Source of the DNA: Onchocerca volvulus
Taxonomy: Eukaryota > Nematoda > Chromadorea > Rhabditida > Onchocercidae
Reading direction: 5' to 3'
DNA: 64,000 bases
Assembly: GCA_000499405.2 (NCBI GenBank)
Contig: HG738139.1
Coordinates: 13,948,183 to 14,012,182, forward strand
Part shown: positions 1-64,000 of the stretch, piece after piece
Layout: each line of letters starts with the position of its first letter
Position numbering within the stretch: position 1 is the first letter of the stretch
Program-made: the position numbers and the translations under genes
The notes under the pieces: model-generated
Told to the model about the DNA's origin: nothing
The model's input: the letters and a program-made list of their open reading frames with translations, nothing else
The model's database searches: none

Positions 1-333
1 ATACATTCATAAATTAATGCCTCTAGTGGTTATTAAAGCATTATTAAATTAACGAATTGATTGAAAAGTAATGTTCAAAAAAATCACCAATTTATCGATT
101 TACAATGACAGAAAATAAGAATCATCAGATCATAAGAAAATGCAACAAACAAAAATATATCTAAAATCACAAGTCAAACATCAATACGGAATCCTTGGAC
201 ATGTAAATATTATCCTGACTTTACAGATTAAGTCAGATTAAAGACCTCTGCATTTCGTAGCGTAATCCATACTTGCAGAATGCAAGTTGCACGATCCACA
301 CAAGCACACTAAGTATCAAATAATAACGTTGGC

Positions 334-551
334 TCAGACATCCAAGGAATTAAACCCACATGGACGCATCTCGAGTGGAAACCGCGAAGTTAAGTTTTCG
401 TCGATCATTGCCAACACTAGCAAATCCCAACCTAGCAGGGGATCGGAGACTACACCATCAGATAGAAGTATACTCTGCAATCTACACAATTCTAAGTGGT
501 TTCTTAATTGTAATGCTATGTCATGCAGACATATAGACAGTTGTCTCTTTC
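334..551 (-). pseudogene. BEL/Pao-type gag relic (DUF1759-like fragment)
   Basis: Read on the minus strand from about 551, one frame stays open for roughly 70 codons to a stop at 334-336. It encodes a leucine-rich, helical-looking peptide with the pieces LQLRNHLELC and DPLLGWDLLVLAMIDENL. The pattern of leucines followed by a short acidic segment and a terminal LxSRFPLEMR resembles the C-terminal part of BEL/Pao gag proteins. There is no start codon, the frame upstream is interrupted by a stop, and no zinc knuckle or pol follows, so it would be a dead fragment. The local base composition is less AT-rich than the flanks, which also fits an insertion. The family assignment is by remembered pattern only and could be wrong. 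Confidence 0.35.
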
Positions 552-1136
552 TGCAGCAACTTCACCAAAATTTGCGGATGCTCCGAATTGCATCCCGAAT
601 GACACGTCCAAAAGAGACAATTCCAGGACGATAAGTCCAGGATAAGGACAGAAGTTTTGCTCTAAGCTTACTTGCAATGCTTATCACTACATTATCGATA
701 AAACTGATATATTATAGGCAAAATAAAGATTTTCATTCTCACATTTTTCGATTTTCTATTAGAGTTTTTAAGTATCATGCGAAATGTGTTAACTCTCAGA
801 TATATTACAAGAATTGAGGCTTGTATGAATTGTCGATCTTATTTGCGATGTTGAGAAAACCGAAATTAATTCCCAAATAAAATTAATTATAACGGAAAAT
901 TCGATAATCAAATGGTTAAAAATTTGTAAAATTTTCTGATGAATCATCATTTGTAGAAATTATTTCTCATTGTATGTGTTTAGGAAAAATTAGAAGAATG
1001 ACTTTACATCAGCTATTGCTAATTCTACTATCCATCTCTTTAATATATATAGTTTATATCTATATATAAACTTTGAAATACTCTGAATTTATGTACTATC
1101 ACAACATTCAAAAAATGCGAAATATATAATGTAACC

Positions 1137-1245
1137 TGCTTTGCGTGGTCAGCTCTAGCTAGAAAAATCCAATTAATCCAAAAGTTCATAAACACGCGCC
1201 TATTTGAATGCCAAATTTTATCAAAATTTTGAAACAATTGATGTG
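1137..1245. repeat. Helitron-like repeat, copy A (partial)
   Basis: It carries the shared core of a family seen six times here: a GCGTGG hairpin-like segment next to CTAGCTAG, then the segment AACACGCGCCTATTTGAATG and an ATCAAAATTTTGAAACAAT stretch. It lacks the terminal ATTTACATTTTTATTTATAT segment found in better copies. Confidence 0.6.
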
Positions 1246-1370
1246 TCAGAACAACTGAAGATCAAAAATTGAATTTTTCCTTAATAATCAAATAAGAAGT
1301 AACATTTCTCCAGATTATACATTTTTTTTTGATTTTGTAACTTAATTTATATAAAATAGAAACCTTTCGA

Positions 1371-1446
1371 CATTTTGCTAACAAAGTTTTAGCGGCATCT
1401 TGCTAACAAAGGCCTAGATGCATTGTGCTAACAAAAGCGCATATAT
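1371..1446. repeat. Three-unit 25-bp direct repeat
   Basis: The segment CATTTTGCTAACAAAG and close variants begin at 1371, 1396 and 1421, an exact 25-bp period. Units differ mainly in the 9 bp between the conserved GCTAACAAA blocks. It lies about 220 bp upstream of the SL1 sequence; no function can be assigned. Confidence 0.8.
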
Positions 1447-1643
1447 AAGCATCTACAACCATTTTCTTTTTCATTTTTAAATTTATATACTCACGACAGG
1501 ACGTTTATGCTATTTAGTATTCCGATTTTTTTTACCATTAATTTGTGCTATGTTTTATAGATAACGTTTGTAATATTCATGCCATAATGTTGCAATGTTT
1601 GTAAGATTCGCGTTTTGTATTATCAAATTTTTCTTATAATAAA

Positions 1644-1665
1644 GGTTTAATTACCCAAGTTTGAG
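1644..1665 (+). other. Exact nematode SL1 spliced-leader sequence, isolated
   Basis: All 22 bases of the nematode SL1 leader are present without mismatch, beginning GGTTTAATTACCC and ending in TTTGAG. In an SL RNA gene this exon would be followed directly by a GTA-type donor, two stem-loops and an Sm site. Here it is followed by GTTCTACGCGC, and I see no convincing Sm site or stem-loops and no 5S rRNA gene beside it. What follows (1661-1722) is open and mRNA-like (FYALQHKFSDMMKNLK) before a GTAAAC. This suggests either a reinserted copy of a trans-spliced mRNA or a decayed SL RNA gene. The 22/22 match itself is certain; the origin is inferred. Confidence 0.85.
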
Positions 1666-1842
1666 GTTCTACGCGCTACAGCACAAATTTTCCGACATGA
1701 TGAAGAATTTGAAAAATTATGTAAACTTACAGAAACAATGTTTTTTTCATTTTTTATTTATTTATTTTTTGAACAAAGCAGAAAATAGGTATAATCAAAT
1801 AATTCAGTACGCTCAGTTAGAAAAAATTAATGTATCCATATG

Positions 1843-1972
1843 GAAACACGCATCTATTCAAATTTAACATTATAACAAAATTTCAAACAATCGGTGAAGA
1901 TTTTGAAACGTTATTTGGCAAGCAATAACAAAGATTTACATTCTTATTTATATTAGATATAGATTTACAAAA
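1843..1972. repeat. Helitron-like repeat, copy B (partial)
   Basis: It matches the family core: AAACACGCATCTATTCAAAT, an AAAATTTCAAACAATCGGTGA block, an ACGTTATTTGGCAAGCAA block, and the terminal ATTTACATTCTTATTTATAT segment. The hairpin end is missing. Confidence 0.65.
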
Positions 1973-2086
1973 ATATATACAAAAACTAATATGGCTCAAT
2001 AGTTTAAATTAATAATTAACTAAATCAGATTTAAAAGAAAATAATCTCCATAGGATAACAATAAAAGTACAACAACTAAAATTTAT

Positions 2087-5000
2087 TTATTGAAAAATAT
2101 GCAAATTATTGAGCACTTTAGTAACCTGTTCAATCAACCGTTCAGTATATCGATCCATCGTTGTATCATCTACAGTAATATGTTCTAACTGTTCACATTG
2201 TTTTCCTGATTCGATCGGACATTTTGCCTTATAGTGTAATTTAATGGCCATATCCGGTTCGGCATAAATCGTCTTCGCTACATCAGCACGATTACGGTGT
2301 AATGCAAAATGATTGAATACAGTAGCAACCGTATCCGTACTAAAAAAAAATTCTATTCTATAGATGAAAAAATCGCAAATTACACATGCATAACTCATAT
2401 TATGTGTTCTTGCTTTTCCGGATGTTAGTTAAAAATAAACAAGCATAAAGTTCTATTTCTGACCTTTGTCATTTACATAAATTTGAATTGTTTGCGAGAT
2501 TAAGAGATTAATTGTCACTGAAAAGGTCAACGCATATCAAGAAACATTCAAGAAACAAAACAATTGCGCTCTGTACATAGTGATTTGAGCTTAAATTGAA
2601 GTTTGAAATAATGTCTGACAAAATTAAGTAAACTGAATCGAATATTTAGTCAGTATGCTTATAAAATTTTTTGAACGAATGACATTTGAAGATTCTGTTT
2701 CTTTGCAGAATATTGATAAGTCTAATCAAAAAAAAAAAAGCAAATGTAGATAATCTTCATCAAATCAGCAGAATTCAAAGCTATAATTATCATTCAGAAA
2801 GTTAAATTTAAAATTACTTGATGAAAGCTTTCCCGTATTCGCCTGGTTTGCTTAATGTTTCTGATTTTCGTCTATTCTGCAGCATATACATATATGCTGG
2901 AACAAGCGGGTTCAATAAATTGATACTGGATGGAAATTTGAATACATTTCGAATAGAAATTGAGGTAATTTCAGGTATTTTCGGATTTTTTTCATGAAGA
3001 GCAGTAATAACATTATCCAACATAGCAGTCCAATTGTCATGTTTTAGTGGTACGATGACTTCATCAATATCCAAAATCAAGATAAACTTGTGAGTGTTAA
3101 TATGCCTTAAAATAACAATCATTTCAGTTAAACAAATAAAACTCATTATGTGTTTAACTGCAACAACTCTGGTAGAAATGAATTAATTTCAATTTTAAAT
3201 ATATTTGAAATTTAGAAAAATAATTTGTATATTAATTTTAACTAACACAACATAAAGTACCTGTAAAAACAATCATTATATGGAATTAATTCATGACGTC
3301 GCTTTTGTTGCCTATTTCGCCAAATGAAACGACTTCTGATGTATACCTGATTTGGGGATTCACCAGGAAGATTAATTGGTATCTAAATAATATAAACGAT
3401 TAGTTGCGAATCAAATCATCACATTTTACATAAAATTTGAGACTAATTTTCAGTTAAAATCATTGAATGCTTCAAATATCTTAGATCAAAATTTGGAGAG
3501 TAACTTTGGTTAAACCTTATTGCTATTCATGCAAATACTTGCCTGACTCATTTTAGCAACATTTAAATAAAGCATAAAATAGTACCACAGTGATGAATCC
3601 TTGCTTGCTGTAATAATTTAAAACTTGTTGCATTTTATTTGGCACATAATAAGTATATACTGTAATCGTATCAGCACCAGTGATAAATTGCATTTCAATC
3701 CATTCAACCAAACGTTCTGGTATATCTTCAAGATAGTCAAGACCCTATAAATCTAGGAGATTAAATATTATTTTTTGATTTTTTTTTTAAATGGTAATAA
3801 CATTTTTAGCAAAGTTGGAAGAAAAGTTACATTGTAGTTGTAAGAAATGAATCGAAATTAAACAAATTACATAGAATGATGAATAATTTGAAAGTTCGAA
3901 AGTTAAAAATTCAACAATATTACCTTCACACAAACAGCAATTCCATTCTTTTCTTTTTTTAATGGTTGCATTCGTACTTGTGCGAAGATTTCCTGACTTT
4001 TACATGCTGTTTTACTCAATGAAATCGTCAAATTTGTGCTGTATTCGAAATACTTCGGCACAGGGCAACTAATCAGATTTGGAATATAAAAGAAATCTCG
4101 GGGATCCCAGGCACGTTGCCAAATTTCACGAATCGTTCCCTCAGTAACAATATATTGTTTGCGAACCATATCATATAGATTACAGAATATCTTGTCTGTT
4201 AGTGGAATAGATCGAAATGACATAGTTAATACCTAAAGGAATATAAATTACAGTTGAGAAAATTTCAAAAATAACGATTCATTCAGCAATTTATCTAGTT
4301 AATTTTAGGAGAAAATATGACAATGGAAAAGTTTGAAAAAATTAACGAAAAAGATGAAAATGTAGACGAAGAAATCTCAAAAATAATGATTCATTCAGCA
4401 ATTTATCTAGTTAATTTTAGGAGAAAATATGACACTGGAAAAGTTTGAAAAAATTAACGAAAAAGGTGAAAAAAGTAGAATTTTTTCTATTGCTTGAATA
4501 AATGAAATTATTCACTTGTATAATATGATTGTTCGGATAAAGTGAATTATGCCGTTTGTCATATGTTGCTGAATATACATAGAGATCATCATTTTGAAAC
4601 CAATCATTTGATATCACAACTTTGGGCATCTTCAGATAGCATCGCCACCAATATTGCCTTACTTTTTTCGCCTAAAAAAGAAAAGATAAAAAAAAAGTGA
4701 ATATTTAATAAAACGGATAAAGAATTCTTTTTTCCAATTATTCAACAAAATCATTAGAAAAAAGTGAATAGCATAAGTCTAGGGAAGAATTTAGCTTAAG
4801 AAGCCTAAAGTCAGATGATCAATATTCTCTAGCATAATTCCACAAATAGCCTATTTAAATTTCAAAAAGTTACTTCTTCAATTACTGGTCGAATTTCAGC
4901 TTTGCCAAGTTTCAGATCATACATATATTGCATCGTTTCCAATACATAATCCATATCATTAGTGAAACTTCCTTCATCATTATCATCTTCTGTTTGATAT

Positions 5001-5116
5001 CTTTGTTTTTCAGAAACCTTCAGATAAATACGCAATTGATCCAAACTAATTCTTAGAAGTAATAGTAAGCATGAAATATATGCAAGTTGTATTCGTGAAT
5101 TCCAAAAATAATACAT
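2087..5116 (-). CDS. Glycosyltransferase family 92 (DUF23) protein
   Basis: Seven exons: 4874-5116, 4516-4671, 3924-4232, 3586-3744, 3261-3382, 2818-3105 and 2087-2339. All phases agree and give about 509 aa, the usual size for nematode GT92 proteins. Family hallmarks in order are GIAVCVKGLDYLED, then FITGADTITVY, then LIPYNDCFYRH immediately followed by KFILILDIDEVIVPLKH (the DXD-like acidic metal/nucleotide-sugar site), then a C-terminal KAFINTDTVATVFNH spanning the last splice junction. The chosen start gives a type II topology: a short N-terminus, a hydrophobic anchor at residues about 9-22 (LAYISCLLLLL), then a luminal catalytic domain, as expected of a Golgi enzyme. Galactose transfer to glycans is known for some family members; the substrate here is unknown. 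An open cysteine-containing stretch at about 5125-5240 could be an alternative 5' exon, but its phase does not join cleanly. The intron at 4233-4515 contains a tandem duplication. Confidence 0.9.
4262..4484. repeat. Tandem duplication (about 111-bp unit, two copies)
   Basis: The block from GATTCATTCAGCAATTTATC to AAATTAACGAAAAAG occurs at about 4277-4352 and again at about 4388-4465, with only a few substitutions. It lies inside an intron of the GT92 gene. Confidence 0.85.
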
Positions 5117-8100
5117 TATTTTGGATCATGTAACGGAGATTTACAGGGCAAAGGATTAATGATGTGATCAATTCGTCGTTGTTCATAACAATTGTTACTT
5201 TTCGATCCCGTACATTGAAAGCACGTCCGATAAATTATATTTAACTGAAAAAGAAGCATTATTTGCAAGATATATACAAAAACAATTAATAATTAATAAC
5301 TTCAACTTTTCAGTAACTTTATTTTTAAGTAAGAAGTAACTTTAACATTTTAAGTAACAATTGATTTTAACTTCCTAAATTCATTCCTCATATTTCTTAC
5401 TGACGAATATTTTGCAAATCGGGATCTTATTGTCAATTACTACTGTTATTTCTCAGAGATAAGTGCTTGATAAAGATTTGTCTAGAAGAGAAATGAATAA
5501 ATTTATTTTATTTCAATTGAAAAAGAAGCAGTCTTTGCTTTTAACTTTAATTCACCAGTACTCATAACTTTAGTTTCTGAATACTTATAATGTGCATAGA
5601 ACTTTAATTTACTAGTATCAGTAACTTTATCTTTAAGTAATAACTAACTTTAACTCTTTCAGTAATAAGCAACTTTAACTTCGCGAACTCATTTCTCATA
5701 TTTTTCAGTTGATGGATATTCTACAATTTGGAATCATATTCATGATGCATTGAAAATCAACTATGTTTGTCATTATAAGAAGTAAAAAGAAAATTTTCTA
5801 GTGCCATGAAATATGAGTAATAATTTTGGATTTAAGTGGTGATAGTGATTTTTGACAATACTTCTAGCAAGAATAAAACTTATGATATTTACTCGAATGA
5901 TATTTTATCACTGATTATGAGTGAAAAGAAAAGAATTACATATCAGTAACTGATTCCCTTCCAATTTCATAATGCAATGACAAATGAGTCATTTTGTTTT
6001 TACGCCAGATTTCAACAAATAATTGAACATGCCATAAAGCAAAATGAAAAAATAAGTTGTAAAAAATGTATTTAATTTTAATTTTCGTTTCTATCACTGA
6101 ATTATAAATAAAGGGAAAACTTGTCATTTTTTGATCTAGCACAGCAGAGAAGTGATCAAAAAAAAAAGCTAAGTGATTAATTGTCATAAATAAATGATAA
6201 AAAAATTCACGAGTGACAAAAAAATAAATGAAAAAAATAATTTTGAAAAAATAAACAATAGAACACAACAGTGGCAAATTGGAAGATATAAATGGATACA
6301 GGTAATTTGTAGAAATAAATTTGAAAATTTTGAAAAAGTCTTTAATTAACAATCAAGAAAAAAGTTTAAAATTTAAATAAATAAGTAAAAAGACGAATAA
6401 TTAGAAGAAATGCCTTGACTTGAATAACAACTATTTCGAATTTTCTATCCAAATCCTACTCTCAATAAATAAATCAATACAATAGAAGAAATGATAAAAA
6501 AAAAAAAAAAAAAAAAAATAATGGGAAAAACAAGTTTTTTAAATTTATCGTATAACATTGAGATGGACTGACCTTGAAGATAGAGACTATTTCGTCTATC
6601 AGTGCTTTGCTTTTTTTTAAATGATAAGAAACAAGAAATCGATAAATCTAAAAGACGTAAATAGAGAAGAAAAGAGTCAACTATAGTCAACTATTTAAAC
6701 GCAGCGAAGAGTTTGGATAATTCTTTGGAAGTTCTTGAAAAAAAAAAAAGCGACCGATAAAGACAAACTTTTGATAAAATACATATGCAAATTCTAGAAA
6801 TACATGTAAATTTGGAGGACACAATATATGCTATATGTTTTAATTAATTCAAAACTTCCGAAACAAACTACAAAAATAAAATAAAAAGGCAAAACTATTA
6901 AAAAAAAAAAAAAAATCACGTAAAAGATGCAATCAAGCGTAATGACTAAACGGAAATCGTATAAGTTACTTCACATTTACGTGAATATATAGTTCGGACA
7001 TGACTTGCGTACTTTTGCATGTCATTGAAGATCATTGATCATTCGGTTGAAGATGTCAGTTGATAAGTTAATGATAATAATAATCACAATTTAAATTAAT
7101 AACAATGATGATAATCACATAATAATCGTAATAATAATAATAATAATTAATAAAAATTACAATTTGCAACTATTGATTCAAAACCAATCCTATAATTTGT
7201 AAAAATCTTATAACCGATTGTTTCTTGAACTTTTCTTTTACAATTTTATTCTCATTACTAGGAGAACGAGAAAAGGGCACAACACTTCAACTTGTGCGTA
7301 GTTATTTCCAGATAATTAGCGGTCCTTAACGCAATCATTAATTAGTAATGAGTTGTTAATCTTTAGATAACCTGACTCATCTACACGTACTATGCAGATA
7401 GCCTCAAAAAATAAATCAAAATCCCAATCTTTATTATTAATTTTTTTATGAAGACAAATAGAGACAAAAAAAAGAAGAGATTTTTATCTTGAGAATTATG
7501 TCAAACTTCAGAAATTAAACGGTTAAATTCAGGTGAAATTTCTGATACCATTCTATGCTACGAAATTTTTTTCAATTAGTTTAATTAATAAATTTATCCC
7601 GAATATTCAAAATTTGAAATCAATGCTTGTTATCTGAAATTTTTTTCTCAAAAAATGGCATTCTTCTTTTCACACCAGTTTTTTGAAATTTTATATCCGA
7701 TATTTCTACAGTTCCCAACTTTGAATTTTGAATTTAGCTCTATAGTCTGCTAAAATTCGAGAAAAAAAAAAAAAAGGAGCTTGAAAAAAAAAATTGCGAT
7801 GTTCCAATTTACCAGGACATTTCAGAGAGGAGAAATTGAAGAATTCTAAAATTTTCGTTTTTAAAATATCCTATTTTATGGCAAGCTTTTTGCAGGATCA
7901 ATTAACAGCTTTACTTCGAATGTAATTTAACAATATCACATGAAAGGAACCTAACAAATAATAGCAGCAATGCCATTTCAGAACAAATATTTTTCATATC
8001 CGAATATTATTTTGCTATTTTTCTTTTCTTTCATTAGTTTCAATGATTTTTACAAAGTAATAATCATTCTGCTCGATACGTCAGTCTTCAAAAAGCAAAA

Positions 8101-8221
8101 TGGGTCGAAATAAAGAGTGAATAAAATTTCACCTAAAAATATCATTTAGTGATTAATCGATGATGAACACAATCAATTCGAATAGTTTTGATGGATGATA
8201 AGTAATAAATAGATGTATCAC

Positions 8222-8271
<50 letters not shown>

Positions 8272-8498
8272 ACTTTTTTTTTGTTTTTGAATTTTTTTTT
8301 TGAATATATATATATATATATATATATATTCAAAAAAAATATATATATATCATAATCATTTGAACCTTTATCTGATTCTATTCCTGCGTACAATTTGGAC
8401 CACAATACTGCAGATAACTGCACAGACTTATGATGAATATGTAATGTTGGGAATTTTTGGAAACTTTTTAGGAAATGTTGGAGAATAAACTTCTTTAT
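5117..8498. other. Intergenic region, AT-rich, no gene seen
   Basis: It contains A-tracts (for example about 6497-6518 and 6900-6915), TAA-rich runs near 7075-7150 and two TA microsatellites. The open frames on the minus strand at 5936-6352 and 6445-6690 are phenylalanine, isoleucine and leucine runs of the kind low-complexity DNA produces. No domain or splice-consistent exon was recognised. Confidence 0.6.
8225..8350. repeat. TA dinucleotide microsatellites
   Basis: There is a TA run of about 43 bp at 8225-8267 and another interrupted TA/TTC run at about 8302-8350. Short open frames over them (isoleucine-tyrosine repeats) are artefacts. Confidence 0.9.
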
Positions 8499-8936
8499 TG
8501 TGGTCAACTCGGGTAATTAAACGATAAATGCAGAAAAGTCGACAGTGAATATCTTTATTCGGTACTAATCACAGAATTAGGCAGAAATCAGTTTAGTCGA
8601 AAATACAGCGCAATCAATCAATAAAAAACGTTTTCCTTAGGGAAGCAGGAGGAGCAGAATATCGAGCTGGTTGGTTGTCGAGTACAAACGAAGAATAATT
8701 CTGTTAATAAAAAAACCCTATGGCGGAAAAAGGGAGAGGTTTATAATGGAACATATACATGAGTAACAATATCTTATTATTAAAGCTAAAGCGGGAGTGG
8801 GGGGATGGAAGACAAAGGTAAGGATTAAAAATGTACTTGGTGATGGGATGGGAAGATGAAATTTATAAATAATGAGTTATGATTAATATAATAATTGATT
8901 ATTGAATATATTTATATTGGAATTTGTTTCGGTTTC
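8499..8936 (-). repeat. LTR of the BEL/Pao element (3' LTR in element orientation)
   Basis: It aligns with 11766-12232. Shared blocks include AATTAGGCAGAAATCAGTTT, CAATCAATCAATAAAAAACG, and a G-rich block (GGAAGCAGGAG, then GGTTGGTTGTCGAGT). Confidence 0.85.
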
Positions 8937-9329
8937 TCGACACTCCCCAGAGTTTGAGGAAAATTGAATAGTTCAGAGGAATAAATGATTGATTTATCAT
9001 TCTTTGGAAATAAGGATTTTTACACTTCCTATAGGAATAACTACAAATCCTTTCGTCATAATTCCCCCCTTTTTTGAAGATTTGAAGAAAACTAAAGATT
9101 TGATTAAATCAAATTTCAACTTAACAATAATTATTAACATGAACAATTTAAAAACAATTATAACAAAGGTAATTAATTTTCATGGTATTATTGCTTTTGA
9201 TAATCCTTCTTCGATTGAATTTGTAACTTCACCAATTTCGGTTCCCAAATTCTCCTTTTTGACTTCCTGGCTCATGATTTTTATCTGTACTTGCAGTTGC
9301 TGAATGCGATCGTTTCTATCCTCACTCTT

Positions 9330-9910
9330 ATCGTTTTCAGATCTTAAATGCGACAATTCAGATTTTCAGAACACATGTCTTCAAACTTGGCTTGCAGTGC
9401 TTGGATCAAAACATCTTTTGAATTGTTCAAAAAACAGAGAAGAGTCATTTCTTGATCCATTAAAGCTCGCTGTTTTTGCAAACCGGCGAATTGTGTCTCG
9501 TATTGAATCATATGTTGCTTTCTATTATTATTGTTTTTCGTCGCAGAAAATGCTAATAGAGCTCTTTTATCGGTTTACAGTTGTCGAATAATTGCTTTGA
9601 ATTCTCATCTTTGTGTCTTATCAAGTTCAAGTTGTTTGGCTTGCACATTTATAGTACTTTTCAAATCACTGATTGTATCCATCATTTGCTTGAGTTGATT
9701 GACGGTATTTTGTTTTACGTTAGTAAGTGATTCTTCTACAAAAGTTTTCCGTTCTAGCAAGATTGTTCGCACTTCATCCCGCTTTAATTCCATTGCTGCT
9801 TTGTCATTATTTTACTGTTTTGCTAACATTTATATTTCCATATGTATGACTTCCATTTTATCAACAGCAAATCGCCATTGCTTCATTTCTTCATTCCGTT
9901 TGGAATGAGC
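9330..9910 (-). pseudogene. Coiled-coil ORF relic inside the BEL/Pao element
   Basis: On the minus strand from about 9910 to 9330 the translation, interrupted by a few stops, is dominated by heptad-like K/E/Q/L sequence. Examples are ERKTFVEESLTNVKQNTVNQ and LMDQEMTLLCFLNNSKDVLI, with QLEQ-type repeats between. It sits between the protease/pol remnant and the downstream LTR, where a standard BEL/Pao element has reverse transcriptase and integrase. It could be a captured gene fragment, an unusual third ORF, or gag from a nested element. Confidence 0.45.
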
Positions 9911-10299
9911 TGATGCATCGTAAACGATTCTCAATTTTGTTGCTGATTTACTTTGTATTAATACTTCATGATGAGGCAAATAATGGATTATGCTAATCTG
10001 ATTCATGTCATGAGGTACTTCTTCAATTACTTGGATTGTAGTTGTTTTTGAATTACTTCACTGTATAGACTAAGCAGTTGAAAATTAGTCTGAAGTCAGC
10101 AGCGACTGGTGTAAAGCAGCGAATTGCAATTCTTTGCTACGATAATATCATATTTATTATTCTTTATATAATAAACTACAATGGAAACTTGTCTGACAAT
10201 CAATATGGAAAATTTGATTAACGGTTTTAATCGATCAAGACAAAGACCACAGTTATCGTTTAATTTAACTTTTGAGTCTTTCCATGACCAACAGACTTG

Positions 10300-10540
10300 C
10301 TACCTCTTATATTTCTTAGTGATACTTTGTTTAAATTGTTCAAATGCCTTCTCATCATCACAAGCAATAGATTGTTCTTGAATGTCTTTTAATTCTAATT
10401 TCCAGAAGAGATCTATATCTAGAATATTTGTCGCATTAGCGACACAGGTGAATTCTACGGATATTGAATTATGATTATAGATTTCATCCGTGTATCCCGA
10501 TCCAGCTATCATAAGTTCAACTTTCGTTTAACGTAACGAG
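10300..10540 (-). pseudogene. BEL/Pao pol N-terminal remnant (post-protease linker)
   Basis: The minus-strand translation includes IAGSGY, later LDIDLFWKLELKDIQEQ, and then DDEKAFEQFKQSITKKYKR. This order matches the linker between protease and reverse transcriptase in BEL/Pao polyproteins, where a phrase of the type LxxFWxLExIGI is followed by an acidic stretch and xALxxFxxTV. The frame ends soon after, and the expected catalytic reverse transcriptase domain does not follow. Confidence 0.6.
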
Positions 10541-10724
10541 AATCCGGATTTCAAATTCTCAATTTTATTTAGTTAGAAAAATCTGAAGAAGTAGTTGGTT
10601 CCAATAAGTATGTCAGGTTGTTTCCAATGACTCTTAAAACCAACTAGTTGATTTCATTGTTTTATGAATTGTAATTCTTCTTTATCCAAATCAATTACTT
10701 GTAACTCATTTGTTAAGTAGTCAA

Positions 10725-10940
10725 TCACAGTTGCCTCGAACATATTATATCCTTTTGCCCAATTTTCACTCCTAATTCTGCTTTCGTAGCAAGACATATT
10801 TCCAGTATCCTATCACCAAACGAAGCGATCTTTAATTCTTTTTCTTCGGTTTTCTGATGTTTCAATCGATTTGATAAACCCTTAAATATAAAGGATAGTT
10901 GCGAACCGATGTCAAACAGTGCCAACGCTTTTTGTTGGTT
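10725..10940 (-). pseudogene. BEL/Pao aspartic protease remnant
   Basis: The minus-strand translation contains ALFDIGSQLSFI followed by LSNRLKHQKTEEKELKIASF. This is the retroviral-type aspartic protease signature (D-[ST]-G-S) in its BEL/Pao form LxDxGSQxSFI. The catalytic motif here reads DIGS rather than DSGS or DTGS, so the Ser/Thr next to the catalytic Asp is replaced, which suggests loss of activity. Confidence 0.75.
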
Positions 10941-11047
10941 TCCTGGATATTTTGAATGGACTACATTGATTTCTTTGCATAAAAGTAAGGTTCGCTTACT
11001 TTATTGCAATCCCTCTTCGGTTATTGAATTTGTTATTGTAGTTGATT

Positions 11048-11410
11048 CTACTTTTTCTTTAGTTGATTCCATTGTTTGGATAGCTTCCTTATATTTGCTA
11101 CGACATAGCGTTGTGTTGTGGAGACTTTTGCAATAGAAACATTAAAGATTCCTTTTATCGCAATCATTTGTTGCATGCCTGTTCGAAGACAATTGGTGCA
11201 TGCATTGAGTCTCTTCAGACGCTCCAGTCGGTGTCTGAGCGTAGGATAAGTATGGCATTGATTATTCCAATGTCCTTGTTGCAAAATGCGCAGGGTTTTC
11301 TAAGTTTGTTAGCCATAGAATTTTTCTTTGATTCTATATTCCGTTTCAGATTATTTTGTTTAGATTGCTTCTTCGTAACTAGAGTCGATGTTTCTCCTTT
11401 AATACCATAT
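11048..11410 (-). pseudogene. BEL/Pao gag zinc-knuckle remnant, frameshifted
   Basis: Two overlapping minus-strand frames together cover a BEL-type knuckle region. One reads KPCAFCNKDIG and the other resumes at GHWNNQCHTYPTLRHRLERL and continues NACTNCLRTG. The spacing CxxC...H....C, then CxxC, fits the family. The break between the frames at about 11280 shows a frameshift. A lysine-rich gag segment with an acidic helical part lies upstream at 11480-11719. Confidence 0.7.
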
Positions 11411-11765
11411 AAGGCTCGTTTTGTTTTAAATTCTCTTAATGATCTTTTCCCCACTAAGAGTTTGCATCTAGTGATTTGCTCATTTCTTTGCAATGGTTTT
11501 TTCAGGAATTATGGTTTTGCCAAGACGCATTATCTTCTCATTGATGTTTCTTCTCCTGATTTCGTATTCATGTTGTAGCTCTTCCTTTGATAGGTGCGCA
11601 TCTGACGACAATAAGTTTAACTCCTCAACTTCATTGATCAGTTTCTCGATCTTCACTTTAGTCGGTTTAGCTGTCTTGATTATGCTGGTGGATATTTTGT
11701 TCCCGGCTCGTGGCATCAAAATTTTTGTTAATTTTCGGAAACCTCTTAGAAATATCCTTTTTTGT

Positions 11766-12232
11766 TGTGGTCAACTCGGTGAATGCAGAACAGTCCACAG
11801 TGAATATCTTTATACGGTACTAATTACAGAATTAGGCAGAAATCAGTTTAGTCGAGAATACAGTGCAATCAATCAATAAAAAACGTTTTTCTTAAGGAAG
11901 CAGGAGCAGCAGAATATCGGACTGGTTGGTTGTCGAGTCCAAAGGAAGAATGACCCCTGTTAATATAAAAATTCTTTTGGAAGAAAAAGAAGTGAAGTTT
12001 ATAGCGGAGAGGTAGAGATGGGCGTATTGTACGAAGGAACAATAACCGTAACAATAGTTTACTATAACAATACCTTATTATTAAAGCTAGAGTGAGGGGG
12101 ATGGAAGACAAAAATGAGGATTAGAAATGTACTTAATGATGGAATGGGAAAATGAAATTTATAAGTAATGAGTCATGATTGATATAATAATTGATTATTG
12201 AATATATTTATGTTATAATTTCTTTCGGTTTC
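11766..12232 (-). repeat. LTR of the BEL/Pao element (5' LTR in element orientation)
   Basis: It pairs with 8499-8936. It is longer because of short insertions in the middle of the repeat (about 12030-12065). Confidence 0.85.
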
Positions 12233-12811
12233 CAGACTGTAGTACAGTAAGAAAGAATATGAAATATGGGTCAAACTACAACTTCAGCAGAATGCTTATA
12301 TGAAGGGACATTGATCATCTCAAAAAAAAGAAAAAAAACAGTCTCGTTCTAAAACCTCGAATTAATTCTGTTAGTTTGATACAGTTATCATGGAATTTTC
12401 ATCAATATCTGTTAAAGATTCAATAACCTTTACCTGATTCTAAGATATCATATCTGAGATACAATTAGCATAAAAGATATAAATAATATCAATGAAAATG
12501 TTTAGAACTGAAGTAAAATTAATATATGCTATGAAATACATTGCTTCAGAAAACCTACACTACAATACGTAAACATAAATTGTATATACGTGAGAATGTG
12601 CTGAAACGTATGAAATGTTTCATTTGGTAAAAAAATATAGCTGAAAAATTCTCAGATTCTACGTAAGGTTTGAAGATGCTCGAACACTGATAACTGCACG
12701 TAGGAGCCCGACTATCGATAACTACACGTAGAATATGTGCAAGCATTATACGTCCGAGCGAAAAGACATGTGTTAATCACCCGTTAAGTCAAACAATATT
12801 TATTTGAAATT

Positions 12812-12975
12812 AGCGGCCACGCTTTATGTGGCCGGCTGCATCCAATCCGAAAGTTCTTAAACACGCACCTATTCGAATGCAACATTGCATCAAAATTTCA
12901 AAGTAATCGGCGGGAAATTTGCAACGTTATATAAGGCATAACAATGAGTAATTTGCATTTTTATTTATATAGATT
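12812..12975. repeat. Helitron-like repeat, copy C
   Basis: It starts with the hairpin GCGGCCACGCTTTATGTGGC, followed by AATCCGAAAGTTCTTAAACA, CGCACCTATTCGAATGCAAC, an AATCGGCGGGAA block, and the terminal TTTGCATTTTTATTTATATA segment. This is the clearest hairpin of the six copies. Confidence 0.75.
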
Positions 12976-13945
12976 AGATATATTTCATTATAATAATAAG
13001 CGCTTTGAAACACGAGGATATATATTATCATTTATTTTGATCACATTAAGAATGACGAATGGTACATCTAATATTTGGGAACACATGAATAAAATAATTT
13101 AACATAATTGATATAATTAACATGCATTCTAATATAAAACCCAGTTTTAAAAGCGGGAATTCTGACTAAAACTTTGCCAATAATTGAGAAGAACGCAAAG
13201 GACGATATAAGCAAAATGGTCATTTTAGCAACTCCGACAAGAGCCATCTGTTATTCAAATTATCTGAATATTTCTTACAGATTTGTATGTTCTTCTGATA
13301 CTTTCTCAACTGGAAGTCATTTTTCACTCTCTGGAAGAATTTTTAAAACTCTTGATGGATGATTTGTTTTGTTGAATTCCACCGATGACCTTGACATGCC
13401 ATTTGAATGTAATATATTAATTAATGCATATATAAAAGATAATTAGTCATCCATGCCACTATCGATCCGTCTGCATCTCTTCTCAATTGAAAATGTTCAG
13501 TAGTATCACTCTAGATAGCTATTCTTTTTCTTATACTTTTTGCGAATCTTATTAAATTAAGTATTCAGGTAATTTCAATAATTTAATACTTAATTCTAGT
13601 TTCATTTTAGGAATTATATTGTCATGCGAAAATATGATACATAACGCAACAAGTCGGCACGAATCGCTAAAAAAAAGATTTACGATGTTTGTCTTCAAGC
13701 TATCTTAGTCTGTTGTATCTTCTTCACGTAGCAATCTATGGCAGTATTTGTTTGAAAATTTTAAGAATTATTAGATAAGGTTGTTGTCCAATTTTGCCAC
13801 GATTTTTCCTTTTGATCGTTCCGATTATTCAGAAAATCATTAATGGTTTATAAAGCCTGATCGTAGCATCGATTTCTCTTTATCAGTCATTGATATTAAC
13901 TTTCTTGTTTTATTCATTCATTTATTTGTTTTTTAAAGTAAAACA
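12976..13945. other. Intergenic region, no gene seen
   Basis: AT-rich. The short open frame at 13174-13362 on the plus strand has no recognisable motif and no splice partner I could find. Confidence 0.5.
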
Positions 13946-15621
13946 TTAATCAATATCAAGCGATTGATCTTCTTTTAAAACAACAAATGTTTCCAAAGTC
14001 TTTTTATAATCTTTCATTTCCTCAGCATGCATTGGATGTCCCTTTAATTGATACTGTAAAAAGTTAAAATTTAAAATTTATAATTTGACGAGAATGCAAA
14101 TGCTGTTTATTTCAGAAAAAACGAGTAATTGTTAGTTTAATAAATCAAATAATGGAAATATAAAATAAAAAAAGGAGCTTATAAGTGATGTTTGACTTTT
14201 AACCTTAAGATGTTTCCAAAATCCGATTGTGAAACGACGCAATTGACATTGTACTTGTGAGGCTTTCCATTGACGCAAGGCAGTGCTGACATCCTGTTAG
14301 ATTTGATATCATTAATATTTCAGATATTTTTATATATCATTAACATTATTATAAGCCTTTTGTAGTAATTTTTAGTGAATTCTGATATTATTTGATTCAA
14401 AAATTTCTGGAATCTCGTAATTCTAAAACTTCTGGGATCTCGTAATTCTAAAAATATTTTTGATGTTTGAATAAATTATTTTGATTTGAATTTAGGACTT
14501 TTCTATTTCATCGGAATTAATTCTAAATTCGTTTATTGTAAGATAGCTTGGTTGGCAAATTTGAGTTGGTATGAAATATGATTTCATCCTCTCCTCTTAT
14601 TTTCATGATTTATACCGTTGGAGTCATTTGATTTGAATATTTTTTAGATTACATAAAGATATTTCCAGAATTTCCAGAAATAAATAAGATGCTCAGCTAT
14701 TGGTTATTTCATTTTATAATCGTACAACAATTCTAGTAGTTTTCATTTATTAATTCCACCATTCTTCAGTGAAATGATGTATGAATATAATTTTTGATTT
14801 TGCATAATTTTGTTTCAGCGATAATTTATCACTTGATAATACTGCTTATCTTCGTCGCTCCAATCTTCATAACCTGGCGGTGGTTTATTTCTGCGTTTTT
14901 TACGTGAAGAGGTTGACCATCGAGCACTCCATAGACTAGTCGTAGTCTATTATTTCATAATTAATAAAACAAATTATGATATTTAGCCAAAAAGTTTGAA
15001 CTGTGTCGAAACTTTTTTTTATCAAATGGAATATATAAGTCAAGAAAAAACTATTAAAAAGTAAGCAGAATACAATAAATTCGAATGTTGACAAAACAAT
15101 ACTTACTTTTCCCAAAGTTCCAACATTCCCTTCACTGGCCTAAAATAAATCAGTAATATGCAGTTAATATTTAGTCAAAAAAATAGCTTAGAACTGGTAT
15201 CTCATATCTCAAGTGCAGTTTTCTGTTGCATCGTTTCTCATCTTTAGAGAAAATTCCAACATTCTTGCCAGGTTTTTATCCAGAATCCTCTCTTTTTTAT
15301 CATTTATTTGCTTATATTATTTCCGCATTTTTTACTGGTACCTTTCTTGCAAAATATTGTGTTCATCATTATAAATAATAAAAAATTCCTGCTGTTTTAG
15401 AATAGGCAAAGTGCATCATATTGGAATATCAAATCAAACATGCCATTTGAATTTATACATTCTTTTTTGTAAGATATTCAGCATCATTCATAATTTTTCA
15501 AGATTTCAAAAAAAAAATTATGGACTTCAAAAATGGGATTTAAAATCAGGAGAATTTTAGCTACGACTGAATTGGACTTTTCCTGCATTTTCTCTTTTGA
15601 TCCTTTACTACTTTCCATCAT
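13946..15621 (-). CDS. Unrecognised 133-aa protein, five exons
   Basis: Exons 15565-15621, 15107-15139, 14833-14946, 14204-14293 and 13946-14053 all join in phase 0 with GT-AG borders. The product begins MMESSKGSKEKMQEKSNSV. It has a basic patch followed by a proline-acidic segment (KKRRNKPPPGYEDWSDEDKQ), then a helical aromatic/basic region (RQWKASQVQCQLRRFTIGFW) and an acidic, lysine-rich C-terminus. I see no signal peptide or membrane segment and do not recognise a family. The first exon is the least certain: its donor, GTAGCT, is weak. Across the three middle exons a second frame is also open (see findings). The gene lies head-to-head with the E2 gene, about 250 bp between starts, so they may share a promoter. 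Confidence 0.55.
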
Positions 15622-15873
15622 TCAAAAACGAATAAGAGAATTTCCGATAGCAACCGCTTATCAGACTCTCAAAAATAAACAATAAGAAAAGCTTTAATTT
15701 AATAAATTATATAAAATTGAATCAATAATTTGTATGGAAGACTATGTTATCTCCCTACATAATTTTTGTTTTAGAATATTTACATTGAATTTAGTGAATT
15801 GCGCCTTTTAAATTATCAACTTCAATTTCAAATCATACTTCGTGTCATTAAAATTCGCTAAAGACGGTTGCTT

Positions 15874-15933
15874 ATGACAGAACTGAAGAAGGACGAAGCT
15901 ATTGGGGTTACAAGGCTAAAAAAAGTGCTTTCT

Positions 15934-15973
<40 letters not shown>

Positions 15974-17180
15974 TGAATTAATGTTGCTTTGTTAGTTTCT
16001 TAAATTTGTGCTTTCTAAAAATTCAGGAACTATTTGATATTCAAGAAATAAAATTGAAACTGTATGAAGTGGAGGATGCCGGAAAAAGCGATCCGAATAA
16101 GTGGTTGGTATTGCTGTTGCCGGTTAGAAATTTCAAACTTTCATTTCTTCATTTAGCTGAATAAGCTTGGATTCATAAGCAAAATTATATTGGAAATTTT
16201 GTAAAGGAAAATATTTTGGATAAATCTACTCTACAGAGTGCTCATTTCATAATTCTTCAATTTCTAGTTTCTAAAAACAGATGTTTTTTAAATAGGATCG
16301 ATGGCCGTACAATGTCGGTGGTTACAAAGTAGAAATTGAATTCACTAAGGATTATCCATTTAAAGCACCGAAAATCAAATTTCTTACCAAAATTTATCAC
16401 CCTAATGTCAACGAAAACGGCGAAGTATATTTTTTATAAATAACGATTAAACAATTTCGATATCTAATACTACAGCAAATGCTTCCTAAGAATTCAATGG
16501 AAAGAAAATGCCAGAAAAGATATAATCAGATAATTGCTAATGTGAACTCTTTTTACTAGGTATCGCTACCTATGGCACTTAGTGAAAATTGGAAGCCATC
16601 CATCAAGATTGATCAATGTTAGTCATTATTGTCTCTTTTTGATTAATATGTTCATTTTAATCATAAGGGAATGATTTCCTTGTTTTCCGGGAAATTATGC
16701 TGTCAAAAAATAATGCTGATTGTTTTCCCAAAATTCTATGTTGCTATGACGGTAATTGAATAATGTCGAAGCATTAATTAATTCAATAAGAACAAAAGAG
16801 CCTTTTGAAACAGTAGCAAGTGGATAACATAAAACTGTTTATTTCTGATTATAGAAGAGGTAAGATACCAATATCAGTAAAGAAACGTGTATTGCCATCG
16901 ATCTACTCTTTATTCGCAATATTTTCAATTTAAGATGAAAATAATCACGGCTAATGGTCATAGATTTTAAAAATCATGAGCTTCGTTTCTGAAAATTCCA
17001 ATGATACATTCGAAATGCTTTCCAGTGTTAACTGCTCTCGCAGAGTTACTCTGTTCGCCGCAGCTTGGTTGTGTACTTCGTCCTGATTTAGCTGAACTAT
17101 ATGTCAAAGACGCTGATGCGTACAACAAAAATGCATCAGAACTCTGTAAACATTATTGTGAAAAACAAACTCATTCCTAA
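15874..17180 (+). CDS. UBE2L3-like E2 fold protein with Ser at the catalytic Cys
   Basis: Exons 15874-15924, 16027-16122, 16296-16424, 16560-16617 and 17026-17180 give 162 aa (human UBE2L3 is 154). The fold is collinear with UBE2L3/UBC-18: WLVLLLPD, then GGYKVEIEFTKDYPFKAPKI (the YPFK phenylalanine used for E3 contact is kept), then the HPN motif in KIYHPNVNENGE, then SENWKPSIKIDQ and a helical C-terminus ending EKQTHS. Eight residues after the HPN asparagine, where active E2s of this group have VCLP, this protein has VSLP: the catalytic cysteine is serine (about residue 94, codon TCG at 16563-16565). It should therefore not form a thioester with ubiquitin, though a serine ester is possible in principle. 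It could act as a UEV-like or decoy E2. The first 17 residues and the A-tract in intron 1 are the least certain parts. Confidence 0.88.
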
Positions 17181-17696
17181 ACCTAAGTTATTCTGCTTCA
17201 TACTATGCAAATTAGTGAAAAAATTCTTTCTGAAACTTTATTACGAATTTGATTTGGTGCATATTACAATAAATGTGATGATACGAAAAATTCAGATGAA
17301 TGACAAAGACCAACTGAAGTACAACTTGAATGACAGAACAAAACTTATCAACTACCTTTGTTATGAGTTCCTGTTCATATGAAATTTTCGAAACAAAATG
17401 AGACAGCATTTTCAGAAATATAAATTATGTAAAGCGGAGCCAATATTTAGTGCAATTTAAGCAGAAGGTTAAAATAGCTCTCAATTTGAAGAAAATGATG
17501 CCCAAAATTAAGAAGTCAGAATCTTCTGTAAAATGTTCGTCACAATATTTGGAGCTAGAAGCTAAAGACTCGAACAAAAAGAAAATATTTTTTACAAACA
17601 CAAGAAATACCCTCACAAAAAACACTTCATGACCAAAAAATATATGAACTTCGCGAATAATCAAACAATAAAAAAACAACGGGAGTAAATCAAATT

Positions 17697-22074
<4,378 letters not shown>

Positions 22075-23131
22075 TTCAACCAATTTCCTATGGAGGAAGG
22101 AAAAGATTAAGTTATGATGAATAGTGCATGTATGGAAATACCTTCAACTCATAATATAATCAGTAATGCATTAGAATGAAATGGTTTAACGTAAAGATTT
22201 GACAAATTTTGTCCAACAAAAAAGATCTTTTGTTATCATTTATGCAGTAAGAATATAAGAAACCGTTAATTGATTCATATCAAAGAGAACGATAAAATAG
22301 AATGAATCAAGAAAAAATAGCATAATTAAGATGATATAGAATATTTTTTAAGATAAAAAAGACTTTAATTAAATTAATCACATCACATGATTCCGACCTA
22401 TATTCATAAAAAATCGTAAATAAGCTCCTATCACTTTTTTTTCTCGACAATTCTGTCATCATAGAAACAAATTCTCAGTAATTTCAAAACTTGACCCAAT
22501 AATCAAGTACTCAGATCACTACAGATCACGACGGGTCATGCAAAGGTCACCACCACCACTAAACGAGTCTGCCAACAAACCCCATCCAGCTCAAAAACCA
22601 ACCGGCCTTTCACGAATCAATCGATAGCGCATGAGCTCCCACCGACTACAGGCATTCGTGTCAGGAAATCAATTTCTATTGCAGCATAAAATCTTTCTGT
22701 TTTCTCGACTAATTAAAAAAAGTTGTGATAATAAAGCTTGCTAACTTCTGTGAGATAGCTCGGTTAAACCAGCCAGGTAATTGCTACTTGCACGTAATTA
22801 GTAAGTAATTAATAGATAATCAATACAGGTATTATACAAGTAATTAGTATGTTATATATTACTTTCTTCTTAGCCTTACAAATTAATGCGTATGTATCTG
22901 CAGTCTGTCATCTTAAGGCCCAATCCAATTATTCCCAAGAATTTTAGTTTTTTTCTGACATTTAAACTTTTTTCCATTATTAATCTGATCCCAAGAGTTT
23001 TCCTGTCATATTGTTCGAGAAAAATCGGAAAAATCATTACGCCAAGAATTTAATACGATAAGGTTCGAAATTTCAAAATTCAAATTTCAAATAACAAATA
23101 AATAAAAAAAAACGGAAGCTTTTAGGCAATT
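22075..23131. promoter_or_regulatory. Divergent U2AF65 / URB1 intergenic region
   Basis: The two genes are transcribed away from each other, so both promoters should lie here. The block at about 22500-22660 is markedly less AT-rich than the rest and is the likeliest shared control region. It contains a nuclear-receptor-like direct repeat. URB1's putative trans-splice acceptor (TTTTAG at 23120-23125) lies at the end. Confidence 0.45.
22533..22549 (+). promoter_or_regulatory. DR5-type nuclear-receptor half-site pair
   Basis: GGGTCA (22533-22538) and AGGTCA (22544-22549) occur in the same orientation separated by exactly five bases. A reverse half-site, TGACCC, lies nearby at about 22493. The pattern is read directly; binding is not shown. 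Confidence 0.4.
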
Positions 23132-26100
23132 ATGACATCTCCTAAACGAAAGAAGATAGAAGGAAGCAAGGATGATGATAATATCGAAGCGGATATCAGC
23201 AAAATACTCGTGGAAGATTGTGACTTAAATATAACTACTCTTCTGAAATTTCGAGATCATCTACAAAACTCGAAGGATAACGTTAGTCTGCATCTTCTTT
23301 ACTTGTCTTGACTTCTGCTACTAAATTTGAGAGACTGTAATGAATTACTGAGTAATGCTGAGATAATCTCAAATTTTCACTTTAAAACTGGCTCTCGTTA
23401 TTCCATTTTCCTTTCTCTATCGTTAGGCTAATTTTCATCATTTCTACGTTTTAACAAGTAATCAAAAGTTTTATTACAGGAATCGAAGGTTCGATCAATA
23501 AAATTGAAGATTGAGCAAAAGCTTCTAACTCGTTTACTTTGCGAATATGACGCAATGGAATCAGAAAAGGATAAAGCAATCTTTGATATTCTTTATGTAC
23601 TCGAAAGATCATATCAGATAAGCTTACGGTATATTACTTGATTCTTCATTTCTGGTTTTGTTCATTGTTTTAGTTATATTTCAAATGAATTTTATGAGAA
23701 ATATATTTGAATTCCATTGGACATGACTATATAGAGAAAGGAATATGCATGAACAAGTGTGTTACATAAGAAAATGCAAATATTTCAAGTATCAAGCATT
23801 TCAGACCCTTTTTTCCAATGGTATGGGGAAAGCGAGCAAAAGATAATTATGAAAAATTACGACAGTTGGGAGAAGCTCTACACACGAAACTCACAGCAGA
23901 TCAGGTATTTGCATTAATTGAAATTTCACAGATCCTTTAAAAATTAAAATTCTGTAAAATTTATAGCTCAAGTTTACCTCTTCGAATTTTAGGTTCTGGA
24001 TTATTTAGATCCAAAACTAATGTGGAATACGTTGTTGAAATCCGAACAAACAACCAATATCAAAATGTTTGAAAAGGATTCCACTAATCAATTTTATGAT
24101 GCGCGTTTTATACTTCGTCTTTTGGCAACTTTGATAGATCATGGTACAAAGGTGGGCATCATGCAATATAATTCAAGATAAATTTGATGTCATGAAAATA
24201 TTTAGTATTCTTTATATTTCATATTATTTTATGCAGAATATGTGTCTTACCCAAATGAAAATTAAAGTCTTACTGCGAAGTATATCTCCAAGACATAACG
24301 AATGATTTCGATTATTTTCAGATGAACAGTCGAAAATTTATTGATGTAAATGGTCTATCACTTGCATTTGCCGCAACGAGTTTTGTTAGTCGGAGTGAAC
24401 GGTGTATCGCATATCTTGTGCTCAGACGTTTTCTACTTCATTTAACAGAACTGAATGTAGATTCATTCCCAGAAAAATGTCTATATATCTATCTATTGCA
24501 AATATTCAAAAACAGCATTGAAAATCCAATTCAGCGATTACCACACGGTTAAAAGCTTATAACTTTTTAAATTGCAAATAATTTAACAAATTTGGCTTGG
24601 AATTACTTTCTTGAATTGTTTCCGAATTTCTTTATTCTTCATTAATTTAATTTATTGATAAATTTCAGTCTGAAAATGTGACTGAGTTGAACAATTTCAG
24701 TCTTAAATTTATTTCGATATTAGTGAGATGCTGCTACATCTTGATTACAACATTAAAAGCCATTTTGTATCTTGATCTGAGTGTTTCTAGGTACGCCATA
24801 AGACTATTTCGTTTTACTTTTCAGCAGTGCATTTTCATCTTGATTTTTTTATTTTGTCTAGGAGATGAGCAAGGTGCATTTTTCATAAGTTTGTCCTTGT
24901 CACTGCAACAATTATTTGTTTTTTTTTTCTTTTTTTTTTCTTTTTATAGTTACTTTTTCGTTTTATTTGATTCTAACAGTTTTTCTTTCGTTTTGAATAT
25001 CTTGTTTAATCTTGTAACTATTTTTAGTCGTATAATGATTTATTGCAGTTGTTGCACATTTCTTCGCAAGAGTGACCAAATTGATTTTACATCCCGAAGA
25101 TCCTGTCTATCAGCCAGTAATGTCTTTCCTACTGCTAAAGCCAAACATTGACATTCAAAATGTTCCGGAAATTTACAAACTGTTATTGAGTTCAAGTACA
25201 CAATATTATAACAAGGAGCGTCACTGGTGTTTACGTCTCATATTAGATTCACTTATTGAACCGAACGATTACAATATCTTGCAAAAAAGGTTTTAAATAA
25301 TTTTTCACTTATAGGGAATTCGATAAAAATAGCTTTGAATTATTTAATTCCTAAAAATTTGGATATAGAAAAAAGTGTCTATCATTGTACATCATTCGTG
25401 AGATTGCACTTTGTGTGTTCTGAAGAATTATTTTGAAATTGGACGAATATCTCAGAGCAGCACTATTCTGAATGTTCTGAATATAATTTGCGCTTTCTTA
25501 TTTTCTGGTATCAGTTCACGAAATCTTAGAAATTAAATAGTGCTGAAATGAATCAGTAAGTTTTCCCAGAAGAATTTAGAAATTCGACAACCGAAACTTT
25601 TAAATCTAGATTTGAGTGCATGAAATAATTTTATAGAATGATATCGGAATGTTAACACTGATGATTTAGATCTTGGTAATCCTGATGAGTTCGATTTTAG
25701 TTTTTCTAGTTGCGTGATATACATTTCAACTTTACATTAGTTGACTTTCAGATATGGGATCAAACTATTATTATCACTTTTTGGCAGTGTTATCGCTGAT
25801 CAGGAAACGAAAAAATTTATTTTGTTGTCACTTCGTGCTGTTTTGCAGCATCGATCAGTAGCTAATGATTTATATGTTCGACAGAATCTTCAGTCTTGGA
25901 TTGTTTTAACTTTGCAGGTGCAATACTGTCGTTTTACTTCCTTTATTTCATTATCCTAAAAGAAAAAAAAAAAAAAACCGATAGGTCAGAATAATATGAC
26001 TTTTATTTGGTAAGTATTTGGAGAGAAATTCATTAAAAGTGAAAACATGTTCATTTGATTTTTTTTTTCTTTTTTTTGCAGAACAAAATATTAACTAGAT

Positions 26101-26771
26101 GGGAACGCGTTTTTCTGTGCCAATTATTTGTTACACTTGTCACACATATTAAAGAACTTTATTGTGCTGACTTAAACGATGACGCCGTGGAGGCTAATTG
26201 GCGTAAAACTATAGCATATAAAACATGTCGAATGCTCGGAAATAAAGTTTGCTTTTTTTTCTTTTTGCATAAACTACTAGAATGATGCATATTTTGCATG
26301 TGAAATATAAAAATTTTAGCGAGGTAGCGCTTTGCATTTAAAACCAATTTTTTATTATAGGTTGTTTCAACTGTCTTGATGTTGATGTGTCAACTATCTT
26401 TTATATAAGCATAATTAAGAATTTTGTATGAGCGATATTATTTATTTCTTCATGATTTCTTTGTTTACTGAGTTTCATGATTTAGGAGAGATATAGCGTG
26501 AGAAATTTCTTCTCACATTGCAGTACACTAAAACATATTTTTTTATAGTATTCAGTACAAGAATCTAAAAAATGAAATACTTTTGAGTCGATTAATTTAA
26601 TAGTGAATTATAAGACTGAATTGGGATCCATGCATTATAAGGGAAATCTTTTTGCAGGTATGCGATGAGTTAGTAAAAGAAAATGATAATGCAAAAAATA
26701 TGTGGTTACCGAAATTAAAACAATTGTTATGCGAGGATAGTTGGAGTCGGAATTGCAGTGTTCAAAATTAA
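23132..26771 (+). CDS. URB1/NPA1 C-terminal-domain protein
   Basis: Nine exons: 23132-23281, 23480-23628, 23805-23904, 23993-24151, 24322-24547, 25049-25289, 25752-25917, 26082-26246 and 26658-26771. Phases agree, giving about 489 aa. The signature region is KLILHPEDPVYQPVMSFLLL, then LNIDIQNVPE-like spacing (KPNIDIQNVPEIYKLLLSSS), ERHWCLRLILDSLIEPNDYN, and YGIKLLLSLFGS followed by ETKKFILLSLRAVLQ. This is the alpha-helical repeat C-terminal domain of URB1 (yeast Npa1/Urb1, human URB1), a nucleolar factor for 60S pre-ribosome assembly. The start is basic and acidic (MTSPKRKKIEGSKDDDN). A TTTTAG acceptor seven bases upstream of the ATG supports this being the true, possibly trans-spliced, start. 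Yeast and human proteins exceed 1,700 residues, so this is much shorter. Identity of the domain is fairly sure; whether an N-terminal half exists elsewhere is not known. Confidence 0.75.
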
Positions 26772-27960
26772 ATTCTTGCTGATATTGCTGGATTTTATTG
26801 TTCTTGTTGTTATTGTTATTGTTGCTGATTATTTGTTTCATTGATATTAATAACTATTATATATACATATTATTCTACAACATGTAGTCATCCCATCAGT
26901 TTATCTGTTCGCTTCTTTCAACATTTAATAACTCAGTGATTGCCTCATAATTCTTTGATATCAGTATTATGTTATGTGAATATATGTCACATATTTGTAC
27001 CTCATTTTCTTATACGGGTTACTGGTTACGATATCGCAAAAAGAACATGTAATTATATGATCTTATTGGTGATAATAATTTAATACAGTATCAAATAAAA
27101 TTGAAGATTTAACTTTTCCAATGAAGCTGCACATTTTCATAGCGGCCAGAATTATATGATCTTATTGGTGATAATAATTTAGTACAGTATCAAATAAAAT
27201 TGAAGATTTAACTTTTCCAATGAAACTGTGCATTTTCATAGCGGTCAAAATTATTAGGCCATAATGCTTTCAGAGCAATTTTTTCGATTTGGAAGTGATA
27301 CGTTGGGGAAATGATTAATTGTTGAGAAGTTGCCGCAATCTTATTTGAGCGATTAATAGATGGTCTTTCTTTTTTTTATGTTTTTACACTTATGAACTAT
27401 TGAGATCAATTAATCACAAAATGAATTTTTACTATTTTTATGATATATTAATAATGTGTGTAGAAGCATAGAAGTATACAATTTTATTATTATTACGGGA
27501 GTAGAGCCATAGATATTTATTAGATACAGTAGATAAAGTAGAAAAATACTAGAATCAAAGTTTGATATGAAGATATATTTACACCGTACGAGATTAACAA
27601 AAATATTCGCTTTTAGATATATTGACTATTGACTAAGTGCTTTCTTTTATTATGAGATGTAAATGCGTTTATCTTGCAAATGCTATTAGCATGTAAGAGA
27701 TCGAGCATATTTATTATTGCCAAATTGCTTTTTTGCTAGTATTCGATTCTCTTTGAAAGGAACTAAAGAACAAGAAGAAATCATATGCTTTTTACACATT
27801 CTGGCATATATCATTATTCTGAATAGTTATTCCGTTTGCATCTCGAGGTTTTCCGGATTCGTGATGTTTACAATTTCAGTTTCCCAAAATTTGTTGTATT
27901 ATCATTAAGCTTTTTTAGGCTTGAAATCTAGGAAGCTCCATACAAATATTGCTCAATATT
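26772..27960. other. URB1-VMP1 intergenic region
   Basis: It holds the URB1 3' UTR, a tandem duplication (27051-27248) and, near the end, the acceptor TTTTTTAG (27911-27918) that probably marks the VMP1 trans-splice or 5' UTR acceptor. No additional gene was seen. Confidence 0.5.
27051..27248. repeat. 99-bp tandem duplication
   Basis: The segment starting AATTATATGATCTTATTGG and ending in CATTTTCATAGCGG occurs twice in succession (from 27051 and from 27150) with only a few differences. Confidence 0.9.
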
Positions 27961-28117
27961 ATGGGTAAAAAAAAGCGAAATCATGTGCAGAATGCTGTAG
28001 AAGTTTCGTCAGTACCATCTGTGAGCACTTCACCGCTTGTCAGACAAGTTACGTTTGATAAATCTTCGATGGAATCCAGGTGAATCATTTTTACCCGTAA
28101 CTTTTCTCGTTGTATGC

Positions 28118-28150
<33 letters not shown>

Positions 28151-31100
28151 AAATAATGAAATATATTTTTCCTTTCGGCATTATTTATTGAGTGAATTTA
28201 TATTTCAATTTACTATTAAAGTGTGCTTAATTTACTAATCCATTATGAAACCAAAGGAGAGTTTGACAAGTGATTTATTTTGGCCGAGTTTTTGGTCATC
28301 AAAATCATGACTTTTGTCTTTTTTTGCTGTGGTTCTGAAGATTTACAATAAATTTAAAGAAATGACAGCTTATTGTTAGAAATTATTCTGCATTTTAGAA
28401 TACTAAATTCATAATAATTTTATAATAGTTTCAGTACTAGAGATTTTTTTTGTTTCAAAAAAAGGAAAAATAAAAAAAATCCATTAAGTACTTAGTTATC
28501 AAATGAAGATATTATCCACAAAATGGATCTTCCTGCTATCAGCGATGATACTTTATTGAATTTATTTGCGCTAAAAGGAACGATTTCTATGCTTAAGAAA
28601 GTTAATAAATGAATGAACTTGGAAGTGAAGAATGTCAAATGTTTTTGTTGAAATATTTTGTTAAAACTCATTTATTGCTTCTGATACTTTCCATAAATTT
28701 GGAAATAGTAATTTTATGCATTTCTTCAGTGAATATTACATAAAACCGAGCGGTAGAGGTTTAATAACAAGTCCATCTATTGGAACATTAAACAGATTAG
28801 AACGACAGAAAATTGTTCTTTGGAAGAGGCCCTTTCAAACAATTCATTATGCTGTTCGTGAAATGTTACAATTACTGGCCGAATTCATCATTTAGTATGT
28901 TTGTTATTGAAATTTCAGAAATAATAAGACGTTCATTTGAAACAAATTAAGATGCCGAAAGAAGCAGTATTTTAAATATGTATAAATAGATACATATAGG
29001 CTAGTGTAGATCATTAAACTTCTTTTTTTCTGCCGTCTTTATATCTGTTCATCAACTTTTTCAAATAATTATTTTTGTTCCATTTGGGTGTTATTTTCAG
29101 TTTATGGCAGCACAAAGCTCATATATTGTTTGTTTTGTTACTGTGTGCCGTTGGGACATATATTTGTCATATTCCTGGCATTCATCAAAAATATATCCAT
29201 ATTTGGAAAATTAAATTATTACGATGTTTTTATTGGATTGGTTTGGGTATACTATCATCTATTGGGCTTGGAACCGGTCTCCATACATTTATATTATATC
29301 TTGTGAGTCCTATCCTTACCTGTTAGCTATCGTTTAATGGAGAACTATACAGAGAAACACTGAAATAATTTTTTACTTTTAATATATTGTGACGTGCATC
29401 CTAAAAAATAGAATTTCAAGCCAGCAATGATGGATGTGTATTTAATAAAAGATTCATCAGAGAAAAATCGGAACTCACATTATAGCTGTTGTTTCAACTG
29501 TTATTTATTTCGCTGATGTGTTTGAAAATTCATAAGCTTATAGGGACCACATATAGCATCAGTCACAATGGCGGCTTATGAATGCAATTCACTAGATTTT
29601 CCTGAGCCACCATATCCGGACAGGTTCTAGCTTTAATGATTTATCAAACAGAGGTAAATTTGCGGAAATTGCAATATTTATACTGCTCTATTTTATAAGA
29701 TGAAGTGATGAAGATAAACAAGCGAATAGAAATATTCTTTTTTTTATTCCCAGTTTTTCCAAATTGTTATTGTTTTTTTTTTTTCCAGCATTCTATGTCC
29801 GAATGTAGAAGGTATCATGGAGACGGCAATAGTAACAGTGTGGTCGATAATGTCGAAAGTGGGTCGACCATAATATATAATTTTAATCAAGAAATGAATT
29901 TTTTATGAAATCATCTGATCGCATTATAATTTACTTCAGGTACGTATTGAAGCACTCATGTGGGGAGCTGGTACAGCACTAGGCGAATTACCACCTTATT
30001 TTATGGCGAAAGCAGCCCGAATTTCCGGTGAAGAGCCAGATGATGAAGAGTACAGGTATATACTGTTTTATTAATTGAAATGTTTTTTTGTTGACAGTCG
30101 TATGAATTTTGGGCATTTTATTTTACCTGTGGGATTTTCAGAGAATTTCTAGCTTACATTAATCGACATGGACCCAAAGCACCCACATTTACCGACAAAT
30201 GTAAAGAAGTAATGGAAAAAGCAGTCACTAGACTTGGATTTCTTGGCATTCTTTCTTTCGCTTCAGTAAGCATTTCCTTGTCTTAAGTTTTTATTGTCTT
30301 ATGGTTGATTTTCATGTACGATAAACTTTTATGAGGACTTCTGAACTTTTTGATTTTTAGTTTAAGGCTTCAAGAATTTCTGAATGGCTTTTCAGTACGA
30401 TAACTAAGAAGATAAAAGTTTGAGCTGAGACTACATGTGTTGCTCACTTTGTAATATTATCCTGCAGATTTGCTACTTTTTAACATATTTTTTCTTTTTT
30501 TTTTTTAGATACCGAATCCGTTCTTCGATTTAGCTGGTATAACTTGTGGACATTTTCTAGTTCCTTTTTGGAAATTCTTTTTGGCAACTCTCATTGGAAA
30601 AGCCATCTTCAAAATGCATCTTCAGGTATCCTCTTTTTATGTTGCTATCTCATTTTTTTTGATTGTTTATTAGTACGTAACAGTTGATATCATGTGCCTG
30701 ATGTTCATTCGGACTTCCTAATTGTCTTAAAATTTAGATGTTTTTCGTGGTGTTGGCTTTCAGTGAAAATACAGTGGAGCATCTTATAGTTCATTTGAAG
30801 TTAGTCTTTTATTACAAAAAAAATATTTTTTGATTTGATAGTGTTTTGCATATTTTAACTGATTGCATACAATAAAAAAAGTTTCTTTCATTGCTTTTTC
30901 TGATGTGAGAAACAATTTTCAGAAGAATTCCAGTATTTGGCGTACGATTTCATCAGAAATTGATGGAGTATTTAGCATTTCAGAAAATTAAGCTTCATAA
31001 AAATGGATCCTCACATATTGAGGTAATATTTGTCAATTCATTCACTAAGCTTGATAGGAAAAAGTGAACTTTTTACTTTTTTCTTAATGGATCAGTTTAT

Positions 31101-31411
31101 CTTCTCGTGAGAAAATCATAGTTGTAGAGATGGTCTGAATCAATCAACTACACTGCTTACCGGAATTGAAACGAATGACGTAGTTCCGTTTGTCAATCGA
31201 TAATAGTAATAATAATAATAAGTGTGTAAAAGAATCAAACATGTAAAGAAATTCTATTAATTTAATCATATTTTAGGACAGCACCATGCTTCAAAAGTGT
31301 GCTTCATTCATGGTTACTTCTATGATAATATGGTTTTTGCTTTCCATAATCAATTCACTAGCACAAAGCTGGCATAAACGACTTTGTAATGCAAAAAAGA
31401 AGACACATTAA
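27961..31411 (+). CDS. epg-3: Vacuole membrane protein 1 (EPG-3-like)
   Basis: Eleven exons: 27961-28079, 28730-28894, 29101-29302, 29544-29623, 29789-29858, 29940-30055, 30142-30265, 30509-30625, 30738-30799, 30923-31022 and 31277-31411. Phases agree, giving 429 aa (human VMP1 is 406). Nearly every exon matches the family: [13 protein letters not shown], then [90 protein letters not shown], and the last helix before SLAQSW. VMP1 is a polytopic ER membrane protein with a VTT/DedA-type domain and phospholipid scramblase activity. It acts in autophagosome formation and release of ER-autophagosome contacts. The basic, Ser/Thr-rich first exon is cytosolic. The exon joins are well supported throughout. 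Confidence 0.95.
28117..28145. repeat. TA microsatellite in VMP1 intron 1
   Basis: A TA run of about 29 bp inside the first intron. Confidence 0.9.
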
Positions 31412-32891
31412 TGGTTTATAGAAGATTTTGTTATCCAAATGTTTTATTAAAGAATTTTCACTTATGCATGGATTACTTATATTTATATGTTAAATTAGCT
31501 GTTTCTTTGTTTAATTTATTAGTTGTTAATGTTTCTCTTTTCTTTCAGAACTACAACATTCAATAAATATATAAGATAGAGTTGATATTTCTCCTTTCAT
31601 AACATTCAGTAAGTACATAAGAAGACAGATTAAAAAATGCGATTTCATGTATTGAGGGTAGCAAATTAAGAATGTAGAAAACATGGGGATATGTTAAATC
31701 ACATATATTTCGCGCAGATTATGGCTTTGTTTCGAAATCTAACAATAGATTAACATTCTTTGACTATCTATCTGGCTTGAGCTTAATCTTTTTTCTCAGG
31801 GAATCGGATTTTTCTTTTTTTTTTTTTGTTTTTGTTTCTATTCAATTAGTATGATTTGGTTTTATTAAGAACATATTTCGAGTTCATTTGAGCCAAAGTG
31901 GTTTTGTATTAGAGTTGACTGAGGGTGTTAAAGTTATGAATGCTTTTCGAAAGACCTGCTTGATATCCAATAGTATTTTAGTAATTTGCTTTGTTTAGCG
32001 AGCGTGGTGATGATTTTTTGCAAGATGTGAATGCCATTATCATGTGATTTTACGTAATTTATTTCAGATTCCTGATTTTGTTCACCGGTTTGATGAATTT
32101 TCTTTGTTATTGGGAAGAGATTTATAAAATATGTTGATCTTGGTAGATCTTCCATCATAGATAGGAAAACATTTTTTTTAAGCTGGGAACGGGAAGTAAT
32201 TTAGTTGAGATTTGCATTGATCCAAAACGTCTATTTTCAATTTTTTTTTTTTCTTTTTTTTTTTGTGATAAAAGTTTAAAGACTGTGATTAATTTCCGTA
32301 AAATTATTCTCAAAACTAGACGACGAATATTTTTCATATTTCATGCATAGAAGAAGAAGCTTTAATTTTCATCTGCTCTAAGTGGAAGAAGCAAATCGGT
32401 GTATCCAAAAGCGCATTAAGTCTTTGAAATCATTGTTGGCTGTTTCCTCGATCGAATCTTATTGTTTATGGAAAAAATATTGATTAGGTATGCAAAAATA
32501 TCAAACAATATCTAGAAAGAAAAATAAAAAGTTTATAAAGATGAAATGTGTTTGAAGTACTCTCTACTTCAAAACGTATGACAATAGACTGATTTAAAGT
32601 AGTCATAAAAGCATAGAATGACGATAAATTCTTGACTACCGTAAACCAAATTTGTTAGGAATAGCACTTATAGAATAGAAATAGGAAAAATCTTTGTAAT
32701 CCCTTTTGCTACACTTATTTCTTCTATCATTTTAAACTAATATTGGTATTTTTCATTGTCTTAAAATTGCCATCTTCTTTACGTTACGCTTCATTGCGCT
32801 TCAAAAGAAAAAAAAAAAAAAACATTGTTTTTGATTTGAATTTCGCTCGCCCTTCAACCAAGACTCATTGGGTTTTCAAGTCTTCGTTACT
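31412..32891. other. VMP1 3' UTR and region upstream of GAD
   Basis: AT-rich with T-runs. An AATAAA-type signal at about 31561 may end VMP1. Minus-strand open frames at 31934-32337 are lysine/leucine runs without motif. GAD's promoter should lie in the right-hand part. Confidence 0.45.
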
Positions 32892-35800
32892 ATGCAGTCC
32901 GATATCAAAGCTCCCTCTACTGACTTATCCAAAACTTATGCCACAGGTATTTTTACTATTTTCTTGTCTTGATACTGATACAATATAATATCAGATATCT
33001 GAAGAAATAACACCAATAATAGAATGAAAATTCTGTTTTTCTGCTATATCTTTATAAATTTAGTACTAGCTAAAAATGGTCACGTTTTGCGTGGCAATTC
33101 AAGGAATTTATCAACTCACTTTTACCTGTCGCATAGGTAGAAAAAAAAAGTATATTTATATAAAAACACGCGCCTATTCAAATAAAACGTTGTATCAAAA
33201 TTTTAAAGCAATCGATGAAGAACTTTTGGAGATTTAAAATCAGCAACAAAAAACATTTACATTTTTATTTATATAAAATTGATATCTTAAAGTTCATTTT
33301 GAAGTGAATTTATAATTTGAATATTTGGTGTATTCATCAAATGGAAATGAATTCCACGGATTTTTTTCAGTTTACAACAAATTTAGATGAATAGCACCTA
33401 AAGAAAGCTAAGGAATAAAGATAATCTTTTGAAATTTATAAAATGATACATACTTTTCTTATAATTGATCACATTCTTAGATATCGAATAACTTGAAGCA
33501 AAGATTAAGTTTATCAATAAAATCCCAAATTTCTGTTTTTTTTTTTCTTCTCTTTAGCTTTTATCATTTCAATAATTCCAATTCAAAAATTCCAATTCAG
33601 TAAAATTTTTTCATAGATTTATTGCCACGAAATCAAAAAAACTGGAGTGGTACGAAAAAATTTTTGGAAGAAGTTGTTAAAATCCTCCTGGAATATATCC
33701 ACGAGGAAAATCAACGGGAAAATAAAATATTGAATTTTTATCATCCGGACGAAATGCAAAAACTTATCGACTTGAGTATTCCGGATAAACCATGTACTCT
33801 GCAAGAGTTGCTTCAGGTGAACAATTGGATTCGAAATGAATGTAGTGAAAATTTCTTCATTAAGGAAGAATTGAAGAATATTAAGTGAAAATAAATCAAT
33901 CTTCCATCCTTGATTCTAACTTTTGTTGCATGTGAAACATTTCTAGTTATGAATTCCTAAGCAACTATTTCGATAATCATATAAAGAATTTCTGTGAAAC
34001 TAAAAAAGGTTTGTTAGGATTGTCGAAATGTATTGAGTCTCGGTGTTCGAACCGGACATCCGCGCTTTTTCAATCAAATATCCTGTGGACTTGATTTGGT
34101 ATCTTTGGCTGGCGAATGGTTGACCGCTACTGCTAATACTAATATGTACGATTTCAGTGTGTATTTCGTAAAAAATAAAGTAAACCCCACTAGTAGTACT
34201 AAGGATTTATTTTCCAAACAAATAAAAAAATTTACTGTTAGTAAAAGTCATTTGACAATTAAAAAAAAAATAGAAATCAATTGTTTTTCCGCATCAAAAG
34301 TATAAGAAATTTCGAAATATTGCAGAAAAAACTCATATTACCTTGAACGATTGTATTTGGTTTTTTTTTCTTTATTTCTAGTTTAATTTGTCATAAATTA
34401 ATAATAATTGCTAACCTTCAATTTCAGCTTATATTGTCTTTTCATTATTCTTCCTTAAGATTTTAGGCTTATATTATTTGAAATTAATTGTATCCAAAAT
34501 TATAATATGAAATTTTGGAAATATTTTCACAGGTTTACCTATGAAATCGCACCGGTCTTTATTTTGATGGAAAAAGAAGTTGCGAACAAAATGGCTGAAC
34601 TGATCGGTTGGCAGAATAGCGATGCCATTTTTGCTCCGGGTATACTGTATTTAATTATGAGCTTTTGAAGATACTTGTATTCCTTAAGATCCTTCAATAT
34701 TCTTCTTACTCTAGAAATTGCTTCAAATAGAATTCATGTTATTGGCGAAAAGTGTCTCGAATTAGAACTTTTTGAAGCACTAAATTGAGTCTTTTCGAGC
34801 TGCTTCTTCCAAAAATTTAATGCAATTTTTCATACAGAATGAAAATGACGAAATATTCAAACAATGTAAATAGAAAGCGAATGAAAGTTTATAAAAGCTT
34901 ATTTGCTCGTAAATATTTATCGAAGAATTTTATCATCAAAATCAAAAGAAGAAAATGCTGAAAAATGAATGAAACACTCACAACTTTCTCTTTCTAATTG
35001 TTCCTTTGGTTACTCATTGCATTGTCTTCTATGGGACAAAATTTTTATGGCATACGATAGAATTTGTTGAATATGAAATAAACCACAAATGTTAAAAACA
35101 CTTAAATCTACGCCAATTTTCACTGATTGAAGTTAAACGGAAAACTTTCGTTATTATTTCTTGATTAATTCCATTCATTTATATCAATTGAAAATTTGTC
35201 ACAATATGCAGCTGAATATCATAATTAATTGAAATTGTTGAAATAAGCAAACGAAAATGAAATTCCCTTCTCTAAGCAAAAACAAGATATGCCCGTGTGA
35301 GAAAAATTAAAATAATGTTTATTCAATAGATGTAGGAAGTTAGGATTACATTAAAACATCGTCGCAGGTATAGCCCATGTATTGGATATCCTCATGAATT
35401 TTGTGATTCTGTATCAATAAAAGTGATAAATATGCTTGTCTCTATTATCCTCTATTTGTATAATGCAATATCTGTAGGAAATTCTATTCTTGAAATGATC
35501 AGGAAACAAAAAAAGAACATGCAGAATATGAAAATTGCAGGTGGTGCTATCTCGAATTTGTATGCGATGAATGCCGCACGTCATGCGCGTTTCCCGAGAT
35601 GTAAACCACTTGGACAGAGTGATCTACCAGTTCTTTGCGCCTTCACTTCCGAGGATGTAAGTAATACATCATTTCAGCACTTCAAATGTAATGACAAGAA
35701 CATTTAACACAACTGACGATTAAATGACAAAGTGAAAAAAAATAGAATGGTTAATGTATGGAAATGTGACTTCTTTTAAGAGAAGCATTTATAGAATTTT

Positions 35801-38800
35801 ATTCAGAATACTACCACAAATGCTATGTTGAATAATTGAATCAATTCTTAATGAAGATGAAATTTTACATAATCTGTATTCATTTTATAGAGTCATTACT
35901 CAATCAAAGGAGCAGCAGCAGTAATGGGTATTGGTACCGATAATTGCTTCAATATTCCGACGGATCCTTGCGGACGAATGATACCTGAGGCACTGGAGAA
36001 ACGTATTGTAGAATGTAAAAGAGCCGGTAATATATCCTTCTATTATATTTTTGTTATTAGCTAGATTCGACCGCGCGCAGCGTATTTTATAAAAAAAAAA
36101 AAAAATGTCAATGTTCGTTTGTTCCACTTATGAAGGTGCAATGCAGGGCGGGAACAAAAAATTCAGTCCGCCGATGAAGGCATGGTGTAGGGCAGAGTCA
36201 AAAAATTCAGTCTCATTTACTTTTAGTTGTCACGGACATGAAACGTGAAAAAAAGTATGTTTAAATAAAAATACGCGCCAATTTGAATGCAAGGTTGTAT
36301 CAAAAAAATTTGAAAATAATCGGTGGAGAATTTTGCAACATTTTGTAAAGAGCATTTGCAATTTTATTTTTATTTATCCAGATAAAAATAATAGTGGACA
36401 AAACTGATATTGTGATATCTTCCTGTTTGTTTGTCATTTAACTTTTATTTAACGCAATATCATTTGCTTAGCATTATTGTTTTTAATTTAGTTATAAACA
36501 AATATTAATTAAAATTTTCAGGTATGGAGCCATTTTTTGTTTGTGCAACTGCTGGAACAACAGTATATGGTGCGTGGGATCCGATACCGAAAATAGCAGA
36601 TGTATGCAGTCGCCACGAAATATGGCTTCACGTTGATGTTTGATTTTTTGAAATTTTATTTGGCCTATCTAAAAATTATTCTAAATTTATTCTAAATTAA
36701 TAGCACCATATTTAAATATCTATTCTAATGAAAGAGAATATGTCTTTCAATACACATTTTATTGTATTGCCTAAAATTTAATTCTCATTTCTTAGTCAAA
36801 TATGATTGCTACTTTTCTTTTCTCTTTATTTAAGAGATGAAAGCAAGATTTCGTAATATCACAAGTAACTCTGAAAAGATTTGATCAAAGCTTTCAATTA
36901 AAAAACAAAAATTTTTAGGCAGCTTGGGGTGGTGGTCTATTACTGTCACCGGAACATCGTTATAAACTTGATGGTATAGAAAGAGCTGATTCGGTCACTT
37001 GGAATCCTCATAAATTAATGGGAGCATTATTACAATGTAGCGCCTGTTTCATTAAAAAAGAAGTAAGCATTTCCAGAATTTGAAATACATATTCTTCTGC
37101 AATTTTAATACAATAAGTAACAAATGAATCTTTTCTTTCGGTTGGTCATTTCTTCATAAAACATCAAAGATTATATATTTTTGAACAGCTGTAATATTTT
37201 GAAAGATTGTTCAAAAAATCAATTCAAATCAATTCATATAATTTAAGGGTCTTTTGTTCCAAACTAATCAAATGTCAGCCGATTATTTATTTCAACAAGA
37301 CAAGCCTTATGATGTTAGTTTCGATACTGGTGATAAGGCGATGCAATGTGGTCGGCACAATGATATTTTCAAACTTTGGTTAATGTGGAAATCAAAGGTA
37401 CATATCTCTCTCAGTAAATTTAATACATATGTCAAAAATGCTAATCTGTGTAATAGATGTAAAATGAGACTATCTTACCGTATCACCGTTATTTCTCTAA
37501 GTTTTATTTACTCCAAATTTATCGATTAGAATTTTCATTTTCCAATACAAAAGATGATGAACATCTTGTATTCATATTACTATCATTTAGTATATCGTAA
37601 AAGTCATACGTTACAATTAATCTAGTTAAAAAAATTCCGACCTCATATTTCATAGTAAAACTAAAATATTAAATTTTCTATTCTCTCGCTCTTTTAAAAT
37701 TTTATCTTCAACAGTGAAATATTAATAGTACAATAAATTATGTTATCAGTTAGTTTATTTCTCTCTTCAACTGTGAAAGTCATCCAAAGATTTCGAAACA
37801 TTGTTGAATAAAAAATTAACAAAATTAATGAAGTTAAAATTTTCAATCTTCGAAAAAGAAAAAAGCTGTAAATTTTTGCTTGAAAAAAAAAAAACTTTTA
37901 ACAAAAGCAAACGTGATAATGGGATAAGCATTTGTCAAGCTAATCTGACTTGCAACTTCAAAAGAAACGATTTACATTCGAAATATTATTTTGTAAAATT
38001 CTGACAGATTTTAAAATGTTACCAAATCGGGAACAAGTTTACCTAAACTTGACAAGTTTAAAAGCCAAGTTTAAAAGCCTGGAATGCGATATAATACTAT
38101 TTACTGAGACCGAGAAAAATCTGTATGTTGAACGGAAACAATCAATATGAGTTAATTCTGTGAACTTTTGATATTGCAAGAAATATGTTTCAAATCAAGG
38201 GTATGACGGGATATAGTCGACAAATCGATCGACTGATGGATCTCGCAGCATACTTTACAGCTCGAATTCGAGAAACTGAGGGTTATGTATTGGTTGTCGA
38301 TCCGGTAAGTGACAATTGTCAAGATTTTTGAAAACTGCTCTTTAGAAAAGGTTAAATTGATACATTTTTTTTTTCTTTTTTTTAATGATAGAACTTTCAA
38401 CAAGAGTACACAAAGTTTTTTGAACTTACCAACTGTTCAGTAAATACAAAAGCTCAATTTCACATCTTTATAATAATCAATCACAAGTTGTTAATTTTTC
38501 TCGTAATAAAATGTTTGTTTCGTACAGCCGGAATTTTTGAATATCTGTTTCTGGTATGTTCCACCAAAGCTTCGAAATTTGGAAAAAGCTGAACGAACTG
38601 CTCGACTGGAAAAGGTTTGTTTGATGCGATGACAAAACATTTTATGCTCGCTTATTTAAAATCGATCATAAATTTTTTTGACAACAATTAACATACTACT
38701 GCAGTACTCTACCATGATTGCTTATCCATTTTTTCTTTTTTAATTTTTCGATTTTAACAACTTCCTCTTTTAATGGAAACTTCCTCGTTAATTATTGCAA

Positions 38801-39328
38801 ATTTAATTCGATTTGTTTCTCGGTTTGTGTCTGAATTGATCTCCATGAAAAAAAAAAAAAAAAAAAAAAAATTGGAAAATTTTTTTATTCTTTCTGGTCG
38901 AAGGAAATTTTCCAATCAGTATAAAATAGAATCGTAACCTTAAAGAAATTCGTAATATTTGAAATCTGACTTATATTGTTTAGTTGATTGTTTTATAAAC
39001 GATTGGAATTCAACGATCAGATCAGTATTTTTGATAGAATTTGTGATGTAATAAATGTCAACACTGCGCAAATCTTCATTCTTTCAGTCGTGAATTATTC
39101 TCAATTTTATTTTTTCTATTTCATTTCTGATATAATGAATTGAATTTCTTACAGGTTGCACCAAAAATTAAAGCAAAAATGATGGCACGTGGAACAACGA
39201 TGGTTGGCTATCAACCAGATAAACAAAGACCCAATTTTTTCCGAATGATTGTTTCAAATCCAGCAATCACTAAAGAAGATCTTGATTTTCTGATTAAAGA
39301 AATTGTATACATTGGTGATCAACTTTAA
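32892..39328 (+). CDS. unc-25: Glutamate decarboxylase (GABA synthesis)
   Basis: Twelve exons: 32892-32946, 33617-33816, 34018-34145, 34533-34639, 35541-35656, 35891-36026, 36522-36637, 36919-37062, 37248-37397, 38200-38304, 38528-38614 and 39155-39328. Phases agree, giving 505 aa, like worm and insect GADs. The enzyme converts glutamate to GABA with pyridoxal phosphate. Markers are [92 protein letters not shown] and TWNPHK, whose lysine (about residue 318) forms the Schiff base. The catalytic-loop tyrosine follows in [20 protein letters not shown]. The 18-residue first exon is inferred: it ends in phase 1 and supplies the G of the conserved DLLP codon. A GGTTTTCAAG acceptor-like sequence precedes its ATG. 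Introns 1 and 6 hold Helitron-like insertions. Confidence 0.94.
33066..33283. repeat. Helitron-like repeat, copy D (GAD intron 1)
   Basis: It begins CTAGCTAAAAATGGTCACG and a TTTTGCGTGGC hairpin arm, followed by AACACGCGCCTATTCAAATA, an ACGTTGTATCAAAATTTTAA block and the terminal ATTTACATTTTTATTTATAT segment. Confidence 0.7.
36059..36385. repeat. Helitron-like repeat, copy E (GAD intron 6)
   Basis: It begins near CTAG at 36061. It carries a left segment ATGTCAATGTTCGTTTGTTC and a right side with ATACGCGCCAATTTGAATGC, an AATCGGTGGAGAATTTTGCA block and the terminal TTTTATTTTTATTTATCC segment. Left and right ends are inverted relative to each other, as in copy F. Confidence 0.7.
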
Positions 39329-40824
39329 TTTATTTTGACTTAATTCCATCGTGTGTATTTTAACTAAAAATTTTTCGAACCATTTTCTTATCTATATTTT
39401 AAAGTAATCATTTTTGATTTTTAACAGATTTTATTTGAAATTTGAGAAATCATTTCAACATGTGTAATCATTGGATCTGTTTGGAAGTTGAGTTTTAGAG
39501 ATAATCTTAAATTCATGAAAATGATTATTTTGATTTTTAAAATGTAATATGAAATAGAAAAGACCAACGAATGATTGAATCCTGTTTCATATATTCTAAA
39601 TTGAGGTTGCTAGTGGCAAATTTCTGTAGCCTGTTAAAAGTTGAATTTGGAAGTTTTAGTATATTTCAAACATAGAACTGTTAATCTATGACCATTTCGT
39701 TCGGTGTTCACATGGAGAATCTGAGATTTTTGTATCATATTTTTTAATCATAATGAGATTTTGCAATATTTACGCAAAATTCTGTATACTTTCGCTAGTC
39801 TGACTGTTTCGATCATAATTTTAAAAAGAAAAAATTTTTGAAAACTAAAATAATCTCAACGAAACTGATAGATAATGCATTAAGCAACTATTCATCCGAT
39901 AAACATTGTAGCAATTGAAATTCCAACATCGGTTCAGAATTTCTTGTCATTTTTAAATTTTCAAACCATTTATACCCCTTAATTGTCTCTCTTTTTGTAA
40001 ATGATTTCAACAAATTCTAACTTTAATAAAGTTCATGAAATAGATTTATAAAATCCTCTGAATTTTTCTATAGATTATTGATGTAAATGTAGAAAAAAAT
40101 CTGAAAGTTTTCGCTTTTTAAATGTAGAATTTGGATTTTCAATAAAATCTTCATCGATGTCTATGATTTTCAATTTCAGAATATTCGAAAATTTAAATCA
40201 AAAAACAATATATAGCAAAAAATGGATGAGATCATATTAATTATAAAAGACATATCGTAATAATCGTTTAAATGCAACTTAAAAAAAAAACACCAATAAA
40301 AATATCTATTTGTAAATTATTAGTCGGAATAAATTCCGGCAATGAAACTAGAACAATAAAATCCTGAACTTTTTTGCTTACTTCATTTCATATTCGTTAG
40401 TAGTTAAATTATCTCTATTGTGGAGTCAGCTAAATAAATGTCATTTTTACATTTTTATTAGATATTTATCGTTTGAAAGCTTATTTACGGAGTTAAAATG
40501 AGTTTTTTTTTTTTTTTTAAATATCAAACAGATACTATCGCTTTTATTCTAAATTCGCATCTTTCATTTGACATTTATTTTATATAATTGACATATCTTG
40601 AAATAATTATTCCATCCAAGAAGTTCCAAAAGTATCAACTGATGTTCAATCGGAGCGAGAATTTTTCGGACAAGCTGAAGATTTCTGATTGCTCTTTGCT
40701 CTTTGTAGAATAAAAGAATAAAAGTTCCAAAAGTACCGACTGATGTTCAGCAATTAATTCGAAAAAAAATTCAAATGATATGTTGTCCAATTTACGAAAA
40801 TAAAGCGAATGAAATAGGTTCAAT
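39329..40824. other. GAD 3' flank, no gene seen
   Basis: AT-rich convergent intergenic stretch between GAD (+) and the next gene (-). The AAGTTCCAAAAGTA...TGATGTTCA sequence occurs twice (about 40621-40645 and 40722-40750). Confidence 0.5.
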
Positions 40825-42141
40825 TTACGAAAATAAAGCGAATAAAACAGGCAGTAAAATTGACAATGGTGTGTAACGTAAAATAACGGAATTTGACCGA
40901 GTGATATTGGCAGTCCAACAACAAAATTTGGAATTGCCATTAAGCAACTGTTTGTGTCGTAATCGATCCCAGGAATGCTCAAAACGAAAAGCAAAAAATT
41001 GATTATTCGACTTTTCGGCATCGCTCATTGTCCATAATCGGATGAATCGTTGCGCTGCTGTGGTCAACATAATATAAGTTCGACAACCAGCATAAGCATT
41101 CATTCCGATTAAGCTACAAATCGGTTCCTGAAAATATGATACAATTTTGATTTATAAATTTAATTGCAATCATGGAGTTTTTTTGAAAATAATATTTTTT
41201 ATGATAATTCGAGAGCAAAAAGAAGATGAATGAAAAGATTTTTTGGCCAATTAGCATTGGAAAAATTTTGCACTTTGTAAAATAATTTATAGCGAATAGT
41301 AGCTGCAAAATACAAGCGAAAGTTTTTCATACGTTTGTAATTTTCAAAAGCCAAACAGATAAATTTTGTCTGATGTGGAAAACTTAAAAGCAATAGACAA
41401 ACGGAAGAGGAGTATAAAGATATCAATTAAAAATGATAAATCATTGATCATTAGAGATCGGAGAAAAAAAAATTCCTCAACAATATCGTAAAAGAATTTG
41501 AGTGAACAACAAAGTTACTATTACTATATGTATTTACGTAAAAATATATAGTATTGAATGACATTTTGCTTAAATTGAAAAGCAATTAAGGATTCAGAAA
41601 AATATGGAAACATTCGGGAGTCCTGAATGACTAAAATAAGTGATGCCGAATTTTTCTCAGATTTAAAAAAGTCAATAAGAAATCATCTTCAAATCCATCT
41701 TCTGAAGTTTCCGGGAATATTGTATGAGAAATCAAATTGTTTATTATATTTATTTATTTCTTCATTGGACACAAATAATCATTTATTTTATAGCAATAGA
41801 AATCTCACCTGAGCACATTGACAACTTTTTAAAGTTCGGTCAATTTTTAGTTTACTATCCCAAAATCGAACATATCGTCCTTCACAAGTACCATGACATG
41901 AGTATGGATTACAATCACCAGGAATATTAGTCTGACATTGTTCGGTCTCTAATGATCGTGGCTGTGATTGTACTCTGGAAGAGCTAAATTCTGGTGTAGC
42001 TGAAGCTATAAGGAGTAAGTTGAGAAGGCTCAGCCAAATTGGTGATAGAACTATTAGAAATACAGGCGGTCGAGAAGTAGAAAGGTTGGAAAAGTTGTTG
42101 CAACAGCGGTGGAACAGCCGTGCAATTGTTAACTTCAACAT
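40825..42141 (-). CDS. Unrecognised Cys-containing secreted or anchored protein
   Basis: Two exons, 41809-42141 and 40825-41127, join in phase 0 across a CAG/GTGAG donor and a TTTTCAG acceptor to give about 211 aa. Residues about 25-50 are strongly hydrophobic (PPVFLIVLSPIWLSLLNLLL), a signal peptide or type II anchor. A cysteine-rich segment follows (EQCQTNIPGDCNPYSCHGTC, later KSCQCAQEPICSLIGM) with a YAGCRTY segment beyond it. The protein ends in a second hydrophobic tail, LSILLPVLFALFS, with no charged residues after it, reminiscent of a GPI-attachment signal. I recognise no family. It may be lineage-specific. The start is uncertain because no clear trans-splice acceptor was found and an overlapping frame lies just upstream. 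Confidence 0.55.
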
Positions 42142-43106
42142 GGCAAATGGCCGAGAGCCGAAAGTTTGTTAAGCTTGACGGCACTCAGTAAAGATAAAGA
42201 ACTAAAACTTCTAGATGTCGAACTTATTGATGGTATTCTAGCAGTACTGCAGGTACGGCGTCTACAACTTGACATCCAATTGACATTAATTTTGTAGTAC
42301 CACTAATTGTTGTATGACAATTTGAATGTTAATTATTACTCTTTTAACTATGAAACATAAACTATCCATAACAAATTTCCCATATCGTTGAATTTGAATT
42401 ATGTTTATCACAATCTTTTTTGTTATTTTAGTGATTTATTGTAAGTATATCGTGCGATAAATCTGGATTCCGACTCATTTCAAGATGATGAAAACCGCAC
42501 ACTATGAGCTCACAGTACGAGTCAAAAGTATCAGTAATTCTTGAATAAGGTACAAAAGCTTACCGCCAAATATGCATTATAGAAAAAGTTGGAAATTCAG
42601 GGATGTTTGTGATCTGGAAAGAAGTGGTGAATGTATTCAGAACATTTTTATTGCTATTATAATAAAGAAGGAGTATTATTTATAATTCCGTTAAAATCAA
42701 AGCCATTTACTTTTAATTAATAAAGTTTCTTCTTGAATATTGATGATTTTTGTTGTTTTATATATGTTATGTGGAATATGTTTTGGTTCATTCATTATAT
42801 TTATTTACGAGAAATCCATTCCTGCTATCCTGAGATTTACAAACTTCTAAAAATCAACTAGATTCTTTTGATATTCATTTCTGGAAATTAAAAACGAAAA
42901 AATAAACAGCAGATAGTAAAGAATATTGTCGTGAAATTCCTTCTAAAACATTAAGCAAAATATTCAAGTCAATATTTTTTTTTTTTTATTTTTGCGAAAT
43001 TCCGAATATAATAACCATTTACTGAATTAAATGAAAGAGCTAGTGAAAATTTTTAACAATATGATAAACTAATTTATGAAAACAAGAATTATCTTCTTAT
43101 TATCTA
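42142..43106. other. Intergenic region, no gene seen
   Basis: AT-rich. No open frame of note on either strand. Confidence 0.5.
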
Positions 43107-43755
43107 CTAGCTGGGCCCAGTCATGCATTGTCGTAGCAACACATGACCAGCTAGTCTATATAAATAAAAATGTAAATGTTCGTTTGTTCAAAATCTTAAA
43201 TCTCCGAAAATTCTTAAACACGCTCCTTATCTATATTAATTCAAAATCTTAGATATCATCTATTGCTTTGAAATTTTGATGCAACGTTGCATTCGAATAC
43301 GTGCATGTTTCTACATACACGCGTTGCTGGTGACTCAGTGTGCTTAAGTGGAAAAAAAAAAGAGAAAATGCACGTTTCTAATATGTTTAATTGCGCAGTG
43401 CTTGTGGATATATCATATTTTTTTGTTGTTCTGTCGTCTGTGTAGATATACAGATTGTCTGGTTTGTCGACTCTAGAACACGCAACATATGATTGTCCAT
43501 GTGAGAAGCAATCCGTGTCTAGATTTAAACTGCATAGTTCTGAAGATTGGTGCTGAGTTTTGTTGATTGTGATTGCAAACGCTTCGCGTAATCGTCCAGC
43601 TAATCCGAAAGTTCTTGGACACGCGCCTTGTCTACATAAAAACACGCTTCTATTCGAATGCAACGTTGTATCAAAATTTCAAATCAATCGGTAAAGAATT
43701 TGAAATGTTGTTTTGCAAGTAACAACAAACATTCACATTTTTATTTACATAGATT
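43107..43755. mobile_element. Helitron-like composite element (copy F)
   Basis: The left edge is a palindrome, CTAGCTGG at 43107-43114 with CCAGCTAG at 43147-43154, enclosing TCATG and CATGA. This is the hairpin-plus-CTRR form of a Helitron 3' end. The next bases, from 43155, are TCTATATAAATAAAAATG, which resembles a Helitron 5' TC start. The right edge, read minus from about 43755, is TCTATGTAAATAAAAATGTG, so the two outer segments are inverted relative to each other, as in Helentron-type elements. Between them are the family core (CGAATGCAACGTTGTATCAA) and a helicase relic. Confidence 0.7.
43408..43603 (-). pseudogene. Helitron PIF1-like helicase C-terminal relic
   Basis: The minus-strand frame reads LREAFAITINKTQHQSSELC, then LNLDTDCFSHGQSYVACSRV and LYIYTDD. 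This is the last part of Helitron helicases: the xAxTINKxQGQ motif followed by FSHGQLYVAxSRV. Only about 65 residues remain, and no Rep/nuclease part is present, so it is a fragment. In the INKxQGQ motif the glycine reads histidine (QHQ). Confidence 0.85.
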
Positions 43756-43776
43756 TAAAAGTTTTTGCATTTATTA

Positions 43777-43820
<44 letters not shown>

Positions 43821-46800
43821 AAAAATTAAAAAACTTTGGCATATTGAATTTATATGAATCAATTTGCAAATACATTAAGAGTCAGAATTCCCATTTAGTA
43901 TATCTAATGATAAGTTTTTATGCATTAAATTTATATCATTTCAAAGTTTAGGATTTGGATGTGACCTGTATGTTAATAAATGTTACAGCAGCGAACAAAC
44001 AATTTTTTTCTGTTGCGAAAAAAATGTATTGGCTAAGGAAGTGCTTAAATTTTGAAATCCAAATCAGGTCTCCTGAATGGTCATATATCTCATATTCAAT
44101 CTGGTCCTACTTATCAGCTTTATTATTATTCTTGACACCAGCCATGTCCTAAGCCATGTTCGTTGCTGAAAACAGTCGTGTCTGCTGATAGAATCGAGTT
44201 GACATCAGTTATTTTGAAAACATATTGCTAAAAATATTCAAAAGTGTCAAATGATTAAATTTTGAATCGACTTCTAAAAAAATTTAGGATTTGTGATGTG
44301 ATCAGTTGTTAGTGATGTGCATTATCTTTCAATGAATATTTTCGTATACTCATAACTTTCTACATATCCAAACTCTTCGCCAGTGCGATAAATTTCGAGT
44401 TTGAATTTCAAATCGTGAAAATTAAAATTTCAGTTATTTATGCAGATTTTATAAACAATGGACAATCTAAATTAAAACTATGACAGAATGAAAACAGTTT
44501 GCATAAGCTTGTAGAAGAAAAAATGAAGTATGGGATTGTTGGATATGATGATTGATTTAAAACTATCAGTTTTCTGAACTGATTTTATTCCACTGAGAAC
44601 TTGGGAATATATTATTGTTAATTTGACGCAACTTGAATCAATATAAAATTTTTCTAAGCTCCGAATTGAATAAATGCACTATCTCAGCTCAAAATGACAT
44701 AATTGAGTATATAATACTTTGGATACCGTTCATCTTCACTTTCTCATCCTCTATTTACGGAAACGAATATGAAGAAATGTTTGCTCGAATAGTTAATAAA
44801 ATTGTTCCAACAATTATTGCTTCTTCAAATTTGCCCATGAAGTGAGAGATAAATTAAAATATACCGAAGTTTTCTGAGAAGACCAATTCTTTTATCTTTT
44901 TTTTTCCAGTCAGTTTGCAATCAGAATCGCTTGTCAAAATATTTCATTTGTCACATAGTAAAATGATACCCATGTACCAAAAACTGCACATTTGTTAAAT
45001 TAAAACCTTTTGAATACGAAATATTGAACATCAAGGACGCCTGTTGAATTTCGAAATCGTCGCTTCGAAGAGTTATTTTCGTTTTTTTTCTTTTTTTTTT
45101 TTGAAGGAGCTATTAAAAAGAATAAATAGACAATTATTACACCATGTCATGATATTAACGCGATTGATATCGTTAAATAACTATGTTTAATTGCTTTTAG
45201 TGTGACAGAGTAATGAGTTCATATTTCATGAAGTTTTTTTTTTAGGAAACAAATTTTAAATTCCAGAGTTGTTAAACTGGTATATGCTTAAATCACTCCT
45301 AGAAAAATCTGCAAATCAATCTGGATAAATGCTATGAATTACTGTAATACTTAAGGTTCCACTGTTGGAAACAATTTATTTGCAAATCAATCGCACTACT
45401 TTCGCCATATTTGAACATACTGGAGCGAAGGAATGATTATGATTACAAATGTCAGTTACACATTGATTCCGTGAATTTCAATTTATTACATTTTATCATT
45501 CGAGTGATATGGCTGTAGGAAATAGTAATGCAAATGAGTCGAGTTGTCAGCGGAATAAAGCGTAGTTAATTAAAAATAATTTCACTTAGTTACTGATTAT
45601 AAAAGTCAATATCGTCGCGAGTAACTAATCATTTGAAAGCATCATATAAATTTGCATTGATAAGTATTAAAGTTTAGCTAATGATAGTAATAGAATTTGA
45701 AAATATAAATGATTCAAATCCGGGAAAATTGTCGAAAATTTTCCAAGTAAAATTCGAATAGTCCTGCAATAAATTATACTTAGATCATCTTCCTTTCATT
45801 TTGGATGATTTGAGTTAATCATCATCAAACAAAAACGTCCAAGGAGATGAAATTTGCTTATTTCCTATACTAATTCTAAAAATGGTTCCTGCCAATTACC
45901 TATTCGCTTTCGAGAGTACCAAAAAAAAAGCCTAAGCTTCCCAATTCTCTAGAATAAATAAACATAAATAATTGCGATATAAGTATTAGACCATTTATTT
46001 TACACAATTCTTCATGATCAACATTATTCAATAAAAAATCCTGATGCATGTATTATAGTTCACACAAAAATTAAGTAAAAAAGTTCAGAAGTAGTCATTA
46101 TAAAAGAGAAACAAAAGTAGCGGAAAAAGTTTTTTGGATCTCAGTAGTTATCTCAATACTGTCAACAAAGTCGATTCTTTATTCACAAAAAATTACGAAA
46201 TCAAAATTTTCCATTATTAAAAATCAGTTTTAACGGTCCTTGAAATCTCGGCAATTTTGCATCTCTGAAACTAATGTCGAATAATAGCTACCGCAGGAAA
46301 ATTCCGGATAAATAAATCATTGCGAATAACGCATATAACATTATTAAACCAAAGTGAATAAAATAACTCTGTACAATTAAGGTGTAATATTTGCAAAGAC
46401 AGACTGTCTTAACTTCTTGAGCGTTGATTTTCTCAAAACTCCTAATCTATTTTTATAGATTCTATTTTTACAGAACATTCGACTATACAACTGTTTTAGA
46501 ATGTCATTTCAAGAACAGTATCCTTCTTTCAGGCAGCCTTTTTTCCTCAAAATTATTCCATAGAGCAAAAGAAGATATGATAACATTATTAAATATATAC
46601 ATAACATAAATTCATTCACAGAACTACAATAACTTTGAAGAGTCTAATTAACAAGAAAATCAACAAATATTACGAGCAAAGTTGTCACGGCACTAATTTT
46701 AACATTTCTCGATTACTAAGACAGACGGAAATTGAATTTAAAATCAATTAAAAGGCTGGAATTACAACATGAACTGAACAAAAGAACCAATCCAAAATGT

Positions 46801-46977
46801 ATTTCTCCAATACCAAATGTGAGATAAGAATTACCTTATCTGTCAAGCAATTCATTTCTTGAACATTGTTTATTTAATGATGTTTAAAAACAAATAATTC
46901 CAACAAATAAATATCAGCAGAAAAAAATAATAATTCATCTACCTATTAAGAATATACATAAATTTGCACAGTTAACC
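43756..46977. other. Intergenic region with a 41-base A tract
   Basis: A run of about 41 A begins at 43778, directly beside copy F. The rest is AT-rich. The plus-strand open frames at 43955-44152 and 44633-44845 have no motif, and I could not link them into a gene. Confidence 0.5.
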
Positions 46978-48162
46978 TTAATAATACGGTTGCCAGTTAG
47001 ATCCATCCGCGGGCAACAAATTTCCCGTGATTAGCAAAATTATATCAACAATCCACCATAATCCCAAACCACCAAGTGTCATCAATTTACCAACTGCTAT
47101 GGCTGAATAGCCAAGACAGAAACGATCTACTGCCAAAATCCCAAGGAATACTGAATACAATAGTGTTGAGAGAAAGTAGTGACCTGTATATCTGCAAATT
47201 GGACAATAATGGAATTGCATGAGTAAGATGTAATGTTAGTGATAATGGAAAGAGTTCCAGTTAGAGAAATTCAAAAATTAACTTTACTATATAATAATTA
47301 CAAAAAATCGAACTTTTCATAAATATATAGTCCGTAAGAAATGATTTCAAAATCCTTTCTGGAAAAAAACTAAAGATCTAAAATTAGTGAACAAAAACGT
47401 AAAATAAGATAAACTATACTTAATGCAGGGCACTTTTCTCATGAAGGTACGTGGACCACGACATTCGATGCACGGTAATACTCGGCAGGTCACGTTTGTT
47501 TGCTCCACGTTTTCGTAACGTGTGCCACCCCAAGTGAGGCATGCACCATCCACCTGGAAAACATGATAATGATGAGTTGCAAATAATAGGCATTTCATCA
47601 AACAAATTAAATTTTTGAAAAAATTTCATATATTGAAGAAAATACCTTTGTATTATTAGCTTCAGGAATGGATGATATATCTATCGGTGCATCGCAATCA
47701 ATCCATCTAAAAAAAAAAGAAAAAAAAAGAGAAGCATTCTGGCTATATTTTTGCATGAATCTACCCACTTCAAGAAGAGTATTCAGCTTCCGAAACCTAG
47801 TATCCTCGCTTCTTCTCCCTAATCACAAACAATAGGTCATGTCTAATCATACATTGTTCTAAATCAAAAAACTAACTTTTTGCCGCGCAAAAATAAACTT
47901 ATCGTTCTATCGTAATTCAAACAACAAACCTTTCGTCAAGAAAATTGCATGGTACAAGTGGACCAGTTGGATTCAAATCGAAACCTTCTAGTTCACAAAC
48001 ACCAAAATTGTCACCGTCTGGTAAAAGTGGTGTTGAAATGACAGCAGCAATGACAATATTTCCATGTTTTTGTCCTTTGGGAATTGAAATTGGATTTGTC
48101 TGCATTCCCAAAACAGACAGTAAACTGATCGACAGTACCACTAGCACATTATCCACATGCAT
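46978..48162 (-). CDS. TM2 domain-containing protein (TM2D2-like)
   Basis: Exons 47930-48162, 47646-47706, 47420-47553 and 46978-47191 agree in phase, giving 213 aa. An N-terminal signal peptide ([14 protein letters not shown]) leads to a cysteine-containing ectodomain ([10 protein letters not shown], then [20 protein letters not shown] and [11 protein letters not shown]). A TM2 domain follows: [20 protein letters not shown], the conserved [33 protein letters not shown], and PADGSNW. This matches TM2D2 more closely than TM2D1 or TM2D3 because of the PCIKYTGHYF junction and the DGSNW end. The family has two membrane helices joined by a DRF-type loop; genetic links to Notch signalling and endolysosomal function are known in animals. 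A TTTTAG acceptor ends one base before the ATG, a strong trans-splice candidate. Confidence 0.92.
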
Positions 48163-48757
48163 CCTAAAATTTTACCGTTACTGTATTCCAGTAGTTAAAA
48201 TCATATGAAATACAGTAAAACATAAATCATAAACGTATGAATAAGCGAAATAGAATAAATGAGCAAAAGTACACATTCAAATGTGAAATTATTGTTACTA
48301 TATGCACAAATTTATGAACACATTAAATTTTCATTTATTCATATGTATACAGGTATAAAATTTCGCCGATTACAAAGCAAGCTTGTTTAAAATTCTAATA
48401 TTAATTTACATTATAATTATTAACAAATAAATCAGAACAATTCAATAACTTGAATCAAATATATAAATTGAAATTTGATCAATACTTCATAACAGATCGT
48501 CCTTTTGATGAATGACAAAGTTTAAGATTGAAAACATGGAAAGACATGGGATTTTTTCATTATCGGTAAATTATTTCAAGAAAGAATGAAAAATGATAGG
48601 AATCTATTTATGAGAAATTTGGTCATATGATGCAGCATTTTGTGATAAACAATTTACAAAAATGAGAATATTCATATTTTAAGATGGAAAAATTAAGATT
48701 TCTCGCCTATCATTTCTTAGAAATAAACAATATCAGGAAATATGATTATCTTTGCCA

Positions 48758-49201
48758 TTATCTTGCTTTTTCACACTCCTCTTCGGTCCTCTTTTTAACG
48801 AAATCCAGCATCAACTGGAAAACTTCGCAACCTTCTAGATCTTTTGGCAAGTTCTTTCTTCCGGAAATATAGTAATATAAATCCCATTCCATATATTCAC
48901 CATTAATAATTTCATCGTAACGCATTAACTGCTTCAAGTTCATTTTCTGCAACATTTGATCCGCAAATTCACCCAATAATATATCATTTTCCAAGATACC
49001 ACGCTTTTTACTTTGATATAATAAACGAGATCGCTTCGTTTCTATTTTTTCATTCTCTAATCGTGATTCCGGATGATATTCATATGCCGTTTGAGGGATC
49101 TTCGCAGAAGAATCTTCTGAAAATTGAGCCAAAACTTGTGGGAACCATTTTTGTTTTCCACAAAGTTGTCGAATTGTACCAAACAGAATCATCCGATTCA
49201 T
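48758..49201 (-). CDS. sdhaf-2: Succinate dehydrogenase assembly factor 2
   Basis: Single-exon gene of 147 aa. The N-terminus is basic and hydroxylated with no acidic residue in the first 20 or so (MNRMILFGTIRQLCGKQKW), consistent with mitochondrial import. The family core is SRLLYQSKKRGILENDILLG, with the RGxxExDxLL motif and the following FA, then YDEIINGEYMEWDLYYYISG. SDHAF2 (yeast Sdh5) is needed for covalent flavinylation of SdhA in complex II. The gene lies between the TM2D2-like and DRG1 genes on the same strand. Confidence 0.95.
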   Translation of the reverse strand: MNRMILFGTIRQLCGKQKWFPQVLAQFSEDSSAKIPQTAYEYHPESRLENEKIETKRSRLLYQSKKRGILENDILLGEFADQMLQKMNLKQLMRYDEIINGEYMEWDLYYYISGRKNLPKDLEGCEVFQLMLDFVKKRTEEECEKAR

Positions 49202-49917
49202 AGTTATTTACTTCGATTTAAATTCGCCCTGGTCTATAAATATGTGAAGAAATTTAACAAATATCCATCAGAAATAATTTTGAGAAGAGTGAGTGAAGTC
49301 TACGAATTACTAAAAGAAATTCGCATGATCCAATAGTATGCTTCAATCATCTTCTAGTTCCATAAAAACAGTTTCTTATAGCACTTTATAAAATATGAAA
49401 AGAAAAACGACTTAGTGTATCAGTAAAGATACATCTTTAAAGCAAAAAACAAAATTAGGAAAAAAGATTTTTACCAAATGTAGCATTAATAATAACCATA
49501 ATTCAATTTAAATTCCATAACATATATTTTAAATTCAGATATTTTTTTCATTCATAATGTGCACCATACATTTTGAGTTTGTGGTTTGGAAATTTACATT
49601 CGTATCCGTGCTAGAGATTCCAAGAATCAGTACGATAAAAAGAGATATAGCAAAGAAATGAAAAATAAATCTATCCATCAATAACCAAAATTTTAATTTT
49701 AAATATTTTTTTTTTTTTCTGTAAAAGCATTACATGCAGAAATTTCTGCAGATGTTTCGAATATCTGCTCTGGAATAAAAACTTAAAGAACAGAACAATG
49801 TTTATTTAGTACTATTTTTTAATGATAATAGCTAATAATATTAAACAAAAACAGAAAACAGTATGAAATTAAAACAACTGGATAAACTTCTATTAACAAG
49901 AAAAATTTTCGAAAGAA

Positions 49918-52454
49918 TCACTTTTTGACAATTTGTACCACATCTTCATGGTGAAGTTTATGGTGAATGCCTACTCGTTGCGGTGAAAACTTCGCGCTAG
50001 TACCCCAAACAATTGCATAGCGAAATGCAGCAGAAAGATTACGATGCAAAGCGTGACAAGCGTGTTCAATTGTTGCACCACGTCGTAGTATTAAGCCATC
50101 GTTTGGTCCTGAAGTAAACTTATTTTCAAACTTTTGAATCATCAATTCATTTTGAAGAAGAAAAAACTTTCAGCCGTTAATTTTGAACTATTATACATAA
50201 AAATTCAGTAAAAGACACGTAGTTTACCAATAATGAGAGAATAATCAGAAAAAAATATCATTTTACCATATTTTTGTTGAGCAATCGAAAAATAAAACTT
50301 CTAAATCTATAATGCAATTTGAGAACAGACCTAAATCAGGCGCATTCCCAGGTTTTTTGGTATATATCCTGATAAGTGCCAAATATTCCCAAATTTTTTC
50401 CACCATGTAATCCATATTTAATTTCATTTCGCAGCTAATTACAATTGAATGTTTGAGACGAGCTAGCCTGTAAAGCAACAATGAATTTTCATATAGTAAT
50501 TATCTTACAGATTGTAAAGTATTAAAATATGAATTGAGACACAACAACTTTGACTTTGCTTCATCTATTTTACATCAATTGTGCGCTGTAATCGAAATAT
50601 TCGATGAGATTAAAAACTCTTTATAATTCAAACTCAAATAATAACAAGAAGTTTCATCACCTATCCACTTCTTCCATGCTTATTTGATCGATTTTGTTAT
50701 ATATATAAAGACATGGCATATACACACGGTTTCCTTGTATAACGTCGATCAATTCATCCACTCTAAGAGAATTATTCTTATCATTAATCTTCAATCTTTT
50801 ATTCAGTAAGAATCAATTTCATTAATTTAGAAAATTTTCATTTTGTTTCGCAAAAAAAGATTACATATACTGCGAAGCATCACTTAAGCGAATGAAGAAG
50901 AGAAAAATGATGATAATAAATCTATTGAGATTATAAATCAGAAAATAATAGCATCAATGAATATTCTCGACAGAAAAGTACGATGTTTACTGAGGCTACG
51001 ATTTTTTCTCATACTTGTTACTTTTATTTCTCATCAAATTAAAATTAAAAAACTTACGTGCAGTCAGCTCTGAAAACGACCTCAGCATTGAAAATCTTAT
51101 ATTCGTGCAATATAGTCATTACCAACTTTTCATTGCAATGTGTTAATGGAACTGTATGCGTAAACTTCACCCCACCAATTTTTTTTTGCTTGAGATAGAT
51201 CAACGGCGGTTTCTTATTTAAGCGAATACCCACTGATTCCAGTTCTTTTGTAAGAAGAGTTTTCTGCAGTGTTTTCAAAGAGTTGAGAAAACGAGAGCAG
51301 CATGTTAATTTCCCAGATTTGATTTATTAAATTTATTTTACTTATATAAGTAGTGTTCTTCTAACACTAGCTGAGAAGCCAGAAAGATTCCATCGCGCAA
51401 GATATAATGTATTAAAAGATTAGAAAAGGCTAAATACACAAAATACAATTGAAAAATAATGGAAATTGCTAATAAATTTCTTCTGATAGATAATAATATT
51501 CAAAATGTGGTTATATTTCATTATTTAGTTCGATCTGTTTTTCATTCCTTGTCACCAGCAATGCATTTCCTCCATAAAATATTTTTGCAATAAAGATTTA
51601 TGACTCTACAAAAGTATGCCTAACCTGTATTTCACCTTTTGCAGCATCCAGCATCATCAGAACAACATCAGCTGTTTTTGCTACTGCTATAACTTGTCTT
51701 CCTCTACCTATAAAATTAACAGCAGAATGATCCACTCAAAGTTCTAGTAGTTTATATTGTCTGCATTCTTTCAAAGATTGTTCCTTATTTGAATTTTACT
51801 TTCCAAGAGCAAGAGCGTTCAAAAAGAAAAAAAAAAAAGCTACCATACCTTTACCCTGTGCAGCTCCTTCAATAATACCAGGTAAATCAAGTAGCTGTAT
51901 ATTGGCTCCTTCATACTCGATAACACCAGGTATGCATGTAAGTGTGGTAAACTCGTATGAAGCTGCAACACTTTCTGTTGTAGTAAGTGATGACAGCAAT
52001 GTCGATTTGCCGACTGAAGGAAAGCCAACCTGAAATTAAAATTACGCTTAGAATTGATTACTTTTTTTTTTTTTTAATGATTCGTTAATTCTTTAGTGGA
52101 TGAAAATCCGAATAAATAGCAAAATCATTAAGCTTAAAAAGCAAGTAGCAACAAATACACATGCCAAGAAATTCGCACATGTTTTTAAATTCAATTTTTT
52201 AAAACTCATTGAGTTCGTCAAAAAACTTATAAATCTATACTGTAGCTAACCATGGCTACTCGAGCATCACCACTTTTCATCACATCGAAGCCATCACCTT
52301 TACTAGTACCACCCTTTGTAGTTGGTTCTAATAATTGTTGTCTGTACTTCGCAAGTTTTGCTTTCAGAAGACCCAAATGATATTCGGTGGCCTTATTCTT
52401 TTGTGTCCTACTGATTTCATGCTCAATTTCCTGAATCTTTTCAACAATACCCAT
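49918..52454 (-). CDS. drg-1: Developmentally regulated GTP-binding protein 1 (DRG1)
   Basis: Exons 52251-52454, 51849-52029, 51625-51707, 51058-51263, 50661-50762, 50331-50467 and 49918-50108 join in phase, giving 367 aa, the same length as human DRG1. OBG-family GTPase motifs: P-loop GFPSVGKST (residues 70-78), G3 DLPG (116-119), G4 NKID (247-250). The N-terminal helical hairpin is [20 protein letters not shown], the S5D2L-like insert lies between G3 and G4, and the C-terminal TGS domain ends in [23 protein letters not shown]1 binds ribosomes with its partner DFRP1 and stabilises translation. A TTCTTCAG acceptor about 9 nt upstream of the ATG suggests trans-splicing. Confidence 0.97.
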
Positions 52455-53490
52455 ATTTAATACCTGAAGAATAACATTTGTACATAATGCATTTACAATT
52501 TCTCGCAAGTTCTCAATCTTTAAATAGTAATTATGGGAAAAATTGTAAGAAAAAACCCTCTGAAACATGAAATAGCATAATTACTTAGAAGTTTGGGGCA
52601 TGAGAAAATCGAAAAGAGAGCTCTAATTCCAAACACCAGAAACTTTTCGTTTTGGTAAAACGCGAATCATCTAGCAGTAATTTCTTTCCGAGAATTTCGC
52701 AAGATGGAAAAGTATGGCAACTAAGAACATATCTTCCTTAATAATTTCATAACAGTTCAGCAATTTTAGCTCCATCGGTTAAAATGAATTGCTAGCAATA
52801 CCGGTTCGTTGCATTCCCATCCCAATAGGAGTTTTTTATCTCTCACACAGTTGATGAAGAATTGCCATCGGAGCAATAAACCATAATGAGCAATTCGCTT
52901 CCAAGAAAATATTATGAATTTATTTCGAGATTAAAAAACAACACTTTTTTGTGTCTTTTTATATCGCAGTCATAAAAAAGTATACCACTTTTCACACGAA
53001 GCAGCTACTCTTTTGATTTAATTTTAATTTTGAATCAACGAAAACTAAAACACTGAAACAGACAACAAGTGCAATATTATTGACAATACAATCCATGATA
53101 TCTAATGAAATCATCTGCTGTAACTTCATACTTAATAATGCTAATATCACATTTGCAACTACATATCTCCTCAATAATGAAATTAAATTTGGAATGAATT
53201 AATAAATGTAACTATCTATGATTGACAGCAAAGATTACAAAGACTTCGTAATCTCAGATGAATTATTAGGAGAAGAACTGCTATGGAATGGCTATGAACA
53301 AACAATGCAGCATAATCTTAATTAGCAATGAAACTGAACTAGCAGCTCTCCAATATTTATATATTCACAAGACTCACCAGTAAAATTTACACGTCAACAA
53401 AGATTCAACTAAACATACTCTCTGAATTACAAGAGATGGTTTAACCATTCAAACAATAAGAAAAAATATATAGCTACATTACTTCAAAAT
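52455..53490. other. RPRD1-DRG1 intergenic region
   Basis: About 1 kb between two same-strand genes. It would hold the RPRD1 3' UTR. Nothing further recognised; the open frame at 52992-53174 (-) is hydrophobic without motif. Confidence 0.5.
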
Positions 53491-53665
53491 TTATTCGTCA
53501 TGCTTTTCAACTTCTATATTGTCTTCGTTTTCGTTCTTACCGCTTTTGAACAATTCACCTAAGGAAGGAAGTGGAGGTAAAGCGCTGGCGGGTAAATCAG
53601 CTAAATCGGGCAAAGAATCAAAGTGCTCTTTCACCTAAAAAAAAATTTCATTTTAACCATTTGTT

Positions 53666-53702
<37 letters not shown>

Positions 53703-56189
53703 TTCTTCACAATATTATTGCTTAGTTACTATTAAAAATTTTAGACTGAGGTTCTCCTAATTTTAAAAAAGGAAATAATTAAAATCAGGATCATTAACAG
53801 TTCTCCCTTCATTTTAATATCTTAACTTTCAGTCCAAACGTTATGTCTGAATTTTGCTGCTAAAAAGAATCAATACACTAACATTTCATACTCAATGATA
53901 AAATGATAAAAAGAAACCGATGTTTTTTCCTGCTCTAATTTTTCTACTTTTTCCCGTACAGAGCGCAACATTTCGTCGTTTCTTACTGCACTGGCTTTCA
54001 AGAAACCAAAATATTCAGGTAGTAACTGTTGCAAAGATCGCCTGTCTTCCATTTCCGCCGCAAGTCTAAGATGCATACATGACAAAAATGAGTCATTTAT
54101 GAAAAACATAAGAAAACTGCAACTGAATTTTATTTCGAATATCCAAAAAAAAAAAAATCACCTTTTGCAATACTCTTTGACTACAGGTTCAGCCTCCTTG
54201 ATCTTTTTTAATAATTCCACTGCTTGGGATTCACTTCTAATAGGTTTTAAAAGAGCAGGATTTGCTATCGTCTCCGGAAATGAGGCTATCAACTGGCTAA
54301 AAAAAATTTTTTTATCTGAATGAATGTCCAAGTATTAATGTGCATGTAAATAAATGAATGACTAAACCACTAATTGAAACTACAACGAATAAATGCATTC
54401 GTTGTACTCAGTGCATTAGATTTTTATGTGATGCAACAGGTATAAATGAATTTGGAGGTATTGGCAGAAGGAAAAATAAGAGGTTAGCATTTATATAAAA
54501 GGTGTAAGTAAAAAATGTTCAACAGTCTTCATGGTTTGGTCGGAAGAGAACGCAATTATAGCTTGAACGAATAATGAAAAAAACAGTATTTCGAGAAGAA
54601 AACTTATGAATAAGTCATTAGAAAAGTGTAAAATGTAGAATCAATTTGTACCGTGTTTCGGCATCAGCTGATGGTGGGTCTTCCAACTTTTTCAACAATG
54701 ATATTACATCTTCTGTTACTCGCGTCATGACTTTGACGTCAAAATTCTCACTATCTATTTTGCTCTGGAAGAATTACAGAGGAAAAATATTAGTTCTGAA
54801 ATTCACTCAAGTATTTAAAGATAAAAGAAAGCTATATCAAATGCAAGAGCATGAAAGATTACTAAAATAGCATATATATGAAAGAATAAACTAACTTTTT
54901 TCGGTTCCGGAGAATCTGTATCAACGGTAGGAGTTGATAAATGCGGCGAATCCACTGCCTTTCCAACATTCGGTGGTGTAGTTGGTGTTTGACGTGACTT
55001 CTGAATGCTTTCAGTACTTAAAACTGTCCCACCTAATTCAATATTGAACTCAACAAGTCTTATTCCAGTCAGCGATGACGTTACGGCATTCGTTAATCGA
55101 TCTACCTTCTCTTCGGAATATATTTGACGCTCACGAAAAACTCTCAAAATTTTTTTCATTGCCACTACTGCATCGGCATCTGCATGGATACTTACATGCC
55201 TATAAGGAATTTCGTCAGGTGAATTAATTTATTTTTGCTTTGCTTTGCATAGATGAATGCAAATTCATTGAAATATTATTTCATTAGCATATCTATTTAA
55301 TCAGTATATTAACTTATGATATGAGTAAAAACCTCAATTGTTTACTTGGAGTTAGAAAAAAAATAATGAAGACCTAATCAACACTTACAAACTCAATTAT
55401 TACATCCCAATCAAATAAACACCATAAAGATTTAAAAGGAATTGAGACTCAAAACCTACAAGGAACATACCTAAAGGCTGGTTCTAAATTTTCATAAAAC
55501 ATTCCCATGAAATGTGGACAGTGCTTTCGACTGTTTTGTATAACATCGTTGGCAAGATAGAGCAGATTGATTAAACGAACCGGTTTCGTTTCCTTCTTGA
55601 TTTCCTGAACATGGTAATAGAGAATGCTTTTAACCAAGAGCATTCGTTCTGCATAAAACTGCACCAGTTGTTTCCATCACCGTTTAAAGGAGAATAAATA
55701 CAGCTTCAAGTTCTAATCCCCTTATTCCATTTCCACATCCCAAGTTTCACGTCTTAATATATTGAACTTTTTTTTGTTCCCCATAGCAAATACGGTACCA
55801 CTAAAGAACGCAAAATCCACGTAGGCCCATAAATTAAACATAATTGACTTGAATCGTATGTTCCAAAAATACAAAAGACATATACTAGAATTCCAAACTG
55901 ACAGAAATGATATAATATTAAATTAAATTAACCACAGACTTCAGAAAGGAAATGACTCAAAAAGTTCCTGATCTTCACCAAGCAAGGATACGATTCCTTT
56001 ACAAGGTGGTATTATCAATGCATTCCGTCCACAGTTAAAAGTAATTACCTGAAGCCACACTTTGACAATTGTTTCTGCATGGCTTTTCTGATGATGTAGC
56101 AACCACATAGACATCATCTGCACCGATTGCTGCGTTGTGTTCAATGTCTGCAACCGTCTTGACATCGCTGCCTCAGAAAAGCCGGCCAT
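53491..56189 (-). CDS. cids-1: CID-domain protein of the RPRD1/CIDS family
   Basis: Exons 56049-56189, 55471-55604, 54896-55199, 54652-54764, 54162-54296, 53918-54065 and 53491-53634 agree in phase, giving 372 aa. The CID fold begins MAGFSEAAMSRRLQTLNTTQ with QQSVQMMSMWLLHHQKSHAE, then the signature INLLYLANDVIQNSRKHCPH, and FRERQIYSEE. A linker rich in Ser, Thr and Pro (PTTPPNVGKAVDSPHLSTP) leads to a C-terminal coiled coil with RLAAEMEDRRSLQQLLPEY, and the end has SLPDLADLPASALPPLPSLG, a shared RPRD1 motif. RPRD1A/B bind phosphorylated RNA polymerase II CTD and assist dephosphorylation and termination. A CTCTTCAG acceptor 13 nt upstream of the ATG (after 56203) suggests trans-splicing. Confidence 0.93.
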
Positions 56190-56540
56190 CAAGGATTCTT
56201 TTCTGAAGAGTAAATAAATTAATATTTGCAACAAGTACATCTGCGCATCTTGGTAAATATACTATTTTGGCAGAATAATGCTATTCATTAGTCACAGTGC
56301 TTTAATCATAATGCCACTCTATGATGCGAATAATTTACTCATTCAAAAATCTTATTTTAGCAAAAGTCTTAAATTTTTTCTAAAGTAATTTTTTCGAAAA
56401 TCCTTTTTCAAAAATCTTCTCAATTTTTATTTCTCTTCACTCAGACTTGTTCTTTGCTCCTCCCACATCACTGATATTATCACTTATTTGTTATCACCAT
56501 CTCCAACTCCCGGTTCGTTAATGGTCGTTGCGGGAACACT

Positions 56541-56642
56541 ATGACATTATTTCGTCTCTATCGTAAAGTTCCTCATGCGGAATTTCATATGCTCACTATA
56601 ATAAGAGAGATTGAAGATATTCTGGAAAAAATTGAAAAATGA
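56541..56642 (+). CDS. Possible 33-aa small ORF or stray exon
   Basis: ATG at 56541 opens a 33-codon frame: a basic start (MTLFRLYRKVPHAEFHMLTI) and an amphipathic acidic helix (REIEDILEKIEK). It ends TGA at 56640-56642, just before a GGTGAT donor-like site. The stretch 56450-56640 is less AT-rich than its surroundings, which suggests it is functional. It could be a micropeptide, the last exon of an unresolved gene (the frame continues open for some codons upstream), or chance. No family recognised; a distant LYR-type resemblance was not convincing. Confidence 0.25.
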   Translation: MTLFRLYRKVPHAEFHMLTIIREIEDILEKIEK

Positions 56643-57526
56643 GGTGATCTAAGTTTTCTTTTTTTATCTATTCTTGTTTTAAATCAAATTTGAAAGAATT
56701 GTTCATGTCAGTTGAAGATCTTTGAGATGAAATCGAAATGCAAATGTATTTTTCTTCTAATATTTTTAATGAATTAAATAATCTTAATAAGATGTTTTTT
56801 TTAATAATCTTAATAAGATGAAATAACAAAAAAATAAATTCATTTCTATAATTTTCCACGAAAACATACGGTTGTTTATGCGGGACAAGCTGTTACGATG
56901 ATGTTCTGGTCACTTTGGTCAACATTATCCATTCAAGTACTATACTAACTTGTTGCTCAAATTTAACATGTTCATTTCTTCTTATTTTTCCATGAAATTA
57001 GAACAACCGATTTGTTTATACTGACGGCTACTATTGTTAAAAGCTAATAAATCGACCAAAGATCAGATGCTGAAAATATTGATTGGCCGATTTTTAGAGA
57101 TAAATTGATTTGATAATAATTGATATCATGAATCTGAACTTCGTAAACCTTTATTTCATTATTATGCTGATGCATGTTATGATGAATTGAGCTACTTGGA
57201 TAAGTGAAGAGCTGCGATACTATTACAGATCTGCATAAATGTACTGTATTTAATCATTGGCACATTATTGTTTATATATGGCGTAGCAAATTGTTTAAGA
57301 ATCAAAAAAGTCTCAACTACAAAAGACGGTATTTCTTATTGCAATTTTTTATACATGAATTTGATGAATTTTCTCGAAAACTAAGAAATTAAACTTTTAA
57401 TGTCAGGAAATTGGACATGATCGAATTTATGAGAAATTATATTTTGTGCTGAGATATGCAATTCCTACGTAATATTTAGAGCGTATAGTATTTTTATTTC
57501 TTATAACTAATCAATACAAAATGCAG
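56643..57526. other. Intergenic or unresolved 5' region of the next gene
   Basis: AT-rich. The phase-1 upstream exon needed by the gene at 57527 should lie here or further upstream, but I could not identify it. Confidence 0.4.
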
Positions 57527-58896
57527 AATCCACTCGACCAAAGAAAGCAGTTGTCGAACATTCTATACGTTTAAGTTTTCACAATGAATTGCCACAAAGT
57601 GAAGCAAGTGGTTCGCCCAAAACTACTGTCAAACATCGTCCTGGAAGTGTTATGATTCCTGATCAAACACAATCGGGGTAAGTATAACTTTTTTGATGTT
57701 ATATATATATTTTATGAAGGTAGAAGATGCTATCATAACTAAAAATAAGTTCCGGAATTCTCTGGAAGTCGATAAATGGGATAAAGTATTTGGTGCATTA
57801 TGAAGTTTGATAATAGCTACAGTAGGAATGCAACTAAAATTTTATATGCTAATTGAAGTAATTATGTTAAACTGTGAATAGGATTTGTCTAATTATTGGA
57901 AATAGTGGCCAAAATTCTCAAAAAATAAAAAGCCTTTTTTTAAATAATAAACAGTTTAATCATTCCAAGATCAGATTTCTTGAAATCAGTTTGAATTTTT
58001 GATTACTACTTCTTTTGTTACTTTGATGCATTGAATTATATTGACATCTTCATTATTTCTTCAAATCGATTTCAAGAAATTTTGTTACTTAACAACATAC
58101 TAAACTGGGAATTGAATCAATTGTGCCAGTTACTAGTAAAATAGTACGTTTTTAGAGTAATTCATTCAAAGGATTTATTTCCATCCAAATATGTGCCAAA
58201 ATTAACTCGTGAAGCACACATTACTACTGTTGGAAAATCTTCGGTAATATTTCATCTGAATTTCTAAATTTAACAATGCATTTTGAAGATCATTTAAACA
58301 AATGAGCTTTAGTTCAATTATCTACTACTTTCGAAGCAGAATTTTTGTTCCTAAATTTTTTAAAAAAATCAAATCCCCTGGAAATACTCTACTTTTTTTT
58401 GTCTTTGGTCATTGTTTTTAACAACCATTGATTGATGAACAGTATGTTTAGAGGCTTTTTGTTAGTTCATTCCATATTGCAAATGAAGTGATGCATATTT
58501 TAGAGCATTTTAATTTTTTTTTTTCAAATGAGCTGGTTAAAATATCCAATAAGAATTGATCACATGAAATGAAATTTATATCAATTTTTTGTTGAGATTG
58601 AAAGTGAGAAGTTGATTGAGGATAAAACGCAAACGTCAATGCCATCGATGGATTTTACGCAGTCGATCACAACATCAGAAGAATATGATGACAAGCAATT
58701 TTCAAGGACATTAACGGAATCAAATACAGAAGATTACAAACAAAAAAAAACAAAAAATTCATTTTTAAACTTGGAACGTGATAAAGCATCAACGGAAACT
58801 TCCATACTGAACGTTACAATGAATCAGGGATCAGTTGTTTCACAAAATAATTCAAAACAACAGACGAAAGTGAAAGAATCGGAAAGTACCAGATAG
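57527..58896 (+). CDS. Partial gene, disordered Ser/Thr/Lys-rich protein
   Basis: Three exons, 57527-57677, 58156-58243 and 58597-58896, agree in phase (the first enters at phase 1), giving at least about 178 aa. The 5' exon is missing from my model. Pieces: AVVEHSIRLSFHNELPQSEA, KHRPGSVMIPDQTQSG, HSKDLFPSKYVPKLTREAHI, then a long polar tail with KQKKTKNSF and many Ser/Thr/Gln residues. It is predicted disordered with no membrane segment and no recognised domain. The basic and proline-containing middle could be a protein-binding linear motif. The third exon's acceptor, TTTTTTGTTGAG, is acceptable but weak. Confidence 0.5.
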
Positions 58897-59452
58897 GATC
58901 ACGTGACAGAAGACTCCAAACGGCCGGCATATCTCCTTTATTTTCGAAACAACCAGGATAAAAACGATAGATAAAAATTTTGATTTTTCTGAAAAAAAAT
59001 TTAAGGAATTCCTGGCACTTGTTTTGTCGAAATATTTATTCGGTGTCCATTTACGGGTAATATTTTGCATTAAATAAAATTGTTGCTTCTGAAAGATGTT
59101 ACTGATGATGCGAAATATTTTTGATTAAGAATAAATTTTGGCTCTTTGACATGAGTCCAAGTAACCATTACATTCCTCTTACTAATCTTTTGAACAAAAT
59201 TATAATTGGAGAATTGCTGATAAGGAAATATATCAAATCATTAAGTCAAAACATGACTGAAATACTCTTTCTTTGCTTGCAAATATACTGAATAATGATT
59301 ATCGATTTTTATTTGATAAATCAACAAAACATATAAAATTATTGAAAAGCTGATCACTGATAACATAATGATTGGAATCTTTGATTACCGTCAATGAAAC
59401 TTCTAAAAACGAACTGCTTAGATACTGTCATTGATTGGTGATAAAGGCAAAA

Positions 59453-59957
59453 TTATACCGGTTGATTCATTTTGGTACTGGTAATGTTTTCGATGATCAT
59501 TTTAGGTTCTAAAATAGTGAAAGCGACGCATGCCAAGGCGACGATGATGATCAAAACTGCTTGTCCGAAATATACAAATCGAACTATTCTTTCTTGATCT
59601 ATTTCATGAATCTTTTCAGATCTGTTTGGCTGACTTTGATAACCATTTTCGAGATTGTCAAATACTATGGCTGGCGATGTTGATGTGACAGATTCTGACG
59701 TGGAGGGTTCCCTGAAAATGAAAATGAAATCAAAATATTTTGGACAATTAAAAATACAAATGAACGGTTAGAATAATGATATATGAGGAGATCCAAAGCT
59801 TATTATTTGCAATTATTTAAAAATGTAAATGCAAATAAATCGAAAGATAGAAAAATTTTAGAAGGTACTGATTCTCCAAGCAATCCTCCACAATGTTCGG
59901 ATGTGAATTAGACTGAATTAAGGAAGTTTGTTGTTGTTGTTGTTGTTGCTGTTGATC
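59453..59957 (-). CDS. C-terminal exons of a Q-rich single-pass membrane protein
   Basis: Exons 59869-59957 and 59453-59711 join in phase 2 to give the last 115 residues of a protein whose 5' exons I could not find. They carry a run of eight Gln (DQQQQQQQQTSL), a Ser/Thr-rich acidic segment (EPSTSESVTSTSPAIVFDNL), then a single hydrophobic helix (RFVYFGQAVLIIIVALACVA) and a 22-residue tail ending NITSTKMNQPV. The placement of the helix near the C-terminus suggests a tail-anchored or type II protein. No family recognised. The Q run is a GTT microsatellite on the plus strand. Confidence 0.5.
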
Positions 59958-62900
59958 CTGTTGGAATGAAGAAAATTTTATACAGGTTAATTCCATGTTA
60001 AATTATTCTATTCCAGCTAAAAAAAAAAAAAATGATTATAATTAAATCTATCTAATAATTTATATTAAACAATAATTTATATTAAAATTATGTTAAGTAA
60101 ATTCGAATAATATATTTGTATTAAATGCAAAATCTATAATAGCCAAATATATTGCGTTAAATACAAAGTCATAGAAAATTTTTCAAGAATATGAAAATTG
60201 GCAGAATAATCTTCGTGTGATTTTTAAAAAAATCAGAAATTCAAATATTTGGGCAAATTAAATTACCACAAGAAATTGCGCATACATTTCATAAAATGGT
60301 TCGTTTATCCATCTATTCGTTTTCTAGATTAAATGTAAGCATTTAAAAAAAAATATGAATACAGAGCTTTATTAAAATCTCTAAATTTCACGTACTAATT
60401 AAATCCATTTTTAAAATTGCGACAAACTTTCTCAACTGATAAAAATCATGGGTGCATCTTGTTCATTATCAAAATATCAAATCTTCGTAGTTCTATCATA
60501 TCTCTTAGATATTTTGCGAAATCTTAGCTATAATTTGAATAAGCATTTCATATATTTTCATATTTACATTTATATTCATACCAACTATCGATGTAAACAA
60601 ATTATCAAAGAAATACAAATTCAACTTTAAGCTGTATCATCATTTTATGTTGATTTTTCATCATAAATAAATTGTCTTACCGTTGTTGCTGACCGGTTTG
60701 TGTTTAGTTTTAATAGAACTTGATTGTTACGACATAATTATCATTGTTTTTAATCCTAATTTTTCAAAAAAAAAAAAAAAAAGTCAAATTGCTTAAACTG
60801 ATGAATTATTTGAATGAAATTTTGGTGTTGAGAAAAATTAAAAAAAGAAAAAAAAAATTGAAGCAATAAAGATCAAATCATTACTTAATTCTACCGAAGG
60901 GATATTATTCGAGAAATAAAATTTAATTTGTTCATTTTATTTCAATATAAAACAAATTAAATAATATTGAAACACACAAGTAATTGGGAAAGATCGAAAG
61001 ATCAATTGGAAAACTCGTTTATTTAATTTTAGAATACCTGTTGCCCAAGATGGGTTGATAGGGTATTACACAGTATTGTGTGAAACTTTATGTATTTTTT
61101 TAATTTATACAATTTTAATGAGGAATTTTCTAAATAAGCGATAAGCATTATTGATTTTTTTTCAAATCATTTTCCTGTATTTTTTGCGTTTTGGGCAGAT
61201 TTTTGAAAACTTTGATCAATAGAAAGATCATTGTTGCTTTCTAATTTTAGCTCAGAAATTAATTCATTATATGATTAGTAAAATTGCAACTTGACGATAT
61301 CAGCAAGCATTGGATTGAATTAAATGAATAATTAATAAAGTAAAATTTTCGTTTGGAAATTGATATTAAATTATATTTGCCATGAAAACACTGATCATTG
61401 CCAGTTAATCAGAATTTGCTAAAATATTCGAGCAATCCTGATAAGAATTCTTGATGCTTAGCTGAAGCAACGAATTATGCTTATTTCCATTGATTTATAA
61501 ATTTTTAATTGTGATTAAATTGATTACAACGGGTCATTCAGACGGATATTTGTTAAACGGGTAATTACGAGTGATTAAACGGATGTTTATTAAACAGGTA
61601 ATTGAAGGAGAAAATGTGAAAATTAATTGGACTGAGGAAAAATATTTCAAAATGAAAAATTTTTTCTGATTGCGTTAAAAAAAAGTGAAAAGAAGTGAAA
61701 AATGATTATTTTTTGATTTATGATAGCTTTCTGACTATAATAACATTTTAATCGGTTTTTATTTTGATAAAGGAATCTTTTGCGAAATTTACACTAGCAA
61801 AAGTGAAAAAAAAGTTGTTTTTTGATCCAAGGTATGTACTAAAAAGAAGTAGTGCAAGAGTAATAGTACGATAAATCATAAAATAATTCAAAGGAAAATG
61901 TGAAAAATAAGTGAAAATTACTAAAAAAATAATTTTATAAGAAATTTGGGCATATTGAACTGTTTTAGTTTAGCGAATTTTTGAAATCTATTTCTTGCTC
62001 TAAATAATTATTCATTCTTTAACATTTAACAAAGACTTTAATTTACTATAAGTTTAAAATAGTTCCTTTTTTTTGTAAATTAGAAAAAATCGGAAAACAT
62101 CTTGAAAAGATGTATTCCATCATGTGAAAAAGAACAACTGATCTAAAGTAATGTTCTTGATGTGACTGTTGAATTCACATCACAAAAAAATTATAGGGCA
62201 AATGTAGCAATTGTATGTATTTCCAACTTCTTAAGAATTTCTTTTTTGTCTTTATTTTAATTTTTTATTTCCACTTTTCAAACTGGAAATTCAGAGATAT
62301 ATGATCAAAAAAAAGAAAAAAAAAAGATGGCAAGAAGTTGAATATCAAACTACGCGAATAAGCTTAAAAATCAAAATAAAAAATAAAAGATTGAGATTGA
62401 ATCGATCTAGACACTTGCTAATAACACATTAAATTATATTTAAATGTCAAGAAAAAAGAAACATGAAATACTTAATTTTTGTTTGATTAATTGTTTGAGT
62501 AAATTCAGCAAAGCATACAATTCAATCTATCATTCCGATTAACTTACTCTCGATTTGTTTCCCAAAAAGATTTAATAGCGTTTTTGAACTTTCCTTGATC
62601 GGCTTTTTTTCTTTTATTTTCTTTTTTTTTTTTTTTTTTTTGAGTGCTTTTCATCGATGGTTCTCTCAAATGATCATCGTATTACATCGAATAAATGAAA
62701 AACCAGTGAATATATATTTTGTAAATGAAACACTGAATGAGGATAATTGTTATCCGAGAGAATTTGAAAAAAGAGCGACTATTTAGATGAGAAGTGAATT
62801 GACGAATTTGTACATTTGAATTAATAAATTGAAAGAAAACAACATATATAATCAGGTTTTCTCAAAAGCTAAAATTGAATCTTGATGAAAGATTTCATTA

Positions 62901-64000
62901 AAATCATTGAAAAATATTATTATGAAAATATTTGTTGCTCGAAAAACGAAGAAAAAATGGTTGAGAGACAACATCAACCAATTTGAAATGTATGAATTGA
63001 ATACTTAATCTTTTATTCATAATTTACTTTAAACTAATGTTAACATGGAGATGAAAAATGTATGACGTCAATTCCGAATTTAAAAGTGAATGGGAAAGAG
63101 AAGCAAAAATAACTGAAAATGCTTTTTTTACTGATTTCAACTGCATAAAATCAAAGCTATAGTGATAACATTGATAAATAGTGACAAGTAAATAATAAGT
63201 TTATTTAACTAAATTGAAAAGAAGTTAATAATAGGTCAGTGAAAAGGTTAGAATTTACTTTCATATCATAAAAATAATACATGGAAATGTAGCATGTCAT
63301 TTGATAATTCCATCAAATTTATTGTTTCTTCAAATATTGTCAAAATTCGTGTAAAATATAACTCAAAAAATATGATTTGTTAGAAGGATTGAAAGTTAGT
63401 TGATAACAAAATTGTGATTTTCGTGAAAAGTGATGTTGTAGCTAATATTAATATTTCAAATATTTGTACGCTTTGTATAAGTTCGGAAGATTCTAAGCGG
63501 AGCATCTTTTACTGACCCAATAACTAGATGAATCTCAATGAGTTTCTTCTGTTCGAAACTTTTTAAATGATTCAGTGATGCAAAAAAAGTGAAGGAAATG
63601 ACGTGCAAAAGAATGTGTAATAGAGACTTCATTATCATTGGTCAAATCACAAGAATCCTTTTCAAAATTTTATAAAATAGAGGAAAACTGGAAAGAAGAA
63701 GAAGAAAGATGCTGTAGAAAAATCATTGACAGTTCGTTACAAATGTTTCATGAAAAATTGTACTCCAAAAAAAACGATACATAAGGTTGCGTCAATGTAC
63801 ACATTTCTGTCACTGATGGCAATATGGGATTACGATCACTCAGCATGTATTAAATTTCGTCTATAAATTTCACATTTCACACTTCATATGAACAGAAAAT
63901 TGTATATTTGCTGCAAACCAAAGTGAGACTTGAAATTTCGTCCTTAGACAAAAAGGCACTTTTAATTACTTAACTACTTTCTTCATTCTCTTTTTCTCAA
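59958..64000. other. AT-rich region, no supportable gene
   Basis: Long A and T tracts (about 60769-60782, 62618-62641) and short open frames of low complexity. The 5' exons of the Q-rich gene (minus strand) may lie here, but I could not place them by phase or motif. Confidence 0.5.

Follow-up and report, generated by a model that had tools for sequence, protein, structure and literature searches.

The locus and its gene

The window, a stretch of 64,000 nucleotides of the Onchocerca volvulus genome (contig HG738139.1), carries on its plus strand a gene for a ubiquitin-conjugating enzyme (E2)-like protein, which extends over positions 15874-17180 and whose five exons join into 162 codons and a stop (Table 1). 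All four introns begin with GT and end with AG, and the reading frame is intact. Exon 4, with exact limits at 16560-16617, translates to VSLPMALSENWKPSIKIDQ. An earlier note on this DNA had described a UBE2L3-like E2 in which VSLP stands for VCLP while HPN and YPFK are kept; the exon reconstruction agrees with that description and adds the NWKP motif. The view that the protein is an intact, although non-canonical, member of the E2 fold also holds, since it matches the Pfam UQ_con (UBC fold) model with 109.8 bits (cut-off 27) and aligns gap-free with human UBE2L3 over residues 13-159. In a predicted-structure alignment, model residues 5-158 are superimposed on chain residues 0-153 (154 aligned), with the same pairing of positions 86 and 119. 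Further domain matches lie elsewhere in the window, on the minus strand (Table 1).

Table 1. Positions of the E2-like gene, its functional sites and other domain matches in the window
Feature	Position	Strand	Remarks
Exon 1	15874..15924	+	Start codon at 15874; helix 1 residues TRLKK; splice reconstruction, GT donor
Exon 2	16027..16122	+	96 bases, the length of exon 2 of the canonical gene; AG acceptor, GT donor
Exon 3	16296..16424	+	YPFK E3 contact; HPN at 16398-16406; splice reconstruction
Intron 3	16425..16559	+	135 bases; directly 5' of the active-site exon; not in the canonical UBC-18 gene
Exon 4	16560..16617	+	Active-site strand VSLP; NWKP (Lys96/Pro97 of UBE2L3)
Codon TCG	16563..16565	+	Ser94, at the place of catalytic Cys86 of UBE2L3
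Exon 5	17026..17180	+	α3-α4 loop SPQLGC, C-terminal helices, stop TAA
Codon TGT	17070..17072	+	Cys127, at the place of His119 of UBE2L3 (CES/D site, catalytic cleft)
AATAAA	17268..17273	+	Possible poly(A) signal 3' of the stop; motif match only
Glycosyltransferase family 92 domain	2817-3182	-	Weak match, below cut-off
Sdh5 (flavinator of succinate dehydrogenase) domain	48761-49207	-	71.2 bits
CID domain	55944-56261	-	36.7 bits

A paralogue of UBC-18 with its own family

The genome (94.7 Mb in 115 contigs) was searched for further UBE2L genes, and a separate, canonical UBC-18 gene was found on the same contig at ~4.09 Mb, so that the second UBE2L gene with a cysteine for which the earlier note had proposed a check does exist and the window gene is not the only UBE2L gene of the genome. 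The exons of the canonical gene (823-852, 1188-1283, 1513-1699 and 2200-2357 in the local numbering of L011) splice into a protein that reads GQVCLP, with the catalytic cysteine kept, and DHPL. Three intron positions are common to both genes. Together, the third and fourth exons of the window gene (129 + 58 = 187 bases) are as long as exon 3 of the canonical one (187), therefore the window gene has one intron more than the UBE2L3/UBC-18 gene, right before the active-site codons.

Three protein searches returned 14 relatives of the window protein, which come from Onchocerca ochengi, O. flexuosa, Brugia, Wuchereria (two fragments), Loa, Dirofilaria, Litomosoides, Setaria, Elaeophora, Thelazia, Gongylonema, Toxocara and Parascaris. 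One of them, P0001 of O. ochengi, is 96% identical in the search table, and its difference in the alignment is a stretch of six residues missing from the database model: VTRLKK is absent, as would happen with the GT of GGG/GTTACA (15906-15907) as donor of exon 1. Because VTRLKK is kept in most relatives that cover this stretch, this exon 1 model is probably wrong; RLKKEL is likewise present in most of the family rows covering exon 1. Other database models also have faults: a scrambled sequence (P0012), apparent retained introns (P0011 and P0010), an unusual N-terminus (P0006) and an end after exon 4 (P0009).

The main tree was built from 12 of the 15 family rows and 23 other E2s, with the partial or scrambled P0008, P0009 and P0012 left out, and the family forms one clade in it (100/100). 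This clade persists with the same support (100/100) when positions 86 and 119 are masked and only 19 UBE2L rows are used. The family falls on the UBE2L side of a branch (100/97) that separates it from four other E2-like rows, in trees that hold few non-L E2s and no UEV and whose four non-L outgroup rows are long-branched (program warning). The window gene lies outside the nematode UBC-18 group, and it is the canonical VCLP gene that groups with the UBC-18-type protein P0015 of Caenorhabditis nigoni (98/85 in the masked tree of 19 UBE2L rows). Judged by these comparisons, the window gene is a paralogue of UBC-18 with a family of its own in a genome that also has a canonical UBE2L3-type gene; thus the match to UBE2L3/UBC-18 stands as far as UBE2L-likeness is concerned and does not extend to identity with UBC-18. 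The family descends from a UBE2L gene and most likely arose before the sampled spirurid and ascarid nematodes parted. With 1.02 changes per column its stem is long, which implies faster evolution than that of UBC-18 and much change after the origin of the family.

How far the family reaches among nematodes was addressed by a search with the Toxocara protein, which gave 8 matches among only 27 candidates, none of them named Caenorhabditis. The Brugia member bears the UniRef name BMA-UBC-24, therefore a C. elegans orthologue may exist and the family may reach further. C. elegans UBC-24 was compared by this name only, and the available part of the table in PMC9300945 gives ubc-24 without a fly or human counterpart.

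Two substitutions in the catalytic cleft

Conservation was read, in human UBE2L3 numbering, from 175 rows aligned with MAFFT (173 database proteins and the two genes of the genome itself), among which the rows outside the family are the matches listed only (for one search, 120 of 6122). At position 86 the family has serine in 13 of 15 rows and glutamine in the remaining two (Toxocara and Parascaris), and cysteine in none; besides the window protein, 12 database rows have the serine, and these represent 11 other spirurid species, which goes beyond chance. Among the matches listed, the 160 other rows have cysteine in 158 cases, one serine (P0060, Lottia) and one gap. Judged by whether the catalytic Cys86 is present, the window protein is a UBE2L homologue and not an active E2. 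The TCG codon is two changes away from either cysteine codon, from which it had been argued that a sequencing error does not explain the serine; the Ser or Gln of the relatives excludes a single error. An alternative exon encoding the cysteine, named earlier as an observation that would speak against the substitution, was looked for at the DNA level, and no cysteine-type active-site exon ([VIL]C[LIMF][PA] or C[LIM]P) was found in the six frames of 15001-18500; such an exon was rejected. The loss of Cys86 could have proceeded as C to S together with C to Q, or as C to S to Q, two changes each. With an AU p of 0.523 for a spirurid clade, the tree places Gongylonema relative to the ascarids without preference and is compatible with one or two losses of Cys86 alike.

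There is a second change, absent from the earlier note. His119 of UBE2L3, the CES/D site, is replaced by cysteine in all 14 family rows that cover it, while the other rows, among the matches listed, have 116 His, 29 Glu, 7 Gln, 3 Asp, 1 Ala, 1 Gly and 3 gaps, i.e., no cysteine among 157 letters. Eight alignment columns contain a cysteine in any family row, and only column 119 has it in every row covering it. Position 119 belongs to the catalytic cleft, and most E2s have Asp or Ser there, according to the accessible parts of PMC4604453 and PMC5095918; in UBE2L3 this residue is His119. In the HHARI/UbcH7-Ub structure, as described in the available text of PMC5548887, the Gly76 carbonyl of ubiquitin points to the side chain of His119, therefore a cysteine there would adjoin the point at which ubiquitin is carried. 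By analogy with this published structure, Cys127 of the window protein would be near the reaction center. The surrounding loop is remodelled too, with Pro117 changed to Leu and Pro120 to Val, Ala or Ile; the tested cleft loop, 113-120, was picked after the alignment was seen.

Other E2 features are retained. The HPN motif, as expected of a UBE2L protein, and Pro97 are present in 15 of 15 family rows, Phe63 and the RBR determinant Lys96 in 14 of 15, and Asn94 (UBE2L3 numbering), which contacts the ubiquitin tail, is invariant. Kept docking residues comprise Arg6, Lys9, Phe63, Lys96, Pro97 and Lys100, whereas two HHARI-touching residues are altered, Ala98 in 13 and Thr99 in all of the 15 rows. 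Taken as a whole, the docking set shows no significantly better conservation than the other conserved positions (0.72 vs. 0.56, P 0.10), hence this test gives no support by itself to a role as decoy.

What the protein may do

The explanation we place first, with about an even chance of being right, is that of a conserved pseudo-E2 that would act as competitor or scaffold by docking on RBR or HECT ligases. It keeps the predicted UBC fold and a large part of the RBR/HECT docking surface, while a normal Cys86~ubiquitin thioester would be impossible; with Gln at position 86 normal charging is implausible, and with Ser it would probably be unproductive. Such a protein would sit on RING1 of an RBR ligase, for instance ARI-1 or Parkin, or on a HECT ligase, and would either compete with charged UBC-18 or hold the ligase in the E2-bound state. 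Candidate partners are six IBR matches, which lie at five places in the genome. The available text of PMC8408604 reports that C. elegans UBC-18 works with ARI-1, and that of PMC5548887 that human UBE2L6 binds HHARI and has little activity with it, a precedent for occupancy without activity. The proposal of an RBR competitor or scaffold had been made in the earlier note, and the kept Phe63, Lys96 and Pro97 fit it, but the result for the whole contact set and the changed Ala98 and Thr99 stand against it. A pure decoy, moreover, has no need of an invariant HPN and Asn94, and it leaves unexplained the new invariant cysteine of the cleft and the presence of two different residues at position 86.

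All three observations would be accounted for by the main rival, which we consider possible but distinctly less probable, namely that the nucleophile has been relocated: Cys127 would be the residue to which E1 passes ubiquitin (or a ubiquitin-like protein), and Cys86, having become dispensable, would have changed to Ser in one branch and to Gln in the other. The exclusive and uninterrupted presence of cysteine at position 119, as counted above, and the Gly76 carbonyl that faces this site (PMC5548887, in its available text) both point this way, since a thiol there would be near the reaction center. Two states at position 86 with a single one at 119 would fit a history in which the new cysteine came first. 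Other pseudoenzymes are known in which catalytic residues have migrated, as stated in the accessible part of PMC10211241. Against a moved nucleophile stands the geometry of E1 and E3 transfer, which is tuned to Cys86. We know of no E2 with its catalytic cysteine at the 119 site of UBE2L3. A cysteine in the cleft could also be structural, redox-active or metal-binding, or a chance coincidence, for which 0.01-0.05 is a rough guess and not a computed value.

A UEV-like co-factor, which would be the partner of an active E2 (UBC-18, UBC-13 or another one) and orient acceptor or donor ubiquitin, with no docking on an E3, is rather improbable. UEV proteins (UBE2V1/2) likewise have an E2 fold without the catalytic cysteine, which is absent from all 15 family rows, and the UEV-likeness suggested earlier is limited to this feature: as far as the available text of PMC5095918 goes, UBE2V proteins also lack HPN, which the whole family keeps, and the similarity of the window protein is to UBE2L3. 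Much less probable still is an oxyester enzyme, in which Ser94 itself would carry ubiquitin. The serine is invariant in the 13 spirurid rows, but Toxocara and Parascaris have glutamine, which disfavors oxyester chemistry as a function common to the whole family and weakens that suggestion of the earlier note. E2s with a Cys-to-Ser mutation form a stable oxyester with poor transfer, and this counts against it as well. Finally, although the long stem and the faulty database models (P0012, P0011, P0010, P0006 and P0001) might suggest a decaying pseudogene or an error of assembly or annotation, the intact frame and splice sites, together with open relatives in 12 genera that share the substitutions (two of them partial or scrambled models), make this hardly credible, in line with the earlier doubt about a simple pseudogene.

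Relation to known E2-like proteins

Inactive E2-like proteins, the UEVs, are already known, and human UBE2NL is an E2 paralogue with serine for the catalytic cysteine, as in this family, although UBE2NL is related to UBE2N. UBE2L6 is likewise a diverged UBE2L paralogue, but it keeps Cys86 and forms a separate clade. C. elegans UBC-22 is another nematode E2 with a displaced cysteine and doubted activity, according to the available parts of PMC3368771 and PMC1952058; its Cys74 lies 12 residues N-terminal of the normal site (PMC3368771, same limit), whereas the cysteine of the family lies across the cleft. The accessible text of PMC3368771 gives yeast Ubc1 as the orthologue of UBC-22, while the part of the PMC9300945 table at hand sets UBE2L genes beside it; UBC-22, compared by description only, may be kin to the family. 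The available parts of two filarial papers (PMC2927424, PMC7914743) name E2s of the UBC-2 and UBE2N types and none of the type of the window gene. Among the matching titles and abstracts of the open-licence literature, no published account was found of a UBE2L3-derived parasite family that combines the Cys-to-Ser and the His-to-Cys change.

The species that have this family are parasites of people and animals, and both changes fall in one cleft. If the protein is a decoy, it would serve these worms as a natural regulator of their RBR ligases (e.g., ARI-1 or Parkin). If instead the cysteine has moved, E2 catalysis would tolerate a relocated nucleophile.
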